From the NCBI GenBank assembly GCA_017524545.1, contig JAFXVN010000083.1, positions 36,493 through 100,492 of the forward strand: 64,000 nucleotides of DNA. Reading direction: 5' to 3'. This DNA is from Bacteroidaceae bacterium. GTDB taxonomy: Bacteria > Bacteroidota > Bacteroidia > Bacteroidales > Bacteroidaceae. The notes under the pieces are model-generated. The model had not been told where the DNA came from. It saw only the letters and a program-made list of their open reading frames with translations, and did not search any database. Positions 1 to 64,000 of this stretch are shown here, one piece after another. The number at the start of each line of letters is the position of its first letter. Position 1 is the stretch's first letter. Both the position numbers and the translations under genes were made by a program.

Positions 1-509
1 ATGATGATGCTTTTGTCTTTTTCATAGGACATGGAGCCAGCAACAAATTGTATGGCAGTGTTGATAAAGAAGGTGAAAAAACGATTTTGTTTGACAAAGC
101 AAATACTGAGTGTATTAAGAAAAATAATGTTGTAGGTATAGCTTGCCGTTCAAAAGAATTTGCCGATGATAATAATATACTTAACTATATTGGATTTGGT
201 GATATAACAAGTGATTATTCTGAGGTTCTGGCAGAACGTAACATCGGAGATCCAGATTATTTGGATTGGGCTTCGGAAGAAGACATAATAAACTTTCGGA
301 ATGAATTTGTTGGTGCTATTGCAGATGCTGTGAAATTATCGGAATGTAAGAGTTTGCAATCTATTTACAGAATGATGAAGTTATGTTTTAATAAAAGAAT
401 CGCTTTATTATTAGTAAACAGGCATATACTAAATTACAGACAAGTTGCCGATATGTTATACGATATAAATGATGAAATGCTATTCAAACAGGAATCCCAT
501 TCGAGTTAG
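1..509 (+). CDS. Caspase-like (C14/CHAT-type) protein, 3' end only
   Basis: The frame is open from the left edge and stops at 507-509, so the gene starts outside the window. A TTG at 48 is not needed as a start, because coding continues upstream of it. The visible part has two motifs in the order of caspase-like cysteine peptidases: a hydrophobic strand ending in FIGHG (His codon at 30-32) and, 38 residues later, VVGIACRS (Cys codon at 144-146). This fits the His-Cys dyad of C14/CHAT folds. The remaining ~120 residues are helical and not recognised. Many caspase-like proteins act in bacterial defence, and this one lies beside restriction genes, so a defence role is inferred. The N-terminal domains that would define it are not visible. 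Confidence 0.5.
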   Translation, partial: DDAFVFFIGHGASNKLYGSVDKEGEKTILFDKANTECIKKNNVVGIACRSKEFADDNNILNYIGFGDITSDYSEVLAERNIGDPDYLDWASEEDIINFRNEFVGAIADAVKLSECKSLQSIYRMMKLCFNKRIALLLVNRHILNYRQVADMLYDINDEMLFKQESHSS

Positions 510-578
510 TGGATATTTAGTGGGTAACTATAAAGTAGTTAGTATGTAACTCTAAAAACGATAATATTAGAAAAGAGA

Positions 579-660
579 ATGGCAAGGAATAGCGACAATT
601 GGACAGAAGAACGGATTACGATAGTGCTCTATGAATATTGACGGAATTCTTTTGGGCAAT
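579..660 (+). pseudogene. 5' relic of an HNH-endonuclease-type gene
   Basis: An ATG at 579 follows a purine-rich ribosome site and opens 20 codons (start MARNSDNWTEE, end VLYEY) before TGA at 639. This matches the opening of a Bacteroidota family of HNH endonucleases that starts MARN-WT-EE and soon reads YCRIPFGK. The codons after the stop (RNSFGQ) resemble that next motif, after which similarity ends in a T-run at about 660. I read it as the leftover 5' end of a defence gene whose body was replaced by the restriction-modification cassette. It is short, so the identification rests on one motif. Confidence 0.4.
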
Positions 661-684
661 TTTTTTTAAGTCGCAGAAAATACT

Positions 685-692
685 TACTTTTG
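685..692 (+). promoter_or_regulatory. Candidate promoter of the restriction-modification operon
   Basis: TACTTTTG matches the Bacteroidota -7 element TAnnTTTG. The -33 region is only a T-run, so the match is partial. It would give a leader of about 330 nt before the restriction gene at 1029. The segment AGAAAA followed by TACTTTTGCA resembles the promoter of the Abi gene at 63244. In the 510-1028 gap I see only this box, the HNH relic and the hairpin at 954-981. Confidence 0.4.
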
Positions 693-953
693 CAAGCGAA
701 TTATAATTGGCAATTGAACGATGGCAGAATTTGAAACATAATAAATACAATAAAACTAAGAATATGAGATAAAAGAAACATAGAGTCTATAACATCCTTG
801 ACGAGACTGTTGGAGCAGAATTAGCACTTCACAAGACACACCAGTCAGACAAGGCATCGGATGTTTACGCTTTTCATTATGAGGGCGTGGACAGGATGGT
901 TGTTGTCTGGTGTAGGCCGTGCTAAGCCTTGCTCCACTTCATCAAACTTCTGC

Positions 954-981
954 GCCCTCTTTCCCAAAAACGGAAGAGGGC
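954..981 (+). terminator. Leader hairpin before the restriction gene, terminator-like
   Basis: GCCCTCTT and AAGAGGGC form a perfect 8 bp stem with a 12 nt loop, followed by TTCTTT. It lies 48 nt before the restriction endonuclease start and inside its transcript if the promoter at 685 is used. It could be an attenuator or the end of an upstream transcript. A nine-codon reading frame from ATG 1006 ends at 1030-1032, overlapping the ATG at 1029. Confidence 0.45.
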
Positions 982-1028
982 TTCTTTGTGAGCCCAAACA
1001 AGGACATGACAAAGAAGAAATTAAGAAG

Positions 1029-2201
1029 ATGAAGCGTCCACATTTATTTTCACAAAATGTTGAGAATGCAATTGACATCGCAGAACAATCTACTATGGCA
1101 TATTCTCATTTTATAACAAAATGGGAAGTAACAAGTAATGCTAGAGCATTTTATATTCCTCCTTATGCATGGGAAATGTTCTTTGATGCAAAAGGTGGTA
1201 ATGAGAAGAAATGCATAGAACGAAATATCTGTTGGCAAAAGGATAAGAAATACAATAATAAAATATACTATTATTCTAGTAAAAAAGAATATCGAATAGC
1301 CAATTTTGGTGGTAAGTCTTTTGAATTCTTGCAAGACAAATATATCGGCAGTCTTCTAATCGTTGCAAAAGGTGAAGATGATTTGTATAATGCATACGTT
1401 TTAGAGGCCCAGAAAGATATAGATGATTTTTTGGAGTTTTATAGACTTGATAATACGAATCCTACTCAATGTGTAAAAGGACTATATAGCTCGAATATTA
1501 GTAAAGAAAAATTAAATAAAATACAAAGTATTGTTGAGCAATATACAGAATTTCCTACAACATCAGAGATCTGTACTACAGCACAAAACTTGATTATTAG
1601 TATAGGTAAACTTCAAAATAAAGATATTGTTAGAAACTGTGATAGGCTTGTAAAAGATTGGTACGATGTGGATTTCCTTATATTCGAAGGAATAGAAGAG
1701 AAACTTTATAGGCCATATATAATGGAACCAATTGGTGACTTAAATCGCTTGCTAAGGTTATCTAAAGTAATAACAAATAGGCGCAAGTCAAGGGCAGGTC
1801 TTTCACTTGAAAATCATTTAAGCAGAATTTTTGATGCGTGTGGTTTTATATATGAAAAGCATGCTGAAACGGAACTGCATAAGAAACCTGATTTCTTGTT
1901 CCCCAATAGTGAATGCTATCACAACGTAAATTTTAATCAAGATAAATTGTTAATGTTAGCTGCAAAAACAACCTGCAAAGACAGGTGGAGACAAGTTCTT
2001 AATGAAGCAGATAAAATACGGAACAAGTATTTGTTTACATTACAGCCAGGAGTATCACATAATCAGTTAAAAGAAATGAAAAGTTGTGATCTGACCCTTG
2101 TCGTCCCACATAAGAATTTGAAACTGTTTGATTACTCTGAAACCCAAAATGTAATGGACCTTACTACTTTTGTTTCGTACATAAAAGAAAAACAACAATG
2201 A
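1029..2201 (+). CDS. EcoRII-like type II restriction endonuclease
   Basis: This 390-residue protein has an N-terminal effector-like half and a C-terminal PD-(D/E)XK nuclease half resembling EcoRII. Visible catalytic residues are D288 in PDFLFP and K313, K317 and R319 in AAKTTCKDRWR; this spacing is as I recall for the EcoRII active site. EcoRII cuts CCWGG after binding two or more sites, with an autoinhibitory N-terminal domain. The N-terminal half here looks divergent, so the target may differ. I chose ATG 1029 because it follows AAGAAG and because longer in-frame starts read through the hairpin at 954-981. Its stop overlaps the next gene in ATGA, indicating coupled translation with the methyltransferase. 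Codon use is AT-rich compared with the rest of the window, consistent with transfer. Confidence 0.85.
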   Translation: MKRPHLFSQNVENAIDIAEQSTMAYSHFITKWEVTSNARAFYIPPYAWEMFFDAKGGNEKKCIERNICWQKDKKYNNKIYYYSSKKEYRIANFGGKSFEFLQDKYIGSLLIVAKGEDDLYNAYVLEAQKDIDDFLEFYRLDNTNPTQCVKGLYSSNISKEKLNKIQSIVEQYTEFPTTSEICTTAQNLIISIGKLQNKDIVRNCDRLVKDWYDVDFLIFEGIEEKLYRPYIMEPIGDLNRLLRLSKVITNRRKSRAGLSLENHLSRIFDACGFIYEKHAETELHKKPDFLFPNSECYHNVNFNQDKLLMLAAKTTCKDRWRQVLNEADKIRNKYLFTLQPGVSHNQLKEMKSCDLTLVVPHKNLKLFDYSETQNVMDLTTFVSYIKEKQQ

Positions 2202-3313
2202 GTAAAAAGAAATATACATTCATAGATTTGTTCGCTGGCATAGGTGGCTTCCACACAGCAATGCATAGTGTGGGGGCAAAATGCGTATTCGCAAGCGAAT
2301 GGGATAAGAACGCAAGATTATCATATGAGGCAAACTATATAGGTATAGAACCTAAGTTGTTTAAGAAGAACAAAAAAGGAGAGTATCTATATTTTAATGA
2401 AGATATTAACGATGTTGTACCCTCTAAAGTGCCTAACTTTGACATCTGCTGCGGAGGTTTTCCATGCCAACCTTTTTCTGTTGCTGGTTTGAAAAAAGGT
2501 TTTGAAGACACTAGAGGAACTTTGTTCTTTAATATCGCAAATCTTGTAAAAGAAAAAATAGAGACAGGTCATCCACCTAGGGTCTTATTTTTAGAAAATG
2601 TCAGGGGATTAAAGAATCATGATAAGGGGAAAACGTTGAAAGTCATTCTTGCAACACTTGATGAACTTGGTTATGGTTATTCTTACGAAGTGCTGAATGC
2701 TAAATATTTTGGTGTTCCTCAGAATCGTGAACGTCTTTTTATTATTGCATGGTACAAAGAGTTAGTAAATATTGATTCTTTCAAATTTCCTTATGGTATT
2801 GCAGAAGATGGTTCTACAATATATGAAAAAGAGAAATTAAAAGAGGGAACAATTCCGACTAAAGTATCTGATATCTTTGAGCCTTCTATTATAACGGCAC
2901 CAAATTATACCATTAGCGACAGACTGTGGGAAGGGCATAGGAATCGCAAAGAAAGAAACCGTTTAAACGGAAAGGGCTTTGGTTTTTCATTATTTAATGG
3001 AAATAGTACTTATACAAGTACAATTTCAGCTCGATATTGGAAAGACGGAAGTGAGATATTGATTGACCAATCTGAGTTGGGCATTAATCCACGTACATTA
3101 TCACCAGTTGAGGCAGGACGTTTGCAGGGTTATCGGATTATTGGCAGTGGGTGGGAGTTTCCTGAAGCTGCAAACAATCAGAATTATAACAATTCTAATC
3201 CAGAGTTCAGGATTGTTGTTTCTAAAAAGGAAGCTTATCGCCAGTTTGGGAACAGCGTTGCCATCCCAGTTATTAAAAGGCTCGCACAAGAGATTGTTAA
3301 ACAATTATTATAG
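2198..3313 (+). CDS. DNA (cytosine-5) methyltransferase of the EcoRII-like system
   Basis: All main motifs of C5 methyltransferases are present in order in 371 residues: motif I FIDLFAGIGGFHTA, motif IV GGFPCQPFSVAG with nucleophile C90, motif VI ENVRGL, motif VIII QNRERLF, motif IX RTLSPVEAGRLQGY and motif X RQFGNSVAIPVI. The region between VIII and IX (about residues 190-285) is the target-recognition part. It overlaps the restriction gene by 4 nt and should protect host DNA from it. Methylated cytosines deaminate to T:G mismatches, which the Vsr endonuclease at 8951 could repair. Composition is AT-rich like the restriction gene. Specificity cannot be read from the sequence alone. Confidence 0.93.
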   Translation: MSKKKYTFIDLFAGIGGFHTAMHSVGAKCVFASEWDKNARLSYEANYIGIEPKLFKKNKKGEYLYFNEDINDVVPSKVPNFDICCGGFPCQPFSVAGLKKGFEDTRGTLFFNIANLVKEKIETGHPPRVLFLENVRGLKNHDKGKTLKVILATLDELGYGYSYEVLNAKYFGVPQNRERLFIIAWYKELVNIDSFKFPYGIAEDGSTIYEKEKLKEGTIPTKVSDIFEPSIITAPNYTISDRLWEGHRNRKERNRLNGKGFGFSLFNGNSTYTSTISARYWKDGSEILIDQSELGINPRTLSPVEAGRLQGYRIIGSGWEFPEAANNQNYNNSNPEFRIVVSKKEAYRQFGNSVAIPVIKRLAQEIVKQLL

Positions 3314-3321
3314 TTTTTGCC

Positions 3322-5151
3322 ATGGGAGAATTAAGAAACTTGCAACAAATTTACAGTTTAGCGGCTGGTCGTTTCAATCAATATGAAGGAAAAGACTTCG
3401 TGTTACCAGAGGTGTTCAAAGAACAGGTAAAGGAAATTAATAGTAATCTCATTACTTATAACAAATACTCTGCTATTATTGAAACCAGAGGAAACCAAAA
3501 TGGAGTTCTTAATATTTTCCTTCCTAATCAGTGGTTTTATATAGCTTCATACTTTACTGATTTTTACAACGAATTACAGCGATATAAAAAGGAGGCACTC
3601 AAAGTAGTATCTAAAGAAAGACTAAAGGTCCTGAATGGCTCTACTCTGACCCAAAGAGAAGAGATCCTTTTACAGCAATTGTCTTTATCAGAACAATCAA
3701 AATCGTATCTTCGAAGATTTATTACTGATTATTCTTGGTGGAGTGGTGCTAAGACTATAGATAGAGGCGATTTTTATGTTTCTCCAATATTGAATAGTGC
3801 AAGATTGGTAAATGCATCACAAACATTTGTTGCTGACTTATGTGCTTTCCTCGCAGATAAGAAAGAATTAGTTGATGCCATTATTACAGGTGAGGAATCT
3901 GCTGATCAAACTTTTGATAATAGCAGTACACTACCTCTCCAGCAAATCTTCTATGGCGCTCCCGGTACAGGGTATATACGTTCATATCTAACCGCTCTTC
4001 GTACTAAGCCATTTATGCTGTTGGCTGGTATAAGCGGGACGGGCAAGAGCCGCATTGTGAGGAAGCTGGCGCAGGCGACCACCACTCAGCATTATGCCAA
4101 AGAAGAAGACCGATGGAAAGACAACCGACCAGAGAACTTCGAGCTGATACAGGTGAAGCCCAACTGGCATAATTCGATGGATGTGGTGGGATTCTTCTCC
4201 AACATCTCAAAGCGGTATGAGTTTACGCCCTTTGTGGAGTTCATCGTGAAAGCGTGGCAACACAAAGACACACCGTATTTCCTCTGCTTGGACGAAATGA
4301 ACTTGGCTCCAGTGGAAGAATACTTTGCCGAGTTCCTTAGTGCCATTGAGTCACGTTCAGCAGACGAGAACGGCGAGTATATAACCGACCCCATCATAAA
4401 GCCATTCAAAAAGTTTGGGAAGGATGCCTGCGAGGATATGCTGAAGCATCTTTTGGGCGAAGCACATCATACGGAGTCTAACCCATTGGCTGTGCAGTTC
4501 TCGGAAAAAGGTCTTACGCTTCCTCCAAACCTGATGGTGATGGGTACTGTGAATATGGACGAGACCACTTTCTCGTTCTCGCGAAAGGTGCTTGACAGAG
4601 CCATGTCGGTGGAGATGAACGAAGTGGATTACGACAAGTTCCTGTCGGGCGAAAGCGAACAATTCCCGCTCTTGACCGAGGTGAACGAATTGCTGGTGAA
4701 ACGTCCGCAGCAGGCATCGGAGGTGAAGGATGACATAGACAGTAAGAAGGTGACTGATTACCTGAAAGCCGTTAACGACCTATTGGAAGGCACGCCGTTC
4801 AAGCTGGGTTATCGCGCTGCCAATGAGGCAATGCTCTATGTCTCTGCAAGCCGTGACTTTGCTGGCGAGAAGTTTAGCATAGAGAAAGCGTTGGACGAAT
4901 TCACCTTGATGAAAATCCTGTCGCGCATTGAGGGCGACGACAACCGACTGGCTGTTGACGAAAGTGACAAGAGAGCGACATCAATAGGATTAGATGCAAT
5001 AACAGACACGGGCGAAAGCCGCATCAACCTGTTGAACTGCCTGCGTGCGATAGTGAGAAAACATCTTGGCAACGAAACTGCCACCGAGAAGAAAATCAAC
5101 ATCATGTACCACACCCTCGAAAGGGAACACTTTGTTTCCTACTGGGCATAA
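3322..5151 (+). CDS. McrB-like AAA+ GTPase, apparent chimera of two genes
   Basis: This is the motor of a McrBC-type, modification-dependent restriction system, 609 residues long. The C-terminal two thirds carry a complete AAA+ module: Walker A GISGTGKS (residues 236-243), Walker B FLCLDEMN (D324) and the sensor segment GTVNMDETT, as in McrB. Residues 1-217 form a recognition-type N-terminal region ending in IFYGAPGTG, itself the start of a McrB Walker A, but it breaks off before the Lys-Ser/Thr and continues YIRSYLTALRTKPF. Base composition changes from AT-rich to GC-richer close to this point (3960-3980). I infer a fusion of the 5' part of one mcrB gene to the 3' part of another. The frame is intact and the partner nuclease follows directly, so the product may be active with a swapped recognition domain. 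Confidence 0.8.
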   Translation: MGELRNLQQIYSLAAGRFNQYEGKDFVLPEVFKEQVKEINSNLITYNKYSAIIETRGNQNGVLNIFLPNQWFYIASYFTDFYNELQRYKKEALKVVSKERLKVLNGSTLTQREEILLQQLSLSEQSKSYLRRFITDYSWWSGAKTIDRGDFYVSPILNSARLVNASQTFVADLCAFLADKKELVDAIITGEESADQTFDNSSTLPLQQIFYGAPGTGYIRSYLTALRTKPFMLLAGISGTGKSRIVRKLAQATTTQHYAKEEDRWKDNRPENFELIQVKPNWHNSMDVVGFFSNISKRYEFTPFVEFIVKAWQHKDTPYFLCLDEMNLAPVEEYFAEFLSAIESRSADENGEYITDPIIKPFKKFGKDACEDMLKHLLGEAHHTESNPLAVQFSEKGLTLPPNLMVMGTVNMDETTFSFSRKVLDRAMSVEMNEVDYDKFLSGESEQFPLLTEVNELLVKRPQQASEVKDDIDSKKVTDYLKAVNDLLEGTPFKLGYRAANEAMLYVSASRDFAGEKFSIEKALDEFTLMKILSRIEGDDNRLAVDESDKRATSIGLDAITDTGESRINLLNCLRAIVRKHLGNETATEKKINIMYHTLEREHFVSYWA

Positions 5152-7374
5152 ATGGCTGCGAAGAGGGACATATTCAACTTCGAGGTTCGGAACAACGATG
5201 TCCGAATACGCTTTTCGTGCGACAAAGCAATAGACCGCATTCGGAAAGCGATGGAAAACCTGCGTGTGGAACAAGGGAACGAGAAACTGACAGCCGAATT
5301 TGTCACTCCACAAGCTGATGCCTGCTTTATATTCAACGGACATGAGAGCGAGAGCAAACGGCTGACGCGCGGAGCCTTGTTCTTCGAGAACACACAGTAT
5401 CCTGTGCTTATCCAAGGCGAGAAGGATGTGAGCGAAATGTCGCTGAGGTTCTCCAATGTGGCGAAAGATGCACAGTTGAGCAGCGACAACAATCTGCTGT
5501 TCGGTGCAGTAGGGTTCGGCAATCAGGTTGGGAAAACAGACATCTGCCTCAGCTACAAAAGAAACGGAGTAGCCAAGAGCCTGCGGTTTACGACAGAAGT
5601 ATTGAGCTACAAACTGGACTTCCGCACCGACATGAAGTGGATTATCCGTGACATTGAGCAGGAATATAGTATGTTGTCGTTTGCCTTCTTGCGTGAGACA
5701 TACATCAATTTCCGCACTCGCAACGGAGAATCGTCCGACTTGATTTGGTGGCAGATATTCCAGTCCTGCTTCCGCGACATCACCAACGCTTGCAGACAAA
5801 TCATCAACTCGCCCAGACGGAAACTGCACGACAGGGTGACATACGAGCGAAGGGAAAGGTTAAGGTGGGTGAATCAAGAAATAGAGAATGAGTATTACGA
5901 GTTCAAGGACGACCCTCATCACCTCTACCGCACACACGAACTCTGTCACACCAACGATACTGTGGAAAACCGCTTCCTGAAATTTGTGATGGTACAGACG
6001 CTTCAGCGTTTTACTGTAGTTAGCCAGCATATCAGGAACTCCGTTGCGAAATCCAAGATTATGGAGTGCAGGCTTGACGAGATGGGCGAAGAACTGCAAC
6101 GGCTCACCAATCATCCCTTCTTCCGCAGTATAGGCATATTCAAAGGATTTGTACAGGACTCGCTGGTGATGAAGAAATCAACCAACTACCGCACTATCTA
6201 CCAGAAGTGGATAGAGCTGCAATGCGGGTATGAGTTGGAAGAGGGCATCAACAAGTTGGAGACAAAGGATATTGCCATGCTGTATGAGATATGGTGTTTC
6301 CTGAAGGTAAAGAATATCGTCTCCGAATTGTTGGGCGAGAAGGCAGTGGCTCATTACAAAGGAAAGAGGCTGACGCCGCAGTTTGTCCGCGACTTGAACT
6401 GGGGAACTCATTCGGAAGTTACCTTCTTGCGAACGGAGGACAAAGTGGAACTGGCATCGGTGATGTATAACGCTCCTGTGAGAGAAGATGACTGCCAGAT
6501 AACATCTGCCATTGGAGGCACTACGACATTCACCACGCAGCAGCGTCCAGACATTGTGCTGCGATTGACCAAACGTCAGAAAGAGATTCAATATACCTTC
6601 CTCTTTGATGCCAAATATCGCATCAGCGACACACATCCCGACGATTTGGACATTCCGCCAAGTGATGCCATTGACCAAATGCACCGATACCGTGATGCCA
6701 TCTATTATATAGACCCCACGAATAAGAAGCCTAAGCGCGAGGTTATTGGCGGATATGTGCTCTTCCCTGGGAATTATACACGAGAGGAGTTTGAGCATTC
6801 GCACTATTACCAATCCATCAAAGCCATTGGCATCGGAGCTTTCCCTTTGAGGCCATCAGAAGGAATCACAGTTGACCCAAATAGCAGCGAGCAGGCACTG
6901 AGGGAGCAGATTGCAGAGTGGCTGAAACGGAGCCGAATGAAAACCTATCTGTATAAGAACGTGGCTCCTCAGCATGGATTGGATTATCAAGACCCGGACG
7001 ATGTGGTTTTGATCAACTTTGCCAAAAAGGACAAATTGGCGAAGATGAAAGAGCTGGGACTGTGCTATCTGCGTACAGGCGAGGATGCCGGAGCAATTGT
7101 TTTGGAACCAAGAGCCTTGAACGCTCGCTATGTGATGCTGCACAATGGTTTGTCTGGCACACTATATAAGCTTAAAGGTGCTGGACCTCGTTTTATGTCG
7201 AGGGAAGCTTTGCAGAAGAAAGGCTTTGAGAATCTTGAGCATGAGTATTATCTGACATATTCCTTTGACACGAGCCAGTCGCAAGACTACACATATATAC
7301 CTGGACTTGAAAGAGGCCGGAGCACCTATAAACCCTGGTTTGCGACTTGGGAAGAGCTGATGAATTTGGATTGA
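5152..7374 (+). CDS. McrC-like DUF2357 / PD-(D/E)XK nuclease
   Basis: The gene starts on the base after the stop of the McrB-like gene (TAA then ATG), so the two are surely co-translated. The 740-residue protein looks like the DUF2357 family that pairs with McrB-type GTPases. A C-terminal nuclease core is visible: RPDIVLRL (D467) and FLFDAKYRI (D486, K488), giving the D...D-x-K pattern of PD-(D/E)XK enzymes. The N-terminal ~380 residues should bind the GTPase ring and the C-terminal ~100 residues form an extra small domain. Expected role: cleavage of DNA when the McrB ring recognises modified bases. The composition is like the rest of the genome, unlike the 5' third of its partner. The stop lies nine bases before a REP palindrome. 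Confidence 0.8.
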   Translation: MAAKRDIFNFEVRNNDVRIRFSCDKAIDRIRKAMENLRVEQGNEKLTAEFVTPQADACFIFNGHESESKRLTRGALFFENTQYPVLIQGEKDVSEMSLRFSNVAKDAQLSSDNNLLFGAVGFGNQVGKTDICLSYKRNGVAKSLRFTTEVLSYKLDFRTDMKWIIRDIEQEYSMLSFAFLRETYINFRTRNGESSDLIWWQIFQSCFRDITNACRQIINSPRRKLHDRVTYERRERLRWVNQEIENEYYEFKDDPHHLYRTHELCHTNDTVENRFLKFVMVQTLQRFTVVSQHIRNSVAKSKIMECRLDEMGEELQRLTNHPFFRSIGIFKGFVQDSLVMKKSTNYRTIYQKWIELQCGYELEEGINKLETKDIAMLYEIWCFLKVKNIVSELLGEKAVAHYKGKRLTPQFVRDLNWGTHSEVTFLRTEDKVELASVMYNAPVREDDCQITSAIGGTTTFTTQQRPDIVLRLTKRQKEIQYTFLFDAKYRISDTHPDDLDIPPSDAIDQMHRYRDAIYYIDPTNKKPKREVIGGYVLFPGNYTREEFEHSHYYQSIKAIGIGAFPLRPSEGITVDPNSSEQALREQIAEWLKRSRMKTYLYKNVAPQHGLDYQDPDDVVLINFAKKDKLAKMKELGLCYLRTGEDAGAIVLEPRALNARYVMLHNGLSGTLYKLKGAGPRFMSREALQKKGFENLEHEYYLTYSFDTSQSQDYTYIPGLERGRSTYKPWFATWEELMNLD

Positions 7375-7382
7375 TGTTGCAT

Positions 7383-7428
7383 CGCACTAAAGTGCGACGA
7401 ACGGGACGAAGAAAGGAGCGAACGGGAC
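7383..7428 (+). repeat. REP-like palindrome upstream of the RAYT gene
   Basis: CGCACTAAAGTGCG (7383-7396) is a 6 bp stem with a two-base loop, followed by GAACGGGAC (7399-7407) and a second GAACGGGAC (7420-7428). The same palindrome plus tail occurs after the transposase gene in the same orientation. This matches the known arrangement of REP sequences flanking their cognate REP-associated tyrosine transposase. Confidence 0.75.
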
Positions 7429-7463
7429 GAAGAAGACGAAGAAAAATGAAATAATAAAATAAG

Positions 7464-8465
7464 ATGGAAAAAGCACCTGTCAAGCATAACAGACTGCGAC
7501 GGATGGAGAAGCATGACTATACTTCGGTCTGCATCTATCTTATTACGGTAACGACGGCTGAACGCAGGCGGGTTTTAGGTTCGCTTGTGGGCAACAGCCC
7601 GGATACGGCCGAGATAAAGCCAACGGCCTTGGGTGCATACGTGGCTGAGGCTTTCCGAAAGATTGCCGCAGAAACGAAAAAAAAGACTGGATGCCGAGTG
7701 CAGGTGCTCCATTACCAAATCATGCCTGACCATTTCCATGGGATAATCTACGTCCGCGACAAGCTTCCCGCAAACTATTCTTTAGGCAAGATAATCGCTG
7801 CATGGAAGAGCGATTGTTCTCATGCTTTGTGGAATGATTCTTCGTCATGTGCTCAGGAGTTCAGTTCTGAGAAGCCTTCTCTCTTTTCGCGCGGGTTTAA
7901 TGACCGCATCCTATTCCGCAAGGGGCAGCTACAAACGTGGATAGCATATCTGAATGACAATCCTCGTCGGCTTTGGCTTAAACTCCACTTCCCCCATAGG
8001 CTGCGCAAGGTGTATGACTTCCAGGCAGGAAAGAAGGGGCATCAATATACTGCTGTTGGCAATACGTTCTTGGTGACATATCCAGAACGCCTCCAGGTTC
8101 GCTGCCACCGTCGTCTGACAGATGAGCAGATACAAGAAGAGGTGACAAGATATCTGAGAGAAGCACGACAAGGAACGGTTCTGGTTTCGCCTTTCATATC
8201 GCCGGCAGAGAAAGCAGTATATGATGCTTGCTACAAGGAGAAATTGCCATTGATACATATTGTTAATCGGGGTTTGGATGGAAGATTCATTTACCCATCT
8301 GGGAGAGACTTGTCGGGGTGTTCGGATGGCTTCCTGCTGGTGCTGGCGCCGTATGCTGACTATAGTGCAGAGGCGAGCGCTTCGCGTATTACACGGGCGC
8401 AATGCCTCGATATGAATGAATATGCGGCGGATTTGGCGAATGTGGGGATGGAAACATCGCACTAA
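7464..8465 (+). CDS. REP-associated tyrosine transposase (RAYT, Y1/HUH) with C-terminal extension
   Basis: The N-terminal ~190 residues are a Y1 transposase (IS200-like HUH) domain: the metal-binding pair is H90-F-H92 in MPDHFHGIIYV and the likely nucleophile is Y162 in AYLNDNPRR. Proteins of this group cut and join single-stranded DNA at REP hairpins. Residues ~200-333 are an extra domain with LVSPFISPAEKAVYD and a late ITRAQCLDMN; it looks Rossmann-like, loosely recalling DprA proteins, and its role is unknown. REP copies flank the gene, and its TAA stop (8463-8465) lies in the centre of the downstream palindrome. The gene sits between the McrC-like and Nudix genes with ordinary composition, which suggests long residence rather than recent arrival. 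Confidence 0.85.
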   Translation: MEKAPVKHNRLRRMEKHDYTSVCIYLITVTTAERRRVLGSLVGNSPDTAEIKPTALGAYVAEAFRKIAAETKKKTGCRVQVLHYQIMPDHFHGIIYVRDKLPANYSLGKIIAAWKSDCSHALWNDSSSCAQEFSSEKPSLFSRGFNDRILFRKGQLQTWIAYLNDNPRRLWLKLHFPHRLRKVYDFQAGKKGHQYTAVGNTFLVTYPERLQVRCHRRLTDEQIQEEVTRYLREARQGTVLVSPFISPAEKAVYDACYKEKLPLIHIVNRGLDGRFIYPSGRDLSGCSDGFLLVLAPYADYSAEASASRITRAQCLDMNEYAADLANVGMETSH

Positions 8466-8515
8466 AGTGCGCTGAACGGGACATTTGCAGCACACTAAAG
8501 TGCGCTGAACGGGAC
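8458..8515 (+). repeat. Two REP-like palindromes downstream of the RAYT gene
   Basis: The first copy, CGCACTAAAGTGCG (8458-8471), is identical to the upstream copy and contains the transposase stop codon. The second, CACACTAAAGTGCG (8491-8504), has one mismatch. Each is followed by CTGAACGGGAC (8472-8482 and 8505-8515). All three copies share one orientation, giving direct repeats flanking the gene rather than a converging pair. Confidence 0.75.
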
Positions 8516-8535
8516 GAAGAAAAGGAGGAAGGAAG

Positions 8536-8958
8536 ATGAAACAGATTGAAGTTGTTGCTGCTATTATTCGCGATGCGGAAGGGCGGGTCTTTGCTACGCT
8601 GAGGGGGTGTGGCGAATGGAAGGCAGAGCGAGAGCGGGCTCGCATGGAAGGCAAGGCTGGCTGGGAGTTCCCAGGGGGGAAGATGGAGGCTGGAGAGTTG
8701 CCGGAAGATGCTCTGAAACGGGAGATATGGGAGGAGCTGGAGACGAGGATTGCGCCCGAGCGGCTGGTGCAGACTGTTGAATGGGACTACCCGACGTTCC
8801 ACCTGACAATGCACTGCTTCCTGTGCCACATAGAGAGTGGTAACTTGACGCTGAAGGAGCATGAGGCGGCGAGATGGCTCACCAAGGAACAGCTTGACAG
8901 TGTTGACTGGCTGCCAGCCGACCAAATTGTTGTAGAGACATTGAGAAACGATGGATAA
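8536..8958 (+). CDS. Nudix hydrolase, MutT-like (8-oxo-dGTP diphosphatase type)
   Basis: The Nudix box is complete apart from its last glycine: GGKMEAGELPEDALKREIWE followed by ELET, fitting Gx5Ex7REUxEE. The overall length of 140 residues and the WEFPGGK lead-in are typical of MutT proteins that cleanse the nucleotide pool of 8-oxo-dGTP or hydrolyse related triphosphates. A ribosome site (GGAGGAAGG) lies just upstream of ATG 8536. The gene overlaps the Vsr gene by 8 nt, so a mutation-avoidance pair (MutT-like and Vsr) is translated together. Exact substrate is not predictable from the motif. Confidence 0.88.
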   Translation: MKQIEVVAAIIRDAEGRVFATLRGCGEWKAERERARMEGKAGWEFPGGKMEAGELPEDALKREIWEELETRIAPERLVQTVEWDYPTFHLTMHCFLCHIESGNLTLKEHEAARWLTKEQLDSVDWLPADQIVVETLRNDG

Positions 8959-9469
8959 ACTGACGCCAGAGCAGCGGCATGTCTGCATGTCGCACATACG
9001 CAGCAGGGACACGAAGCCGGAGCTGAAGGTGCGGCGGTGGCTGTGGAGCCACGGGTACCGCTACAGGCTGAACGTGAAGTCGGTGCCGGGGAAGCCGGAC
9101 ATCGTGATGCGGCGGTACAGAACGGCCATCTTCGTGAACGGATGCTTCTGGCATGGTCATGAGGGGTGCTGCAAGATACCGAAGACGAACAGGGAGTTTT
9201 GGGTAAGCAAGATAGAGCGGAACAAGAGGCGCGACGAGCGGAACTATGAGGTGCTGCAGGAGAACGGATGGCACGTCATCGTGGTGTGGGAGTGCCAGCT
9301 GACGGCGAAACGCTTGGAGCAGACCATGCGCGGGATGGAACGGTTGCTCAACGAGAACTTCCTCTCCATCTACCGCCCGCACAAACCCGCCGCCTACAAC
9401 CAAGACGAAGAGGACAGCCTGCCAATGGCCGCAGAGGAAGAACAGGAATATGGTGGAAATATACATTGA
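8951..9469 (+). CDS. vsr: Very short patch repair (Vsr) endonuclease
   Basis: Family hallmarks are clear in 172 residues: MSHIRSRDTKPE near the N-terminus, VPGKPDIVM with catalytic D50, then FVNGCFWHGHEGC with the zinc and active-site Cys/His residues (C65, H68, H70, C73), and later VVWECQL. Vsr nicks next to the T of T:G mismatches made when 5-methylcytosine deaminates, so it normally accompanies Dcm/EcoRII-type methyltransferases. One such methyltransferase lies at 2198 in the same island, 5.6 kb away, with a quite different base composition. The last ~30 residues are an acidic tail not needed for the fold. The start overlaps the Nudix gene. Confidence 0.93.
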   Translation: MDKLTPEQRHVCMSHIRSRDTKPELKVRRWLWSHGYRYRLNVKSVPGKPDIVMRRYRTAIFVNGCFWHGHEGCCKIPKTNREFWVSKIERNKRRDERNYEVLQENGWHVIVVWECQLTAKRLEQTMRGMERLLNENFLSIYRPHKPAAYNQDEEDSLPMAAEEEQEYGGNIH

Positions 9470-9494
9470 TTGAATCTTAACAATATACACAGTT

Positions 9495-10571
9495 ATGGAG
9501 AAGTTTTTGTTTTTGATGGCAGCCTTTGTGGTTGCAGTGAGCACGAAAGCGCAAAAGATTGAAGTAGTGGATAGCGACGGCGATGGCGTGCCGTATGCCT
9601 CTGTGCTGAATGCCAATGGCGAGTTCCTCGGCATAACCAGCCTCGAAGGCGTGCTTGCAGATGCAAATGGGGCGAAGTCCGTCACCATCAGCCATGTGGC
9701 TTTCAAGCCGAAGGAAGTGGCTTTGGATGGCAAGGACATGCGCGTCACCTTGGAAGATGCCGACTACTCCCTCAACGAGATTGTCATCTCGCCAAAGCCT
9801 CTTGCGTATGTACAGACCTACTACCGCGTCTTCTTTTATGACAGCAAGCACGGCATCATCTATTACCGCGCAGGCCTGACCGACAACGCCCTCGACCGCG
9901 AGACGGGCAAACTCAAGGCCAGCACTAAGCACTTCTCCACGGGCTTCAAAGGCATCATCACGAAGGTCATCAACATGGCGCTTGGCTGGGGATTCGACAT
10001 GCGCAGCAACATCAGGACTGGTAGGATTGAAGACCGTCTGGTGGAAAAGAACAAAGTGTCCCAGATGAAGATAACGCAGACCTCCCCGGGACATTGGCGC
10101 GTGAGCGACTACAAAGGCACGGTAGGCACCATCACCGACGACAAACAGACGGGCAGACGACTCTTTTCCCTCGACAGCCGCATGATTTCGCGACACAGGC
10201 TCGAAGCAAAAGGCAAGACAAAGGAGCTGGCAAAGCGCGAGAAGCACGACAAGAACACGGAGAACGAGGTGAAGTCGGAGGCACTCATCTACCAAATCGA
10301 CGAGGACGGGAACTACAGCCCCGAGGACTTTGTAATGGAGCAGTTCAACGACACCTTCGACTATGAGTTCGACGAGGAGATGCTGCACTGCATCGTCGGC
10401 TATCAGCTGTTCTCCACAGACCGCGCATACGTCACAAAGAAGGAGCTGAAGGAACGGCAAAAGGCCAACGAGATGAAGATGACATACGAGAACATCCGCC
10501 AGTTCGAGAAGCAGAACAATATCCCTCCCCTCGCGCCCGTCATCGAGCAGGCGCTCGGGAAACTTAAATGA
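9495..10571 (+). CDS. Secreted protein with carboxypeptidase-like regulatory domain
   Basis: A clear signal peptide (MEKFLFLMAAFVVAVSTKAQ) is followed by a ~75-residue beta domain (VPYASVLNANGEFLGITS, then VTISHVAFKP and LNEIVI) of the carboxypeptidase regulatory-like type, which opens many Bacteroidota TonB receptors and other surface proteins. The remaining ~250 residues are not recognised and there is no beta-barrel. The protein is probably periplasmic or attached to the outer membrane. The stop overlaps the acyltransferase start (ATGA), so the two genes are coupled. A function in envelope modification together with the acyltransferase is possible but only inferred. Confidence 0.7.
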   Translation: MEKFLFLMAAFVVAVSTKAQKIEVVDSDGDGVPYASVLNANGEFLGITSLEGVLADANGAKSVTISHVAFKPKEVALDGKDMRVTLEDADYSLNEIVISPKPLAYVQTYYRVFFYDSKHGIIYYRAGLTDNALDRETGKLKASTKHFSTGFKGIITKVINMALGWGFDMRSNIRTGRIEDRLVEKNKVSQMKITQTSPGHWRVSDYKGTVGTITDDKQTGRRLFSLDSRMISRHRLEAKGKTKELAKREKHDKNTENEVKSEALIYQIDEDGNYSPEDFVMEQFNDTFDYEFDEEMLHCIVGYQLFSTDRAYVTKKELKERQKANEMKMTYENIRQFEKQNNIPPLAPVIEQALGKLK

Positions 10572-11569
10572 CTGTTATGAACCAGAGGCGAATCATAGAG
10601 CTTGACTATCTGAAGGGAGTCCTCATTCTGCTTGTCATCGGCTTCCACTTGGTTTGGTTCGAGCAGCTGCACCCTTTCGCCAAGCAAGTGGTCTATAGCT
10701 TCCACATGCCAGGCTTCCTGCTCATGTCGGGCTACCTGATGAATGTCGGCAAGCCGCCGAAGGACTTCCTGCGGATGCTCCTGTGGCTGGCCGTGCCTTA
10801 TATCGTGATGGAGAGCGGGTACATCATCATGGCGTCCCTGCTCCCCATCAACGAGCACATCGACAGGCTCACGCCCGCAGTCTTCCTCGACCGTCTCTGC
10901 CTGCACCCCCTCGGTCCGTATTGGTACTTGCACACCTTGATTATTTGCGAAGCAATCTATTATTCAATTCATAATTCACTGTTCCTTGAATGGTTCTTGG
11001 GCATGAAGAAGATTTTCGGGTTGCTTGGGAAATGGCCTTATTTTGTTCTTGCCTATTTCGCAGTCTATTATGTGCTCGGCACCCTTCTCCCCCTAAAGGG
11101 GGTTGGGGGGGGCTTTTCCTTCTCCTCTGCCCTTTATTTCCTTGCGGGTGCAGCTATCCGCCAAAGGGGCATAGGGTTCATCGCCTTTTTCCACCCCTCA
11201 TTGCTCTCTGTCCTCGCCTTCGCCACGCTTGTCTTTTTCATAGACAGTCCCAACCAGGCAAGCTTCAGCGGAGCATTGATAGCCTACACAGCCATATCGT
11301 CCCTGCTCTTCTTGTTTAATCTTTTCACCTTTTCATCTTTTCACCTTTTCGCTTTTCTTGGCCGCAACAGCCTTGTGCTCTACATCTTCTCCCCCATCTT
11401 CACCATCCTCTGCAAGCATTTTGTCCCCTACTTGCAGTTCGACCCCACAGGCCTGCTGTTCCTGCTGGTCTCGCTCATCGTCTGCGTTGCAGGCAGCCTT
11501 GCCATAGCCTGGGCGATGGACTTCACAGGCACCTCCCGCTTCTTCTTCGGGAGGCGAGCCCTGTCTTGA
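10568..11569 (+). CDS. Acyltransferase family 3 membrane protein
   Basis: Typical opening RIIELDYLKGVLILLVIGFH, then FHMPGFLLMSGYL, and about ten hydrophobic segments identify an acyltransferase-3 family protein, which transfers acetyl or other acyl groups to envelope sugars. A second ATG at 10577 could also be the start. Two features are odd. Residues ~173-182 (LLPLKGVGGG) are encoded by a GC-rich palindromic element at 11086-11113. Two further stretches, at 10960-10982 and 11312-11352, are A/T-rich short repeats that read as hydrophobic residues (for example FNLFTFSSFHLFAF) inside membrane helices. The gene ends beside a cluster of hairpins shared with the converging dus gene. Confidence 0.85.
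   Translation: MTVMNQRRIIELDYLKGVLILLVIGFHLVWFEQLHPFAKQVVYSFHMPGFLLMSGYLMNVGKPPKDFLRMLLWLAVPYIVMESGYIIMASLLPINEHIDRLTPAVFLDRLCLHPLGPYWYLHTLIICEAIYYSIHNSLFLEWFLGMKKIFGLLGKWPYFVLAYFAVYYVLGTLLPLKGVGGGFSFSSALYFLAGAAIRQRGIGFIAFFHPSLLSVLAFATLVFFIDSPNQASFSGALIAYTAISSLLFLFNLFTFSSFHLFAFLGRNSLVLYIFSPIFTILCKHFVPYLQFDPTGLLFLLVSLIVCVAGSLAIAWAMDFTGTSRFFFGRRALS
11086..11113 (+). repeat. GC-rich palindromic element inside the acyltransferase gene
   Basis: CTCCCCCTAAAGGGGG forms a short hairpin and is followed by TTGGGGGGGC. It is one member of a family of ~30 bp elements (others at 11875, 15545, 15581, 19511, 23143, 39592, 39772, 55083 and 55199) that share a G- or C-box plus an adjacent palindrome. It is read in frame as a glycine-rich linker. 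Confidence 0.7.
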
Positions 11570-11585
11570 CATGTGTGGAAAAACT

Positions 11586-11666
11586 GTTTCGCGTGCGGAA
11601 ACACTTTGTTTCACGGGCGAAACAACTTGTTTCGGCACGCGAAACAAACCGGAAGAACTGCTTCCG
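11586..11666. terminator. Cluster of GTTTC/GAAAC hairpins between converging genes
   Basis: Three segments of 16-17 nt begin GTTTC and end GAAAC (11586-11602, 11608-11623 and 11629-11645). The first and third are near-perfect reverse complements of each other and can pair over the middle one. A fourth stem, CGGAAG with CTTCCG (11650-11666), is followed by TTTT. The position between two converging genes suggests a two-way transcription terminator, but the repeated GTTTC sequence is unusual. Confidence 0.5.
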
Positions 11667-11685
11667 TTTTCAGGTTAGATTGCTC

Positions 11686-12756
11686 TTACAATGCCTCTGA
11701 GGCAGGCATAACCTCTTTCAGCATCTCCCTTGTCTTCTCGATGAGGGCAAAGACTTCTTCCTTTGTCTCGGCACGGAGCATGGCGATGCGCGTCTCGCGA
11801 TAGTTGGGAATGCCTTTGAAGAGGGGCGTGGCGGCGAGGTGGCGACGGACATGAAGGATGCCGCGAAGTTCGGACCCACCCCTGCCCTCCCTTAAAGGGA
11901 GGGAGTTCTTAGAGCTGGAGAGAGTTTGGGCGCGGTCGATGCTGATTGTCACCTGCCGCTTGAGGATGTCTATCTTCTCGTCGAGCGAGAGGGGCTGCTC
12001 GGGATGTGCTATCTCGTGGAATATCCACGGGCGGCCGAAGGTGGCGCGGCCTATCATCACAGCATCCACGCCATAGCGGTCGAACGCCTGCAGAGCCTGC
12101 TCTGCCGAGGTGATGTCGCCGTTGCCGATGATGGGGATATGCATACGCGGATTGGCCTTGACCTGCCCGATGTACGTCCAATCGGCTTCCCCTGTGTACA
12201 TTTGCGAGCGGGTGCGTCCGTGAATGGTCAAAGCCTGGATGCCGCAGTCCTGCAAACGCTCTGCCAAATCGACGATGAAGGGTGTGCCATCGGGCAAGAG
12301 GAGAGACGGTTCGTTCCAAGCCAAGCGTGTCTTGACGGTGACGGGCGTGTCGGGCACGGCATCGACGACGGCGCGGGTGATAGCCAACATGCCTGGCACA
12401 TTCTGCAACATGCCTGCGCCAGCGCCCTTGCCTGCCACCTTCTTGACGGGACAGCCGAAGTTGATGTCAAGGACATCAGGGTGCGCCTGCTCCACGACGA
12501 TGCGTGCCGCCTCGCGCATGGCATCCACATCCTTGCCGTAAATCTGTATGGCAACGGGACGTTCCTCTTCACAAACTTCAAGCTTCAGCAGGCTTTTGTT
12601 CACCATGCGGATGAGGGCATCGCTTGATACGAATTCCGACCACACCATAGCCGCTCCCATCTGCCGGCAAAGCAGGCGGAAGCCAATGTCGGTGACGTCC
12701 TCCATCGGAGCTAACAACACAGGACGTTTGCCAAGCTCAATGCTGCCTAACGTCAT
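11686..12756 (-). CDS. dusB: tRNA-dihydrouridine synthase (DusB type)
   Basis: The TIM-barrel flavoprotein signatures are present: LLAPMEDVTDIGFR at the N-terminus, DINFGCPVKKVAGKGAGAG with the catalytic cysteine, TIHGRTRSQMYTG, and PIIGNGDI for FMN binding. Dus enzymes reduce uridines in the tRNA D-loop using FMN and NADPH. At 356 residues it is slightly longer than usual. The excess includes NSLPLREGRGGSEL near residue 288, encoded by a GC-rich palindromic element at 11875-11905 in the C-terminal helical part. It lies 5 nt downstream of sufE in a leftward operon with the M28 peptidase and amidotransferase-dipeptidase genes. Confidence 0.92.
   Translation of the reverse strand: MTLGSIELGKRPVLLAPMEDVTDIGFRLLCRQMGAAMVWSEFVSSDALIRMVNKSLLKLEVCEEERPVAIQIYGKDVDAMREAARIVVEQAHPDVLDINFGCPVKKVAGKGAGAGMLQNVPGMLAITRAVVDAVPDTPVTVKTRLAWNEPSLLLPDGTPFIVDLAERLQDCGIQALTIHGRTRSQMYTGEADWTYIGQVKANPRMHIPIIGNGDITSAEQALQAFDRYGVDAVMIGRATFGRPWIFHEIAHPEQPLSLDEKIDILKRQVTISIDRAQTLSSSKNSLPLREGRGGSELRGILHVRRHLAATPLFKGIPNYRETRIAMLRAETKEEVFALIEKTREMLKEVMPASEAL
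11875..11905 (-). repeat. GC-rich palindromic element inside dusB
   Basis: CCCACCCCTG followed by the palindrome CCCTCCCTTAAAGGGAGGG. It is in frame with dusB and gives the peptide SLPLREGRGG. Same family as the element at 11086. Confidence 0.75.
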
Positions 12757-12761
12757 TTTTC

Positions 12762-13181
12762 TTAATTCTTAACTGAATACGCGAGTGCGTACATCTTCAT
12801 CTGCTTGAGCATAGCACCGAGGCCGTTGCTGCGAGTTGGGGAGAGATGTTCGCGGAGGCCGATGCGCTCGATGAAGTAGAGGTCGGCATCGAGAATCTCC
12901 TGCGGTGTGTGGTTGGTGAGGACACGCACCAGCAAAGCCACGATGCCCTTCACGATGAGGGCGTCGCTCTCGGCACGGAACTGCAGCTTGCCATCAACAA
13001 GGTCTGCTTGCAGCCATACGCGGCTCTGGCAGCCGTCGATGAGGTTTTGCTCCGTCTTGTATTTCTCTTCCAAGGGTGGCTGCTCGCTGCCCATGTCGAT
13101 GAGCATCTGGTAGCGATCCATCCAGTCGTCGAAGTCGCTGAACTCGGCGATGATTTCGTCTTGTATCTCGTTAATGTTCAT
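12762..13181 (-). CDS. sufE: SufE-family sulfur acceptor protein
   Basis: The protein has the SufE fold signature: EIIAEFSDFDDWMDRYQMLI, then LIDGCQSRVWL with the persulfide-carrying cysteine, and VLTNHTPQEIL. SufE accepts sulfur from the cysteine desulfurase SufS and passes it to the Suf iron-sulfur assembly scaffold. I place the start at ATG 13181 (MNINEIQDE). A longer frame from 13208 would add MSPINPISP, which is encoded by a short direct repeat (GGGGTTAATG type) also found in the regulator gene at 44950 and so is probably not native protein. No other suf genes are in the window. Confidence 0.88.
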   Translation of the reverse strand: MNINEIQDEIIAEFSDFDDWMDRYQMLIDMGSEQPPLEEKYKTEQNLIDGCQSRVWLQADLVDGKLQFRAESDALIVKGIVALLVRVLTNHTPQEILDADLYFIERIGLREHLSPTRSNGLGAMLKQMKMYALAYSVKN

Positions 13182-13204
13182 AGGGCTAATGGGGTTAATG
13201 GGGC

Positions 13205-14194
13205 TCATTCATTATATATCAGTTGGGTGATGGTTTGGCCGACGGCTTCGAGGACGTTGGGGTCGATGTTCTCGGGGGTGTCCTTGATGGTGTGCCATGT
13301 GGGGCCGAAACTGCTGGGGCCTTCGCGGTAATAGGGGATGATGTCGATGCAGGGAATGCCTGCTATTTCGTTCACGTTGACATGGTCGTCGGTAATGTAG
13401 CCGCCATCGTTGAGCGGGAAGAACTGGCGGAAGCCAAGCTGCCCTGCCAACTGCCAGACGCGGCTGACGATGGGCTGTGCCATCTGCATACTGATGCCTT
13501 CGCGCGAGAAGGTTGCACCGCGACCGCCCACCATGTCGAGCAAGATGCCGTAACGCGCCTTGTAGCCGTCGGCTTTGGCACTTTTTGCCCAGAAACGGGA
13601 ACCGAGGCACCAAGTGTCGGAAGAACCCAGACGGTCTTCTGCCCACTGCGGCGTGCCTAAGTCCTCTGCATCGAAGCATATCAGGTCGATGCCTGTCTGT
13701 GAAGGCTTTTGCTGCAAGAGGCGGCATATTTCGAGCATGACCGCCACACCACTGGCAGCATCGTTGGCCGCAAGGATGGGCGTGTGGTGGTTGGCTTCGT
13801 CGGGGTCGTTGTCTGCCCAGGGGCGGCAGTCCCAATGGGCGCACAGGAGGATGCGGTCGGGATTGGCTGGGTTGATGCGGGCGATGATGTTACGGGCAGG
13901 GAGTTGGGTTCCGTCCCAAGTGGTGACGGTGGCCGTCTGCTCTTCTACCTCAGCACCAAACGCCTTGAAGCGTTCCACGAGGAAGTCGCCACAACGACGT
14001 GCCGCTTCGCTTCCCGTGACCCGCGACCCGAATCCGCATTGCTCGTTGATGTAGAGCATTGCGCTGTCGGCCGAGAAGTGCGGGCAGGGTGACAGGGCGA
14101 TGGTGTCTGCTATGGAGCGATTGCCCTTCCCGCTTTGCCCGCTACAGGAGGCAAAGAGGAGGAGGGCGGGAAGCCAAAAGATTATTCTTTTCAT
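13205..14194 (-). CDS. M28-family peptidase / glutaminyl-cyclase-like lipoprotein
   Basis: A lipoprotein signal (LLLFASC) places the protein in the envelope. The zinc peptidase/cyclase fold is shown by LLCAHWDCRPWADND, NDAASGVAVMLE, ICFDAEDLG and a late ITDDHVNVNEIAGIP, which supply the metal ligands of the M28 family. The WDCRPWAD motif and the ~330-residue length are closest to bacterial glutaminyl-peptide cyclotransferases, which turn N-terminal glutamine into pyroglutamate; aminopeptidase activity is the alternative. In Bacteroidota many exported proteins begin with Gln after signal cleavage, so a cyclase would make sense. It is second in a tight leftward operon, between the amidotransferase-dipeptidase gene and sufE. 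Confidence 0.82.
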   Translation of the reverse strand: MKRIIFWLPALLLFASCSGQSGKGNRSIADTIALSPCPHFSADSAMLYINEQCGFGSRVTGSEAARRCGDFLVERFKAFGAEVEEQTATVTTWDGTQLPARNIIARINPANPDRILLCAHWDCRPWADNDPDEANHHTPILAANDAASGVAVMLEICRLLQQKPSQTGIDLICFDAEDLGTPQWAEDRLGSSDTWCLGSRFWAKSAKADGYKARYGILLDMVGGRGATFSREGISMQMAQPIVSRVWQLAGQLGFRQFFPLNDGGYITDDHVNVNEIAGIPCIDIIPYYREGPSSFGPTWHTIKDTPENIDPNVLEAVGQTITQLIYNE

Positions 14195-14222
14195 TCTCTT
14201 TTTCTTTTTCGTTATTACGATA

Positions 14223-15986
14223 TTACGAAACTGAATCGCGATATTGTGCCGCTGCCATTGCCCGCAGGAAGTTCCCTCCCATGATGAGGCGGATGTCCTG
14301 TTCGGAGAAGTGTCGCTTCAGGAGGTGGCGGGTGAAGTTGATGATTTCGGAGGCATCGGCAAGTCCAGGCACGCCGCCGTCGCCGTCGAAGTCCGTGCCG
14401 AGGCCGATGTGCTCCACGCCCATTATCTTTGCCGCGTGGCAGAGGTGCTCGATGGCATCGACGATTGTGGCTTGCCCTTCTTTGCGAAGGAAGCCGCTGT
14501 ACACTGTTGTCTGGGCCACGCCGCCAGCCTTGGCGAGTGCCCGCATCTGTTCGTCGGTAAGGTTGCGCGGGTGGTCGCAAAGCGCACGGGCAGAGCTGTG
14601 GCTGCAAACGATGGGAACTTTGCTCAGTTCGAGGGCATCGTAGAAGCTCGACTCGGCGGCGTGGCTCATGTCAACAAGGATGCCGAGGCGGTTCATTTCC
14701 TGCACCACTTCGCGACCGAAGGGGCTCAGGCCTCCGTGCTCTGCCTGGCCTCGTGCCGAGTCGCAGATGTCGTTGTCGCCATTGTGACAGAGCGTCATAT
14801 AAACGATGCCGCGACGCTTGAAGTGCTCCAGCAGGCTGAGGTCGCGCCCGATGGCATAGCCGTTTTCTATGCCGCGCAGGATGGCTTTCTTGCCCTCGGC
14901 CTTGAGGCGCAGGATGTCCTCCTCCGTCTCTGCGAGGCCGACGCGGTCGCTATTGGCAGCCACAATCTCCTCTATCTGCGTGAGCAGGCGGTTTGTCTTG
15001 GCAGTGACGGCTTTGTAGGCTTCAGGCGTGCGCTCGCCTTGCGGCAGATAGGCCACCATGACAGAGGCATCGAGGCGACCTTCTGCCATCTTGGGCAGGT
15101 TGACAAGCACGCGGTCGGAGCGTGTGCCGAACATCGTGGCGTTCTCCTTGCTGTCGTCGGTGAAGAACATCGGCGTGTCCTGGTGGCTGTCTAATATAAT
15201 AGATGTGTCGTGGATGTGCTTCGCCTTCGAGAACGTCTGCGCCTCGCTGGTGAGCCAGCGGAAGATGGGCATCATCGTCTCATCGCTGTTTAGGATGAAG
15301 CATTCGGGATGCCATTGCACGCCGAGCAATGCCTTGTGCTCTGTGCTCTCCACCGCCTCGATGATGCCGTCGGGACTCAGGGCAGAGACGCGCAGATGCG
15401 GCCCTGTCTCGCGAACGGCCTGATGATGGAAGGAGTTGACGGCAAGGGTGTCGCTCCCGAAGATGTCGTGAAGAAGCGTCCCTTCCTCTATGCGCACCGT
15501 GTGCGAGGCACTATATCGGGGCATGTCTTGGGAGTGCTTGAGGAGCCTCCCCCGTCCCCTCCCAAGGAGGGGGGAATTGTCTCCCTCTCCTTGGGAGAGG
15601 GTTGAGGAGAGGCTTATGTCCTGCCAGACCTTGCCGCCAAGGGCTGCCGCCATTACCTGTATGCCACGGCAGATGCCCAGCATGGGAATCTGCCGGTGGA
15701 AGGCTTCGCGGACAAGAAAAAGTTCCGGCTCGTCGCGCTCGGGACAGACGCTGTGCAGCTGCGGCAAGGGTTCTTCGCCCAGAAGCAGCGGGTTGATGTC
15801 GCCGCCGCCGGAGAAGACAAGGCCGTCCAGCGTGTTGAGCAAGGTGAGCAGCGCCTCTTTGTCACGATGCGGAGGGATGACTATCGGTGTGCCTCCTGCT
15901 TTGAGCACAGAGAGGTAGTAGCCCTGTGCCAGTTCGCATCCCTTCTCGCCGAAGTTGCCAGTGATGCCGATGATTGGTTTTTCCAT
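14223..15986 (-). CDS. Fusion of class I glutamine amidotransferase-like hydrolase (C26) and M19 dipeptidase
   Basis: Two enzymes are joined in 587 residues. Residues 1-250 are a gamma-glutamyl hydrolase-type (C26) domain: nucleophile in GICRGIQ, and the His-Glu pair in VQWHPE. Residues ~260-587 are a membrane (renal) dipeptidase-like M19 domain with ILDSHQDTPM, CHNGDNDICDS, LVDMSHA, CSHSSAR and GTDFDGDGG. Together they could cleave gamma-glutamyl and then dipeptide bonds, for instance from glutathione or peptidoglycan peptides; the pairing is inferred. No signal peptide is seen, so it is probably cytoplasmic. A loop at residues ~124-147 is encoded by two GC-rich palindromic elements (15545-15613) inserted between the conserved GGKVWQDI and LKHSQDMPR. 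Confidence 0.87.
   Translation of the reverse strand: MEKPIIGITGNFGEKGCELAQGYYLSVLKAGGTPIVIPPHRDKEALLTLLNTLDGLVFSGGGDINPLLLGEEPLPQLHSVCPERDEPELFLVREAFHRQIPMLGICRGIQVMAAALGGKVWQDISLSSTLSQGEGDNSPLLGRGRGRLLKHSQDMPRYSASHTVRIEEGTLLHDIFGSDTLAVNSFHHQAVRETGPHLRVSALSPDGIIEAVESTEHKALLGVQWHPECFILNSDETMMPIFRWLTSEAQTFSKAKHIHDTSIILDSHQDTPMFFTDDSKENATMFGTRSDRVLVNLPKMAEGRLDASVMVAYLPQGERTPEAYKAVTAKTNRLLTQIEEIVAANSDRVGLAETEEDILRLKAEGKKAILRGIENGYAIGRDLSLLEHFKRRGIVYMTLCHNGDNDICDSARGQAEHGGLSPFGREVVQEMNRLGILVDMSHAAESSFYDALELSKVPIVCSHSSARALCDHPRNLTDEQMRALAKAGGVAQTTVYSGFLRKEGQATIVDAIEHLCHAAKIMGVEHIGLGTDFDGDGGVPGLADASEIINFTRHLLKRHFSEQDIRLIMGGNFLRAMAAAQYRDSVS
15545..15613 (-). repeat. Two GC-rich palindromic elements in inverted array
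   Basis: The left copy (15545-15576) reads GCCTCCCCC then a CCCCTCCC/GGAGGGG hairpin. The right copy (15581-15613) reads CTCTCCTTGGGAGAG then GGTTGAGGAGAGGC. They point away from each other, and both are translated within the amidotransferase domain. Confidence 0.75.
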
Positions 15987-16034
15987 TGAACAGAAAACTT
16001 TTATTATTGGAGTTAAAATGAGAAGTTAAAATGG

Positions 16035-16066
16035 GAAGTTATGATGTAACTCCTCATCATAACTTC
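16035..16066 (-). terminator. 12 bp inverted repeat after the Lrp-type gene
   Basis: GAAGTTATGATG and CATCATAACTTC pair perfectly with an 8 nt loop, 31 nt past the end of the leftward Lrp gene. The following bases on that strand are only moderately T-rich, so terminator function is likely but not certain. The flanks contain AGTTAAAATG repeats. Confidence 0.5.
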
Positions 16067-16096
16067 TCCTTGTAACTTCTTTTTAACCTCGATGAG

Positions 16097-16594
16097 CTAT
16101 GCCTCTTCGAGTACGGTGGGTTTCGTCTCGGCATGTTGTGCACCGATGGGTACTTCCTTCTTTATGCTCTGCTTCAGGGAGATGAGCGTCTCGGTGGAGA
16201 CAACGCCGTCAATCTCCTGAAGGTAGTCGTTGAGCAGCGTCATAAGGTGTGCGTTGTCGCGGGCATAGAGCTTGACGAGCATCGTGTAGGGACCGGTCGT
16301 GAAGTGGCACTCCACGATTTCGGGTATCTTTTGGAACTCTTCGACGACACGCTTGTACATCGAACCCTTTTCGAGCGTAATGCCGATGTATGTGCAAGTG
16401 TTATAGCCGAGGCAGGCGGGGTCAACGTGGAAGCCGGAGCCGACAATGACACCAGCATCGACGAGGTGTTGCACGCGCTGGTGCACAGCAGCACGGCTCA
16501 CGCCACACTCGATGGCAACATCCTTGAAAGGCATACGCGCGTTGCAGGAAATCATCTCCAGAATCTTTTTGTCTAATTCATCTACTTTTACCAT
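16097..16594 (-). CDS. Lrp/AsnC-family transcriptional regulator
   Basis: The N-terminal 60 residues form the winged-helix domain (LDKKILEMISCNARMPFKDVA, then VSRAAVHQRVQHLVDAGVI). The rest is the RAM ligand-binding domain (TYIGITLEKGSMYKRVVEEF, TTGPYTMLVKLYARD). Such proteins form octamers that sense amino acids or related metabolites and regulate metabolic genes. At 165 residues it has the usual length with a short tail. A possible promoter box (CAAATTTA at 16722-16729, reading TAAATTTG on the coding strand) lies upstream beyond the heptamer array. Targets are unknown; the amidotransferase-dipeptidase gene immediately downstream on the same strand is a candidate for co-transcription. Confidence 0.9.
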   Translation of the reverse strand: MVKVDELDKKILEMISCNARMPFKDVAIECGVSRAAVHQRVQHLVDAGVIVGSGFHVDPACLGYNTCTYIGITLEKGSMYKRVVEEFQKIPEIVECHFTTGPYTMLVKLYARDNAHLMTLLNDYLQEIDGVVSTETLISLKQSIKKEVPIGAQHAETKPTVLEEA

Positions 16595-16603
16595 GATGAT
16601 GAA

Positions 16604-16682
16604 GGTTATAGGGTTAGTGGTTATTGGTTATAGGTTATTGGTTATAGGTTATTGGTTATTGGTTATTGGTTATTGGTTATTG
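16604..16682. repeat. TTATTGG heptamer array
   Basis: About ten near-perfect units of GGTTATT/GGTTATA run in tandem in the leader region of the Lrp gene. This is the clearest of many short A/T-rich heptamer arrays in the window. The rest of the gap to 16832 shows only the weak promoter box at 16722. Confidence 0.85.
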
Positions 16683-16832
16683 AGGCGGGTGGTTTAGGGC
16701 GGTATTTTGTTATTTTGTTAGCAAATTTAGCAATTATTTTTCAAAGTGCAATGAAAAAAGCGGAGAAAAAGCAGCTAAAGGCGTTTTTCCCTTGCAAAAT
16801 GCAATCACGAAGCATGTTTTCGAGAGAGATAA

Positions 16833-17762
16833 TTAGTTTCTGATGTTCCTCGGGTGGTGCTCCAAGATTTCCTGACGGAGGTGGCTCTTGTCGATGTGCA
16901 TGTAGATTTCCGTGGTGCCGATGTCCTCGTGGCCCAGCATGGCTTGGATGGCACGCAGGTTGGCTCCGCCTTCCAAAAGTTGCGTGGCGAAGCTGTGGCG
17001 GAAAGTGTGGGGACTGATGTTCTTCTTGATGCCTGCCTTCTCCGCATAGTCCTTAATATAGACGAAGAGCGAGATGCGGCTCAGGCGTTTGCCGCGACGG
17101 AGCGAGACGAAGACGTAGTCCTCTTCGCCAGGCTTGACGGTATAATTCTGCCGAACGAAAAACCACCTGCGCAACTTCTCTATGGCATTCTCCCCGATAG
17201 GCACCAGACGCTCCTTCCTGCCCTTGCCGTGGACGCGGATGTAGCCCTCCTCTAAATAGAGCTCGCTCAGTTTCAGCCCTATAAGTTCGCTGATGCGGAG
17301 GCCGCAGCTGAACAGCACCTCGATGATGGCGAGGTCGCGCACGCCCTCCGGCTTGCTCTGGTCGATAGCCGCTTCGATGGCATCAATCTCCGGCAGACTC
17401 AGCACTTCTGGCAGATGCTTGCCTATCTTTGGGCTTTCCAGAAGCTCGGTCGGGTCGGTCTCCACCTCTTTCTCGATGGTCAGGAAACGGTAGAAAGACC
17501 GCACGCCGCTCAGGATGCGTGCCACCGAGCGCGGCTGCACGCCGAGGTCTTGCAACGTCTTGGCAAAGCGGTCCAACTGCTCCAGAGTGACCTTTCGGAA
17601 GTCGATGCCTTCGTCGGAATAGTAGTTGAGCAGCTTCTGAAGATCCTTGAGATAGGCATCCAGCGTGTTCGGCGTGTAGGAACGTTCCAGCCGCAGGTAT
17701 TGGAAGTAACGGCGCAGGATAGCGTTGCCCACAACATTGGTATTTGTCAGTTCATAGTGCAT
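16833..17762 (-). CDS. xerD: Tyrosine recombinase XerD
   Basis: Both domains of a Xer recombinase are present in 309 residues: the SAM-like N-terminal domain (FQYLRLERSYTPNTLDAY) and the catalytic domain with the R-K-H-x-x-R-H-Y set in GLRISEL, GKGRKER, HTFRHSFATQL, LGHEDI and the tyrosine in IYMHID. Xer proteins resolve chromosome dimers at dif during division. I place the start at ATG 17762 (MHYELTNTN). A longer frame upstream reads through A/T-rich heptamers and the promoter. A -7 box (TACTTTTG on the coding strand, 17881-17888) gives a leader of ~115 nt. It is divergent from aroQ, so this is a chromosomal gene rather than an element integrase. Confidence 0.9.
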   Translation of the reverse strand: MHYELTNTNVVGNAILRRYFQYLRLERSYTPNTLDAYLKDLQKLLNYYSDEGIDFRKVTLEQLDRFAKTLQDLGVQPRSVARILSGVRSFYRFLTIEKEVETDPTELLESPKIGKHLPEVLSLPEIDAIEAAIDQSKPEGVRDLAIIEVLFSCGLRISELIGLKLSELYLEEGYIRVHGKGRKERLVPIGENAIEKLRRWFFVRQNYTVKPGEEDYVFVSLRRGKRLSRISLFVYIKDYAEKAGIKKNISPHTFRHSFATQLLEGGANLRAIQAMLGHEDIGTTEIYMHIDKSHLRQEILEHHPRNIRN

Positions 17763-17880
17763 AAAGCCAATTATTCTTGAATTAAGAATTAAAAAGGAAG
17801 AATGAAGAATTATGGGCGAGTATATGCTTTTTGCAAGTTGTGTAATGGGGAAAAGCCTCTTTGTAGAGGTGTTTTTGCTG

Positions 17881-17888
17881 CAAAAGTA
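17881..17888 (-). promoter_or_regulatory. Candidate xerD promoter (-7 box)
   Basis: CAAAAGTA on the plus strand reads TACTTTTG toward xerD, fitting TAnnTTTG. No good -33 TTTG is found at the right spacing. Confidence 0.45.
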
Positions 17889-17932
17889 TAAAATAATTCT
17901 CAATTCTTCTTTTATAGTTCTTCTTTTCTTTG

Positions 17933-17940
17933 TATCTTTG
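17933..17940 (+). promoter_or_regulatory. Candidate aroQ promoter (-7 box)
   Basis: TATCTTTG fits the Bacteroidota -7 element, with expected initiation near 17947 and a ~40 nt leader of TTAATTCTT repeats before aroQ. Confidence 0.5.
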
Positions 17941-17985
17941 TGGCAAAAATCTTAATTCTTCTTTGTTAATTCTTAATTCTAAGAC

Positions 17986-18429
17986 ATGAGAATCCAAATT
18001 ATCAACGGCCCAAATCTTAACCTTTTGGGCGTTCGCGAGCCTGAGATTTACGGCAAACGCGCATGGGAAGACTACCTGAAGGAACTGCGTGCGCGTTTCC
18101 CCAAGGTACGCATCGACTACTTCCAGAGCAATCTGGAGGGCGAAATCATCAACAAGATTCAGGAAATCGGTTTCGACCGCGACGGCATAGTAATCAATGC
18201 AGGTGCCTACACACACACCAGCATTGCCATACTCGATGCCCTTAAGAGCGTGAGCACTCCAGCCGTGGAGGTGCATATCACCAATGTCTATCAGCGCGAA
18301 GTATTCCGTCGCCGCTCCATCATCAGCCCGGGTTGTGTGGGCTTCGTCGGTGGCTTCGGTCTGGAAAGCTATCGCCTGGCCATTGAGGCATTGATAGAAA
18401 GAGGCGGCGCGTCGAAACCTAAAGAATGA
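17986..18429 (+). CDS. aroQ: 3-Dehydroquinate dehydratase, type II
   Basis: This is a compact 147-residue flavodoxin-like enzyme of the shikimate pathway, removing water from 3-dehydroquinate. Signature segments are IINGPNLNLLGVREPEIYG (active-site loop with the essential Tyr), FQSNLEGEIINKIQ, VINAGAYTHTSIAI with the catalytic His, and EVHITNVYQRE. Length and motifs are those of the dodecameric type II class. The gene overlaps the following methyltransferase in ATGA. Confidence 0.96.
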   Translation: MRIQIINGPNLNLLGVREPEIYGKRAWEDYLKELRARFPKVRIDYFQSNLEGEIINKIQEIGFDRDGIVINAGAYTHTSIAILDALKSVSTPAVEVHITNVYQREVFRRRSIISPGCVGFVGGFGLESYRLAIEALIERGGASKPKE

Positions 18430-19052
18430 CACTCGACGAGTACATCCTCGGGCACATAGATGCCGAGGGTGACTATCTTCATGCCCTGTGGCGCGACACA
18501 CAGCTGCGCCTCTCGTACGGACAGATGGCAAGCGGTCATCTGCAAGGGCGTGTGTTGAAGATGCTCATTAGAATGACAAAGCCGCTGAAGGTGCTCGAGC
18601 TGGGCACCTTCAGCGGCTATGCTACTTTGTGTATGGCAGAGGGGCTTGAAGAGGGAGCCGAGCTGCATACCTTTGAAGTGTTTGATGAAAACGAGGACTT
18701 CCTCAGAAAATGGTTCGATGGGAGTCCCAATAAAGAAAAAATACATCTGCACATAGGCGATGCCTTGCAGCTTGTGCCTCAAATGGAGGGGCAGTGGGAC
18801 TTCGCCTTTATCGATGCCGACAAGCGCGAGTATGTGGCTTATTATGAGATGCTACTGCCGCTCATGCGTTCTGGCGGCTACATTGTGGCGGATAACACCC
18901 TGTGGTACGGTCATGTCTTGGAAGAAGCACGCGAAAGCGATGTGCAGACGCGCGGCGTGCAAGCCTTCAACGACCTTGTTGCAGCAGACAACCGTGTGGA
19001 GAAAGTCATCCTGCCTCTCCGCGACGGCCTCACCATCATCAGGGTTCTTTGA
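18426..19052 (+). CDS. SAM-dependent O-methyltransferase (caffeoyl-CoA type)
   Basis: A 208-residue class I methyltransferase with SAM-binding motif I VLELGTFSGYATL, the acidic strand HTFEVFDENE, the metal/catalytic motif FAFIDADKREY and VADNTLWYG. These match the family of small cation-dependent O-methyltransferases common in bacteria and often next to aroQ. The substrate is unknown; catechol-like hydroxyls are the family norm. Coupled to aroQ by a 4 nt overlap and ends 13 nt before the converging lipoprotein gene. Confidence 0.87.
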   Translation: MTLDEYILGHIDAEGDYLHALWRDTQLRLSYGQMASGHLQGRVLKMLIRMTKPLKVLELGTFSGYATLCMAEGLEEGAELHTFEVFDENEDFLRKWFDGSPNKEKIHLHIGDALQLVPQMEGQWDFAFIDADKREYVAYYEMLLPLMRSGGYIVADNTLWYGHVLEEARESDVQTRGVQAFNDLVAADNRVEKVILPLRDGLTIIRVL

Positions 19053-19065
19053 CGGGGGAGCTTTC

Positions 19066-19293
19066 CTACTCCTGCACCTTCTCCATTCTTCGGACTGGCG
19101 GCACTCCGTAGAGGAGTCTGATTCGGTCAACAGGCTCTTCTTTCTCGATAACTTCTGCTGGCGGAGGGCCATAAAGCACCAGCTGCTCTTCTGCCTGCTG
19201 CACGTTCTTTGCTGTCTTGCAGGAGCCGAAGCCCAGCAGGGTGATGAACGAGCCTAACAGCAGGTTCCAGAATGAATAAAACTTCTTTGCCAT
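19066..19293 (-). CDS. Small lipoprotein of a radical SAM/lipoprotein system (75 residues)
   Basis: The N-terminus is a lipoprotein signal (LLLGSFITLLGFGSC, lipid-accepting Cys 25). The mature part is ~50 residues, charged, and contains the motif LYG-x-PP twice: VLYGPPPAEV and LLYGVPPVRR. The segment LLLGSFITLLGF is identical in the neighbouring 52-residue protein at 19308. I recall a family pair in Bacteroides and Prevotella (TIGR04133 for the enzyme, TIGR04134 for the lipoprotein) described as an rSAM/lipoprotein system, and this fits it. The tyrosine, glycine or proline region may be the site changed by the radical SAM enzyme encoded upstream; this is inference. It is the last gene of the leftward operon. 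Confidence 0.75.
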   Translation of the reverse strand: MAKKFYSFWNLLLGSFITLLGFGSCKTAKNVQQAEEQLVLYGPPPAEVIEKEEPVDRIRLLYGVPPVRRMEKVQE

Positions 19294-19307
19294 AGTCGTT
19301 CTTGTTG

Positions 19308-19466
19308 TTATTTTGTACCAGAGGAAGGCTCTTGAACTGTTGTTGGAGGTGGTCCGTAAAGTACTCCTGGCTCATTTTCATCTTCCTTTGTGCATGCACT
19401 GAAGCCCAGCAGAGTAATGAACGAGCCTAAGAGCAGCCGCCAAACAGTGTTAATCTTTTTTGCCAT
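19308..19466 (-). CDS. Second small lipoprotein of the radical SAM/lipoprotein system (52 residues)
   Basis: A short frame from ATG 19466 to TAA 19308-19310 encodes 52 residues: lipoprotein signal MAKKINTVWRLLLGSFITLL then GFSAC, followed by an acidic stretch and one copy of VLYGPPPTTV. It is a clear paralogue of the 75-residue protein downstream, sharing LLLGSFITLLGF and LYGPPP, with the second motif copy missing. The two lie in tandem, 14 nt apart, directly after the radical SAM gene. Short length makes it easy to miss in automated annotation. The conserved signal and motif leave little doubt that it is a real gene. Confidence 0.8.
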   Translation of the reverse strand: MAKKINTVWRLLLGSFITLLGFSACTKEDENEPGVLYGPPPTTVQEPSSGTK

Positions 19467-19496
19467 AATATCATTTTCTATTTAATCATTTACCAT

Positions 19497-20618
19497 TTAC
19501 TGTTTCGGGCACTCCCCCAAAGGGGGAGCGGGGAGGGGGCTTCTCATCCTTTCCATGTGACACAATAGAAGCCTTCCGTCGTTGTCACGCAGATGGAGGC
19601 CGCCGCCTTCGCAGTAACGCCAATAGCGGCAGTCCTTGCAGTCGTCGCGTTTCATCCAATCGTGGTTGCGGTGCGGAAGGAAGCGATGCTCCCAGACATC
19701 CATGAAGTCGTCCTCGTAGATGTTGCCCTGCTTGTAGTTGTGGCGAATGCTGGTGCAGGCGCTGATGCTACCATCCACAAGCACCGAAGCCACCGTCACG
19801 CCTGCCGCGCAACGGAACATCCAGTCGCGCACGTCGCCCTCGTACGGCCCAAGGAAGCCTTCGCAGCCGTAGGAGGCATGAATCCTACCCTCCAGACGTG
19901 TCCGGCGGATGAAGTCGAGTAATCCCTTCAGCTGCTCGCCTGTGAGCTGAAGGTCTTTGTCCTGAGCGCCCCGCCCCACAGGGAAGATGGTCGCTAAGCG
20001 CCAGTCTGTAACGCCTTTCTCTATAAGGAAGTCCCGCAGCTGCGGCAAAGTGTTGTAGTTGTGCTGATGCACGACAGTCATCACGTCATAGGCAATCGTC
20101 CTGTCCGCCACAATCATGTCAATGGCTTGGCTTGCCATGCGGAAACAATCGGGATGGCGCCGCAGCCAGGTGTGCTGTTCTTCCAGTCCGTCGAGGCTGA
20201 CCGTAATGGAGCAGAGGCCGGCATCCTTCAGCTTTCGGAACATTTCGAGAGTAAGGTAGAGGCCGTTCGTCACCATTCCCCAGGGGAAGCCTCTGTCCGC
20301 GATGCCTTGGGCGCACTCCACCACGTCCTCCCTGACCAGCGGTTCGCCGCCACCAAGGATGATGAAGACCTCGCTGGGCTTCCTCTTCGTGGCGATGTTG
20401 TCGAGCACACGGAAGAAGTCCTCCTTAGGCATATCAAAGACCCTCTCGGGTGGGTCTTTCCGGCAGTCGCTGCCACAGTGTCGGCAGTAGATGTTGCAGC
20501 GCACCGTGCTCTCCCAAAACACCTGTCTGAGCGGATGTTCCCGTCGCAGGTTCTTGTTGAGCTGTCGTGCCGCCTCAAGTGCCAACGTCCTGCGGATGCC
20601 TAATTTCTCTGTTTTCAT
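19497..20618 (-). CDS. Radical SAM/SPASM enzyme of the rSAM/lipoprotein type
   Basis: The radical SAM cluster motif is CNIYCRHC (CxxxCxxC) at residues ~42-49, followed by GGGEPLVRED and VSLDGLEEQHTWLR. The C-terminal SPASM region has spaced cysteines (CAAGVTVASV, ACTS, CKDCRYWRYC) for extra Fe-S clusters, as in enzymes that modify peptides. The two small lipoprotein genes that follow are the likely substrates. The gene overlaps the SpoIIE-type phosphatase gene by 4 nt. The last ~15 residues (RSPLPAPPLGECPKQ) come from a GC-rich palindromic element (19511-19540) close to the stop, so the native C-terminus has been replaced or extended. The 373-residue length is otherwise normal for SPASM proteins. 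Confidence 0.87.
   Translation of the reverse strand: MKTEKLGIRRTLALEAARQLNKNLRREHPLRQVFWESTVRCNIYCRHCGSDCRKDPPERVFDMPKEDFFRVLDNIATKRKPSEVFIILGGGEPLVREDVVECAQGIADRGFPWGMVTNGLYLTLEMFRKLKDAGLCSITVSLDGLEEQHTWLRRHPDCFRMASQAIDMIVADRTIAYDVMTVVHQHNYNTLPQLRDFLIEKGVTDWRLATIFPVGRGAQDKDLQLTGEQLKGLLDFIRRTRLEGRIHASYGCEGFLGPYEGDVRDWMFRCAAGVTVASVLVDGSISACTSIRHNYKQGNIYEDDFMDVWEHRFLPHRNHDWMKRDDCKDCRYWRYCEGGGLHLRDNDGRLLLCHMERMRSPLPAPPLGECPKQ
19511..19540 (-). repeat. GC-rich palindromic element at the 3' end of the radical SAM gene
   Basis: ACTCCCCCAAAGGGGGAG followed by CGGGGAGGGGGC; same family as 11086. It supplies the terminal residues of the enzyme, 13 nt upstream of its stop. Confidence 0.72.
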
Positions 20619-22423
20619 GCCTTGCCTCCAACATCCTTTTTGAATTGTATGGCGAGCATCGTGAGGTCATCGCTCTGCTCTGCGCTGGCAACAAACTGGT
20701 GCAAAGCCTCTGTTTGAAGCTTGATGAGGGTTTCCGTGTTACAGGGTTCGCCAGTGCGGAGTGTCTGCTGTGCGGTTTTGACCATACGTTGCTTGCCAAA
20801 CTGGTCGTGCGAACGGTTCTCGGCTTCTGTCAGTCCGTCGGTGTATAGGAAGATGACGGTGCCAGGGTAGATAAGCGTTTCCTGGCCTTCGTAGTTCCAT
20901 CCCGGCATGAGACCAATGGGGATATTATTCTTGGTGGGTAACAGTCCGACGCTTTTGCCTACGAGTAGCGGCTCTTCGTGACCGGCATTGCAGTAGCGCA
21001 GCTGTCCCGTTGTGAGGTCGAGCACCCCAACAAAGAGAGTGACGAACATGTCCGACTCGTTCATGTCTGCGATTGCCTCGTTCATCGCCGTAACAATGGT
21101 TTCGGGCTGGTCTTCGTGAGCCGACACGGAACGGAAGAGGCTTCGCGTCACGGCCATCACGAGCGAGGCGGGAACGCCTTTCCCCGCCACGTCGCCTATG
21201 CAGAAGAAGAGCTTTTCGTCGCGTATGTGGAAGTCGTAGAGGTCGCCTCCGACTTCCTTCGCCGGAACGAGCAAGGCGTAGATGCCTACATCGTCTCGCT
21301 CTGGGTAGGGCGGGAAGGTCTTTGGCAACATGCTCTCTTGGATGGTTCGGGCTACACGCAGTTCGCTGTCTATGCGCTCCTTTTCGGTCGTTGCCCTCTG
21401 GAGCGAACGTGCGCTGCGGGCGGCGCGGTAGATGATATAGCCCAGCAGCACCAAGCCTGCCAGCATGAGCAGTGACAGGTAGAGGCTCACCTCTCGCAAT
21501 TCAGCATAGATTTCCCTCTTGTTGCAAACGACGGACATCGACCAGCCCGTCTCGCCATCGACAGGAGCATAGAAGACGCTGACTTCCTCGCCGCCCAAGT
21601 CTGTGATGTCCTGGTGTCCGCTCGCACCGCTCATCTGTTGCCTGTTGATGTAGCGGGTGGTGGTGTCGGTCGAGGAGGCTGTGATTTCCTGTATGGTGCT
21701 GCGCATGATGAGGCTTTCGTCGGGACCGACCATCACCTTGCCGGTGCGCGAGATGACCACGTTATAGCTGGAGGGATAGATTTGGTTGGCGTTGATGACG
21801 CTGGATAGCCAGTTGAGCGAAACGTCGGCACCAAGCAGGGCAACCGTCTCTCCCTTGCTGTCGTGCACGGGGATGGTGTAGGTGCAGAGCATCATCTTTG
21901 CCCCTGCGTTGTCGTAGTAGGGTTCGCTCCACCTGCCGCGTCCGGCGCGGATGCCATTTTGGTAGAACTCCGCCTCTAAGTAGTTGTGCGAGGCACTGCC
22001 TATCTGCGCCTCCTCTATCGTGCCGTCGGAACGTCGTGCCACGTATGGCTCGAACCAGTGTCCCTTCTGCGGATAGTAGTCGGCACGAAACATCAGTCCT
22101 GCGCCCACGATGGTTGGGTTCTGCTCCACCATCCTGCGGCATGCGGCATAGAGCGAATCTGGCTGGTCGAGGCTGCGTTCTGCCGCCCAAAGGGTGTTGC
22201 TGATGGCTGTCTCCACAGCAACCATCACCTTCTGAATCTCCAGATTCTTTACGCGCAGCTCTGTCTCGGCTCTGTGCTCCACCTCTTCGCGAATGCCCTT
22301 GCGGGCAAACATGTACTCTACGATAAAGATAAGCTCCAGCAGCACAGCTACGGTCACAATGATGGCTACGCTCGACTTGGAGCGCAATGCCTCTGGCCAA
22401 AGCTTCTTCAGGATAGTGTTCAT
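20615..22423 (-). CDS. Membrane sensor with SpoIIE-type PP2C phosphatase domain
   Basis: Residues ~18-40 and ~332-350 are membrane helices enclosing a ~290-residue periplasmic sensor region that looks like a double Cache domain (WFEPYVARRSDGTI, ALLGADVSLNWLSS). The cytoplasmic C-terminus is a PPM/SpoIIE serine phosphatase with VGGDLYDFHI, IGDVAGKGVPASLVMA, NAGHEEPLLV, LYTDGLTEAEN and EQSDDLTMLAIQF holding the metal-binding Asp residues. Such enzymes dephosphorylate STAS-domain anti-anti-sigma proteins in partner-switching cascades. The gene just upstream encodes a STAS protein, overlapping by 4 nt, so it is the obvious substrate. The signal that the sensor reads is unknown. Confidence 0.88.
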   Translation of the reverse strand: MNTILKKLWPEALRSKSSVAIIVTVAVLLELIFIVEYMFARKGIREEVEHRAETELRVKNLEIQKVMVAVETAISNTLWAAERSLDQPDSLYAACRRMVEQNPTIVGAGLMFRADYYPQKGHWFEPYVARRSDGTIEEAQIGSASHNYLEAEFYQNGIRAGRGRWSEPYYDNAGAKMMLCTYTIPVHDSKGETVALLGADVSLNWLSSVINANQIYPSSYNVVISRTGKVMVGPDESLIMRSTIQEITASSTDTTTRYINRQQMSGASGHQDITDLGGEEVSVFYAPVDGETGWSMSVVCNKREIYAELREVSLYLSLLMLAGLVLLGYIIYRAARSARSLQRATTEKERIDSELRVARTIQESMLPKTFPPYPERDDVGIYALLVPAKEVGGDLYDFHIRDEKLFFCIGDVAGKGVPASLVMAVTRSLFRSVSAHEDQPETIVTAMNEAIADMNESDMFVTLFVGVLDLTTGQLRYCNAGHEEPLLVGKSVGLLPTKNNIPIGLMPGWNYEGQETLIYPGTVIFLYTDGLTEAENRSHDQFGKQRMVKTAQQTLRTGEPCNTETLIKLQTEALHQFVASAEQSDDLTMLAIQFKKDVGGKA

Positions 22424-23670
22424 AATGTCCAGTTAGCGAACGTCTTGCAGATGTCCATAATATAGTCAAAGCGTTTGGCTATGCGTTCGCCGAACGCTGC
22501 CTGGCATTCCTGTATCACCGATTCGGGGAAAGAATCGGAGAGCGAGAGCCATGTGAAGTTCCTGACGCACGACACCACCTCTATCTGTGCCTTCCGCTCT
22601 GCAACCACATCGGCTGACAGACCCTCGAAGTAATAGTCGATTGCCCGGTTCCAAAACCTTTGTCCCAATTCTCGCGGAATGCCAATAATCTTCTCATAGT
22701 CGCCAATGAGACTCACCATCGACGAGTAGGCATGACCCAAGTCGAGCAGCGGGTGTCCGTAGCCTATCTCGCCCATGTCGATGAGCATCAGTTGGTTCTC
22801 CTGCTGGTTGTCAAACATCGCTTCGCCGCCTTGCACCATCGCGTTCTTCGTCTGCAAGTCGAGGTGGAGCAGGCGGTTCCCCTGAGGGATGCTGTCGATG
22901 ATGTGGAGCAGCATGTCGGTATGCTCCTTCGGGAAGTAGCGGCGGATGTGCTCTATCTGCTGGCGTTCGCGCTCTATGGCAGACGGCACATTACCTCCCT
23001 CGGGAACTTCTATCTGGTGCAGCTCGAAGAGGAGGTCGGCATACATCCTTGCGCAGGCATCCAGCTCTTTCGGATGCTGTTTCAGATATGTGCTCAACGT
23101 CTTAGCCTTCAGCAGTTCATAGACCAGACCGTAGCACTCACGACTCCCCTCTGTCTCCCCCGAGGGGGCAACCTTTACCACATCGAACGAGATGGCGGTG
23201 GGCATACCCAGCACGAAGGCTTCTTTCGAGAGGGTTATCTCGCGGCGCACCTCATCCATCGTGGTGCCTTCGCGAAACACCTTGATGATGGTGTCGCCGT
23301 CCAGTCTATACACCTTCCCCACGCCACCGATGCCGATAAGCCTGCAACCCTCCACGCTCAGCCTTCGCATGGCTCGCTCCACGGTCATGATTTTCGTGAA
23401 CCCTGTCGTTTCAAGTACTTCATAGACCTGCGGCTGGACATCAATCACGCGGAAACCTTTGTAGCGCTTCGCCAGCGAGAGCAGGATGCGCAGCCCCGAG
23501 CTTGAGATGTATTCCAAGCGCGAGGCATCGCAGGTTAGCAAATCAACCACGCCAATCCTGTGCAGTTCACTGTTTATCTTGGCGTTCGTTTCGGCTGATG
23601 TTGCCGTGTCCAAGCGTCCTACAAGGCGTATTGTCACCTTGCGGTCATCGTTCTCCAATTCACAAGTCAT
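22420..23670 (-). CDS. STAS domain fused to an APH/choline-kinase-like kinase
   Basis: Residues 1-~105 are a STAS (anti-sigma factor antagonist) domain with the phosphorylation-site segment EYISSSGLRIL. Residues ~110-416 are a small-molecule or protein kinase-like domain of the aminoglycoside-phosphotransferase type: GIGGVGKVYRL, catalytic HLDLQTKNAMV (HxD-x4-N) and metal-binding LIDMGEIGYG. I recall a paralogous APH-like family (TIGR02172) with this arrangement. The fusion suggests that phosphorylation state of the STAS part is set by its own kinase and reset by the SpoIIE-type phosphatase encoded next. Residues ~166-176 (APSGETEGSRE) come from a GC-rich palindromic element at 23143-23173, inserted between a conserved VVKV and CYGLVYELL. 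It is the first gene of the operon. Confidence 0.82.
   Translation of the reverse strand: MTCELENDDRKVTIRLVGRLDTATSAETNAKINSELHRIGVVDLLTCDASRLEYISSSGLRILLSLAKRYKGFRVIDVQPQVYEVLETTGFTKIMTVERAMRRLSVEGCRLIGIGGVGKVYRLDGDTIIKVFREGTTMDEVRREITLSKEAFVLGMPTAISFDVVKVAPSGETEGSRECYGLVYELLKAKTLSTYLKQHPKELDACARMYADLLFELHQIEVPEGGNVPSAIERERQQIEHIRRYFPKEHTDMLLHIIDSIPQGNRLLHLDLQTKNAMVQGGEAMFDNQQENQLMLIDMGEIGYGHPLLDLGHAYSSMVSLIGDYEKIIGIPRELGQRFWNRAIDYYFEGLSADVVAERKAQIEVVSCVRNFTWLSLSDSFPESVIQECQAAFGERIAKRFDYIMDICKTFANWTL
23143..23173 (-). repeat. GC-rich palindromic element in the STAS-kinase gene
   Basis: ACTCCCCTCTG then CTCCCCCGAGGGGGCAACC; a weaker member of the family at 11086. In frame, encoding APSGETEGSRE. 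Confidence 0.6.
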
Positions 23671-23730
23671 AGTTCAAGATTACGGAGCACCAGAAAGGCG
23701 CGGAAGTTATGATTTTGACGTTTCGTGTCG

Positions 23731-23761
23731 CAAAGTTACGATTTAGTGGGCAAAAAGCAAA
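23731..23761 (-). promoter_or_regulatory. Promoter of the STAS-kinase/phosphatase/rSAM/lipoprotein operon
   Basis: Read on the minus strand, TTTG (23758-23761), 19 nt spacer, TAACTTTG (23731-23738): a full match to the Bacteroidota housekeeping promoter. Initiation near 23724 gives a ~55 nt leader before the STAS-kinase start at 23670. The remaining gap to 23926 shows a possible stem GGCGGCA/TGCCGCC around 23850-23886 and nothing else clear. Confidence 0.8.
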
Positions 23762-23926
23762 GGAAAAGGCTGTTTTTCTTTCTTTTCCCGAAGAAAAGCA
23801 GGTTCCTTGTAGCCAAAGCCACCCCTGCAGAGCAAGCGGAAAAAACATGGCGGCAAGCCTGCCTTGATGATGCAGACCTGCCGCCAGTACCCTATAGAGG
23901 AAGACTCTTAGCCTTTTCCCCTTCGG

Positions 23927-24103
23927 CTAATCCTTGAAGGTGCTTGGTTCCCAGAACCCCTCGTCTTCATCTTCGAGGACAAATTCTTTTACGTCGCCTT
24001 CCTGACCTTCGCCGCCCTCACCAATATGCGAGCCAGCAAGAATTACTAAGGTCACTTCTGCAAAGTCTTCCTGCATGATAGGAGAAACATACTTTCGTTT
24101 CAT
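23927..24103 (-). CDS. 58-residue acidic small protein coupled to the subtilase gene
   Basis: ATG at 24103 overlaps the TGA of the giant subtilase gene (ATGA), and the frame runs to TAG at 23927-23929. The product has a short basic start (MKRKYVSPIMQEDF), a hydrophobic stretch ending VILAGS, a Gly/Glu-rich turn (GEGGEGQEG) and a very acidic tail (VLEDEDEGFWEPS). I recall many similar unnamed small proteins in Prevotella starting MK(K/R)-Y-xP and ending in acidic/aromatic tails; none has a function that I know. Overlap with the protease gene indicates co-translation. It might be an accessory, inhibitor or secreted peptide, but nothing in the sequence decides this. The stem TTAGCC/GGCTAA (23909-23931) overlaps its end and may terminate transcription. 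Confidence 0.65.
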   Translation of the reverse strand: MKRKYVSPIMQEDFAEVTLVILAGSHIGEGGEGQEGDVKEFVLEDEDEGFWEPSTFKD

Positions 24104-27100
24104 TTTACAATCACTTTTTTACCGTTAACTATATAAATTCCATGTCTCATGTTTTGCTGGTTTGCTTTTCGACCACCGAGGTCATAACAGTCAGCATTTG
24201 CAGATTTACCATCTACCATTTCATCCAGACTCGTTTCTTCATCTTCGCCTATTACCATCAGCTTCACTTCCGCAGGATTAGGAACCGAGGCGTATGGATT
24301 ATCCTCACGATCCTCGATTGTAAAATAACAGCGGAAAGAAACAAGGTTTTGACCGGGCAGCTGTCTGGAATACTTGCCTCCGCTCAGGGCATAGATGTTC
24401 TGCTCTTCTTCCGTGATGGATCTGCGTATATTGTTGCCAAAGAAGGTAATTTTCTTTTCTGCAGAGAGCACATAGAAACTGTTCATTTCTGCAGCTTTCA
24501 GTATAGCACCTGTTTGTGTAATTATCTGTGGATTTGTACTATTTGCGACCTTGGCCTGTACGCAGTACGGCGTGTTAGCTTTCACGACATCCCCTTCTTT
24601 CATGCGAACAACAGTGATATAGAAGCCACCATCCTCCTCCGTGTAGGTTCCTGCAAACTTGGCGAAAGCAAAGTGCTCCATCAACTCGCTTGTCAATGTC
24701 ACGTCAAACGGCACATACCAAGCCTGCCAGTTCGTGTTTTTGAATATGCGGGAATAGTGCAGTGTCTCTACATTCTTATCGCGACTGTTGCTATAATCTT
24801 CACCATCAATAAGAGTCAGTTCTAACACAGGTGTTGGTTCGCTGCCTTCATATTCCAGCCAATTGCTTCCGTCATAATAAAGAGGTTTCCATCCTTTTGA
24901 CTTTGCTGAGGCAACTTGCTCAGTGTCCATTACATTATGTTCGTTCTCGTTGTAAATGACGTATAAATTCGAGTTACTTACAACAGGCAGACTCTCAACC
25001 AAAGCATCCATACTCGCATCTTTGACCTGATTTTGGAAAAATGCCAACAATGTAAGTGCGGAACATCCTGACACATCAAGTTCTGTCAGCAGGTTGTTAT
25101 AGCAGCTTATCACATTCAGTGCAGTATTCTTTGACACATCAAGCATGGTCAGTTGATTGTCGTAACAATACAGATGTGTCAGAGCCGTATTATTTGATAT
25201 GTCAAGCATCGTCAGTTGGTTGTCATTGCATCCCAAATAAGTGAGTGCTGCATTTTGCAGGACGTCGAGTTCCTGAAGAGGGTTGTTTTGACAGCGCAAT
25301 TCTTTCAATGCTGTGTTGTTTGACAAATCAAGCGTTGTTAATTGGTTTTCATAGCATCGCAAATACTGTAACTTTGTATTCTTCGATACGTTGAGCGTAG
25401 TTAACCTGTTAGAACCACAGTTAAACCAACTTAGTTCCGTATTCTTTGATACGTCAACTGCATCCAATTGGTTTATGCTGCACCCTAATGTTGTCAATGC
25501 TATATTCTTAGACACATCAAGTGCAGTAAGTTGATTGTCATAACAATAAAGTACTGTCAGTGCCGTAAAGAACTCTATGCCCTTCAAGTCTTGGATATTA
25601 TTGCTGTGCACGTCAATTTCTTTGACAGCCGCAATTTCCTCATCCGTCAACACACCATCATCACCATATAATTGGCCGAGCAGCCAATTGCGGAAGTTCG
25701 CATCTGGGAAGTTTGTGGCATTGATAGCAATGCCAGTTGCTGGTGTCGATTCTCCAAACACCATTCGAACTGCCGGACGGTTTGTCGAAGCGGTGTAACT
25801 ATAAGTGTTTGTCACATCACCATAGCCTGTAGTGCTATCGCTCCTGCGATAAAGCGTATAGCCATTACCACTATTATAATAGTAGTATTTAAGGCCACTC
25901 TTATAATCGTCGCTCTTTCTTGTTACAACAACCACAAGATTGTCCGTGCCATTATATGTAAAGGTGCCCTGATTGAACGTCAGTGTCTCCCAGCCTGTCA
26001 TTTGTCCTAATGTCGGTGAGCCGGAATATACCAGCGTAAGATTGCCGCTTGGAACATAATCGGATGTGCTGGAGAAGTTCCCAGATTTGTGCCCTAAATA
26101 AACTTTCAACTCTGAAGTGGCATAGGACGTGCTACTTGCCACCTTAAATGCAATGCTGCTTATCGTGCCGCCCTTGCCTATTTCCGTCGGGGTGTAGAGC
26201 ATCTGTGTAGTTGAATATCGGTAGAAGTTATTGTATGGCACATTATAACCGGTGCTGTCTGCTTTTGCATCAATAGTCAGCGTGTTACCAGACCAAATCC
26301 CTGGCTCCAATGAGGTCGATCCTCCAAACACCAGTCGAATTGCTGGACGGTTTGTCGAAGTTTTATAATTATATGATATGTTTGTCACATCACCATAGCC
26401 TGTAGAACTATCGCTCCTACGATGGAGCGTATAGCCATCTCCACTATTATAATAGTAGTATTTGAGACCACCTTTATAATTATCACTCTTTCTTGTTACA
26501 ACGACCACAAGATTTTCCGTGCCATTATAAGTAAAGGTACCCTGATTGAATGTCAGCGTCTCCCAGCCTGTGGTTTGTCCTAATGTCGGTGAGCCTGAAT
26601 AAACCAGTGTAAGGTCACTGCTGCTGACATAATCGGATGTGCTGGAGAAGTTTCCGGATTTGTGCCCTAAATAAACCTTCAACTCTGAAGTGGTAAAAGA
26701 CGTGCTGCTTGCCACCTTAAATGCAATACTGCTTATCGTACCGCCCTTGCCTATTTCCACTGGGGTGTAGAGCATCTGTGACGTTGAATACTGGTAATAG
26801 TTGTTGTATGGCACATTATTACCAATGCTGTCTGCTTTTGCATCAATAGTCAGCGTGTTACCAGACCAGATCCCTGGCTCCAATGAAGTCGATCCTCCAA
26901 ACACCATTCGAACTGCTGGACGGTTTGTCGAAGCGCTATAATTATAAAATGTGTTTGTCACGTCACCATAGCCTGTATCGTTATCGCTCCAGCGGTAAAG
27001 CGTATAGCCATCACCACTGCTATAATAGTAGTATTTAAGTCCACTTTTAAAACTGGTGCTCTTTCTTGTTACAACAACCACAAGATTGTCCGTACCATTA

Positions 27101-29610
27101 TAAGTAAATGTGCCATGATTGAACTCCAGCGTCTCCCAGCCTGTCGTTTGTCCTAATGTTGGTGAGCCGGAATAAACCAGTGTAAGATTACTACTTGTGA
27201 CATAATCGGATGTACTGGAGAAGCTTCCGGATTTGTGCCCTAAATAAACTTTCACCTCTGAAGTGGCAAAGGAGGTGCTGTTTGCCACCTTAAATGCAAT
27301 ACTGCTTATCGTTCCGCCCTTGCCTATTTCTGCTGGGGTGTAGAGCATCTGAGTTGTTGAATACTGGTAATAATTTCCATAGGGAACAGTATAGCCAATG
27401 CTACTGGCTCCTGCATCAATCGTCAGCGTGTTACCAGACCAGGTTCCTGGCTCAACTTGAGTGCCTGATGTGCCAAGGATATATTGAATGCCTGCCAAAG
27501 CATCTATCTTTCCATTGCCGAAGCGCGAAGCATAGGTTCCGTTGGTGTAGCTGTCGGTGATAGCGGTCTGTGCCATGATAGTTTTAACATCGTTCACTGT
27601 TAAGCTTTTGTTCACGGATTTTGCAGCCTGTAGCCATTGTGCCACAATGCCTGCAGCCACAGGCGTTGCCATTGATGTACCTTCCATCATGGCGTATGGA
27701 GAGTTACTATTATTAACGACAAGGTCAGAAGTGCCATAGTAGCTATAGTCATCCACAGATGTATTGTGGTAGTGGTTCACGCCCGCAGCAAGGCGTGCCC
27801 CTGGAGCAGTAATCCAGGGATACGCTTGTCCCGTTGGACTTTGTGCAGCTGTGGCATAACTTGAGAAGTAGGCAATATCCCCCATCGTGTAGATGTCGGA
27901 GGCAGAGTTATTGGTGCCCGAAGATGCTTTCCAGTTTGTTTTTGAGACATAAGCTCCCACAGAGATAGCATTAGGGATGGTGGCTTGGACGCTCACACAC
28001 ATGTCATCAGTGCCAGCCGTCCAGGTGTGTCCCGAAGTCGTCAGATGGTTGGAGAAGTATGTGAAGTCGTTCATTCCCGACATATTAACGCTGGCACTGC
28101 CGCTGGCCGGATAAACTTCAATAGCAAGTGTGTATGCACTTTTGTAGTATGTTGTGCTGTTTTTTGTGGAAGTTGAATAGTTTTTGGATAATAGTCCATC
28201 ATCTGTATAAGCATAGATGCAGTAATTTTCATTATCCCACCAAGCCTTTATTATGTTTAATGTCCCGTCGTAATAGGTGTCCAATCCAGAAAAAGATGAA
28301 GTACTTGAAGTGACCGTCCAAGATTTCAAAATTGCACCTGTTGAATTGTTCAGTACATGTATCTTACAATTTAGTTCCTCTGTTGAAAAGGTCATGGAAA
28401 TATCACCCGGATAGTAGAAACCGGCATCCGTATTGGGATAGGTGTTAGAGCGCAGGATAGTGCCAAGGGGACTGGAACTGCTGGCAGAACTCTTCTTCAC
28501 AAAGAAGCCTCCACCCTCATTGTCTTTGCTATGTCCGGCATCGTTTGATGAGGCAAAGAGGATGATGTGTCCTGGATGGCTTTCGCCAAAGTATTGCCCT
28601 ACCAAGTCTGCCCATTCGCCTGTGCCGTTGTGGGGTCCCCAGTGTGACCCCCAGCTGTTGCTTACGACCAACGGCTTACCCTGGACATCGGCGTATGAGA
28701 CCATTTTTTTCAAAGCATTAGCAAGATAAGTGTTGTACAAACCCTTTACACCAGCCAGATAGAGATCAGCTCCAGGAGCCATGCCGCCGTAAGTAGCATT
28801 GGCATGATTGTCGGTGACAGTAACATTCGTACCGCTTACAACAACGCTCGAGCCGCCAGCGGTCGAGGCGCAATGTGTACCGTGGTCTGCCGCCTTATCA
28901 TCGGTCGTCGGCGACGTGTTTGTAATGGTTGTGTATTCGGTTTCACTTGAACCGTCATAGACGTATGCGCGCTTGATGCGGCTATTACCATTTTTGTCCT
29001 TAAATGCAATATGCTGGAAGTCAATGCCGTTGTCGATGACACCGAGCACCACACCTGTGCCGTCGAACTTGGTGGTAATGCCTGCAGCAGTGGCATCAGT
29101 TGACAGCTTGAGCAAATCATCCACATTGGTTTTCTGACGTGCAGCATCGGTCAGCGGACGCATCACCTGTGCCACCTTGATGCGAGTGACATTGTCAATG
29201 TCAGCCAGTTTCTCCAACTGCTTCACTGGTACTTTGGCTGTAACGAAATCCAGCCCGTCGAACGTCTCTTCCACTTCAACGCCAAGCGAACGCATGGCAC
29301 TTAGGTTGTTTACGTCTTTCAGATGGATGAAACATGAGATGTACGCCACGCCGCCTACCGTGTCGGGACTGGCTATCAGAGACTGGGGCTTCTGTTTCAT
29401 CATTTTCTCAGACAACTTGAGTCCTTTGATGTGTCGGGGACTTGTCGTTGGCTTTTCTACCTTTTTTTTCTGTTCATTTAAGAACCTTTGAGTTGTTAAA
29501 GCAAACTTTTCGTTCACCTCCTGTGCCCACAGCATAATAGAGGATACAGTAAACATAAATAGCAGAGTTATCGCCTTTAGATAAAAACTCCGCATAGGCA
29601 ACTGTTTCAT
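24100..29610 (-). CDS. Giant secreted subtilase (S8) with adhesin-like repeats, leucine-rich repeats and T9SS-like tail
   Basis: Residue numbers count from a TTG at 29634, but ATG 29610 (MKQLPMRSFYLKA) is the likelier start, followed by a signal peptide ending MLWAQ. The subtilase domain has all three catalytic motifs: VIDNGID (D201), DHGTHCAS (H251) and EGTSMATP (Ser near 650). Three ~192-residue repeats follow (about 727-1296), each opening EPG-WSGNTLTID and including VYLGHKSG. A run of ~22-residue leucine-rich repeats with the core LTxLDVSKNTAL follows (~1330-1530), then a beta domain and the tail YDLGGRK...HGIYIVNGKKV, like type IX secretion signals. A surface-attached protease that binds other molecules is the likely role. 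The gene is read from a strong promoter at 29964 through a structured leader. Confidence 0.87.
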   Translation of the reverse strand: MKQLPMRSFYLKAITLLFMFTVSSIMLWAQEVNEKFALTTQRFLNEQKKKVEKPTTSPRHIKGLKLSEKMMKQKPQSLIASPDTVGGVAYISCFIHLKDVNNLSAMRSLGVEVEETFDGLDFVTAKVPVKQLEKLADIDNVTRIKVAQVMRPLTDAARQKTNVDDLLKLSTDATAAGITTKFDGTGVVLGVIDNGIDFQHIAFKDKNGNSRIKRAYVYDGSSETEYTTITNTSPTTDDKAADHGTHCASTAGGSSVVVSGTNVTVTDNHANATYGGMAPGADLYLAGVKGLYNTYLANALKKMVSYADVQGKPLVVSNSWGSHWGPHNGTGEWADLVGQYFGESHPGHIILFASSNDAGHSKDNEGGGFFVKKSSASSSSPLGTILRSNTYPNTDAGFYYPGDISMTFSTEELNCKIHVLNNSTGAILKSWTVTSSTSSFSGLDTYYDGTLNIIKAWWDNENYCIYAYTDDGLLSKNYSTSTKNSTTYYKSAYTLAIEVYPASGSASVNMSGMNDFTYFSNHLTTSGHTWTAGTDDMCVSVQATIPNAISVGAYVSKTNWKASSGTNNSASDIYTMGDIAYFSSYATAAQSPTGQAYPWITAPGARLAAGVNHYHNTSVDDYSYYGTSDLVVNNSNSPYAMMEGTSMATPVAAGIVAQWLQAAKSVNKSLTVNDVKTIMAQTAITDSYTNGTYASRFGNGKIDALAGIQYILGTSGTQVEPGTWSGNTLTIDAGASSIGYTVPYGNYYQYSTTQMLYTPAEIGKGGTISSIAFKVANSTSFATSEVKVYLGHKSGSFSSTSDYVTSSNLTLVYSGSPTLGQTTGWETLEFNHGTFTYNGTDNLVVVVTRKSTSFKSGLKYYYYSSGDGYTLYRWSDNDTGYGDVTNTFYNYSASTNRPAVRMVFGGSTSLEPGIWSGNTLTIDAKADSIGNNVPYNNYYQYSTSQMLYTPVEIGKGGTISSIAFKVASSTSFTTSELKVYLGHKSGNFSSTSDYVSSSDLTLVYSGSPTLGQTTGWETLTFNQGTFTYNGTENLVVVVTRKSDNYKGGLKYYYYNSGDGYTLHRRSDSSTGYGDVTNISYNYKTSTNRPAIRLVFGGSTSLEPGIWSGNTLTIDAKADSTGYNVPYNNFYRYSTTQMLYTPTEIGKGGTISSIAFKVASSTSYATSELKVYLGHKSGNFSSTSDYVPSGNLTLVYSGSPTLGQMTGWETLTFNQGTFTYNGTDNLVVVVTRKSDDYKSGLKYYYYNSGNGYTLYRRSDSTTGYGDVTNTYSYTASTNRPAVRMVFGESTPATGIAINATNFPDANFRNWLLGQLYGDDGVLTDEEIAAVKEIDVHSNNIQDLKGIEFFTALTVLYCYDNQLTALDVSKNIALTTLGCSINQLDAVDVSKNTELSWFNCGSNRLTTLNVSKNTKLQYLRCYENQLTTLDLSNNTALKELRCQNNPLQELDVLQNAALTYLGCNDNQLTMLDISNNTALTHLYCYDNQLTMLDVSKNTALNVISCYNNLLTELDVSGCSALTLLAFFQNQVKDASMDALVESLPVVSNSNLYVIYNENEHNVMDTEQVASAKSKGWKPLYYDGSNWLEYEGSEPTPVLELTLIDGEDYSNSRDKNVETLHYSRIFKNTNWQAWYVPFDVTLTSELMEHFAFAKFAGTYTEEDGGFYITVVRMKEGDVVKANTPYCVQAKVANSTNPQIITQTGAILKAAEMNSFYVLSAEKKITFFGNNIRRSITEEEQNIYALSGGKYSRQLPGQNLVSFRCYFTIEDREDNPYASVPNPAEVKLMVIGEDEETSLDEMVDGKSANADCYDLGGRKANQQNMRHGIYIVNGKKVIVK
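25740..27465 (-). repeat. Three ~576 bp direct repeats inside the subtilase gene
   Basis: Units begin near 27465, 26890 and 26310 (reading leftward) and each encodes the same ~192-residue module. The second and third are closest to each other (shared IDAKADS), so the expansion looks stepwise. Their length and similarity make copy-number change by recombination likely and could hinder assembly. Confidence 0.85.
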
Positions 29611-29689
29611 ACAATAATGTTTTTCTGCCTGCAAACACCCCGAATTCGGCCATTAGTAATTTGTGATTTGTTCGTACAGATATACAAAA

Positions 29690-29957
29690 AAGGCGGGGTA
29701 TTTGCTTCTTAGCCTATCCTGGACCCGTAGGCTCTCGCATTGCCTTCATCACACAGGATAGACAACGCTCGCAAGCCCACGCCAGCACGTACTATATAAT
29801 AAAGATATAGGAACGTACCACGTAGACGCTTCGGTTGTCATCTGTCTGCTGTGATGAGTAGGAATTTGCGAGATTCACGAGTCACAACGACAAACGTTCG
29901 AAAACGTCTTTCTTGTATATAAGAACGCCCGCCGCCCATATATGAACCTGCAGAGCG
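29690..29957 (-). ncRNA. Candidate structured RNA or long leader upstream of the subtilase gene
   Basis: It starts just after a full promoter (29964-29994) and ends in a T-run (A-run 29685-29690 on the plus strand). GGCGGG near its 5' end can pair with CCCGCC directly before the T-run, enclosing the whole ~265 nt. Inside are nested stems visible on the plus strand: TTCTT/AAGAA (29910-29924), AGACG/CGTCT (29824 with 29905), TTGTC/GACAA, TCATC/GATGA and CTATCCTG/CAGGATAG (29713 with 29754). It has no good open frame and matches no riboswitch or housekeeping RNA that I can recognise. Either it is an independent small RNA or a regulatory 5' leader with an internal terminator for the protease gene, whose start is ~75 nt further on. 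Confidence 0.5.
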
Positions 29958-29963
29958 ATGCTG

Positions 29964-29994
29964 CAAAGATATAAATAATTACAGAAATAGCAAA
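29964..29994 (-). promoter_or_regulatory. Strong promoter upstream of the structured RNA and subtilase gene
   Basis: Minus strand: TTTG (29991-29994), 19 nt spacer, TATCTTTG (29964-29971). Exact match to the Bacteroidota consensus. The next gene on the right (30102) is also leftward, so this promoter drives the candidate RNA and the subtilase. Confidence 0.82.
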
Positions 29995-30101
29995 TAAAAG
30001 CAATGGAAAAAAGTTTGAAACAGAGAAAAAACGGTTCTATACGGATGCTTTTTCTTTGTTACTGCCATGCCTCGTTATGAAAAGAATCTTTTTTCGACAG
30101 T

Positions 30102-31106
30102 TTATAGCCGCACGCCGAAGTAGGTGTGGACTTGCCATTTGATATTGTACACGGCGAGACTCTCCCTGTCGCCGATGTTTGTGAAGTTGAATACGGCGGA
30201 AAGGCCGAAGAATGTCCTGCGCATCTGGCGCACGACAGCACTGCGTCCTGTGATGATGAACTCGGGGAAGTGGTAGTGCAGTGGTACGCGGGTTTCGCCG
30301 ATGCTCATGGAGGTGTTGCTATAGACGATGAATGTAGGCAGAGCCGAGATGTGCAACATCCAGCCGCGCCCGGGCACATAGTTGTAGCCATAGCCGCCGC
30401 CGATGCCGATGTTTGTCATCTTGAAATCCATCCCCTTCTCCCCGCTGACCGTGCCGTACTGTCCCTGCCCCGAAGCTGCCAGCAGGAAGCTGCCGGCGCT
30501 GCGCCGCTGGATGTAGTTCTGCGAGAAAGCGGCGGGATAGGAGAAGCGGCGGCGGCTGAAGCAATAGTAGGCATTCACGTTCAGCGTCTTTAGCGTGAGC
30601 AGGTCGGCAGGCATCTGTCTCCTTTCTCCTCCCTCCGTCTCGTGCCATCCAGTGAAGTTTTTTGCTTTCTGATAGACGACATCAAAGCCGAAGCTTTTGC
30701 CGTATGATTTGAAGTTCAGCTCGTAGTCGCTGTACTTGCCCATCAGCTTGGCGGGATTAAGGGCTGCACTGAGTGTTAAGCCCAGATAGCTCACGCTCAG
30801 GCTGACGGTCGATTTGCGGGCGGCAGTCAGCTCCGACGTGAAGTGATGCTGGTTTTCTATCCCTTTTACCTTGAGTTTTGCGCCGGAGAGGTTGAACCGG
30901 CCTGCAATGGTCCACTTGGTTTTCGGACGGGTGATGTAGGCGGTGTCTATGTTCGAATCATGGAAGTACCGTGCAGCAAGAAGGCTGTCTATATGGGTGA
31001 CAGCCTTACTCCCTGTGATACGCTGCCACAGCGTTGGCTTCTTTTCCTGTGCGTTGACCAGCAGAAAGGTCAGCACAGCCAGCAGTCCTGTGGCGAATAG
31101 TCTCAT
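30102..31106 (-). CDS. DUF4421-type outer-membrane protein
   Basis: A signal peptide (MRLFATGLLAVLTFLLVNAQ) is followed by 310 residues of alternating polar/hydrophobic beta strands, ending in a typical outer-membrane terminal aromatic pattern (VHTYFGVRL). Segments such as YIQRRSAGSFLLAASGQ and GGGYGYNYVPGRGW recall the DUF4421 family of Bacteroidota, which has no known function. It is the last gene of the leftward efflux operon, 6 nt after the TolC-like gene, so it may be co-expressed with the pump, but a part in efflux is not established. Confidence 0.72.
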   Translation of the reverse strand: MRLFATGLLAVLTFLLVNAQEKKPTLWQRITGSKAVTHIDSLLAARYFHDSNIDTAYITRPKTKWTIAGRFNLSGAKLKVKGIENQHHFTSELTAARKSTVSLSVSYLGLTLSAALNPAKLMGKYSDYELNFKSYGKSFGFDVVYQKAKNFTGWHETEGGERRQMPADLLTLKTLNVNAYYCFSRRRFSYPAAFSQNYIQRRSAGSFLLAASGQGQYGTVSGEKGMDFKMTNIGIGGGYGYNYVPGRGWMLHISALPTFIVYSNTSMSIGETRVPLHYHFPEFIITGRSAVVRQMRRTFFGLSAVFNFTNIGDRESLAVYNIKWQVHTYFGVRL

Positions 31107-31112
31107 CGTAAT

Positions 31113-32534
31113 TTATTTCGAACCGCCGCCAAGGGCGATATAAAGGGCGATGACGGCCTGGGCACCATTGTACATGTTCATAGCCTCGCTGAGTTGGGCC
31201 GAGAGCAGCGACTCCTGGGCGGTGAGCACTTCAAGGTAGTTGGCCTTGCCATTGTCCATCAGTTCGTGTGTGCCGATGTATGCCTCGCGGAGCACCTGCA
31301 CCTGACGATGGTAGTAGGTATTTTTCTCGCGTGCAACCTGGCAGTCAGCAAGTGCCTCGTTCACCTCGTTGCCTGCATCGATGACGGTCTGCACATACAT
31401 CTTCTGCATATCCTGCTCGGAGAGCTTGTTGATTTTCAGGTTGGCGATGAGCTGACCACGGGCGAAGAGGGGCTGGGTGAGCTGGCCCACGAAATTGAGC
31501 AGCATGGCACCGGGATTGACGACAGCACCGCCGCCGTTGTTCGTCCAGCCGATGGTTCCCGAGAGGGTGACATTGGGGAAGAAGGCGGAACGAGCCGCCT
31601 GCGTGTTGTAGAAGGCTTCCTCCATTGCGAAGTTAGCCATGCGGATGTCGGGGCGCAGCTCCAGCAGCGCAGCAGGCACGCCAATCTTGAGGAACCGGGT
31701 ATCGAACATGCGCTGGCCGGTGTCTCCCTGTGCATCCGGATGATGCAAAGCCGAGCTGCCCCACGCGCTGCGGTTGATGTGCTGCGGCGGGATGGCCAGC
31801 AGTTTGCAGAGGGCGTTCTCGGTGGAATGGATGCTGCGGTGAATATCGACAATCTGAGTTTTGACGCTGAGGTACGACGACTCCAACTGGTTGACGGCGG
31901 TCGAGTATGCCTTGCCGTTCTCGAATAGCGACTTTTGGGTCTCCAAAGAGGCTTTCCAAAGGCTGTCGGTCTGGGTGAGGATGTCCAACTGGTGGTCGAG
32001 CACCTGAAGCATGAAGTACTGCTGGGCAACGGAGCTGACGAGGTTAGAGCGCACAGCTTCCTCCATCATTTGAGCCTGCATCAGGACGGCCTTGGCGGCA
32101 CGTTTCTTGCTGGTGATGTTGCCGAAGACGTCAATGTCCCAAGATAGCTGCAAGGGCAGGTTGTAGGTCTTCGACCACGGGCTGTTGTCGAACTTAGCCA
32201 GTGTGCCTTGCGGCGTGAAGTAGAGCGAGGGCAGATAGGCCATCTTTGCCGCTTTCAGGGAAGCTTCGCTCTGCTCCACGGCGATGCGGGCGGAGTTCAG
32301 GTCGGTATTGTTGGCAAGCACCTGCTCGATGAGCTGCTGAAGCAGAGGGTCGGTGAAGAACTCGCGCCACGACATCTGTGCCAGCGACTCGCTTCCTTCG
32401 ACAGCACCTCCCTCCGGCACTGTGCCAAAGGTGTTGGCCGGAGCTTCCACCTTCTGCTCGTATTTGTTGTACAGGCTGCAGCCCGTGACCGTCAGGCTCA
32501 CGGCTGCAGCGACAATTATATTCTTGTAATTCAT
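31113..32534 (-). CDS. TolC/NodT-family outer-membrane efflux lipoprotein
   Basis: The lipoprotein signal is VSLTVTGCSLY. The 473-residue body has the two repeated halves of the outer-membrane factor family, with long alpha-helical coiled coils (VLANNTDLNSARIAVEQSEASL; LREAYIGTHELMDNGKANYLEVLTAQESLL) and the NodT-type motif LELRPDIRMANFAMEEA. It should form the trimeric exit duct of the RND pump encoded just upstream (6 nt gap). Confidence 0.93.
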   Translation of the reverse strand: MNYKNIIVAAAVSLTVTGCSLYNKYEQKVEAPANTFGTVPEGGAVEGSESLAQMSWREFFTDPLLQQLIEQVLANNTDLNSARIAVEQSEASLKAAKMAYLPSLYFTPQGTLAKFDNSPWSKTYNLPLQLSWDIDVFGNITSKKRAAKAVLMQAQMMEEAVRSNLVSSVAQQYFMLQVLDHQLDILTQTDSLWKASLETQKSLFENGKAYSTAVNQLESSYLSVKTQIVDIHRSIHSTENALCKLLAIPPQHINRSAWGSSALHHPDAQGDTGQRMFDTRFLKIGVPAALLELRPDIRMANFAMEEAFYNTQAARSAFFPNVTLSGTIGWTNNGGGAVVNPGAMLLNFVGQLTQPLFARGQLIANLKINKLSEQDMQKMYVQTVIDAGNEVNEALADCQVAREKNTYYHRQVQVLREAYIGTHELMDNGKANYLEVLTAQESLLSAQLSEAMNMYNGAQAVIALYIALGGGSK

Positions 32535-32540
32535 AGTCTA

Positions 32541-35500
32541 TTATTTATTGATGTCGTCTTCCTTTTTCACTTCTTTTCCCTGGAATCTCTCGTGCAGCCC
32601 TTGGAACACGATGAAGAAGGCAGGTACAACAAAGAGCAGGGCGATGGTGCCCACGGTCATGCCGCCGACAACGCCCATCGCGAGGGCGCGGTTGCCATTG
32701 GCTCCTGCGCCGCCCTCGATGATGAGGGGAATCATGCCCGCAATCATCGTGACGACGGTCATCAGGATGGGACGCAGACGCTCCTTGCAAGCCTCGAAGG
32801 CGGCATCAACGATACTCATGCCCTGGGCGCGACGCTCAGAAGCAAACTCTGTGATGAGGATGGCTGTCTTTGCCAAGAGGCCAATCAGCATGATGACACC
32901 CGTCTGCAAGTAGATGTTGTTGTCCGAACCGGGCAGGCCATACTTCGAGCAGACGTAGGCCATGATGAAAGCACCCATCAGCCCGAACGGTACGCTCAGC
33001 AGCACGGCAAACGGTGTGAACCATGAGTTGTAGAGCGAGCCAAGTATGAGGTAGATGAGGATGACACATATTATATATATAATAGAGGTGGTGTTGGAAC
33101 CTGCTGCCTCAGCGACCTCTCGCGACATGCCGCTGTACTCGTAGGTGGCAGAGGCGGGCATCTCCTGTTTGAACACCTCTTCGATAGCCTTTTGAGCTTC
33201 GCCCTCGCTGTATCCGTTGGCAGGTGTGACGCTACAGGTGATACTCTGGAAGAGGTTGAAGTGCTGGATGTTCGAGGGGCCGACAATCTCCTTCAGCGTG
33301 ACGAACTCGGATAGAGGCGCCATCTTGCCTTCGCCCACCTTCACGAAGATGTTCTGCAGCGACGAGGGGTCAAGGCGGCTTTCGGGCGTGCCGGCAATCA
33401 TGATGTAATAGACCTTACCAAACTGGTTGAAGTTTCCGATGTACGAACCGCTGCAATAGGCACCAAGCGTGCTGAGCACGGCTCTGGGCGAAACGCCGGA
33501 GCGGTCGCATTGGGCTGCATCGACATCGACTTGATACTTCGGGAAACGCTCTGAATAGGTGGACATCGCCGAACTGATTTCCGGACGCTCTGTCAGCTTG
33601 GCCAAGAAATGGTCTGTCTGCTGGGCAAACTCCGACAGATTGCCGTCGGTGGGGTCCTGGACAACAAGGCTCACGTCGTTGCTCGTGCCATAGCCAGGTA
33701 TCTGAGGCATCTGGAAAGGTATCACCGTTGCATTCTTGATGCTCTTACATGCCATGTAGAAGCGGCCCATGACCAAATCGACATAGTGGTACATGCCAGA
33801 ACGGTCGTCCCAGTTCTTCAGGCGGACAACAAGCATGGCGTAGCTGGAGCCATAGCCCGAAATCAAGCCATAGCCGCTACACGAAGCGTAGCTCTCCAGC
33901 TCAGGAATCTCCTTCACCTTCTCCTCCACTTGTTTCACCAACTCGTTGGTCTGTTGCAGCGTGAAGCCCTCCGGCGCACAGACTTCAACGAGGAAGCATC
34001 CCTGGTCCTCTTGCGGCACAAGGCCAGAAGGCAGGTTCTTCATAAAGAACACCAGCAGGACGGCAGCGGCAGCCAACAAGCCCCATGACAGCACGGGGCG
34101 CTTGATGAACTTCTGAACGGACTTTGCATATTTGCTGAGGATTGCGTTGTAGCTTGCATCGTAGGCTTTCTTCGTGTAGTAGGTCAGCGACTTGCTCTCC
34201 CCACCTTCCTCCATCTTCAGCATGATGGCACAAAGCGCCGGGCAGAGCGTCAGGGCTGACACGCAGGACAGACCGACACTGGAGGCAATCGTCACGCCGA
34301 ACTGCGTGAAGAACGTGCCCGATGTGCCGCCCATGAATGTCACGGGGATGAACACGGCCATAAATACCAAGGTACATGAGACGACGGCTACCGACACCTC
34401 GCTCATCGCCTCGCGGGTGGCTTGGCGGGCATCGCTGATGCCGTTCTCCAGCTTCGCCATCACCGCCTCGACCACCACAATGGCATCATCGACCACCGTA
34501 CCGATGGCCAAGACGAGGGCGAAAAGCGTCAGGATGTTCAGCGAGAAGCCTGCCAGCGTGACCACGGCGAATGTTCCCATCAGCGACACGACAATCGAAA
34601 TGGAGGGTATGACGGTGGCCTTGAAGTTCTGCAGGAAGAAGAACACAACCAGAATCACGAGGATGATGGCGATGACGAGCGTCTCGACCACGTTGTGGAT
34701 GGCTGCGAAGAGGAAGTCGTCGCTGGTCATCATCGTGACGAACTCCAGTCCTGCGGGCAAGGTTTTCTCTATCTCCTGACACATCTGAGTGATGCGGGCG
34801 TTCACCTCCGTAGCGTTGGCACCGGGTGCCTGGAAAATCATCATCAGTGCGCCCGGCTTGCCGTTGATGTTTGAAATGAAGCTGTAGCTTTGAGCTCCAA
34901 TCTCCACATCGGCCACGTCGCGCAGATAGAGCAGGTGGCCGCCTTCGCTCGTCTTCAGGACAATGTCCTTGAACTCCTCGACACTCTTCAGCGTACCCTT
35001 GTACTCCATCGAGTACTGGTACTTGTTCTCCGACTGCTCGCCGAAGGAACCTGTGGCAGACACGAAGCTCTGGCCGCTGATGGCATTGGCCACGTCGGCA
35101 GGCTCAAGGCCGTACTGCGCCATCACGTCGGGTTTCATCCAGACGCGCAGGGCGTAGGTGTTGCCCAAGGCCATCACCTCGCCCACACCGGTGATGCGCT
35201 GCACGCGGGGCTTGATGTTGATGTTGATGTAGTTAGAGATGAAGTCGTCGTTGTACCTGCCGTCCGTGCTTCTCAAGGCGAGGATGCGCAGGATGCTGTT
35301 CTGCTGTTTCGAGACGGAGATGCCCACCTTCGTCACGTCGGAGGGCAGCTGCGACTCGGCTTTCGACACGCGGTTCTGCACGTTCACGGTCGCCATATCG
35401 GGGTCGGTGCCCTGCTTGAAAAAGACGTCGATGCTCACATTGCCCGTCGAGGTGGCCTTCGAGCTCATGTACATCATGCCGTCCACGCCGTTGATGCTCT

Positions 35501-35702
35501 CCTCCAAGGGTTGGATGACGGACTTCATGATTGTGGAGGGGTCGGCACCTGTGTAGGAGGTCGTGACGCTCACCTGTGGCGGCGCAATGTTCGGATACTG
35601 TTCGACGGGCAGGGTGTTCATGCAGATGAAGCCCACCAGCGTGATGACGATACTGATAGCACACGCCATCACATATTTGTCTATGAAAATGTTTCCTTTC
35701 AT
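32541..35702 (-). CDS. RND efflux pump inner-membrane transporter (AcrB/HAE1 family)
   Basis: The protein of 1053 residues has 12 predicted membrane helices and two large periplasmic loops. Signatures include FIDKYVMACAISIVITLVG at the N-terminus, LALVLAIGTVVDDAIVVVEAV with the proton-relay acidic residues in TM4, GGTSGTFFTQFG, and GLLAKTAILITEFA in TM10 with the paired Lys. It exports hydrophobic drugs or bile-like compounds using the proton gradient, working with the adaptor at 35845 and the TolC-like gene at 31113. Length and motifs are those of a complete, functional pump; substrates cannot be predicted. Confidence 0.95.
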   Translation of the reverse strand: MKGNIFIDKYVMACAISIVITLVGFICMNTLPVEQYPNIAPPQVSVTTSYTGADPSTIMKSVIQPLEESINGVDGMMYMSSKATSTGNVSIDVFFKQGTDPDMATVNVQNRVSKAESQLPSDVTKVGISVSKQQNSILRILALRSTDGRYNDDFISNYININIKPRVQRITGVGEVMALGNTYALRVWMKPDVMAQYGLEPADVANAISGQSFVSATGSFGEQSENKYQYSMEYKGTLKSVEEFKDIVLKTSEGGHLLYLRDVADVEIGAQSYSFISNINGKPGALMMIFQAPGANATEVNARITQMCQEIEKTLPAGLEFVTMMTSDDFLFAAIHNVVETLVIAIILVILVVFFFLQNFKATVIPSISIVVSLMGTFAVVTLAGFSLNILTLFALVLAIGTVVDDAIVVVEAVMAKLENGISDARQATREAMSEVSVAVVSCTLVFMAVFIPVTFMGGTSGTFFTQFGVTIASSVGLSCVSALTLCPALCAIMLKMEEGGESKSLTYYTKKAYDASYNAILSKYAKSVQKFIKRPVLSWGLLAAAAVLLVFFMKNLPSGLVPQEDQGCFLVEVCAPEGFTLQQTNELVKQVEEKVKEIPELESYASCSGYGLISGYGSSYAMLVVRLKNWDDRSGMYHYVDLVMGRFYMACKSIKNATVIPFQMPQIPGYGTSNDVSLVVQDPTDGNLSEFAQQTDHFLAKLTERPEISSAMSTYSERFPKYQVDVDAAQCDRSGVSPRAVLSTLGAYCSGSYIGNFNQFGKVYYIMIAGTPESRLDPSSLQNIFVKVGEGKMAPLSEFVTLKEIVGPSNIQHFNLFQSITCSVTPANGYSEGEAQKAIEEVFKQEMPASATYEYSGMSREVAEAAGSNTTSIIYIICVILIYLILGSLYNSWFTPFAVLLSVPFGLMGAFIMAYVCSKYGLPGSDNNIYLQTGVIMLIGLLAKTAILITEFASERRAQGMSIVDAAFEACKERLRPILMTVVTMIAGMIPLIIEGGAGANGNRALAMGVVGGMTVGTIALLFVVPAFFIVFQGLHERFQGKEVKKEDDINK

Positions 35703-35844
35703 AATCTTTATTTACGATTTCACGATTTACGATTTACTATTGATTTACGATTTGATGATTTGGCTATCTTCAGGCCGTATGGCAAATAGTACAATAGCTA
35801 AATTGAAGAATAAATCGTAAATAGTAAATTGTCAAATAGTAAAT
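35703..35844. repeat. TTTACGA-type heptamer arrays between adaptor and pump genes
   Basis: The 142 nt gap is made largely of TTTACGA/TTTACTA units on the left and TAGTAAAT units on the right, which are partly complementary. It lies inside the efflux operon and no promoter box stands out, so it may form a hairpin that tunes expression of the pump relative to the adaptor. Confidence 0.65.
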
Positions 35845-36951
35845 TTAGAAGAGGACCTGCTGTCCCTCCTGCACGTTGTTGGCACCTACGGTCACTATCT
35901 TGTCGCCCACATTCAGGCCGCTCCGCACGATGAAGTCCTGACCGTTGCCGGCATCCTCCGTCGTCACCTCGATGGCCGTTGCCGTGCTGTCGGGCTGAAC
36001 CTTATACACTTGCTGACGGCTCTGCAGCTTCACCACAGCCACTTGCGGAATGACGATTACGTCCTTCTCGTCGGAAGGGAACACCACTGTGCCCTGGATG
36101 CCCGAGTAGAGCTGACCGTCGGGATTGGGGAAGGTCGCTTTGCAGGCGATGGTGCCCGTCATGGCATTTACTACGCCCGTGAGGCTCGTGATGCGGCCTT
36201 TGTGCTGGTACTCCGTGCCGTTCTTCATCACAAACGTCACGTCGGGGAACAGCTTCAGAGCATCCTCGGCCTTTGTGCTGTAGCCTTGCGCCACGGCTTC
36301 TTCTATGAGGGATTCAGCCACGGAGAACTCGGCGTTCATCTGCTGGTTGCCACTGACGATGGTCAGGTATGTGCCGGGGGAGACTTGGTCGCCCGTGCGC
36401 ACGGGAATCTCGCCGATGCTGCCCGCTACAGGTGCCGTGATGGTGCAGAAGCCCAGGTTCACCTTCGCGCGGCTGACCGATGCGCGAGCCTGTGCCACCG
36501 CTGCCTTAGCCTGCTTGTAGGAGTTTTCCGAGTTGTCGAGCATGTACTTGCTCACAATCTTCTTCTCGAACAGGTTCTTGTTCGACTCGTACTCCAGCTT
36601 TGCGCTGTTCTCCGAGGCCAGTGCAGCCTCCAGATTTGCCTGCGCAGCCTCCAGGTCGAGCTGTGCGTTGCGCGCGTCAATCACGAAGAGCGTCTGCCCT
36701 TTCGTCACCTGCTGGCCTTCGTTCACGCAAATCTGCATCAGCTGGCCGCTCACCTGCGGGGTAATCGTCACGTCCGTCTGTCCCTTCAGCTTTGCGCTGA
36801 ACTTGATAGGCACGGTGATGTCCTGTTTTTCCACTGTCATCGTCTCGTACGATGTCTTCACTTCCGTAGGCATGTCAATGCCGCACGACGTCAGTCCGAA
36901 AACTGCCGTGCCGATTGTCAAAGCCCACATCATAGAGTGTCTCTTTTTCAT
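35845..36951 (-). CDS. RND efflux periplasmic adaptor lipoprotein (AcrA family)
   Basis: A lipoprotein signal (FGLTSC) anchors the protein. The lipoyl halves (VSGQLMQICVNEGQQVTKGQTLFVID and GFCTITAPVAGSIGEIPVRTGDQV) flank a helical hairpin (LEAAQANLEAALASENSAKLEYESN), followed by beta-barrel and membrane-proximal domains (FPSDEKDVIVIPQVAV, RSGLNVGDKIV). This is the standard membrane fusion protein joining pump and duct. It is the first gene of the operon, with a strong promoter at 37007. No regulator gene is adjacent. Confidence 0.94.
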   Translation of the reverse strand: MKKRHSMMWALTIGTAVFGLTSCGIDMPTEVKTSYETMTVEKQDITVPIKFSAKLKGQTDVTITPQVSGQLMQICVNEGQQVTKGQTLFVIDARNAQLDLEAAQANLEAALASENSAKLEYESNKNLFEKKIVSKYMLDNSENSYKQAKAAVAQARASVSRAKVNLGFCTITAPVAGSIGEIPVRTGDQVSPGTYLTIVSGNQQMNAEFSVAESLIEEAVAQGYSTKAEDALKLFPDVTFVMKNGTEYQHKGRITSLTGVVNAMTGTIACKATFPNPDGQLYSGIQGTVVFPSDEKDVIVIPQVAVVKLQSRQQVYKVQPDSTATAIEVTTEDAGNGQDFIVRSGLNVGDKIVTVGANNVQEGQQVLF

Positions 36952-37006
36952 GTCTTTTTTATGGTATTGTTATTTGTTTTGCCGTTTTATGTATGGTTTG
37001 CCCTCG

Positions 37007-37037
37007 CAAAGATACAAACAAATGGCGAAATAACAAA
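37007..37037 (-). promoter_or_regulatory. Promoter of the RND efflux operon
   Basis: Minus strand: TTTG (37034-37037), 19 nt spacer, TATCTTTG (37007-37014), an exact consensus. Initiation near 37000 gives a ~50 nt leader. The rest of the gap to 37203 shows no further feature. Confidence 0.82.
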
Positions 37038-37203
37038 ACAAATCCAAAACAAAAGCTGTCTATCTTCACACAGAAAGCATAGAAAGTACAGAAAGGGCGT
37101 TTGCCACAGTCCGAAAAACATTATGCCCATTGCCTTAAGAGTCGATAAAAGCGCCCAAATAACGAAGGGTGCTTTTTCTGTCTCATAAAACAGATGGTTT
37201 TGT

Positions 37204-40200
37204 TTAATATATATCCTTCAACCTCAACAGTGCTTCCAAATAATAGTAGTCGGCATAGATGATGCTGGCATCGATTTCGGAGTCTGCGGGATGGTGCCCG
37301 GTGGAATGAAGGAGGAAGGAGACGTTCTTGTCACGGCTCTGATAGCGGTCGCTGCTGAGGTCGCGGAGCATATTGATGGCTGCTTCGCGGTAGGTCGCAG
37401 CTTTCTCGCCTCCAACATATTGACAGAGTTCCAACAGCGCACTGGCTACCACACAAGCGGCAGAAACATCCTTTAATTGGACAATTGGACAATTGGACAA
37501 TTTACAATTTACAATTTCGGGGTCGTCCATGTCCCAGAAGGGAACCCAGTCGACGCTGGTTTCTTTTAATCTTTTCAGATAGATGTCAGTGACTTTCTGA
37601 GCGAAATCGAGGAAGCGTTTGTCCTTTGTGAAGCGATAGACCATTGTGTAGCCGTAGATGGCCCACGACTGTCCGCGGCTCCACATGGAATTGTCGGCAT
37701 AACCTTGATGTGTCATGCCTTTGATGAACTTACCTGTCAGCGTGTCATAGACGGCGACGTGGTAGCAGCTACCATCTTCGCGGAAATGGTGCTTCATCGT
37801 AGTCTCGGCGTGCCGCACAGCAATGCTGTCGTGCCCTGCCCAAAACAGCAATTCGAGGTTCATCATGTTGTCGATGATAGTGTTGTGGCCGCCGTAGTCC
37901 TTCACATGGCGCGGCCAAGAGAGTATCGTGCCCACGGTGGGATTGAAGAGCGTTGCAAGCGAGTCGGCAGCGCGCAGAGCCACTTCACGGTAGCGCTCAT
38001 GCTTCGTCACTTCGTAGCCCTTCAAGAATGAGTTGATGGTGATGAAGCCGAGGTCGTGGTCATAGACGGGTGCTTCCACGACTGGTATCAGTGCATCGGT
38101 GTAGCTTGTGGCAGCCTTGTGAACGGCTTCGCTTTTGTTATAGGCAAAGGTCATCCACAGGATACCAGGCCAGAAACCGGAACACCACTCCTGCGGTTTG
38201 GCTTTGCGGAGGTTCCACTTGGTCTCTCCTTGTAGAATATTTCGAGGCATCATCGTGAAATCGTAGGGACGAAGGGTCTCTAAGGCACGATCCACCTGCG
38301 ACGAACAGTAGGTGAGCGACTGACTGACAAGCGTGCTTTGGCTGTCCTTGCTGAAGACGACATTCTTCACGTGGTTACCCACATATATGGGAACATAGTC
38401 TGCTGTAGAGTACCACGCAGGTTTGCCCTTCATCTTATCGTGAATAAGGCGGCCGTTGATTTTCAAGCCTTCGAAGGTGATGTTGCGAACCATGCGTTCC
38501 TCGTTGTAACCGTTGATGATGGAGATATAGGGAGGTTCGCCGTAGTAACGGATGTTACGGAAAGTGATGTCCTCCACACCGCGCCCGGGAGCGGTGCAAT
38601 ACTTTTGATTGTAAACAATCTTCACCTGTGCGATGCTTCCCTGCTGAATCTGCTCGATACGGATATTGTCAAAGACCACGTTGCGCACGAGATTGTTGTC
38701 GCCGCAGTTGATGGCGAGGCAGCCCTGATAATCCACCTGTGGCTCGGCCTGTCCGAGGATGTCGAGGTTCTCGTAGCGCAGGTTCTCGATGGTGTCGCCA
38801 CGCTCGCTGTTGCCATGCAGGCCTATCATGATGGGGTGTGCCACGTCAGCCCAAAGGGTAGAGTTCCGCATGGTGATATTGCGGGTCGAGCCACTAAAAT
38901 CTTTACGGGTGGCGTAGGCCGTGGTGCAGTCGTCGGAATTGCGGCAAAACACGCGGTCGAAGAGGATGTCCGAGCAGCCACCGAAAACATTCAATCCGTC
39001 GCCCCACGAGGGATGCGAGATGCTGCGGACATCGTGCAAGGTGACGTTCTGCGACTCACCGATGGGGCAGGTGTTGAGCACAAGACCATCGATGAGTACA
39101 TTCTTCGAGCGATGGACATGAGCACCTTCATAGCCGCGTACAGGACGGGCGATGCCTCGACCGAGGATGCTCACGTTTTCAGCATCGTTGATGGCAAAAG
39201 TGCCGGTGAAGTAGCTGCCACCCTCCAAATAAACAGTCGTGTTCGAACCTACGTAAATGGTATCTTGCTGATTATAGTAGCCTGGAGCATAGTACTCGAA
39301 TGCACGCCCCTGTGCCTTCGCCTCTCGTTCTGCCTCTTCCTTGCTCACGGACGGCTTTGAGGTGAAGACGAGCAGGTTGTTCGTGATGTCCCCGTCCAAC
39401 TCTACACTCACATTCTCAGGTTGGAACAAAAGGAACTGTACAGTACTATCATTCTGCACATTGGCTATTGTGCCGCGATAATCAGGCCTTATCCTCGCTG
39501 TCTTGAACTTGCGGTTCTTACTGATGACCTTTACAAACACATCGCCCGTGAAGTCAAACACGCAATAACTTATCTCCGACACCTTATGTTTCCCTCCACC
39601 AGGCTCCCCTCCATCACGGGAGGAGTCGGAGGTGGGTCTGCTATTCACCTTTGCCATATACGTGTCAACCCTTGTCCATTCCTTGCTGCCACGAGGTTGT
39701 ACGAATACATCATAATCGTGCTTCAGCGGCGCGCCATCGGGGGCAGGATAGGTGAAGACCTGATGAAGGTGGCCTCTCCCCCCGCCCTCCCCCATAGGGA
39801 GGGAGCCCTGTACGCCTTTCACCGTAAACTGGTTTGCCTCGGGATTCTGCTGAATCTCGCCTCGCTTCTCTGCCTTAGCCTGCATGTCGAGCAGTTTCTT
39901 CGTATATGGCATTTTCAATCCCTTGCGCTTCACGAAATGGTTGTAGGGAAGGTCGTAGATACAACGAATGCGACCACGCCCCATCGAGCCGGGTTCCGTC
40001 CAGTCGCAGTAGAGTCCTGTGCAGTCAGTCCATGTCTCAAAAGGGACATCGTATCCGAGGTTGTAGCGAGCCGAGTATTCAATGCCCTTGAGCATACGAT
40101 TGTCAAGCGCTCCCCAAAGGTCATCACCTTGTTCCCAAGCCATCTCGCACGTCTCGCATAGCGCACCGAGTCCTAACTGCGCGTGTCCCTGGTCGCGACC

Positions 40201-40812
40201 AGTTTCTTGACATTGCCCCGTTTCGCTGATATAGTTGGGCAGCGAGCCGTTGTCGTTGGCGTGCATAAAATAATCGATGCTGGCTTGATAGAGTGCCTCA
40301 TCCTCCAAGAAGATGCCGCAGGCCATCCGCAGACGGTTTACGATGGCACCCCAATTGCCGTTGGCATACGGACTGTCCGCCTCGAACTTGTCAATCATCG
40401 GCAGCATCGCCCTACGAATCATGGCTCCCCAAGATTCTAATTGTGAATTATGAATTATGAATTGTGAATTCTTCAAAAAGGTCATCGCCCTCACCAACCA
40501 ATAGCTCTGAATTGCACAAAGCGGAGCATCATGTCCATCAAAGCGTTGCAGCGTTTGGGCGTAGGCGTTGATGATTTCCAGTGCCTTGTCTGTATAGCCT
40601 TGCTGTGCACATTGCCACGCCGTCCACATATCGCGTTCGCTGCCGCCCTTCGAGGCACGGAACTCGCCGTCACGAGCCACCACCTCGTAGGGGCCAGCCA
40701 TCTTATATACCATTTGTGCTTGAACGGCATACACACAAACCGAAAAGAGTAAAGACGGTAAATATCTCATTATCAACAAAAGATTATGGTGTTTGAACTT
40801 GATTATCGCCAA
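37204..40812 (-). CDS. Three-domain polysaccharide enzyme: alginate-lyase-like, GH28-like beta-helix and GH88-like hydrolase
   Basis: A signal peptide (MRYLPSLLFSVCVYAVQAQ; ATG 40770 may be the real start) precedes three catalytic-type domains in 1202 residues. Residues ~35-320 form a helical toroid of the alginate-lyase family (TGQCQETGRDQGHAQLGLGAL). Residues ~360-840 are a right-handed beta-helix with polygalacturonase-like features (WGDGLNVFGGCSD, CRNSDDCTTAYATRK). Residues ~850-1202 match unsaturated glucuronyl hydrolases (GH88): IDNMMNLELLFWA, DNSMWSRGQSWAIYGY and YADYYYLEALLRL. A lyase and an unsaturated-uronyl hydrolase on one chain would cut and then finish the same polyuronide; the exact sugar is unknown. 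Two linkers come from GC-rich palindromic elements, and two stretches from A/T-rich repeats. It lies 7 nt after the gene at 40820. Confidence 0.82.
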   Translation of the reverse strand: MAIIKFKHHNLLLIMRYLPSLLFSVCVYAVQAQMVYKMAGPYEVVARDGEFRASKGGSERDMWTAWQCAQQGYTDKALEIINAYAQTLQRFDGHDAPLCAIQSYWLVRAMTFLKNSQFIIHNSQLESWGAMIRRAMLPMIDKFEADSPYANGNWGAIVNRLRMACGIFLEDEALYQASIDYFMHANDNGSLPNYISETGQCQETGRDQGHAQLGLGALCETCEMAWEQGDDLWGALDNRMLKGIEYSARYNLGYDVPFETWTDCTGLYCDWTEPGSMGRGRIRCIYDLPYNHFVKRKGLKMPYTKKLLDMQAKAEKRGEIQQNPEANQFTVKGVQGSLPMGEGGGRGHLHQVFTYPAPDGAPLKHDYDVFVQPRGSKEWTRVDTYMAKVNSRPTSDSSRDGGEPGGGKHKVSEISYCVFDFTGDVFVKVISKNRKFKTARIRPDYRGTIANVQNDSTVQFLLFQPENVSVELDGDITNNLLVFTSKPSVSKEEAEREAKAQGRAFEYYAPGYYNQQDTIYVGSNTTVYLEGGSYFTGTFAINDAENVSILGRGIARPVRGYEGAHVHRSKNVLIDGLVLNTCPIGESQNVTLHDVRSISHPSWGDGLNVFGGCSDILFDRVFCRNSDDCTTAYATRKDFSGSTRNITMRNSTLWADVAHPIMIGLHGNSERGDTIENLRYENLDILGQAEPQVDYQGCLAINCGDNNLVRNVVFDNIRIEQIQQGSIAQVKIVYNQKYCTAPGRGVEDITFRNIRYYGEPPYISIINGYNEERMVRNITFEGLKINGRLIHDKMKGKPAWYSTADYVPIYVGNHVKNVVFSKDSQSTLVSQSLTYCSSQVDRALETLRPYDFTMMPRNILQGETKWNLRKAKPQEWCSGFWPGILWMTFAYNKSEAVHKAATSYTDALIPVVEAPVYDHDLGFITINSFLKGYEVTKHERYREVALRAADSLATLFNPTVGTILSWPRHVKDYGGHNTIIDNMMNLELLFWAGHDSIAVRHAETTMKHHFREDGSCYHVAVYDTLTGKFIKGMTHQGYADNSMWSRGQSWAIYGYTMVYRFTKDKRFLDFAQKVTDIYLKRLKETSVDWVPFWDMDDPEIVNCKLSNCPIVQLKDVSAACVVASALLELCQYVGGEKAATYREAAINMLRDLSSDRYQSRDKNVSFLLHSTGHHPADSEIDASIIYADYYYLEALLRLKDIY
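39592..39636 (-). repeat. GC-rich palindromic element (first copy in the three-domain gene)
   Basis: CTCCCCTCC and GGGAGGAG form the hairpin, with CCACC/GGTGG outside. In frame, encoding a Ser/Gly-rich linker (SSRDGGEPGGG). A longer, more degraded member of the family at 11086. Confidence 0.6.
39772..39805 (-). repeat. GC-rich palindromic element (second copy in the three-domain gene)
   Basis: GCCTCTCCCCCC then the palindrome CCCTCCCCCATAGGGAGGG. In frame, encoding GSLPMGEGGGRG, a peptide very close to the SLPLREGRGG made by the copy in dusB. Confidence 0.72.
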
Positions 40813-40819
40813 TCATGCA

Positions 40820-42694
40820 TTAACGGATAGCTACCATCCGGGCGTTCATAATATACACTCCCTTAGGGAGTGCTGAAGAAGACGAGCCGACGCGGCGACC
40901 CTGAAGGTCATATACTGCGTCAGCCCATTTTTCACTTTTCACTCTTTCATTTTTCACTTTTTCAATCCCCACCGGTTCCCCCTTGTCCGTCGTGGCGATA
41001 CTGAAAGCCAGCTGACTCTTGATTCCGTTCTTGTTGGTGTAGGTGACGCGGTAGATGTAGCTCCAGCCTGTCTCTACGGTAATTTCGCGCGTCGTCTCCC
41101 CCGTGTTCCACTGCCATAGACCCGTGTCCTCCTCACCTTCAGGCAGAATGGGAATTAGGCGTAGGGTCTTGCCGTCGGGTAGCAGTGCGCTCTTAGTTGT
41201 GTTGTAGTTGTTGACCAGTCCGCCGAGTTCGGTATGATTTGTGACCTTGCCACTGACCAGACCGCGCTTCCTCTCCTGCACCAGACTGGGAATAAAGGTT
41301 GCTGTCAGCGTATTGCTGTATTCCATCTGTCCTGTCAGTTCCGTTGGCACTTGGTCGGCTGGACAGAGTTGCTCGTCGCGGGTATTCATCAAAACCGAGT
41401 AGCCCAGATGGTCGTAGCCTCCGCTGGTCGAGCCACTGCCGCCGCCGTCGATGCCCATCTGCTGATAGGCAAGCTCCGAGAACGGCATCCGCACACCCTT
41501 CACGCCCTCGTAGATGCCGATGACTGTTCCCCAGTAAGGCCGCATCTGAGCGCCGAGAGCTGGTTCTGTCATCACCCACGCACGACTATCAGAATAATAG
41601 TAACCATTGGTGCCGTAGATGTAATCCGTCCAGGGCAGTCCCTGGACACTTTGCGTCTGCGCTGCTACGTACTCGATGCCTGCAGCCAATCGATGGCTCA
41701 TGTAAGCAAAAAGGTCGTCGCCTTGGTTCCAGGCAATTTTAGCAATATCCACAGCCAAGCCCAAGGACATCGCACAGTGTCCGGCATCACGACCGCTCTC
41801 ATTCAACTGTCCTATATGTCCGTAGGCTCCAGTCTCCAATTCGCTCTCCACGTCGGTCACGATAAGATTTCCCCAAAAATCCGTCAGCCCGTCGTTCTGG
41901 ATGGCTCCTAGGCCCGTATAGTCGCTGTGGCCCGTCACCTCATGTGTCGTGGGCGGGTCGGTGAAGTTGCCTACCTGGTCGTACTTGATGAATGAGATGC
42001 CCTCGTTATAAATCTGCACGTTGTCACACAGGATGCCGATGCTCATCACGCACAGAGCGTTGCACAGACCCCAATTCGACCAATAGTGCCCTGGAGCTTG
42101 CCACCACTTGCCCGAGTTCTCCCATGTACCGTTACGAACGCGCAGAAAACCGATAGCACCGGGGTACCACACCGTGAGCATCCATTGCTGGAACTTTTCA
42201 AAGTCCTCGCGCTTCCAGCCCTCGTAGTCGCGCATCAGCTCTGCGGCCTGTGCAAACTGGTAACCATACAGTCCGTAAGCCAGACATGCATCGGAGGTGC
42301 CGCTGATAGCTGTTGTTGTGTTGGCCCATGCCATCAGAATGCGTACAGCAGCTTTGGCATTCGCTACCGTGCCACCTATCTTCCAGCGCAGCGCGTTCTG
42401 GTAAGCCATCGTCGCTCCGCGAGCTGCATTGATGTAGTTCTCGCCACTGCCGCCGCGAACAATAGTTTCTGTTGGGGACGTCTGTACGCTGGCCTGAGCA
42501 TACTCGGCATTTCTTAATTTAGTCCAGGCTTTAAGCACAGTTGGGTTCTTAGCTGCAATCTGCGCCTTCACTCGGTCGAAATCAGCCTGTGTGTGCAGTC
42601 CGCCCGGATGGATGAAGCCTCGGTCTTCTGCAAAGCAGTGAAAAGTGAAAGAATGGAAAATGAATAATAAGATAATGCTGACAGTTCTTTTCAT
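40820..42694 (-). CDS. Secreted alginate-lyase-family polyuronide lyase with T9SS-like tail
   Basis: Signal peptide, then FIHPGGLHTQADFDRVKAQI, a hallmark opening of alginate-lyase-superfamily (alpha/alpha toroid) enzymes, with GHYWSNWGLCNALCVM and LNESGRDAGHCAMSLG as putative substrate and catalytic segments. I suspect family PL38 (glucuronan-type lyases) but cannot confirm it. The C-terminus (YDLQGRRV...LPKGVYIMNAR) resembles type IX secretion tails. The signal peptide core (FIFHSFTFHCFA) is encoded by TTCATTTTTC-type repeats, and residues around 590 (KVKNERVKSEK) by the related GTGAAAAGTGAAA repeat. It overlaps the upstream gene remnant by 4 nt and is co-oriented with the three-domain enzyme. 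Confidence 0.8.
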   Translation of the reverse strand: MKRTVSIILLFIFHSFTFHCFAEDRGFIHPGGLHTQADFDRVKAQIAAKNPTVLKAWTKLRNAEYAQASVQTSPTETIVRGGSGENYINAARGATMAYQNALRWKIGGTVANAKAAVRILMAWANTTTAISGTSDACLAYGLYGYQFAQAAELMRDYEGWKREDFEKFQQWMLTVWYPGAIGFLRVRNGTWENSGKWWQAPGHYWSNWGLCNALCVMSIGILCDNVQIYNEGISFIKYDQVGNFTDPPTTHEVTGHSDYTGLGAIQNDGLTDFWGNLIVTDVESELETGAYGHIGQLNESGRDAGHCAMSLGLAVDIAKIAWNQGDDLFAYMSHRLAAGIEYVAAQTQSVQGLPWTDYIYGTNGYYYSDSRAWVMTEPALGAQMRPYWGTVIGIYEGVKGVRMPFSELAYQQMGIDGGGSGSTSGGYDHLGYSVLMNTRDEQLCPADQVPTELTGQMEYSNTLTATFIPSLVQERKRGLVSGKVTNHTELGGLVNNYNTTKSALLPDGKTLRLIPILPEGEEDTGLWQWNTGETTREITVETGWSYIYRVTYTNKNGIKSQLAFSIATTDKGEPVGIEKVKNERVKSEKWADAVYDLQGRRVGSSSSALPKGVYIMNARMVAIR

Positions 42695-43034
42695 TTGTTC
42701 CAGTATTTGATAAGTTGACTAAGTTCTTTCTTTGTAACCTGCACCACAGCACCATGCTTCTGCTCGGAGAAATTGGTGCGACGCAAGGGACTCTGCCCGT
42801 CATCGAAATAGCCGAGGGGCTTAAAATGTTCAAGGTCGGTAGTCTCGCAGAAATAGAAATTGTGCGGATTCATGGAGTATCGGTCCTGCATGAGTATCCA
42901 CTTCTGCTCACCGATGAGTTTCCATAGCATCGGAGCTTCGTGGTTCTGCTGTACTCCATTGAACTCTTTTGTGCCAACAGCAGGGATGGCAACAGCAATG
43001 ATGCTATAGATAGACAGATGCTCTTCACTTTCAT
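42691..43034 (-). pseudogene. Deleted and frameshifted glycoside-hydrolase remnant
   Basis: ATG 43034 opens a perfect signal peptide (MKVKSICLSIASLLLPSLLL then AQ), but within a few codons the frame is wrong. The neighbouring frame then carries a sensible C-terminal fragment (HEAPMLWKLIGEQKWILMQD, RYSMNPHNFYFCET, LEHFKPLGYFDDG) down to the stop at 42691. The fragment resembles the last blade of five-bladed propeller hydrolases such as GH43. Thus a large internal deletion plus a shift near 42960 has left only both ends. The gene was probably the first enzyme of this locus. Confidence 0.6.
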
Positions 43035-43212
43035 TTTTTGAATTATTAACTTTTGTTTGACGCTGCAAAGTAATGCATTTTCTGACGAAATGGGATACCT
43101 CGGATGTGCAAAAATGGGTGTTGTAATCGTCCAAACCGATGAAATGGACGTTTTCGGCACAAAAAAACGCATATTCCTGGACGAAAATGACACCTAAATG
43201 AAGGATTATGTC

Positions 43213-43220
43213 TATCTTTG
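43213..43220 (+). promoter_or_regulatory. Candidate promoter of the propeller-AraC regulator
   Basis: TATCTTTG fits the -7 element; no TTTG at -33. Initiation near 43227 places the start codon at 43243, only ~16 nt downstream, and excludes the upstream ATG at 43198. Confidence 0.5.
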
Positions 43221-43242
43221 CCCACAGAAAAAACATTTTGTC

Positions 43243-45471
43243 ATGATTAGAAGGCTGCTTTTCATAGCTATCTGTTGGGCTGGCCTACTGCCAATGTGTG
43301 CTGAGGTGCGCCATTGGAAGGTGGCCGACGGCTTGCCGACGGGCGAGGTACAGCAGATTATCGAGCTGCCCAACGGACAGATGCTTGTCAACTGCGAGGG
43401 TGTCTTCTGCCTCTCCGATGGACGAGGCTTCGAGACCCTGCACTACGACCGCAACAATAGCCGTAAGCGGGACGCATACTCCAAGGGTTACGGCCATCTG
43501 TGGCAGGGTGACTCGCTGCTGTGGCTGCGCGACTTCTATCGCATCTATCTCTTCGATGCACGCTCACGCGCATTCGCTCCAATTACTGATGCCATGACGG
43601 AGGATGCCGACATCCAGGCCTTCATACGCGGCGATGTGGGAGCAGAGATTATGACGGGCGACCTCCACGATGTCGTCGATTCCCTCCATCTGAGCCGCAA
43701 CGCCACTGTTGCCATCCGCGACCGGCAAAATGGTGTGTGGATTGGGTCGTGGCAGAACGGGTTGTTCTACCTGCCGCCCGCTGCTTCCGAGGTTCAATAT
43801 ATTTCCCGCAACGAGGCTTTTGAGGCCTTGAGACAAACTGATGAAACGAACCTCCGTTGGCGATGCACGGTCAATGGTCTCTATGGTATCGAGGGTGGGA
43901 AAGAGACCCTTTATGACATGACCAACGTGCCGGACTTCCCGCACAACCGCATGACATTCATTCAACAGTTGCCTGACGGACGCCTGTTGCTGTGCTGCAA
44001 TATGAACCAACTGGGCTATTTCAACCCTGAGCAGCGCACCTTCCACTCCCTCAACAAGACGAACCCTCTCATCAATCGTCACCGTTCCCTTGTGGGCATC
44101 CAACAGATCGATGAACGATGGGCTGCCGTCTTCTCGCAAAACGGAGCCTTCCTCTTGGATACACAAGCAGACTCCATTGCTCCCTTCCCCTGTGCAGACA
44201 AGATTGAGCAATACTCAGACAAATATAATTGTTGGCTATTGATAAAAGGCCGTTTATGGGTAGGAACGCAAAACGGACTATTCGGCATTTCTTTGTCAGA
44301 CAATCTGCAATCGTCCAATTGTGAAATCGTGAAATTGTCAAATAACTGCATTCGCAGTTTGGTTGAAGATTCGCTTGGAAATATTTGGATAGGTACAGCC
44401 TATGGCATCAGCAAGATAGTGAAAAGTGAAAAGAATCTTTTCGTGGAGAACTTTGGGCCCGAAGACGGCATTCCTGCCACGTCCATGTCGGAACGTGAAG
44501 CTGGAATGTCAACTGATGGACGACTCATATTCCTCCATTATTCTGCAGCTGTCGCATTCCGCCCCGAATGGCTTCAAGTCGATACCACAGCGCAGGAGGT
44601 CGTATTCACAGGCTTCACGGTCAATGGATTAAAGAACATCCCCGATGGCACGCCTTTATCCTTACCTTATAACAGAAACAACATTACCTTCCAGTTCTCA
44701 ACGCTCAACTATGCCCACCCCTCGCATACCCACTACCGCTATCGACTCGAAGGTTTGGAGACGGAATGGCAAATAGCCAATAGTGGTGCTGCGGCCGAAG
44801 TGGAGTACCGTGCATTGCCCCATGGAAGCTACTTCTTTCATGTACAAGCCCGTACAGCAGGCGGTTCTTGGGGGCCAGTTTCAAAAATGGCAGTAGAAAT
44901 TCTACCACCTTGGTGGTTCACCTGGTGGGCAAAAGCCTTTTACTATTTTATGGGGCTAATGGGGTTAATGGGCCTTATGGGTCTTTATTTGAAGCGCAAG
45001 CGCGTAGCCTTAGAGCGCGAGAACGACGAGCGCGTGAACCGCCTCTTCGAACTGCGCGATGCTGCCCGCCATCAGTTTGCCGAGAGTACCGCCATTGACC
45101 CAGAGGGAATCAGCGCCAATGTCGAAGAGGAGGAACTCGTCAAACGTATGCTGGCAGCCATTGATGCCAACCTTGACAACGAAGAATACGGCGTGGATCA
45201 ACTGGCACGCGACGTAGCCATGAGCCGTTCCTCGCTCTATGAAAAGCTGCGCACCATGCTTGGCATTTCGCCGGCTGACTTCATCCGCAACGTCCGTCTG
45301 AAGCACGCTGCAGAACTCCTCACCAGCACCAAGCTCCCCATTGCCGAAATCTCTGAACGTGTAGGCTTCAACTCCCCCCGCATCTTCTCCTCCAACTTCA
45401 AGAAGATGTTTGGAGTCCTACCATCTGAATACAGAAGTCCGCAAAAGACCCAAAACTCCGTTACTTCATAA
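43243..45471 (+). CDS. Membrane regulator: periplasmic propeller, Y_Y_Y domain and AraC-type HTH, without kinase or receiver
   Basis: This resembles a hybrid two-component system cut down to its ends. It has a signal peptide (to ~20), a two-component-regulator propeller (repeats such as NGVWIGSWQNGLFYL and NIWIGTAYGISKI, to ~470), a Y_Y_Y domain (HYRYRLEGLETEW, to ~560), one membrane helix (~565-585), a short coiled coil and an AraC-type HTH (DVAMSRSSLYEKLRTMLG...ISERVGFNSPRIFSSNFKKMFG). There is no histidine kinase or response-regulator domain. It is divergent from the polyuronide enzymes and is probably their sugar-sensing activator. Part of the membrane helix (MGLMGLMGLMGL) comes from a GGGGTTAATG-type repeat, also found before sufE. 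Confidence 0.85.
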   Translation: MIRRLLFIAICWAGLLPMCAEVRHWKVADGLPTGEVQQIIELPNGQMLVNCEGVFCLSDGRGFETLHYDRNNSRKRDAYSKGYGHLWQGDSLLWLRDFYRIYLFDARSRAFAPITDAMTEDADIQAFIRGDVGAEIMTGDLHDVVDSLHLSRNATVAIRDRQNGVWIGSWQNGLFYLPPAASEVQYISRNEAFEALRQTDETNLRWRCTVNGLYGIEGGKETLYDMTNVPDFPHNRMTFIQQLPDGRLLLCCNMNQLGYFNPEQRTFHSLNKTNPLINRHRSLVGIQQIDERWAAVFSQNGAFLLDTQADSIAPFPCADKIEQYSDKYNCWLLIKGRLWVGTQNGLFGISLSDNLQSSNCEIVKLSNNCIRSLVEDSLGNIWIGTAYGISKIVKSEKNLFVENFGPEDGIPATSMSEREAGMSTDGRLIFLHYSAAVAFRPEWLQVDTTAQEVVFTGFTVNGLKNIPDGTPLSLPYNRNNITFQFSTLNYAHPSHTHYRYRLEGLETEWQIANSGAAAEVEYRALPHGSYFFHVQARTAGGSWGPVSKMAVEILPPWWFTWWAKAFYYFMGLMGLMGLMGLYLKRKRVALERENDERVNRLFELRDAARHQFAESTAIDPEGISANVEEEELVKRMLAAIDANLDNEEYGVDQLARDVAMSRSSLYEKLRTMLGISPADFIRNVRLKHAAELLTSTKLPIAEISERVGFNSPRIFSSNFKKMFGVLPSEYRSPQKTQNSVTS

Positions 45472-45734
45472 GAACATATTTTTGTTTGGAGGCATATTGT
45501 AGTCGTTTTGTTTATCCCAAATCCGTCATTAGTTGTTTTTCAAGTTATGATGTGGTTGGAAGTCAATACTGCAGCATAATCGGGGATAGCGTGCCGTAAG
45601 GCCTCACAGAGCGTGCCACGAAACTTCACATAACGTGCATACAAATTATATAACGAGCCTAAAAGACTTTTATGCCGTGTTATGGGGAGGTTTATATCGC
45701 GTTCTTCGAGAGTTTGTTCCACCTTAGAAACACG
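45472..45734. other. Intergenic region, no gene supported
   Basis: Between the regulator and the terminator hairpins there is A/T-rich sequence with two copies of AGCGTGCC (45587 and 45609) and no convincing reading frame, promoter or RNA. A 60-residue frame on the minus strand lacks any recognisable feature. Confidence 0.5.
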
Positions 45735-45786
45735 TTCGTGCTGAGCACGAAAAAAGGCAGCACCCTTGTCCCGGATGCTGCCTTTT
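45735..45786 (-). terminator. Terminator hairpins after the Hsp20 gene
   Basis: AAAAGGCAGCA (45752-45762) and TGCTGCCTTTT (45776-45786) form an 11 bp stem flanked by T-runs on both strands, a classic rho-independent terminator for the leftward Hsp20 gene. A second palindrome, TTCGTGCTGAGCACGAA, lies at 45735-45751. Confidence 0.85.
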
Positions 45787-45812
45787 CTCTGTTTGGATGC
45801 AAGGCTGTCGGT

Positions 45813-46244
45813 TTATGAGATTTCGATGGCCTTGTTGAGCTTCTTCACTTCCTTTTCCATCTTCGGCATGGTGACGGTCAGGATGCCGTCCTCGACCTTA
45901 GCGGAGATTTTGTCGCGCTCCACATCGTCGGGCAGCGTGTAGCTCTGTTCGTAGTTCGAGTACGAGAACTCGCGGCGCAGATAGTGGTGGCCCTTGTCCT
46001 CATGCTTGTGTTCGCATTTGTTCTCGATGGCGATGGTAAGGTTGCCTTCGTCGTTGATGCTTACGCGGCAGTACTCCTTCTTGATGCCCGGAGCCGCAAG
46101 CTCCATCGTGTAGGCTGTCTCGCTCTCCTTGACGTTCACTGCCGGTGCTGTGCTGTTTGCACGAGGCATGAAATCGGTGTTCAGGAAATCCTCAAACAAT
46201 GTTGGCATCCAACTGTTCTTAAACATTACTGGTAACATAATCAT
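45813..46244 (-). CDS. Small heat-shock protein (Hsp20/alpha-crystallin family)
   Basis: 143 residues with the alpha-crystallin core: APAVNVKESETAYTMELAAPGIKKE, then YLRREFSYSNYEQSYTLPDDV and AKVEDGILTVTMPK, ending with a short C-terminal tail. Such proteins form oligomers that hold unfolded proteins during heat or other stress. A start at ATG 46238 is equally possible. It stands alone with a strong terminator downstream; no heat-shock promoter is obvious in the 190 nt upstream, which hold GACAAACG-type repeats. Confidence 0.94.
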   Translation of the reverse strand: MIMLPVMFKNSWMPTLFEDFLNTDFMPRANSTAPAVNVKESETAYTMELAAPGIKKEYCRVSINDEGNLTIAIENKCEHKHEDKGHHYLRREFSYSNYEQSYTLPDDVERDKISAKVEDGILTVTMPKMEKEVKKLNKAIEIS

Positions 46245-46436
46245 GTCCTCCTAATTATATTTTTGGTTAAACTTTAGTTTCAATTTTCACAGACATAAGA
46301 AACAACAAGCGTGCCAACCGTGCCAAGTGACCATTTAGCGGACAAACGGCGACAAACGAGGACAAAATGGCAGAATGCCCGATACTCCTGCTTAACTTCT
46401 TAACTGCTTAAATACTTCCGATAGTTCAGTTATGAG

Positions 46437-49400
46437 TTAATCAGGCAGCGACTCCTCTGATTCCTTTGCCATCGGCTTTATCATCGAATCAATAAACTTT
46501 ACCTCATCTGGTGATAAATTGTATTTCTTATACAAATCATCATCAGTCCAAGGATGGGAGAAGTCTTGCATCGGCACGAAATGATAGACACCTGACATTG
46601 CATCCTGTGTAATCTTCATAGATGACACAAGAATACGGAACAAACGGGTCTTCAGGTAGCTAATAAAGTTCTTGGCTTCTTCAACAGAATTGAACTTTGC
46701 GTAAACAAATGTCTGAGAGCAAACGGACATAGGCTCTGCCAGTATTGGTTCACCAAGCACAATTTTGTCGTTACCTGATCCGCCAGCCTTTGGTATGAAC
46801 ACCTTTACGGCATCGACATCTTGTTCATTCTTGCGAATGTCTGACTTACGGACAAAGCCGATTTTTCTGACGTTGTTTCCCCAATAATACAACTTCACAT
46901 TGAACTCATCTGTCTGTGTTTCGCTTACATCGAATGGATTTTTCTTGCTGGTTTTGGGGTTTGTAGGAATGCCAAAGGGGGTGTCTGCTGAGATTATTGA
47001 TTCAACCACCCCCAAGTTCTCCTTACGGGCTTGTGTCATTACTTTGTCAACTATCTTTGCCAGTTTCGGCTCACGGATAATCACATCAAGGTCTTTAAGA
47101 TTCAGCAACTCTGATTCTGATTCCTTGCCTTTTAAAAGAGAGTATTTGCAATCTCCGTCATGCTCAGCATCCATCAGATAGAAGCATACGCCACCTTTGA
47201 TTTCCACATCCTTGGGAAATACCTCGCTTGGGTTGTTGTAGGCTGTCAATGAAGATATCTGACCACAATTAAGCATTCTTTCGCGGAATGGGTCAAGCAA
47301 ATTAGATCTACCACCGGTAAACCACTTGGAGGGTATGATAAGTGAGGAGAATGTACGTGTAATTATCTTTGCAGCATCGCTAAAATGCTGGAAAATAGGG
47401 GCATCATTCGTTCCACCAGAACCACCTTCATCCTGATACGGAGGATTTCCCACTGCTACTGTTATTCCCATATTCTTCAATTCGTTTATAATCTCTTCGC
47501 CACGTAGGCCAATGAGGTCGTATGAGTTATATTCTGTTATGATGTTATCTACTGGCATCTCCAATGCTTCGTAAACCTTACGGGTAAATTCATAAGCGAT
47601 GGATGATGTTGGTATAGAGTAAATCTTATCTTTGTATGTATCGCCAAACTCTTGAATGATAGCCGATGCAAATTCTCCCTCTTTCGAGGCAATATCAAGG
47701 AACTTGGCATCTGCACTAATACGATTATGTGGTATTTGGCTGAGCATCTTTCTTGCCAATTCAATCGGAGTCACCACCTCAGATTCTGACCAGCGGCCAA
47801 ACTTCTTCATGGCACTTTCCACTCTTTCAACGGGTGTCTTGCTCTCATCGTTAGCGAGGTCGTTGATGTTTTGTATCTTGTAGTCAAGCTCATGAAGAAC
47901 GTTTGGATTCAAATGTTTGAAAAGCAACTTTAGCGTAGCCTTGCTGATTGAAAGATGATTCGCAATTCGCTTGTTATTCTGATTGGAGTCTATCACATTC
48001 AAGATGTCTTGAAGTGACATAACACGCTCCTTTGTGAGGAAGGCAAAGAACAAAATACGAGAATACAACGTGGCAAGGCGTTTTTCATAAGAATCATCTT
48101 CATCTTTCTTCTTATTGCCAGTTGTTGAATTCCCATCATCTTTTGTTGGAGGGGTGTCAACATTGCCTATATCAATGTCATCTTCCCCCTCTTCCTTTAT
48201 TGGCTTCATCTTCAATCCGCCTCTCGAACCTATTGGCTGCTGACGCATAATCTCCTCTCGAAGGGCTTCAATGTTTAGCAGGGAACGGTCTACAGGAATA
48301 TCCATCGCCTCGTCAAGCACACTTCTTTCGCTGGAATACTGACGGATGAAGTTCAATATGTCATTAGGCGTAACTTTCTGCAATTTGTCTTTGTTCAACC
48401 AGATAACAGGTGACACCTCCAGTTCCTTTTCTAAACGCTCCAGCAGATTACGGTTGCCGTTGGTATCTGTATTGATGTCATAGATGTGAGCACGTAACTC
48501 CTGAAGGAAGAACATTCGGTCTGGATCAAAGTCAACAAGCAACGTCTGAGGTTTCATATTACGCTTAGCAATCTCACCTGTTTCTGTTTGATAGATTTTG
48601 GTGTATGGATTTTGCAGACGGAAAACGGCCTGGTCATATTCCTGTGGCGATGCTGTCTCCTTCAGATAGAGCATCGTGTCCCATTCTGGCACCGTTGAAC
48701 CTGTCAACATTCGTTGAACGGTAAGCGTCAGAGTCTTCTTGTTCTCCTCCTCGCAATCAGCTATTTTCTTCTTGACATCTTCCAGATTCCGATACAAATG
48801 TTCATCATCAACACCTGTTATATTCAATATCTCATACTGAGAAAGATTCTTAAAGCGGGCTTTATGGTTCTTGATGAGAGACTCCATCGCATCACATGAT
48901 GCACGATAAGGCAATACCATCACGACGTGGTGACACAAATCACCTTTCTTTATGCGCTCGTTGTCAAGGAAACCCATGATGTTCTCATCTTCCTTTGAGC
49001 CATCAATGACTTGCAAGAAATCAAGGACTTCTTGTTCGTGTTTGAACACAAGGTGCTTGCCTTCATCGTCCTTCTTTAGAGACTGAGGAGAGAACAATTC
49101 ACGGAATGCGGTGGATATACCTGCCTGTTTCAACTCCTCCAGTTTCTTTATTGCTGAAGCATTGAGGTTGAAGGCGAACCTGACCATCTGAGGAAAACCA
49201 AAGTATGGATTCTCCCATTCTTCTTTGGAATCAAGGTTTGCTTCGTCCCACTTCTGGCTGGCATCGACGATGTCTGTAAACTGACAATAGCTGATAATGT
49301 CCTCATCAGTAAACTCACTTCCCATCAGGATTCGATAGGGAGTTCCTGAAAGGTGCAACTGAACTTTGCTTTTTAGTTTGCGGGTCTGCTCAATTAGGTC

Positions 49401-50363
49401 ACCAACCGACTCATCATTATACTTCTTTTCCTGCTTCAGAATCTTGTCGTCGGATGCTTTAGTCAGTACCGAGCCATAGTGTTCGGCGCGTGCACCAAAA
49501 TGGGTCTCGTCAACAATCAGCAAATCTATCTGCTTTTCAAATAGCTCTTTATGGCGCTCCTTGATTTCTGCACTACTCAAGTCTTGAAGTGTCAGGCACA
49601 CCACAAGCTTCTGATGTTGTTTTTGGGCATTTGTCAGCAGATTGTTGTCGCGTTTTAGATGTTCACTTGTGACAAACTGGTATTCCTCGAAGTTTTTGAA
49701 CTTCTCAACGGTTTTCTGCCATTCTCCCTTCACATCTGCTTTTGCAGAAACGACCAATACCAACTTTGCTTTCATATGCTGAGCGCAGCACATAGCAGTA
49801 AAGCTTTTACCGAAACGCATCACGGCATACATCAGCAAGTGAGTGCGTTTGTTCTTGATTGCTATTTTGAATCTTTCTATGGCATCCTGCTGGTTTGGGC
49901 GGGGAATCAAAGGCTCCTCATCGCGAGTATAATGGAAGTCCTCTCGTATGCGGCCATCTTGCATTGAATAAAACTGATAGCGACCATCGTTCTTTGTGGC
50001 ACTATCTGTTATATCATCAATAGCCTCGTCAATATCGGCAGGAATAGCGTTCTCGAAAAACTCATTGGAAAAGTACGGCAGATTGGGGAACTTTTCTCGC
50101 GTAATTCGGCTGCGATGTTTCTCATTCTGCACGAACTTGTGAACTTCTAGGTCACGAAAATACCTTTCGTCAATTCTTGCTTCGCGCTCGTAAAGCTTTA
50201 TTAAGTCTGTAAATCCCTTGTTTCGCCACTCATTCAGACGAACTTCAACAGGGCGATATGTATCACCAATCTTCAAATAGTCAGGCACGGTGTTTGTCCT
50301 GAAGGCATAGATATGTGGTTCTACACGACCGATGATGATTTTATCGACAATTTCTGTATTCAT
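46437..50363 (-). CDS. GIY-YIG nuclease / SF2 helicase / N6-adenine methyltransferase fusion
   Basis: One 1308-residue chain carries three activities. Residues ~15-80 resemble a GIY-YIG (T5orf172-type) nuclease: PHIYAFRTN, YLKIGDTYRPVEVRLNEW and YFRDLEVHKF. Residues ~155-650 are an SF2 helicase: MRFGKSFTA (motif I, GKS 185-187), VDETHFGA (motif II, 285-288), LSGTPYRIL (motif III) and YDQAVFRLQNPY (motif VI). An acidic linker (~730-770) precedes a methyltransferase domain with VVTPIELARKML, FLDIASKEGEF (near 888) and GNPPYQ (near 972), then a possible target-recognition region. The layout recalls single-chain type ISP restriction enzymes, but with GIY-YIG in place of their usual nuclease. It overlaps the upstream gene by 4 nt. 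Low GC compared with neighbours suggests transfer. Confidence 0.82.
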   Translation of the reverse strand: MNTEIVDKIIIGRVEPHIYAFRTNTVPDYLKIGDTYRPVEVRLNEWRNKGFTDLIKLYEREARIDERYFRDLEVHKFVQNEKHRSRITREKFPNLPYFSNEFFENAIPADIDEAIDDITDSATKNDGRYQFYSMQDGRIREDFHYTRDEEPLIPRPNQQDAIERFKIAIKNKRTHLLMYAVMRFGKSFTAMCCAQHMKAKLVLVVSAKADVKGEWQKTVEKFKNFEEYQFVTSEHLKRDNNLLTNAQKQHQKLVVCLTLQDLSSAEIKERHKELFEKQIDLLIVDETHFGARAEHYGSVLTKASDDKILKQEKKYNDESVGDLIEQTRKLKSKVQLHLSGTPYRILMGSEFTDEDIISYCQFTDIVDASQKWDEANLDSKEEWENPYFGFPQMVRFAFNLNASAIKKLEELKQAGISTAFRELFSPQSLKKDDEGKHLVFKHEQEVLDFLQVIDGSKEDENIMGFLDNERIKKGDLCHHVVMVLPYRASCDAMESLIKNHKARFKNLSQYEILNITGVDDEHLYRNLEDVKKKIADCEEENKKTLTLTVQRMLTGSTVPEWDTMLYLKETASPQEYDQAVFRLQNPYTKIYQTETGEIAKRNMKPQTLLVDFDPDRMFFLQELRAHIYDINTDTNGNRNLLERLEKELEVSPVIWLNKDKLQKVTPNDILNFIRQYSSERSVLDEAMDIPVDRSLLNIEALREEIMRQQPIGSRGGLKMKPIKEEGEDDIDIGNVDTPPTKDDGNSTTGNKKKDEDDSYEKRLATLYSRILFFAFLTKERVMSLQDILNVIDSNQNNKRIANHLSISKATLKLLFKHLNPNVLHELDYKIQNINDLANDESKTPVERVESAMKKFGRWSESEVVTPIELARKMLSQIPHNRISADAKFLDIASKEGEFASAIIQEFGDTYKDKIYSIPTSSIAYEFTRKVYEALEMPVDNIITEYNSYDLIGLRGEEIINELKNMGITVAVGNPPYQDEGGSGGTNDAPIFQHFSDAAKIITRTFSSLIIPSKWFTGGRSNLLDPFRERMLNCGQISSLTAYNNPSEVFPKDVEIKGGVCFYLMDAEHDGDCKYSLLKGKESESELLNLKDLDVIIREPKLAKIVDKVMTQARKENLGVVESIISADTPFGIPTNPKTSKKNPFDVSETQTDEFNVKLYYWGNNVRKIGFVRKSDIRKNEQDVDAVKVFIPKAGGSGNDKIVLGEPILAEPMSVCSQTFVYAKFNSVEEAKNFISYLKTRLFRILVSSMKITQDAMSGVYHFVPMQDFSHPWTDDDLYKKYNLSPDEVKFIDSMIKPMAKESEESLPD

Positions 50364-51364
50364 GACAATCTTTCTTTCTTAGCCAGACCGTTGTACATAT
50401 GGAAATAAATGGACTCTCCTGTGTCCCAATCCATCATCTTTACATAGATGCCGTTGTGCTTATGAATAAGCCCCTTCTTACAGCCTTCGCACTCTATTTC
50501 CTTACGAATTACCTCACCACTAAACAGGTCACGCGTTTCCACCACTTTGGGATGACAACTGCGAGGAATCACGAACTTCAAGCCATCCATCTGGAAGATG
50601 TTCCACGAAATGATGTCTGCTATTTCCTTTACATGTTCAATGGCAGGATTATTGCCAAAACGATTCTCATAATAATCAAAGAACGACATCAGAAGATTCT
50701 CGCGGGCTAAAAGCAGATTGTCGCCTTGCCACTCAAAACCGAGTGTACCCTTATAGGCCATCTTCGTCCAATGTAGCCAATCCTCATGCGTACTGGTGTT
50801 CTCGTTGACGATACGAAGTTTTCTGTCAAGCCATCCAATACGCTTGCTTAAATCTGTAATAGCTTCACCTGTCACAGTATCATAGCGGCTTGCCAAGAAA
50901 GGTGCCTCGCCGCACGTGATTTCTATCACACCCATGCTGACATACTCCTGCCAAGTCTTACCTTCGGGGAATTCAACTTTTTCTGTCGTTGGAGTCCAAA
51001 GATGCTTCCCTTTTTCTATGGTAACAACATTGAATACAGGTTTACGTTTGAACCAACTCTCGTCAACACCATTGTTCATGTCGTTGCAAATCCATGATGG
51101 GGTAAACACTTCCGCCATCTTCCTTGCTCTCAGTTTCCTTTCCTCCTCACTTTTCGCTACGCGAGGCTGAATCACATTTTGATGCTCTCCAGTAATCAGC
51201 TCAGAAGTAATATATTGGAAAAATGTATATGCATCACCCATAGAAGCATAGTCATCCGTAGCCCAGATGATATTCTCTCCTGTGGTACGGTCAAGGAGCA
51301 ACGTGTCAAGAATACTGTTCCCCAAGCCAAGCAGATAATCCTCTTTTATGTCAATGCCATGCAT
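50360..51364 (-). CDS. Restriction subunit M-like protein, partial adenine-methyltransferase fold
   Basis: This 334-residue protein has the front half of an N6-adenine methyltransferase: AEVFTPSWICNDMNN (motif X-like) and VIEITCGEAPFLASRYDT (motif I, near residue 150), then ADIISWNIFQMDGLKF. I find no NPPY/DPPY catalytic motif, so it may bind SAM or DNA without methylating. The C-terminus has a CxxC-type knuckle (ECEGCKKGLIHKHNG) and a YVKMMDWDTGES strand. I recall similar proteins labelled 'restriction endonuclease subunit M'. It is coupled by ATGA to the large GIY-YIG/helicase/methyltransferase gene, whose NPPY motif may complete the activity. AT-rich like its partner. Confidence 0.72.
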   Translation of the reverse strand: MHGIDIKEDYLLGLGNSILDTLLLDRTTGENIIWATDDYASMGDAYTFFQYITSELITGEHQNVIQPRVAKSEEERKLRARKMAEVFTPSWICNDMNNGVDESWFKRKPVFNVVTIEKGKHLWTPTTEKVEFPEGKTWQEYVSMGVIEITCGEAPFLASRYDTVTGEAITDLSKRIGWLDRKLRIVNENTSTHEDWLHWTKMAYKGTLGFEWQGDNLLLARENLLMSFFDYYENRFGNNPAIEHVKEIADIISWNIFQMDGLKFVIPRSCHPKVVETRDLFSGEVIRKEIECEGCKKGLIHKHNGIYVKMMDWDTGESIYFHMYNGLAKKERLS

Positions 51365-51384
51365 ATACCATATATTTCGGTTTG

Positions 51385-51392
51385 CAAATTTA
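51385..51392 (-). promoter_or_regulatory. Candidate promoter of the two-gene restriction system
   Basis: CAAATTTA reads TAAATTTG on the minus strand, fitting TAnnTTTG, 21 nt before the ATG at 51364. No -33 element at standard spacing. Confidence 0.4.
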
Positions 51393-51531
51393 CAAAGAAA
51401 ATAGGAGAATCATGCGTTTTAATTCCACATTTACACATTATTTAATTAAAAATTTGCGTCTTATAGAGTCAACATGCAAGTGCAAGCGTGTGCAAAGACA
51501 CAAAAAACGCTTCAAAATACGAAAAAAACCG

Positions 51532-51539
51532 TACCTTTG
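51532..51539 (+). promoter_or_regulatory. Candidate promoter of the rhamnosidase gene
   Basis: TACCTTTG fits the -7 element, 17 nt before ATG 51557. It supports that start over the earlier in-frame ATG at 51488. Confidence 0.5.
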
Positions 51540-51556
51540 TAGCAAAATTAGCGAAA

Positions 51557-54292
51557 ATGAACACGAGAAACATCCTTTCTGCACTGCTCCTGCTTGCAGC
51601 TTTCCAAGTCCGGGCAGCTCTCACAGCCTACGACCTGCGCTGCGAGCTGCTGCACCAGCCATGCGGCATCAACACGACTACACCGGCCCTGAGCTGGAAA
51701 CTGACCCAAGACCACAACGGCGTGCGGCAGTCGGCCTACCAGATTCTCGCCGCCACCCGACCCGAACTGCTCTCGGAGGACAAGGCCGACCTCTGGAACA
51801 GCGGTCGCGTGGAGAGCGGGCAGTCGATATGGATAAAGTACGAGGGCAAGCCGCTCGCGAGCCGTAGCGAGGTCTATTGGCAAGTGAAGGTTTGGGACGA
51901 GAACGGCAAGGGCGGCGACTGGGCGCGAGGCGCATGGTTCTCGGTCGGCATTCTCGACAAATCGCTTTGGCGGGGCAAGTACATCGGGATGCCGCGCGAG
52001 AATCGGAAGGTGCAGCCGCTTTTGCATAAGACGTTCGACTGCACGGATGCGAAAGCCCCTGCCTTCCTGCACATCAGCACGCTGGGCTACCACGAAATCT
52101 ACCTCAACGGCGAGCGCATCGGCGACGACGTGCTGGCGCCCTCCGTGGTAGAGTTCAGCAAACGGCACCAAGCGATGAGCTACAAGCTGGACGGGCGGCT
52201 TCGCGAGGGACGCAACGACCTTGTCATTTGGCTCGGGGGCGGCTTCTACGACAACCCGAAGATAGTGGGCGTTCGCGAAGGCGGTCCCTACGTCTTGGCA
52301 CAAATCGACCAGCAACGGGACGGCGGCTGGCAGACGCTCGTCGCCACCGATGGCAGCTGGCAGTCGCGGGGCAGCGGCTACTACGACGAGGGCATTGCCG
52401 GGGCATGGACGTTTGGCGGCGAGGTCGTCAACGCGGCGGAACTTCTGCCCGACTTCACCGCTCCGACGCTCGATGCTGTCACGTGGCAAGGGGTCTCGAC
52501 GATGGACTTGCCCGAACAGGAGATAACGCCGATGATGTGCGAACCGAACCGCATTATGATGGAAGTGGGGGCGCAGAAGGTCTGGCGCTTCGACGGCAAC
52601 AAATGGATGGTGGATATGGGACGCAGCATCGTGGGCTGGACGCGCATCCGCCTCGGCAAGCTCCGCAAGGGGCAGCGCATCACCATCAGCTACTGCGACA
52701 TGCTGGCCATGAGCGGCGACTTCGACGAGGGCGTTTTCACCGACCACTACATCGCCAGCGGCGAGGGCGAAGAGGTGTTCCTGAACAAGTTCAACTACCA
52801 CGCCTACCGCTACATCAAGATAGAGGGACTCGACCGCCAGCCTGCCCTCGCAGACATCGCGGGAATGCTCATACACACGGGCTACGAGCGGGGGGCTTCG
52901 TTCGTCTGCAGCGACAAAGACCTCTGCGCCATCCACGACATGGTGCACTACACGTTCCGCTGCCTGACGCTGGGCGGCTACATGGTCGATTGTCCGCACA
53001 TCGAGCGTCAGGGCTACGGCGGCGACGGCAATGCCTCCATCCTCGCCGCACAGCTGCATTACGACATGTACCCGCTCTATCGCAACTGGCTGCAGGGCTA
53101 TACCGATGCGCAAGGCGACGATGGCGAGGTGCCGCACGTGGGGCCTGCTTTCTGGCAATGCGGCGGCGGCCCGTTCTGGTGCGCCTTCATCGCCAATGCC
53201 CCCTGGCAGACCTATCAGCAGTACGGCGACAAAAGGCTCCTCGAATGGTACTACCCCAACATGCAGCGCTACCTCGGTTACGCCGAGCAGTACATGCCCG
53301 ACGGTCTGCTGGCCGTTGAGCACCGATGGCCGAGCACGCGCCGCAAGGACTGGTTCCTCGGCGACTGGGCTTTGCCGAACGAGGAGCACCAGACGCATAC
53401 GGAATGCATCGACCTCGTGAACTCCTGCTCGATGAGCTGGGTGTATGGCATCATGTCAGCCACGGCAGAACTGCTTGGCAAGGCCGACGATGCACAGCTT
53501 TACCGGCAGAAGCAGACGGACATCAACCGCCTCATCCATGCCACATATTATAATAAGAAAGAAGCCACCTACGCCAAAGGCCTCCAGCTCGACCAGGCAT
53601 TCCCGCTCTTCGTTGGTGCCACGCCCGAAGACTTGCGACAGAAGGTGAACAATGCCCTGAAGCGCGAGACGTACGGTCGCTTCGACGGACACCTCTTCAC
53701 GGGACTGGTGGGCATCCCCATCCTGACGCAATGGTGCACGCAGGCAGGCAACGTGCAGCTCATGGCCGATATGCTGCGGCAGCACAGCTTCCCGGGGTAT
53801 CTCTATATGATAGACAACGGAGCCACGACAACCTGGGAGCACTGGATAGGCCGCCGCAGCCGCATCCACAACTGCTACAACGGCATCGGCTCGTGGTTCT
53901 ATCAGGCACTGGCAGGCATACAGGGCGATGCTTTGCAACCCGCCTACCGCCACTTCACCATACAGCCGCAGCTGCCCGACAGCCTCACCTTCGTCAAAGC
54001 CCTCAAACCCACGCCCTACGGAAACATCAGCGTAGAATGGAAACGCTCGGCCAGCACCTTCGACCTGCGCCTCACCATTCCCGTCGGCACCACAGCCACC
54101 GTGCTCTGCCCAAAGGAACTCAATACCGAGTCTGTCGAGATGGCGCCCAAGAGCCTCAACCGCACCGGACTCGTCTTCAACGAGAAGCAACGCGACCGTA
54201 AGCCCGACCCGGAGCCGACGCGCTACAACCCCGCCGACCCCATCGAACTGGGCAGCGGCACCCATCGCCTCATCTACAGGCTGAAGAAATAA
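51557..54292 (+). CDS. Alpha-L-rhamnosidase (GH78 family)
   Basis: A signal peptide (MNTRNILSALLLLAAFQVRA) and the four-part GH78 layout are visible in 911 residues: an N-terminal beta domain (LRCELLHQPCGINTTTPALSW), a rhamnosidase-N domain (LHISTLGYHEIYLNGERIGDD), the (alpha/alpha)6 catalytic domain with MVDCPHIERQGYGGDGNAS (general-acid Glu) and PFWCAFIANAPWQ, and a C-terminal beta sandwich (HFTIQPQLPDSLTFVKA). It removes terminal alpha-L-rhamnose from plant glycans or glycosides in the periplasm or at the surface. No SusC/D pair is adjacent. The gene is clearly GC-rich, in sharp contrast to the restriction genes just left. It ends 7 nt from the converging lptB. Confidence 0.93.
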   Translation: MNTRNILSALLLLAAFQVRAALTAYDLRCELLHQPCGINTTTPALSWKLTQDHNGVRQSAYQILAATRPELLSEDKADLWNSGRVESGQSIWIKYEGKPLASRSEVYWQVKVWDENGKGGDWARGAWFSVGILDKSLWRGKYIGMPRENRKVQPLLHKTFDCTDAKAPAFLHISTLGYHEIYLNGERIGDDVLAPSVVEFSKRHQAMSYKLDGRLREGRNDLVIWLGGGFYDNPKIVGVREGGPYVLAQIDQQRDGGWQTLVATDGSWQSRGSGYYDEGIAGAWTFGGEVVNAAELLPDFTAPTLDAVTWQGVSTMDLPEQEITPMMCEPNRIMMEVGAQKVWRFDGNKWMVDMGRSIVGWTRIRLGKLRKGQRITISYCDMLAMSGDFDEGVFTDHYIASGEGEEVFLNKFNYHAYRYIKIEGLDRQPALADIAGMLIHTGYERGASFVCSDKDLCAIHDMVHYTFRCLTLGGYMVDCPHIERQGYGGDGNASILAAQLHYDMYPLYRNWLQGYTDAQGDDGEVPHVGPAFWQCGGGPFWCAFIANAPWQTYQQYGDKRLLEWYYPNMQRYLGYAEQYMPDGLLAVEHRWPSTRRKDWFLGDWALPNEEHQTHTECIDLVNSCSMSWVYGIMSATAELLGKADDAQLYRQKQTDINRLIHATYYNKKEATYAKGLQLDQAFPLFVGATPEDLRQKVNNALKRETYGRFDGHLFTGLVGIPILTQWCTQAGNVQLMADMLRQHSFPGYLYMIDNGATTTWEHWIGRRSRIHNCYNGIGSWFYQALAGIQGDALQPAYRHFTIQPQLPDSLTFVKALKPTPYGNISVEWKRSASTFDLRLTIPVGTTATVLCPKELNTESVEMAPKSLNRTGLVFNEKQRDRKPDPEPTRYNPADPIELGSGTHRLIYRLKK

Positions 54293-54299
54293 AGTTTAT

Positions 54300-55151
54300 T
54301 TAAGTTTCGGAAGCTTCGCTTGCGGCAGCACGCTCCATTTCCATCTGCTGGAAGTCCTTTAGGCGCAACACGAAGCTGCGGGTGAGGTACTTGTCGAGGA
54401 CAACAGGATTGACGCTAAGTTCCTGCGGGGTGCCGTGGAAAAGGATTTGACCCTCGAAGAGAAGGTAGGCACGGTCGGTGATGCAAAGCGTCTCTTCCAC
54501 GTTGTGGTCGGTGATGAGGACGCCGATGTTCCTTCGTTTCAGCTTCCAGACGATATACTGGATGTCCTCGACGGCAATGGGGTCGACTCCGGCAAAAGGC
54601 TCGTCGAGCATGATAAACTTCGGGTCGATGGCAAGGCAGCGGGCAATCTCCGTACGGCGGCGTTCACCACCGCTCAAGCGGTCGCCCAAGTTCTTGCGCA
54701 CCTTTTCGAGGTGGAACTCGCTGATGAGACTTTCGAGCTTCTCGCGCTGATAGGCACGCGGCTTGCCTGTCATTTCGAGCACGCTGGCAATGTTGTCCTC
54801 GACGCTCATTTTGCGAAACACACTGGCCTCCTGCGCCAAATAGCCGATGCCGCGACGTGCACGCTGATAGACAGGCAGATTGGTTATCTCCTCGTCGCCA
54901 ATGAAGATATGCCCGGCATTGGGAATAACCAGGCCTGTGGTCATATAGAAAGAGGTCGTCTTGCCCGCACCATTAGGCCCCAGCAAGCCCACAATCTCAC
55001 CCTGACGAACATCAAAGGTGACGTTGTTCACCACTGTTCGCTTGCCATATATCTTGACAAGTCCTTCGCTGCGAAGCTGGAGGCCTCCCCCTTCCCCTCC
55101 AAAAGAGGGGGGAACGGCGGTTGCATGATTCTGTTCTAATGTTTTGTCCAT
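54300..55151 (-). CDS. lptB: LPS export ABC transporter ATP-binding protein
   Basis: The ATPase motifs are Walker A GLLGPNGAGKTTSF, Q-loop GYLAQEASVFRKMS, signature LSGGERRRTEIAR, Walker B FIMLDEPFAGVDP and the switch histidine in ITDHNVEET. The LptB-specific DEPFAGVDPIAVEDIQ is present. It powers extraction of lipopolysaccharide from the inner membrane with LptF/G, which are not in the window. The first ~27 residues (including AVPPSFGGEGGG) are not part of the family and come from a GC-rich palindromic element at 55083-55114. The domain proper starts near LRSEGLVKIYGKR. The start codon lies 1 nt before the Mla-like ATPase gene's stop codon region, so the genes are adjacent in one operon. Confidence 0.93.
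   Translation of the reverse strand: MDKTLEQNHATAVPPSFGGEGGGLQLRSEGLVKIYGKRTVVNNVTFDVRQGEIVGLLGPNGAGKTTSFYMTTGLVIPNAGHIFIGDEEITNLPVYQRARRGIGYLAQEASVFRKMSVEDNIASVLEMTGKPRAYQREKLESLISEFHLEKVRKNLGDRLSGGERRRTEIARCLAIDPKFIMLDEPFAGVDPIAVEDIQYIVWKLKRRNIGVLITDHNVEETLCITDRAYLLFEGQILFHGTPQELSVNPVVLDKYLTRSFVLRLKDFQQMEMERAAASEASET
55083..55114 (-). repeat. GC-rich palindromic element at the 5' end of lptB
   Basis: GCCTCCCCC then CCCCTCC/GGGGGG hairpin. In frame, encoding PPSFGGEGGG. It points opposite to the copy at 55199 in the neighbouring gene, so the pair flanks the gene junction. Confidence 0.75.
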
Positions 55152-55152
55152 C

Positions 55153-55977
55153 TTAGTTTTCTTGTGTCGGTTCTTCGCGAAGCTCAGGCGCAGGCGTTTC
55201 TCCCCTCCTTGGGAGGGGTTGGGGGAGGCTCTCTTCCTTCACCTTCCTCAGCAGGTCGCTGGCGAAGATAAAGGAGTTGAGCTTTTCGTTGGTGGCGGTC
55301 ATTATCTCGTCCTTCGAGCCTTCCCACTCTTTGTGGCCGTCGCAAATGTAGAGGATGCTCTCGCCAATGCCCAGCACAGAGTTCATGTCGTGCGTGTTGA
55401 TGATGGTGGTCATGCCGTACTCGTGGGTGATGCTGCTGATGAGGTCGTCGATGACGAGGCTCGTCTTGGGGTCAAGGCCGGAGTTCGGTTCGTCGCAGAA
55501 CAAGTACTTGGGATTGAGGGCGATGGCGCGGGCAATAGCCACACGCTTCTGCATACCGCCGCTTATCTCGCCCGGCATCTTCTCTTCAGCACCTTTCAGG
55601 TTGACACGCTCCAGACAGAAGCGGGCACGGCGGATGCGGTCGGCCTCGTTCATGTCCGAGAACATGTCGAGGGGGAACATGACGTTCTCCAGCACGGTCA
55701 TCGAATCGAAGAGTGCGGCACTCTGGAATATCATGCCCATCTCGCGCCGCAACATGACCCGCTCCTTTTTCGCCATCGTCACGAAGTCGCGTCCATCATA
55801 GAGCACCTTGCCCCGTGTAGGGGTAAAGAGGCCGACGATGTTCTTCATCAGCACCGTCTTGCCGGATCCCGACTGGCCGATGATGAGGTTCGTCTGCCCG
55901 TCGCGGAAGACCATGTTGATGTCCATGAGAACATCGCGTCCGTCGAAACTCTTGTATAGATGCTGAACTTCTATCAT
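55153..55977 (-). CDS. Mla-like ABC transporter ATP-binding protein
   Basis: ABC ATPase of the MlaF/Mkl type: Walker A IIGQSGSGKTVLMKN, signature ISGGMQKRVAIARA, Walker B YLFCDEPNSGLDP and HDMNSVLG. The ISGGMQKR form is typical of the lipid-trafficking group that works with an MlaE permease, encoded just upstream at 56091. Together they move phospholipids between membranes. No MlaD-type substrate protein is found here. The last ~25 residues (SLPQPLPRRGE and beyond) are outside the family and arise from the element at 55199-55229. Confidence 0.88.
   Translation of the reverse strand: MIEVQHLYKSFDGRDVLMDINMVFRDGQTNLIIGQSGSGKTVLMKNIVGLFTPTRGKVLYDGRDFVTMAKKERVMLRREMGMIFQSAALFDSMTVLENVMFPLDMFSDMNEADRIRRARFCLERVNLKGAEEKMPGEISGGMQKRVAIARAIALNPKYLFCDEPNSGLDPKTSLVIDDLISSITHEYGMTTIINTHDMNSVLGIGESILYICDGHKEWEGSKDEIMTATNEKLNSFIFASDLLRKVKEESLPQPLPRRGETPAPELREEPTQEN
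55199..55229 (-). repeat. GC-rich palindromic element at the 3' end of the Mla-like ATPase gene
   Basis: CTCCCCTCCTTGGGAGGGG followed by TTGGGGGAGGC, one of the best-preserved copies. In frame, encoding SLPQPLPRRGE in the C-terminal tail. Confidence 0.8.
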
Positions 55978-55994
55978 GTCTTTCTTTGATTTAT

Positions 55995-56097
55995 AGTTAA
56001 GAATTAAGAGTTAAGAATTAAGAAAAATAGTTTTGGGTTCTTGATATTCGGGAAGCTGTGGTATCTTTCTTAATTCTTAATTCTTAACTCTTAACTT
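55995..56097. repeat. Inverted heptamer arrays between Mla-like permease and ATPase genes
   Basis: The left arm (55995-56025) is made of TTAAGAA/TTAAGAG units and the right arm (56066-56097) of their complements, pairing over ~25 bp around a 40 nt loop. The right arm contains the last codons and stop of the permease gene (56091-56093). In RNA this would be a long A-U-rich hairpin between two operon genes. Confidence 0.8.
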
Positions 56098-56834
56098 AAT
56101 AAGGATGTTAGGAATATATCGGAGAAGAGGATGAGCATACTGCTCGACACGACGGCATTGGTGCTTGCCTTGCCCACATCGAAGCTGCCGCCCTCCACAT
56201 AGTAGCCGTAATAGGAGGCCACGCTGCTGATGATGAAGGCGAAGACGATGCTCTTGATGATGCTCATCCACACATACCAGGAGTTGAAGCTGTGGAGCAG
56301 GCCGATAGTCAGGTCGTCGGGGGTGATGATGCCGGCAATGGCAGTGGCATACGCTCCGATAAAGCCGGAAACGATGCTGAAGACGACGAGGAAGGGAATC
56401 ATCGTCATCATGCCTACCACCTTGGGCAGGATGAGGAAGGAAGCCGAGTTGACGCCCATGATTTCGAGTGCGTCTATCTGCTGAGTGACGCGCATCGTGC
56501 CTATCTCGGATGCGATGTTCGAGCCGACCTTGCCCGCAAGAATGAGACACATGATGCTCGACGAGAACTCCAGCAGCATGATTTCGCGCGTCGTGTAGCC
56601 AGTGGTGAATGTCGGCATCCAAGGGCTCTGGATGTTGAGCTTAATCTGGATGCAGATGACGGCACCTATGAAGAAGCTGATGAGCAGCACAATGCCAATG
56701 GAATCCACACCAAGCGACCCCATCTCGCGGACATACTGCCGCAAGAACATCCGCCACCGCTCGGGCAGGCTCAACACCCTTCCCATGAGCTGCAAGTATC
56801 GGCCAAAGGCGGCCAGCCACTTCACTACAAACAC
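56091..56834 (-). CDS. MlaE-family lipid ABC transporter permease
   Basis: 247 residues with five hydrophobic helices and the MlaE signatures GVDSIGIVLLISFFIGAVICIQ, GKVGSNIASEIGTMRVTQQIDALEIMGVNS and PLLVVFSIVSGF-like segments. It forms the membrane part of a lipid transporter with the ATPase encoded next. Its extreme C-terminus lies in the heptamer array. Confidence 0.93.
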   Translation of the reverse strand: MFVVKWLAAFGRYLQLMGRVLSLPERWRMFLRQYVREMGSLGVDSIGIVLLISFFIGAVICIQIKLNIQSPWMPTFTTGYTTREIMLLEFSSSIMCLILAGKVGSNIASEIGTMRVTQQIDALEIMGVNSASFLILPKVVGMMTMIPFLVVFSIVSGFIGAYATAIAGIITPDDLTIGLLHSFNSWYVWMSIIKSIVFAFIISSVASYYGYYVEGGSFDVGKASTNAVVSSSMLILFSDIFLTSLLS

Positions 56835-56837
56835 CTC

Positions 56838-56918
56838 TGTGATTTACGATTTGACGATTTACGATTTACGATTTGTTTCTCCCTAATCCCTATTCCCTAT
56901 TCTCTAATCTCTAATCCT
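56838..56918. repeat. TTTACGA and CCCTATT heptamer arrays
   Basis: The gap between the M16 protease and the permease is filled by TTTACGA units followed by TCTAATC/CCTATTC units. No promoter box is seen; the genes may be one transcript. Confidence 0.7.
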
Positions 56919-56920
56919 CA

Positions 56921-59731
56921 CTACTCCTTAACCGGTGTTTCCATGCCAACAACCAGGCGGTTGCCTGCACCGAAGATGTACTGAGCCGTCTGCTTGATGT
57001 CCTCGATAGTGACACTCTGCACGCACTCTTCGTAGCCTTCCACAAACTCCTGGTTGAAGCGCGACTTCGAGACGAGGCTGTTCATCCAGTAACCATTGTT
57101 CTTGAGGTCTTCCTGATGCGAGCGGAGCATGTATTCCTTTATCTTGCCGAGGTTCTCTTCTGTCGGGCCTTCTGCCATCATCTTCTTGATGCCATCATAG
57201 ACGACAGCTGTCATGGCCTCGCGCTTCTCCGGGGCTGTCGGCAGGGCGATTTGCACCATTGCAATCTCCTCTGGATAGTCAGAGAGGCTGGAATTGACAG
57301 GCACGCCGTACGCTCCGCCGTTGTCCTCGCGGACACTCTCCGTGTAGAGCATCGTCAGAGCCTGCTGGAGCATATCGACGAGGATGTCGTTCTTCAGCGT
57401 TTCCTTCATAGGAGCATGATAGACGAAGATATTCAGGGAGTTGGGGGTGTCCTGCTCCTTGGTGAAATAACATTCGCGTTCGCCCTTACGGACACGCTGG
57501 TCGATGGACTTGTACGCCTCCTTCTTGCCCTTTGCAGGGAGTGCGCCAAGATACTTGGCAAGCAATGGAGCCACAGAATCGGCATTGACGTCGCCTACCA
57601 TGTAGAACTCGAAGTCGCCGGCATTGGCAAAGCGCTCGCGATAGATTTCAAGCAGGCGGTCGTAGCTGATGCGGTCGAGGTCTTCCACCCTCGTGCGCTT
57701 TGCACGCACATTGTTATCGTAAACGACGCTGACAACACTGTCGGTGAGTGCCGTCCTCGGGTCGAGTTCCTGGTTCTTCAATGTGTTGCGGGTGCGCTCC
57801 ATTGCAGAGGTGAAGGCATCATCGTCGCGACGGGGCGAAGTGAAGCAGAGGTAGGTGAGCTGGAGCATCGTCTCCAAATCCTTCTTCACACAGTTGCCCT
57901 CGATGCCCTCGGTGCGGGCACCGACACTTGCCGAAGCACCTGCCTGAATGCCTGCAAGCTTCTTGTTCAAATCAATGGCAGAGAAGCTGCCCAATCCGCC
58001 CTGACGAACCAAACCCACGTTGCTGGTGTTGATGTATTCGTCGTTGCTGTAGAGGCTGTTGCCGCCCCAAGATGTGGCGCGGAAGATTATCTTGTTGGGA
58101 CTATAGTCGGTCTGCTTGACGTGAATTTTCATGCCATTGGAGAGGGTGATGAGCTTGGCACCGTAGATGTCGTCGGTAATCTTCTTGACCTTCACTTTGC
58201 TCTTCAGTTCTGGCACCAAAGGCTCTGTGCTGACTTCCTCGGTGAAGGCATCTATCTGCTCGCCATCGACTTCTGTCATTGCCGTCAGCACTTCCTGCTC
58301 TGTGGGAAGCGTAAGGCCTTCCTTCTCCGGCATAAAGACGACGATGGCACGATTGTTATCCAAAGAGACTTGCGACAAAGTCTGGTTTATCGCATCAAGA
58401 GGGATGTTCGGCACAAGGGCATGCATCGTCTGGTGCATCCATTCAATACCGGCTGCTGGGTCATTGTCAAGGAAATGACGGACGTATGCATAAACCAAAG
58501 ATGTGTTTGTGCGCTTGTCGCGAGCTTCGTATGCAGCATCGATTTGCGACAAGTACTCCTGCTTGAAGCGCTCGTATTCGCTCTCTGTAAAGCCACTACG
58601 GACGGCACGGAGCAACTCGCGATATGCTGCCTTGATGCCTTCTGTGTAACGGTTCTCCTTCATGCTAACATCAAGCGAGAGAGCATCCTTCGTCTTTGCC
58701 ACAAAGAAGCTGCCAAAGTTGATGTCTGCACCAGAGAAGGGAGCATCTGCCTTGCGTGTAATCTCGTTGAGTCGCTCGTTGAGCATTCCTGCGATGGCAT
58801 CCTGCACAAAGTCCACGGCAATGAATGCCATCGTTCCTCTCATTTCGCGAGGCAGCGGGTCACTCTTGAACATGACAGAAGCCACCATGCCTGTGTATTC
58901 CTTGTCCTTGCCAATGAAAACGAGGGGCTCCTGGTTGTCGGGCACAGGGAACTCTTCGCGGACTGCGGCATCGGCTGGTGCGGGCGCAATGTCGGCAAAC
59001 ATCTCCTTCAGCTTCTGCTCGATGGCATCGGGGTCAACATCACCCACAATGACCAATGCCTGCAGGTCGGGACGATACCACTTGCGGTAGTAGCTGCGCA
59101 GGGTCTCGTACGGGAAGTTCTTCACCACCTCCATCGTGCCTATGGGCATACGATTGGCGTACTTGCTGTCCTTGCAAATGGTGGGCAAAGCCGCTTCATA
59201 CAGTCGCATCTGAGCACTGCGGCGCACACGCCACTCTTCCTCGATAACACCGCGCTCCTTGTCGATTTCTTTGTCCTCGAGCAAGAGGTCGTGGCTCCAG
59301 TCGTGCAGGATGAGCAGACAGGAGTCGATGGCACCTGCCGTCTCGACGTTCACATTATTTATATTATAGACGGTTTCGTCGAAGGCAGTATAAGCATTAA
59401 GGTTCTCGCCGAACTTCACGCCGATGCGCTCCAAGTACTGCTTCAGGGCATCGCCTGGAAAGTGTGTTGTGCCGTTGAAGCACATGTGCTCCAGGAAGTG
59501 GGCAAGGCCGCGCTGGTCGTCCTCCTCTTGCATGGAACCCACGCGCTGGGCAATGTAGAAGTCGCAACGCTTCTCCGGCCACTCGTTGTGACGGATGTAA
59601 TAGGTCAGGCCATTCTCCAACTTGCCTACCTTTACCGCTGGGTCAAGAGGCACAGGCGGCATCTGCATTTGCTGGGCACTGGCACTAATAAACAATAGAC
59701 AACAAACAAAAAATAATAACTGACGTTTCAT
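56921..59731 (-). CDS. M16-family (insulinase/pitrilysin) zinc protease
   Basis: A signal peptide (MKRQLLFFVCCLLFISASAQ) directs it to the periplasm. The inverted zinc motif HxxEH is H78-FL-E81-H82 in AHFLEHMCFNGTTHFPG, with the downstream glutamate in KERGVIEEEW. The 936 residues hold two tandem M16 halves of four domains, the second without a zinc site, as in pitrilysin-like single-chain enzymes. These enclose and degrade small peptides. It follows the lipoprotein gene at 59789 in the same direction. Confidence 0.95.
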   Translation of the reverse strand: MKRQLLFFVCCLLFISASAQQMQMPPVPLDPAVKVGKLENGLTYYIRHNEWPEKRCDFYIAQRVGSMQEEDDQRGLAHFLEHMCFNGTTHFPGDALKQYLERIGVKFGENLNAYTAFDETVYNINNVNVETAGAIDSCLLILHDWSHDLLLEDKEIDKERGVIEEEWRVRRSAQMRLYEAALPTICKDSKYANRMPIGTMEVVKNFPYETLRSYYRKWYRPDLQALVIVGDVDPDAIEQKLKEMFADIAPAPADAAVREEFPVPDNQEPLVFIGKDKEYTGMVASVMFKSDPLPREMRGTMAFIAVDFVQDAIAGMLNERLNEITRKADAPFSGADINFGSFFVAKTKDALSLDVSMKENRYTEGIKAAYRELLRAVRSGFTESEYERFKQEYLSQIDAAYEARDKRTNTSLVYAYVRHFLDNDPAAGIEWMHQTMHALVPNIPLDAINQTLSQVSLDNNRAIVVFMPEKEGLTLPTEQEVLTAMTEVDGEQIDAFTEEVSTEPLVPELKSKVKVKKITDDIYGAKLITLSNGMKIHVKQTDYSPNKIIFRATSWGGNSLYSNDEYINTSNVGLVRQGGLGSFSAIDLNKKLAGIQAGASASVGARTEGIEGNCVKKDLETMLQLTYLCFTSPRRDDDAFTSAMERTRNTLKNQELDPRTALTDSVVSVVYDNNVRAKRTRVEDLDRISYDRLLEIYRERFANAGDFEFYMVGDVNADSVAPLLAKYLGALPAKGKKEAYKSIDQRVRKGERECYFTKEQDTPNSLNIFVYHAPMKETLKNDILVDMLQQALTMLYTESVREDNGGAYGVPVNSSLSDYPEEIAMVQIALPTAPEKREAMTAVVYDGIKKMMAEGPTEENLGKIKEYMLRSHQEDLKNNGYWMNSLVSKSRFNQEFVEGYEECVQSVTIEDIKQTAQYIFGAGNRLVVGMETPVKE

Positions 59732-59788
59732 TTCCTTATTTTGAATTTATTTGTTTTGAATTTTGAATTTATTCATTTTGAATTGCCC

Positions 59789-60184
59789 CTATGGGGTCCA
59801 CATCTTCCACCCTTCTTCCGTCAGCACGAGGGGCAGTTCTATCTGTTCGAGGGTGCTGTCGGAAAATTGCAGCTGCAGCATGACAACAGCTGTGCTGTCC
59901 GCCGCGATGCTGTCGCTCAACGCCGTGACACCGGCAAGGCTCCGCATTTCATCGCCCTGCATGAACTGCGCCGTGGCATCCCTCAGCTGGCTGCGGAAGC
60001 TCTCGGGCATATCCTTCGCACTGGCATAGCCATCAACGAAACCCTGGTAGTCGCCCCTGATGAGCATCGAATAATACTCCACCGCCGCCTCGCGAGCTGC
60101 CTCGTGGGTGTAGAGACCCTTGGTGCAGGCAAAAAGCAGTAGTAAGAATGAAAAAATGAAAAAATGAAAGAATGAAGTTTTCAT
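59789..60184 (-). CDS. Small lipoprotein, DUF4878-like
   Basis: I place the start at ATG 60184, giving a lipoprotein signal (MKTSFFHFFIFSFLLLLFAC) and a ~110-residue domain (EAAVEYYSMLIRGDYQGFVDG, then MQLQF-like strands and EEGWKMW) of the cystatin/NTF2-like type seen in DUF4878 and related lipoproteins. Function is unknown. The core of the signal peptide is encoded by TTTTTCAT-type heptamers continuous with the repeat array upstream, and a longer frame to 60229 would only add more of that repeat. Confidence 0.72.
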   Translation of the reverse strand: MKTSFFHFFIFSFLLLLFACTKGLYTHEAAREAAVEYYSMLIRGDYQGFVDGYASAKDMPESFRSQLRDATAQFMQGDEMRSLAGVTALSDSIAADSTAVVMLQLQFSDSTLEQIELPLVLTEEGWKMWTP

Positions 60185-60258
60185 CTTTTCACTCTTCACT
60201 ATTCCTTTTATTCCTTCCGACCTTTTCATTCTTTCATTCTTTTATTTTTTCATTCTTC
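60140..60258. repeat. TTTTTCAT heptamer array running into a signal peptide
   Basis: Units of GAAAAAAT/GAAAGAAT and CTTTTCA/TTTCATTC fill the gap between der and the lipoprotein gene, and continue into the first ~15 codons of that gene. Confidence 0.75.
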
Positions 60259-60260
60259 AA

Positions 60261-61571
60261 CTATTTCTGTCTCACGAAAATGTTTATCGGGCATCCCGTG
60301 AAGTTCCATTTCTCGCGTATCTTGTTCTCGAGGAAGCGCTTGTAGGGTTCCTTGACGTACTGCGGCAGGTTGGCATAGAAGACGAACGACGGCACGCGCG
60401 TGTCGGGAATCTGCATACAGTACTTTATCTTGATGTACTTGCCCTTCATCGATGGTGGCGGATAAGCCTCGATGAGGGGCAGCATCTCCTCGTTGAGCTT
60501 GTGGGTGGAGACCTTGCGCGTGCGGTTCAGATAGACATCCTTTGCCGTTTCCAAGACTTTGAAGATGCGCTGCTTCGTCAGGGCAGAGCCGAAGATGATG
60601 GGGAAGTCGGTGAAGGGAGCCATGCGCTCGCGGATGGCTTCCTCCATTGTCTTGAGGACCTTGTCCGTCTTGTCTGGCACGAGGTCCCATTTGTTGACCA
60701 CCACGACGATGCTCTTCTGGTTCTTCTGTATCACCTGAAAGATATTGAGGTCCTGCGCCTCGATGCCTCTTGTAGAGTCTATCATCAGAATGCAGACATC
60801 GCTGTTCTCAATAGCGCGGATGCTGCGCATGACGCTGTAGAACTCCAAGTCCTCGCTCACCTTGTTCTTGCGGCGGATACCGGCAGTATCGACGAGATAG
60901 AAGTCGAAACCGAACTTGTCGTAGCGCGTATAGATGCTGTCGCGCGTCGTGCCGGCAATGTCCGTGACGATGTTCCTCTCCTCGCCGATGAAAGCATTAA
61001 CGAGGCTCGACTTGCCTGCATTGGGACGACCCACTACAGCAAACCTCGGAATGTCCTCGTCGGGCAAGGCATCGCTTTCCTTCGGGAACTTGCTGACCAC
61101 GAGGTCGAGCAAGTCGCCCGTGCCGCTGCCTGTTGCTGCCGAGATGCACTGGGGGTCGCCCAAGCCGAGCGAATAGAACTCGGCAGATAGCCAGGTCTCG
61201 TTGTTATCCATCTTGTTGCAGACGAGCAGAACGGGCTTCTTCGAGCGGCGCAGGATGCCAGCCACAGCCTCGTCGAGGTCGGTCACTCCGTTCTGGATGT
61301 CAACCAGAAAGAGGATGACGTCGGCCTCTTCTGTAGCAAGATTCACCTGCTTCCTGATTTCCTCCTCGAAGATGTCATCACTGCCCACGACCCAGCCGCC
61401 GGTGTCGATGACCGAGAACTCGCGCTGTCCCCACTCGCACTTGCCGTACTGGCGGTCGCGCGTAGTGCCAGCCTCCTCGCTCACGATGGCGTGTCTGGTC
61501 TGCGTCAGGCGGTTGAAAAGGGTGCTCTTGCCCACATTCGGCCGCCCCACTATAGCTACTATATTCGACAT
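60261..61571 (-). CDS. der: Ribosome-assembly GTPase Der (EngA)
   Basis: Two complete GTPase domains in tandem: G1 [10 protein letters not shown] with NKMD, and G1 [10 protein letters not shown] with DTAGIRRK and NKWD, followed by a KH-like C-terminal domain ([18 protein letters not shown]). This double-domain plan is unique to Der, which is needed for 50S subunit assembly. Length of 436 residues is normal. A -7 box at 61591-61598 gives a leader of ~13 nt. Confidence 0.97.
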
Positions 61572-61590
61572 AATTCCCTTATTTTGCGTG

Positions 61591-61598
61591 CAAAGGTA
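61591..61598 (-). promoter_or_regulatory. Candidate der promoter (-7 box)
   Basis: CAAAGGTA reads TACCTTTG on the minus strand. The -33 position lies in a TTAAGAG heptamer array and has no TTTG. Confidence 0.5.
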
Positions 61599-61672
61599 CG
61601 AAAAATAATTAAGAGTTAAGAATTAAGAGTTAAGAATTATGGCTAACGGACGAAAAGACATCTTTATTTGCG

Positions 61673-62929
61673 TTATTTTATGATGCTTGCCGCGACTGCG
61701 TTGCTGACGATTGAGCGCAGGCGGATGGTTGAGCCGCCTTCGTTGGGGTGGACGGAGTTCGTGAGCAGGATGACGCTGCAATCCGTTTCGGGGTCGATGA
61801 CGATGCCCGTCCCCGTGAAACCTGTGTGGCAGTAGGTCTGCCGGGAGAAGAGGTCGCCGTTGCACGAAGCGTATGCGCTGTAGCAGTCCCAGCCGTAGGT
61901 GCGTCCGTAGGGTTCGGCAAAGCGGGGCACCGTCCGCAGCAGTTGCGCCGTCTGCCGGCTCATGATGCGGTGGCCGTTCCAAGTGCCGCCGTTCTGGAGC
62001 ATGGCGCAGAGGATGGCGATGTCCTCTGCCGAACTGAAGAGGCCTGCATTGCCGCTGATGCCGCCATTCATGATGCGTGCCAAGGGGTCGTGTACCATGC
62101 CGCAAAGCACGCTGTCAGGCCCTTGCTTCGTGGTGGGAGCCACGGTGCTGCGCCAGTCCTCGCCCTTGGGCATCTGGGCAGCCCAGCATGGCAGGTCGGT
62201 GTTGTGCCAAACGCCCTCGGCATCGGGGGCGCAAGGGATGTAGTCGGTGTGGTTCATGCCCAACGGCTTGAAGATATGGCTGCGCGAGAAATCCCGTAGC
62301 GACATGCCGCTGGTGGTCTCGATGATACGTTGCAGGGTGATGAAGTTCAGGCAGCTGTAGCGGAAGCCATTGCCAGGCTCGAAGCCGCGCTTCATGTGAG
62401 CAATGTGCTCGATGCAGGCATCGGGATTGGGCGTGGCTTTGGGGTCGGGCGAGTAGTAGGCAGGCAGGCCCGAGGTGTGCGTCATCAGGTGATGGATGCG
62501 GATGGTGGTCGTCTCGCCCGTCTCGTCTTTCCAGTCCTCGAAGCCAGGGACATAGCGGTTCACGGCATCGAGCATCCGGAACTTGCCCTCTTCGCAAAGG
62601 ATGAGCGCGGAGATGGCCGTGGACATAGCCTTGCTGCACGATGCCATGTCGAAGATGGTGTTGGTGGTCATGGGCTGCACCGTAGGCCACACCTGCCGGT
62701 TGCCGTATGCTTTCAGGTATGCCATCTTGCCGTGCCGCACCACAGCCAGCACAGCTCCGGGGATGTCGCCCTGCCTGATGGCCGCTTCTATGATTGAGTC
62801 GGCTTTGAGCAGCCGCTGCGAGTCCATGCCCACCTTCTCCGGGCGCACATGTTCCAGTTGCTGTGCCATGCAGAACGCTGGCGCAGCCGCGAAGATGAGC
62901 AACAGCATGAATTTCGTGATTGTCCGCAT
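61673..62929 (-). CDS. Secreted serine hydrolase of the beta-lactamase (class C-like) family
   Basis: A signal peptide ends near FCMAQ. The catalytic pair is S97-x-x-K100 in DMASCSKAMST, the tyrosine motif is YSCLNF, and CHTGFTGTG provides the third (H-T-G) motif. The 418-residue length and THTSGLPAYY segment are typical of penicillin-binding-like esterases and peptidases. The true substrate (cell-wall peptides, esters or D-amino-acid peptides) is unclear, and resistance to beta-lactams is not implied. A -7 box is at 62966. Confidence 0.9.
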   Translation of the reverse strand: MRTITKFMLLLIFAAAPAFCMAQQLEHVRPEKVGMDSQRLLKADSIIEAAIRQGDIPGAVLAVVRHGKMAYLKAYGNRQVWPTVQPMTTNTIFDMASCSKAMSTAISALILCEEGKFRMLDAVNRYVPGFEDWKDETGETTTIRIHHLMTHTSGLPAYYSPDPKATPNPDACIEHIAHMKRGFEPGNGFRYSCLNFITLQRIIETTSGMSLRDFSRSHIFKPLGMNHTDYIPCAPDAEGVWHNTDLPCWAAQMPKGEDWRSTVAPTTKQGPDSVLCGMVHDPLARIMNGGISGNAGLFSSAEDIAILCAMLQNGGTWNGHRIMSRQTAQLLRTVPRFAEPYGRTYGWDCYSAYASCNGDLFSRQTYCHTGFTGTGIVIDPETDCSVILLTNSVHPNEGGSTIRLRSIVSNAVAASIIK

Positions 62930-63219
62930 CGTTTTATTCTAAGGGCTTCCTTTTCGTTTCGCTTGCAAAGGTACAAAGAAAAGTTGAAAAGCCGAAAGGT
63001 TGAAAAGTGAAAAGTGAAGAATTGTTCGGGTTGTATGATAGATTCGTGGCTATTTGTGGCAATTTGTGTTATAGGAAACAAATTATCATAATAATCAAGA
63101 ATTATGTTTGATTCGTGTTTTTAGATGTTGAAAATCTCTGTGCTTTCTGTGTGGGATTAGAGCTTTTCGCATCTTTAACGGGCAAAGCGAACAGCTAAAC
63201 AGCATTTCCCTTCAAAAAA
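62930..63219. other. Intergenic region with promoter box and heptamers
   Basis: CAAAGGTA at 62966-62973 (TACCTTTG on the minus strand) is a likely promoter of the serine hydrolase. It is followed by GTTGAAAAG/GTGAAAAG repeats to ~63020. I see nothing else before the Abi promoter. Confidence 0.5.
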
Positions 63220-63251
63220 TTTGGTTGTTTCTGAGAAAAGCACTACCTTTG
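63220..63251 (+). promoter_or_regulatory. Promoter of the Abi leader RNA and gene
   Basis: TTTG (63220-63223), 20 nt spacer, TACCTTTG (63244-63251). Expected initiation near 63258, which excludes the longer frame beginning at 63221 and makes the start at 63317 the only sensible one. Confidence 0.72.
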
Positions 63252-63257
63252 CACCAC

Positions 63258-63312
63258 CAGAACCCGCCAAGCCTCTCAACGATGCTCAAATGTGCGGGTC
63301 GTTTTATTTTTA
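63258..63312 (+). ncRNA. Candidate leader or antitoxin RNA of the Abi gene
   Basis: ACCCGC (63262-63267) pairs with GCGGGT (63294-63299), followed at once by CGTTTTATTTTT: a terminator-like hairpin right before the gene. Its loop contains TGCTCA (63283-63288), exactly complementary to TGAGCA (63318-63323) at the Abi start codon, so the RNA could also mask translation. Some AbiF/Abi_2 genes are reported to have upstream noncoding RNAs acting as antitoxins, which makes this placement notable. The RNA would be ~50 nt if it ends in the T-run. Confidence 0.5.
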
Positions 63313-63316
63313 TACG

Positions 63317-63850
63317 ATGAGCAACAGGATCCCATTCCAGAAGCCATACGTCGGTGCGCACGATTTGGTTACTCTGCTACAGTCGCGTGGCTTGTCGATA
63401 GCCGATAGGGCCAAGGCCGAACGACACATAGAATTCATAGGATACTATCGTCTGTCAGCCTATATGTACCCTCTCCTACAGATGCCCAAGGAACAGCATC
63501 GCTACAAGCCGAACACCACGTTCGACCAAGTGATGATGCTCTACCGCTTCGACAAGAAACTGCGCCTGCTCATCTTCAACGAGATTGAGAAGATTGAAGT
63601 AGCTGTGCGCAGCGCTATTGTCAACATCGGTAGCGACATGACGGGCAATCCTTTCTGGATGACCGATGGCAGCAAATTCATCGATGCCGCAAAGTTCCGT
63701 CACACGATGGACTTGATAGATGCAGAGTTACGTCGTTCGCGTGAAGATTTCATCGTCCACTTCAGGCAGACCTATTCCAATGCCTATCCACCTGCCTGGA
63801 TTCTGGATAATGATTTTGAAAAACTTTCCGAAAGGCTGTCACCAATATGA
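63317..63850 (+). CDS. Abi_2 (AbiD/AbiF-like) abortive-infection protein, shortened
   Basis: The 177-residue product opens MSNRIPFQKPYVGAHDLVTLL and continues with RHIEFIGYYRLSAYMYPL, YRFDKKLRLLIFNEIEKIEVAVRS and PPAWIL, the conserved run of the Abi_2 family (distant HEPN-type fold). Family members are usually ~300 residues. Here the frame ends at TGA 63848-63850, soon after PPAWIL, and no other frame before the window end restores a clear C-terminal HEPN motif. It is therefore C-terminally truncated, possibly a pseudogene. Abi_2 proteins stop phage growth by shutting down the cell. An upstream promoter and hairpin RNA are intact. The remaining 150 nt to the window end hold no recognised gene. 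Confidence 0.75.
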   Translation: MSNRIPFQKPYVGAHDLVTLLQSRGLSIADRAKAERHIEFIGYYRLSAYMYPLLQMPKEQHRYKPNTTFDQVMMLYRFDKKLRLLIFNEIEKIEVAVRSAIVNIGSDMTGNPFWMTDGSKFIDAAKFRHTMDLIDAELRRSREDFIVHFRQTYSNAYPPAWILDNDFEKLSERLSPI

Positions 63851-64000
63851 TGGACAACTGGAAATACAGACGTGCAGAAGAGGCTTACCTATGTCCACTC
63901 AATTGTAGGGAGGTGCAGCCTAATACTTCATCGTCACTTCTTTTATTTTGAATGTGTTACAACAACGATAGAAAATTCCCGAATGCACTAAGTGGCATAG

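Follow-up and report, generated by a model that had tools for sequence, protein, structure and literature searches.

The operon examined here, which lies on a 64,000-nt stretch of a rumen-Prevotella-like genome (hereafter, the window), is real and is built of recognisable parts, joined by an unusual junction that we encountered twice, once without the SpoIIE gene. We think it reasonably probable that two independent modules, a variant partner switch containing a STAS-kinase fusion and, downstream of it, a radical SAM/lipoprotein module, came to share this operon through a lineage-limited rearrangement; for the junction considered by itself, an origin by such a rearrangement of two modules appears quite likely. 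A previous, sequence-only reading of the same DNA had interpreted the five genes as one regulatory system. Its identification of the parts and of the one-operon layout is upheld by our analysis, but the conserved regulatory link between the two halves is not.

The locus resides on contig C32 of an assembly of 85 contigs. All five genes, as well as one promoter of the Bacteroidetes type, are located on the minus strand:

23731..23761, minus strand: Bacteroidetes-type promoter, TTTG-N19-TAACTTTG, upstream of the STAS-kinase gene
22420..23670, minus strand: STAS-kinase, a STAS domain fused to an APH/TIGR02172-like kinase, 416 aa (PF01740 and PF01636 over cut-off)
20615..22423, minus strand: dCache-SpoIIE, a membrane dCache sensor with a SpoIIE-type PP2C phosphatase, 602 aa (PF07228, PF22673, PF02743)
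19497..20618, minus strand: radical SAM/SPASM enzyme, TIGR04133 (rSAM_w_lipo), 373 aa (over cut-off)
19308..19466, minus strand: lipoprotein 1, 52 aa, lipobox LGFSAC, one LYGPPP (TIGR04134, 16.0 bits, sub-cut-off)
19066..19293, minus strand: lipoprotein 2, 75 aa, lipobox LGFGSC, LYGPPP and LYGVPP (TIGR04134, 15.8 bits, sub-cut-off)

The promoter contains the sole minus-strand TAnnTTTG within positions 18,900-24,200, the STAS-kinase and SpoIIE genes overlap by a 4-nt ATGA, as do the SpoIIE and radical SAM genes, and both lipoproteins carry the LYG-x-PP motif, all in agreement with what had been proposed. A single transcript across the five genes is predicted from this layout, and, because both junctions are tight 4-nt overlaps, co-expression of the switch and radical SAM genes is possible in the window lineage. 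The promoter core represents a class (TCGTAnCTTTGCGAC, at most one mismatch) with 20 occurrences in the genome, versus 0 for the reversed control. Just upstream of the promoter, a 58-aa ORF at 23927-24103 (minus strand; MKRKYVSPIMQEDFAEV...), with a LAGS stretch and an acidic tail, may encode a small secreted or precursor-like peptide, and positions 24100-29634 (minus strand) encode a protein of 1844 aa that combines a subtilase domain (PF00082) with leucine-rich repeats.

Both domains of the STAS-kinase score over their cut-offs (37.2 bits for STAS, 43.7 bits for APH), and the protein matches TIGR02172 at 89.1 bits, below the curated cut-off of 228.2. Across 31 aligned homologues, the truncated L184 being left out, the kinase residues Lys130, His269, Asn276 and Asp298 are invariant, and so is Ser57 of the STAS motif YISSSGLR, which we take to be the phosphorylated residue by analogy with SpoIIAA; Asp271 of the kinase is kept in 30 of the 31 homologues and replaced by Asn in L233. 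For the kinase half, searches for a solved relative, made with a profile and with the single sequence, returned STAS structures and, otherwise, chance-level matches. When up to four candidates per genome were scored in a sample of 395 genomes from one phylum, some members of the family included, a full-length match was obtained only in the window genome, the matches elsewhere being of STAS length. The STAS-APH fusion therefore looks confined to the window's family, as far as searched. Our search of the non-subscription literature found no paper on such a fusion, and none appears in the available part of an article on prokaryotic kinase architectures (PMC1262709).

The protein encoded by the second gene combines a SpoIIE-type phosphatase (PF07228, 159.9 bits), for which the best solved match is Rv1364c (3ke6, E 2.4e-16), with a sensor (PF22673, 69.5 bits; dCache_1, PF02743, 50.3 bits), for which the nearest solved structures are sensor/chemoreceptor domains such as 3lic and PctA; it has no HATPase domain. 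The parts expected of a partner switch are thus present as far as the STAS domain and the sensor-bearing phosphatase are concerned, but the kinase is APH-like rather than an RsbW/SpoIIAB-type HATPase, and a whole-genome search with PF13581 located no such HATPase on contig C32. Consequently, the earlier description of the switch as complete-looking is misleading. The two PF13581 matches in the window genome, on contigs C39 and C65, are both in frames that also contain SpoIIE; these regions (G000:C39:46978-49742 and G000:C65:12775-15098) are further partner-switch loci, in which a SpoIIE-HATPase fusion sits beside a separate STAS gene.

STAS-kinases were found in 42 genomes (11 relatives and 32 family genomes, two being shared, plus L055), and their neighbourhoods were compared at 32 loci, ten others, all from a distant group (34-42% identity), being left out. 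SpoIIE is encoded directly downstream of the STAS-kinase at 12 of the 32 loci (one truncated), a SpoIIE-HATPase fusion is found at six (five within 300 nt, one at 1.5 kb), and a stand-alone RsbW-like HATPase lies directly upstream at six, five of which also have the downstream SpoIIE. Altogether, an RsbW-like HATPase adjoins the STAS-kinase or is fused to SpoIIE at 12/32 loci; at one locus a HATPase and a STAS gene lie 1.5-1.9 kb away on the opposite strand, and 12 loci show no switch gene within 5 kb, with L184 and L230 located on contigs of ~4 kb. SpoIIE without either a separate or a fused HATPase characterises seven loci (the window, L175, L176, L177, L178, L181 and L217). The PF13581 matches in six of the corresponding genomes fall in frames that also hold SpoIIE; for the seventh (G251), this is suggested by the frame length of 733 only. 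Of the 42 genomes, 37 were searched in full with PF13581, and in 17 of these a HATPase_c_2 match exceeding the cut-off is found no more than 5 kb from the STAS-kinase. All seven stand-alone HATPases of the nearer set (15 genomes) are located at a STAS-kinase, and many of those in the more distant set (21 genomes) lie away from one, so that the tie between the HATPase and the STAS-kinase is strong mainly in the nearer relatives. The STAS and kinase residues are intact whether or not a HATPase lies next door. At eight loci unlinked to radical SAM (L175-L178, L181, L214, L216 and L217), SpoIIE keeps 76-85% conservation in its sensor half, suggesting that the signal has been kept without a link to this enzyme.

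The radical SAM enzyme matches TIGR04133 at 526.9 bits (curated cut-off 425), carries the CxxxCxxC motif at Cys41/45/48 and contains PF04055 (68.3 bits) and SPASM (PF13186, 31.7 bits) domains, both over cut-off, whereas the scores of the two lipoproteins miss the TIGR04134 cut-off of 39.8 bits. The pairing of such enzymes with lipoproteins is already known from the NCBIfam family names and is said to have been described by Haft and Basu in 2011; our search of non-subscription papers found none on TIGR04133/TIGR04134. Around the radical SAM gene of 82 entries, up to a distance of 2.5 kb, we collected ORFs with a lipobox, demanding LG in the signal peptide, leaving YGxP optional and removing chance-looking frames with six typed strings. 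This yielded 68 distinct lipoprotein candidates in 63 entries; the remaining 19, some cut by contig ends, gave none. YGxP is found behind the lipobox cysteine in 58 of the 68 (200 shuffling runs: mean 1.07, maximum 5) and Tyr followed by Gly or Ala in all 68 (shuffles: mean 24.8, maximum 34/69), and retaining the dropped frames changed these figures to 58/70 and 69/70, respectively, all of them counts over related and hence non-independent sequences. Given that Tyr-Gly-x-Pro is kept while the lipoproteins vary widely beyond it, the motif is the best guess for the modified site. The enzyme itself probably modifies small surface lipoproteins.

The two halves of the operon are seldom found together. 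Among 61 relatives, the STAS-kinase is present in 11 (E < 1e-100), TIGR04133 over cut-off in 22 and both in nine; among 399 genomes of the family, the respective numbers are 32 (E <= 1e-30), 116 (E <= 1e-80) and 12, a co-presence at the chance level (Fisher p = 0.31). Since two genomes are common to both sets, 19 genomes have both genes, which share a contig in the window's own genome and lie on different contigs in the other 18, in a count made mostly on drafts, where contig ends may conceal a case, and on the first few candidates scored per genome. A scan of contigs gave 60 named radical SAM loci, one of them (L114) an unrelated fragment; 50 of the 59 others have at least 2 kb of upstream sequence, and the STAS-kinase is next to the radical SAM gene at one of these 50, L055, there without SpoIIE. 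No STAS-kinase is included in any of 24 larger stretches taken from relatives at the enzyme gene or fragments of it, some of these stretches being cut by contig ends. Neither conserved adjacency of the halves, the check named for the earlier proposal, nor the control of radical modification by the switch that it inferred is borne out by these counts; separation of the halves in relatives is what that proposal had itself set as a refutation. STAS control of the radical chemistry in the window lineage is possible, with nothing conserved in the sequences to support it. With the junction present in just two of the examined genomes, a recent rearrangement is the more likely interpretation, rather than an established regulatory system.

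In L055, a separately published sheep-rumen genome, the stop codon of the STAS-kinase gene overlaps the radical SAM start by a 4-nt ATGA and no SpoIIE gene intervenes; the best SpoIIE matches lie at two other places in the genome, each directly followed by a HATPase match. Identity to the L055 counterpart is 91% for the window's radical SAM protein and, for its STAS-kinase, 79% in BLAST or 83% over gap-free alignment positions. The STAS-kinase tree does not join the two, and their joining is not rejected (AU p = 0.18); a single origin is accordingly not proven. Many close relatives share a neighbourhood of radical SAM, lipoprotein, O-methyltransferase (on the other strand) and XerD genes, often after a gene that we named Hsp20-like by eye, without the switch, and some relatives have other neighbours around the radical SAM gene. 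In the window (9495-11569 and 45813-46244), the segment that runs from W11 (11686) up to the Hsp20-like gene seems, by comparison with L055, to lie inverted beside W10. The window also has ~22 kb between the STAS-kinase and Hsp20-like genes, including the subtilase/leucine-rich repeat gene, which are missing at that place in L055.

The promoter of the radical SAM gene was traced in 19 of the 21 entries with at least 78% identity, besides L055, two pairs of which represent one genome from two sources. TAnnTTTG is found at -12 from the radical SAM start codon in 13 of the 19 (12 of 17 distinct), one entry has it at -21 and five have it at neither position. No such box occurs within 200 nt before the radical SAM start in the window or L055. 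Because the box stands at -12 in most close relatives and in neither of these two, the gene's own promoter was probably replaced in the window. In the 13 loci (L039-L046, L059, L061-L063 and L099), only 4 nt separate the box from the start codon, a spacing which suggests that the transcripts of these genes are leaderless or nearly so. A candidate reading identifies the window promoter with the former promoter of the radical SAM gene, behind which the switch would have been inserted. A 28-nt stretch indeed matches the radical SAM promoter and start codon of L061 at 93%, but the STAS-kinase genes in L175 and L178 have similar promoters too, and the genome holds 20 near-copies of the core.

In the two-module account that we favour, the first module would be a variant partner switch, in which the periplasmic dCache domain sets the activity of the SpoIIE-type phosphatase, the latter dephosphorylates Ser57 of the STAS domain, and the state of STAS turns the fused APH-like kinase on or off. 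In many relatives, Ser57 would be phosphorylated by an RsbW-like HATPase, either stand-alone or joined to SpoIIE, and in the window by the fused kinase or by one of the two SpoIIE-HATPase fusions encoded elsewhere in the genome. The assignment of the kinase as the output of the switch is tentative, with chances that we put slightly short of even: with a HATPase close by, a kinase that served its fused STAS alone would be superfluous, and, since its residues are equally conserved next to a HATPase, the domain probably does more than phosphorylate STAS. Within the second module, the radical SAM/SPASM enzyme would modify the small lipoproteins, most likely at Tyr-Gly-x-Pro. The STAS-kinase/SpoIIE pair would then have come to sit directly upstream of the second module, and the promoter that belonged to this module, near-leaderless in most close relatives, would have been lost, so that the module would be co-transcribed and translationally coupled with the switch. 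The rearrangement reading is supported by the separateness of the modules (1/19 genomes and 1/50 loci), by the switch-free neighbourhood of the radical SAM genes in many close relatives, by the box at -12 that most of these relatives have and the window and L055 lack, and by the SpoIIE and HATPase partners of STAS-kinases, which make the switch a unit of its own. Against it stand the 12 of 32 STAS-kinase loci devoid of switch genes within 5 kb and the many stand-alone HATPases that, in the more distant genomes, lie away from a STAS-kinase. Moreover, the same 4-nt ATGA overlap in the window and L055 despite different upstream genes is tidier than a random insertion would be and could mean selection for coupling, and, a single origin being neither shown nor rejected, two independent insertions are possible and would favour a functional link.

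The latter considerations are pertinent to the original proposal, whereby an external signal, acting through dCache-SpoIIE and STAS phosphorylation, controls radical lipoprotein modification as an adaptation of the window lineage. The single promoter with the 4-nt overlaps, the recurrence of the STAS-kinase/radical SAM overlap in L055 and the absence of a promoter box proper to the radical SAM gene in both genomes are consistent with it; however, the separation of the genes in the other 18 genomes, the L055 locus devoid of SpoIIE and the conservation of the sensor half at the eight unlinked loci make it distinctly unlikely. The five-gene adjacency could also be an assembly artefact, and the 85 contigs of the window genome, along with the apparent inversion and added genes relative to L055, could be viewed in this light; yet the same overlap and downstream neighbourhood in the independent L055 genome, albeit without SpoIIE, render an artefact highly improbable.

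A different alternative concerns the switch itself: the fused APH-like kinase could be the STAS kinase proper, replacing a lost RsbW-like HATPase, with the free STAS targeting a protein elsewhere. The seven loci that have SpoIIE but no HATPase, whether separate or fused, the association of PF13581 with SpoIIE frames in six of those genomes, extended to G251 by frame length, and the intact catalytic residues of the kinase are all compatible with such a replacement, but loci with a HATPase conserve these residues just as well, and we regard the replacement as rather unlikely. More speculatively, a dCache-gated SpoIIE and an RsbW-like HATPase might toggle the cis-fused STAS-kinase, thereby switching a phosphotransferase and not a sigma factor, and one sub-lineage might have lost the HATPase, its kinase taking over STAS phosphorylation, and captured the radical SAM/lipoprotein operon. 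This scenario, to which we assign a low probability, would, if true, define a kind of partner switch so far found only in the window's family and place radical modification of surface lipoproteins under the same signal as the switch.

With the halves almost always apart in the genomes examined, the five-gene operon is a poor guide to what regulates the radical SAM/lipoprotein family. Of more general bearing is the STAS-APH kinase fusion, often accompanied by HATPase and SpoIIE partners, the output of which may be a phosphotransferase. In turn, Tyr-Gly-x-Pro, kept across very different lipoproteins beside TIGR04133, points to the residues to be inspected for modification.

The SpoIIAA/SpoIIAB/SpoIIE and RsbV/RsbW/RsbU systems are partner switches, which the window locus resembles in having a STAS domain with a conserved serine and a SpoIIE-type phosphatase with a sensor, but from which it differs by the STAS-APH fusion and by the lack of a HATPase and, in the operon, of a sigma factor. 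SpoIIAA is treated in PMC8256260. Rv1364c is similar in its SpoIIE half, whereas the STAS partner in the window bears an APH-like kinase. The same feature sets the window apart from SiaA-type phosphatases, the SiaA model matching the SpoIIE half at 56 bits, short of its cut-off of 700 bits; the SiaA phosphatase is part of the known SiaABCD system. Among APH-like phosphotransferases, including TIGR02172, the kinase half is related through PF01636 (over cut-off) and the TIGR02172 match at 89 bits, but the protein remains below the 228 cut-off and is fused to STAS. Finally, the downstream genes correspond to the TIGR04133/TIGR04134 pair of Bacteroidota in the enzyme scoring over cut-off, the adjoining small lipoprotein genes and Tyr-Gly-x-Pro after the lipobox, and are distinguished from it by short, repeat-motif lipoproteins below the TIGR04134 cut-off and by their position behind a partner-switch gene.
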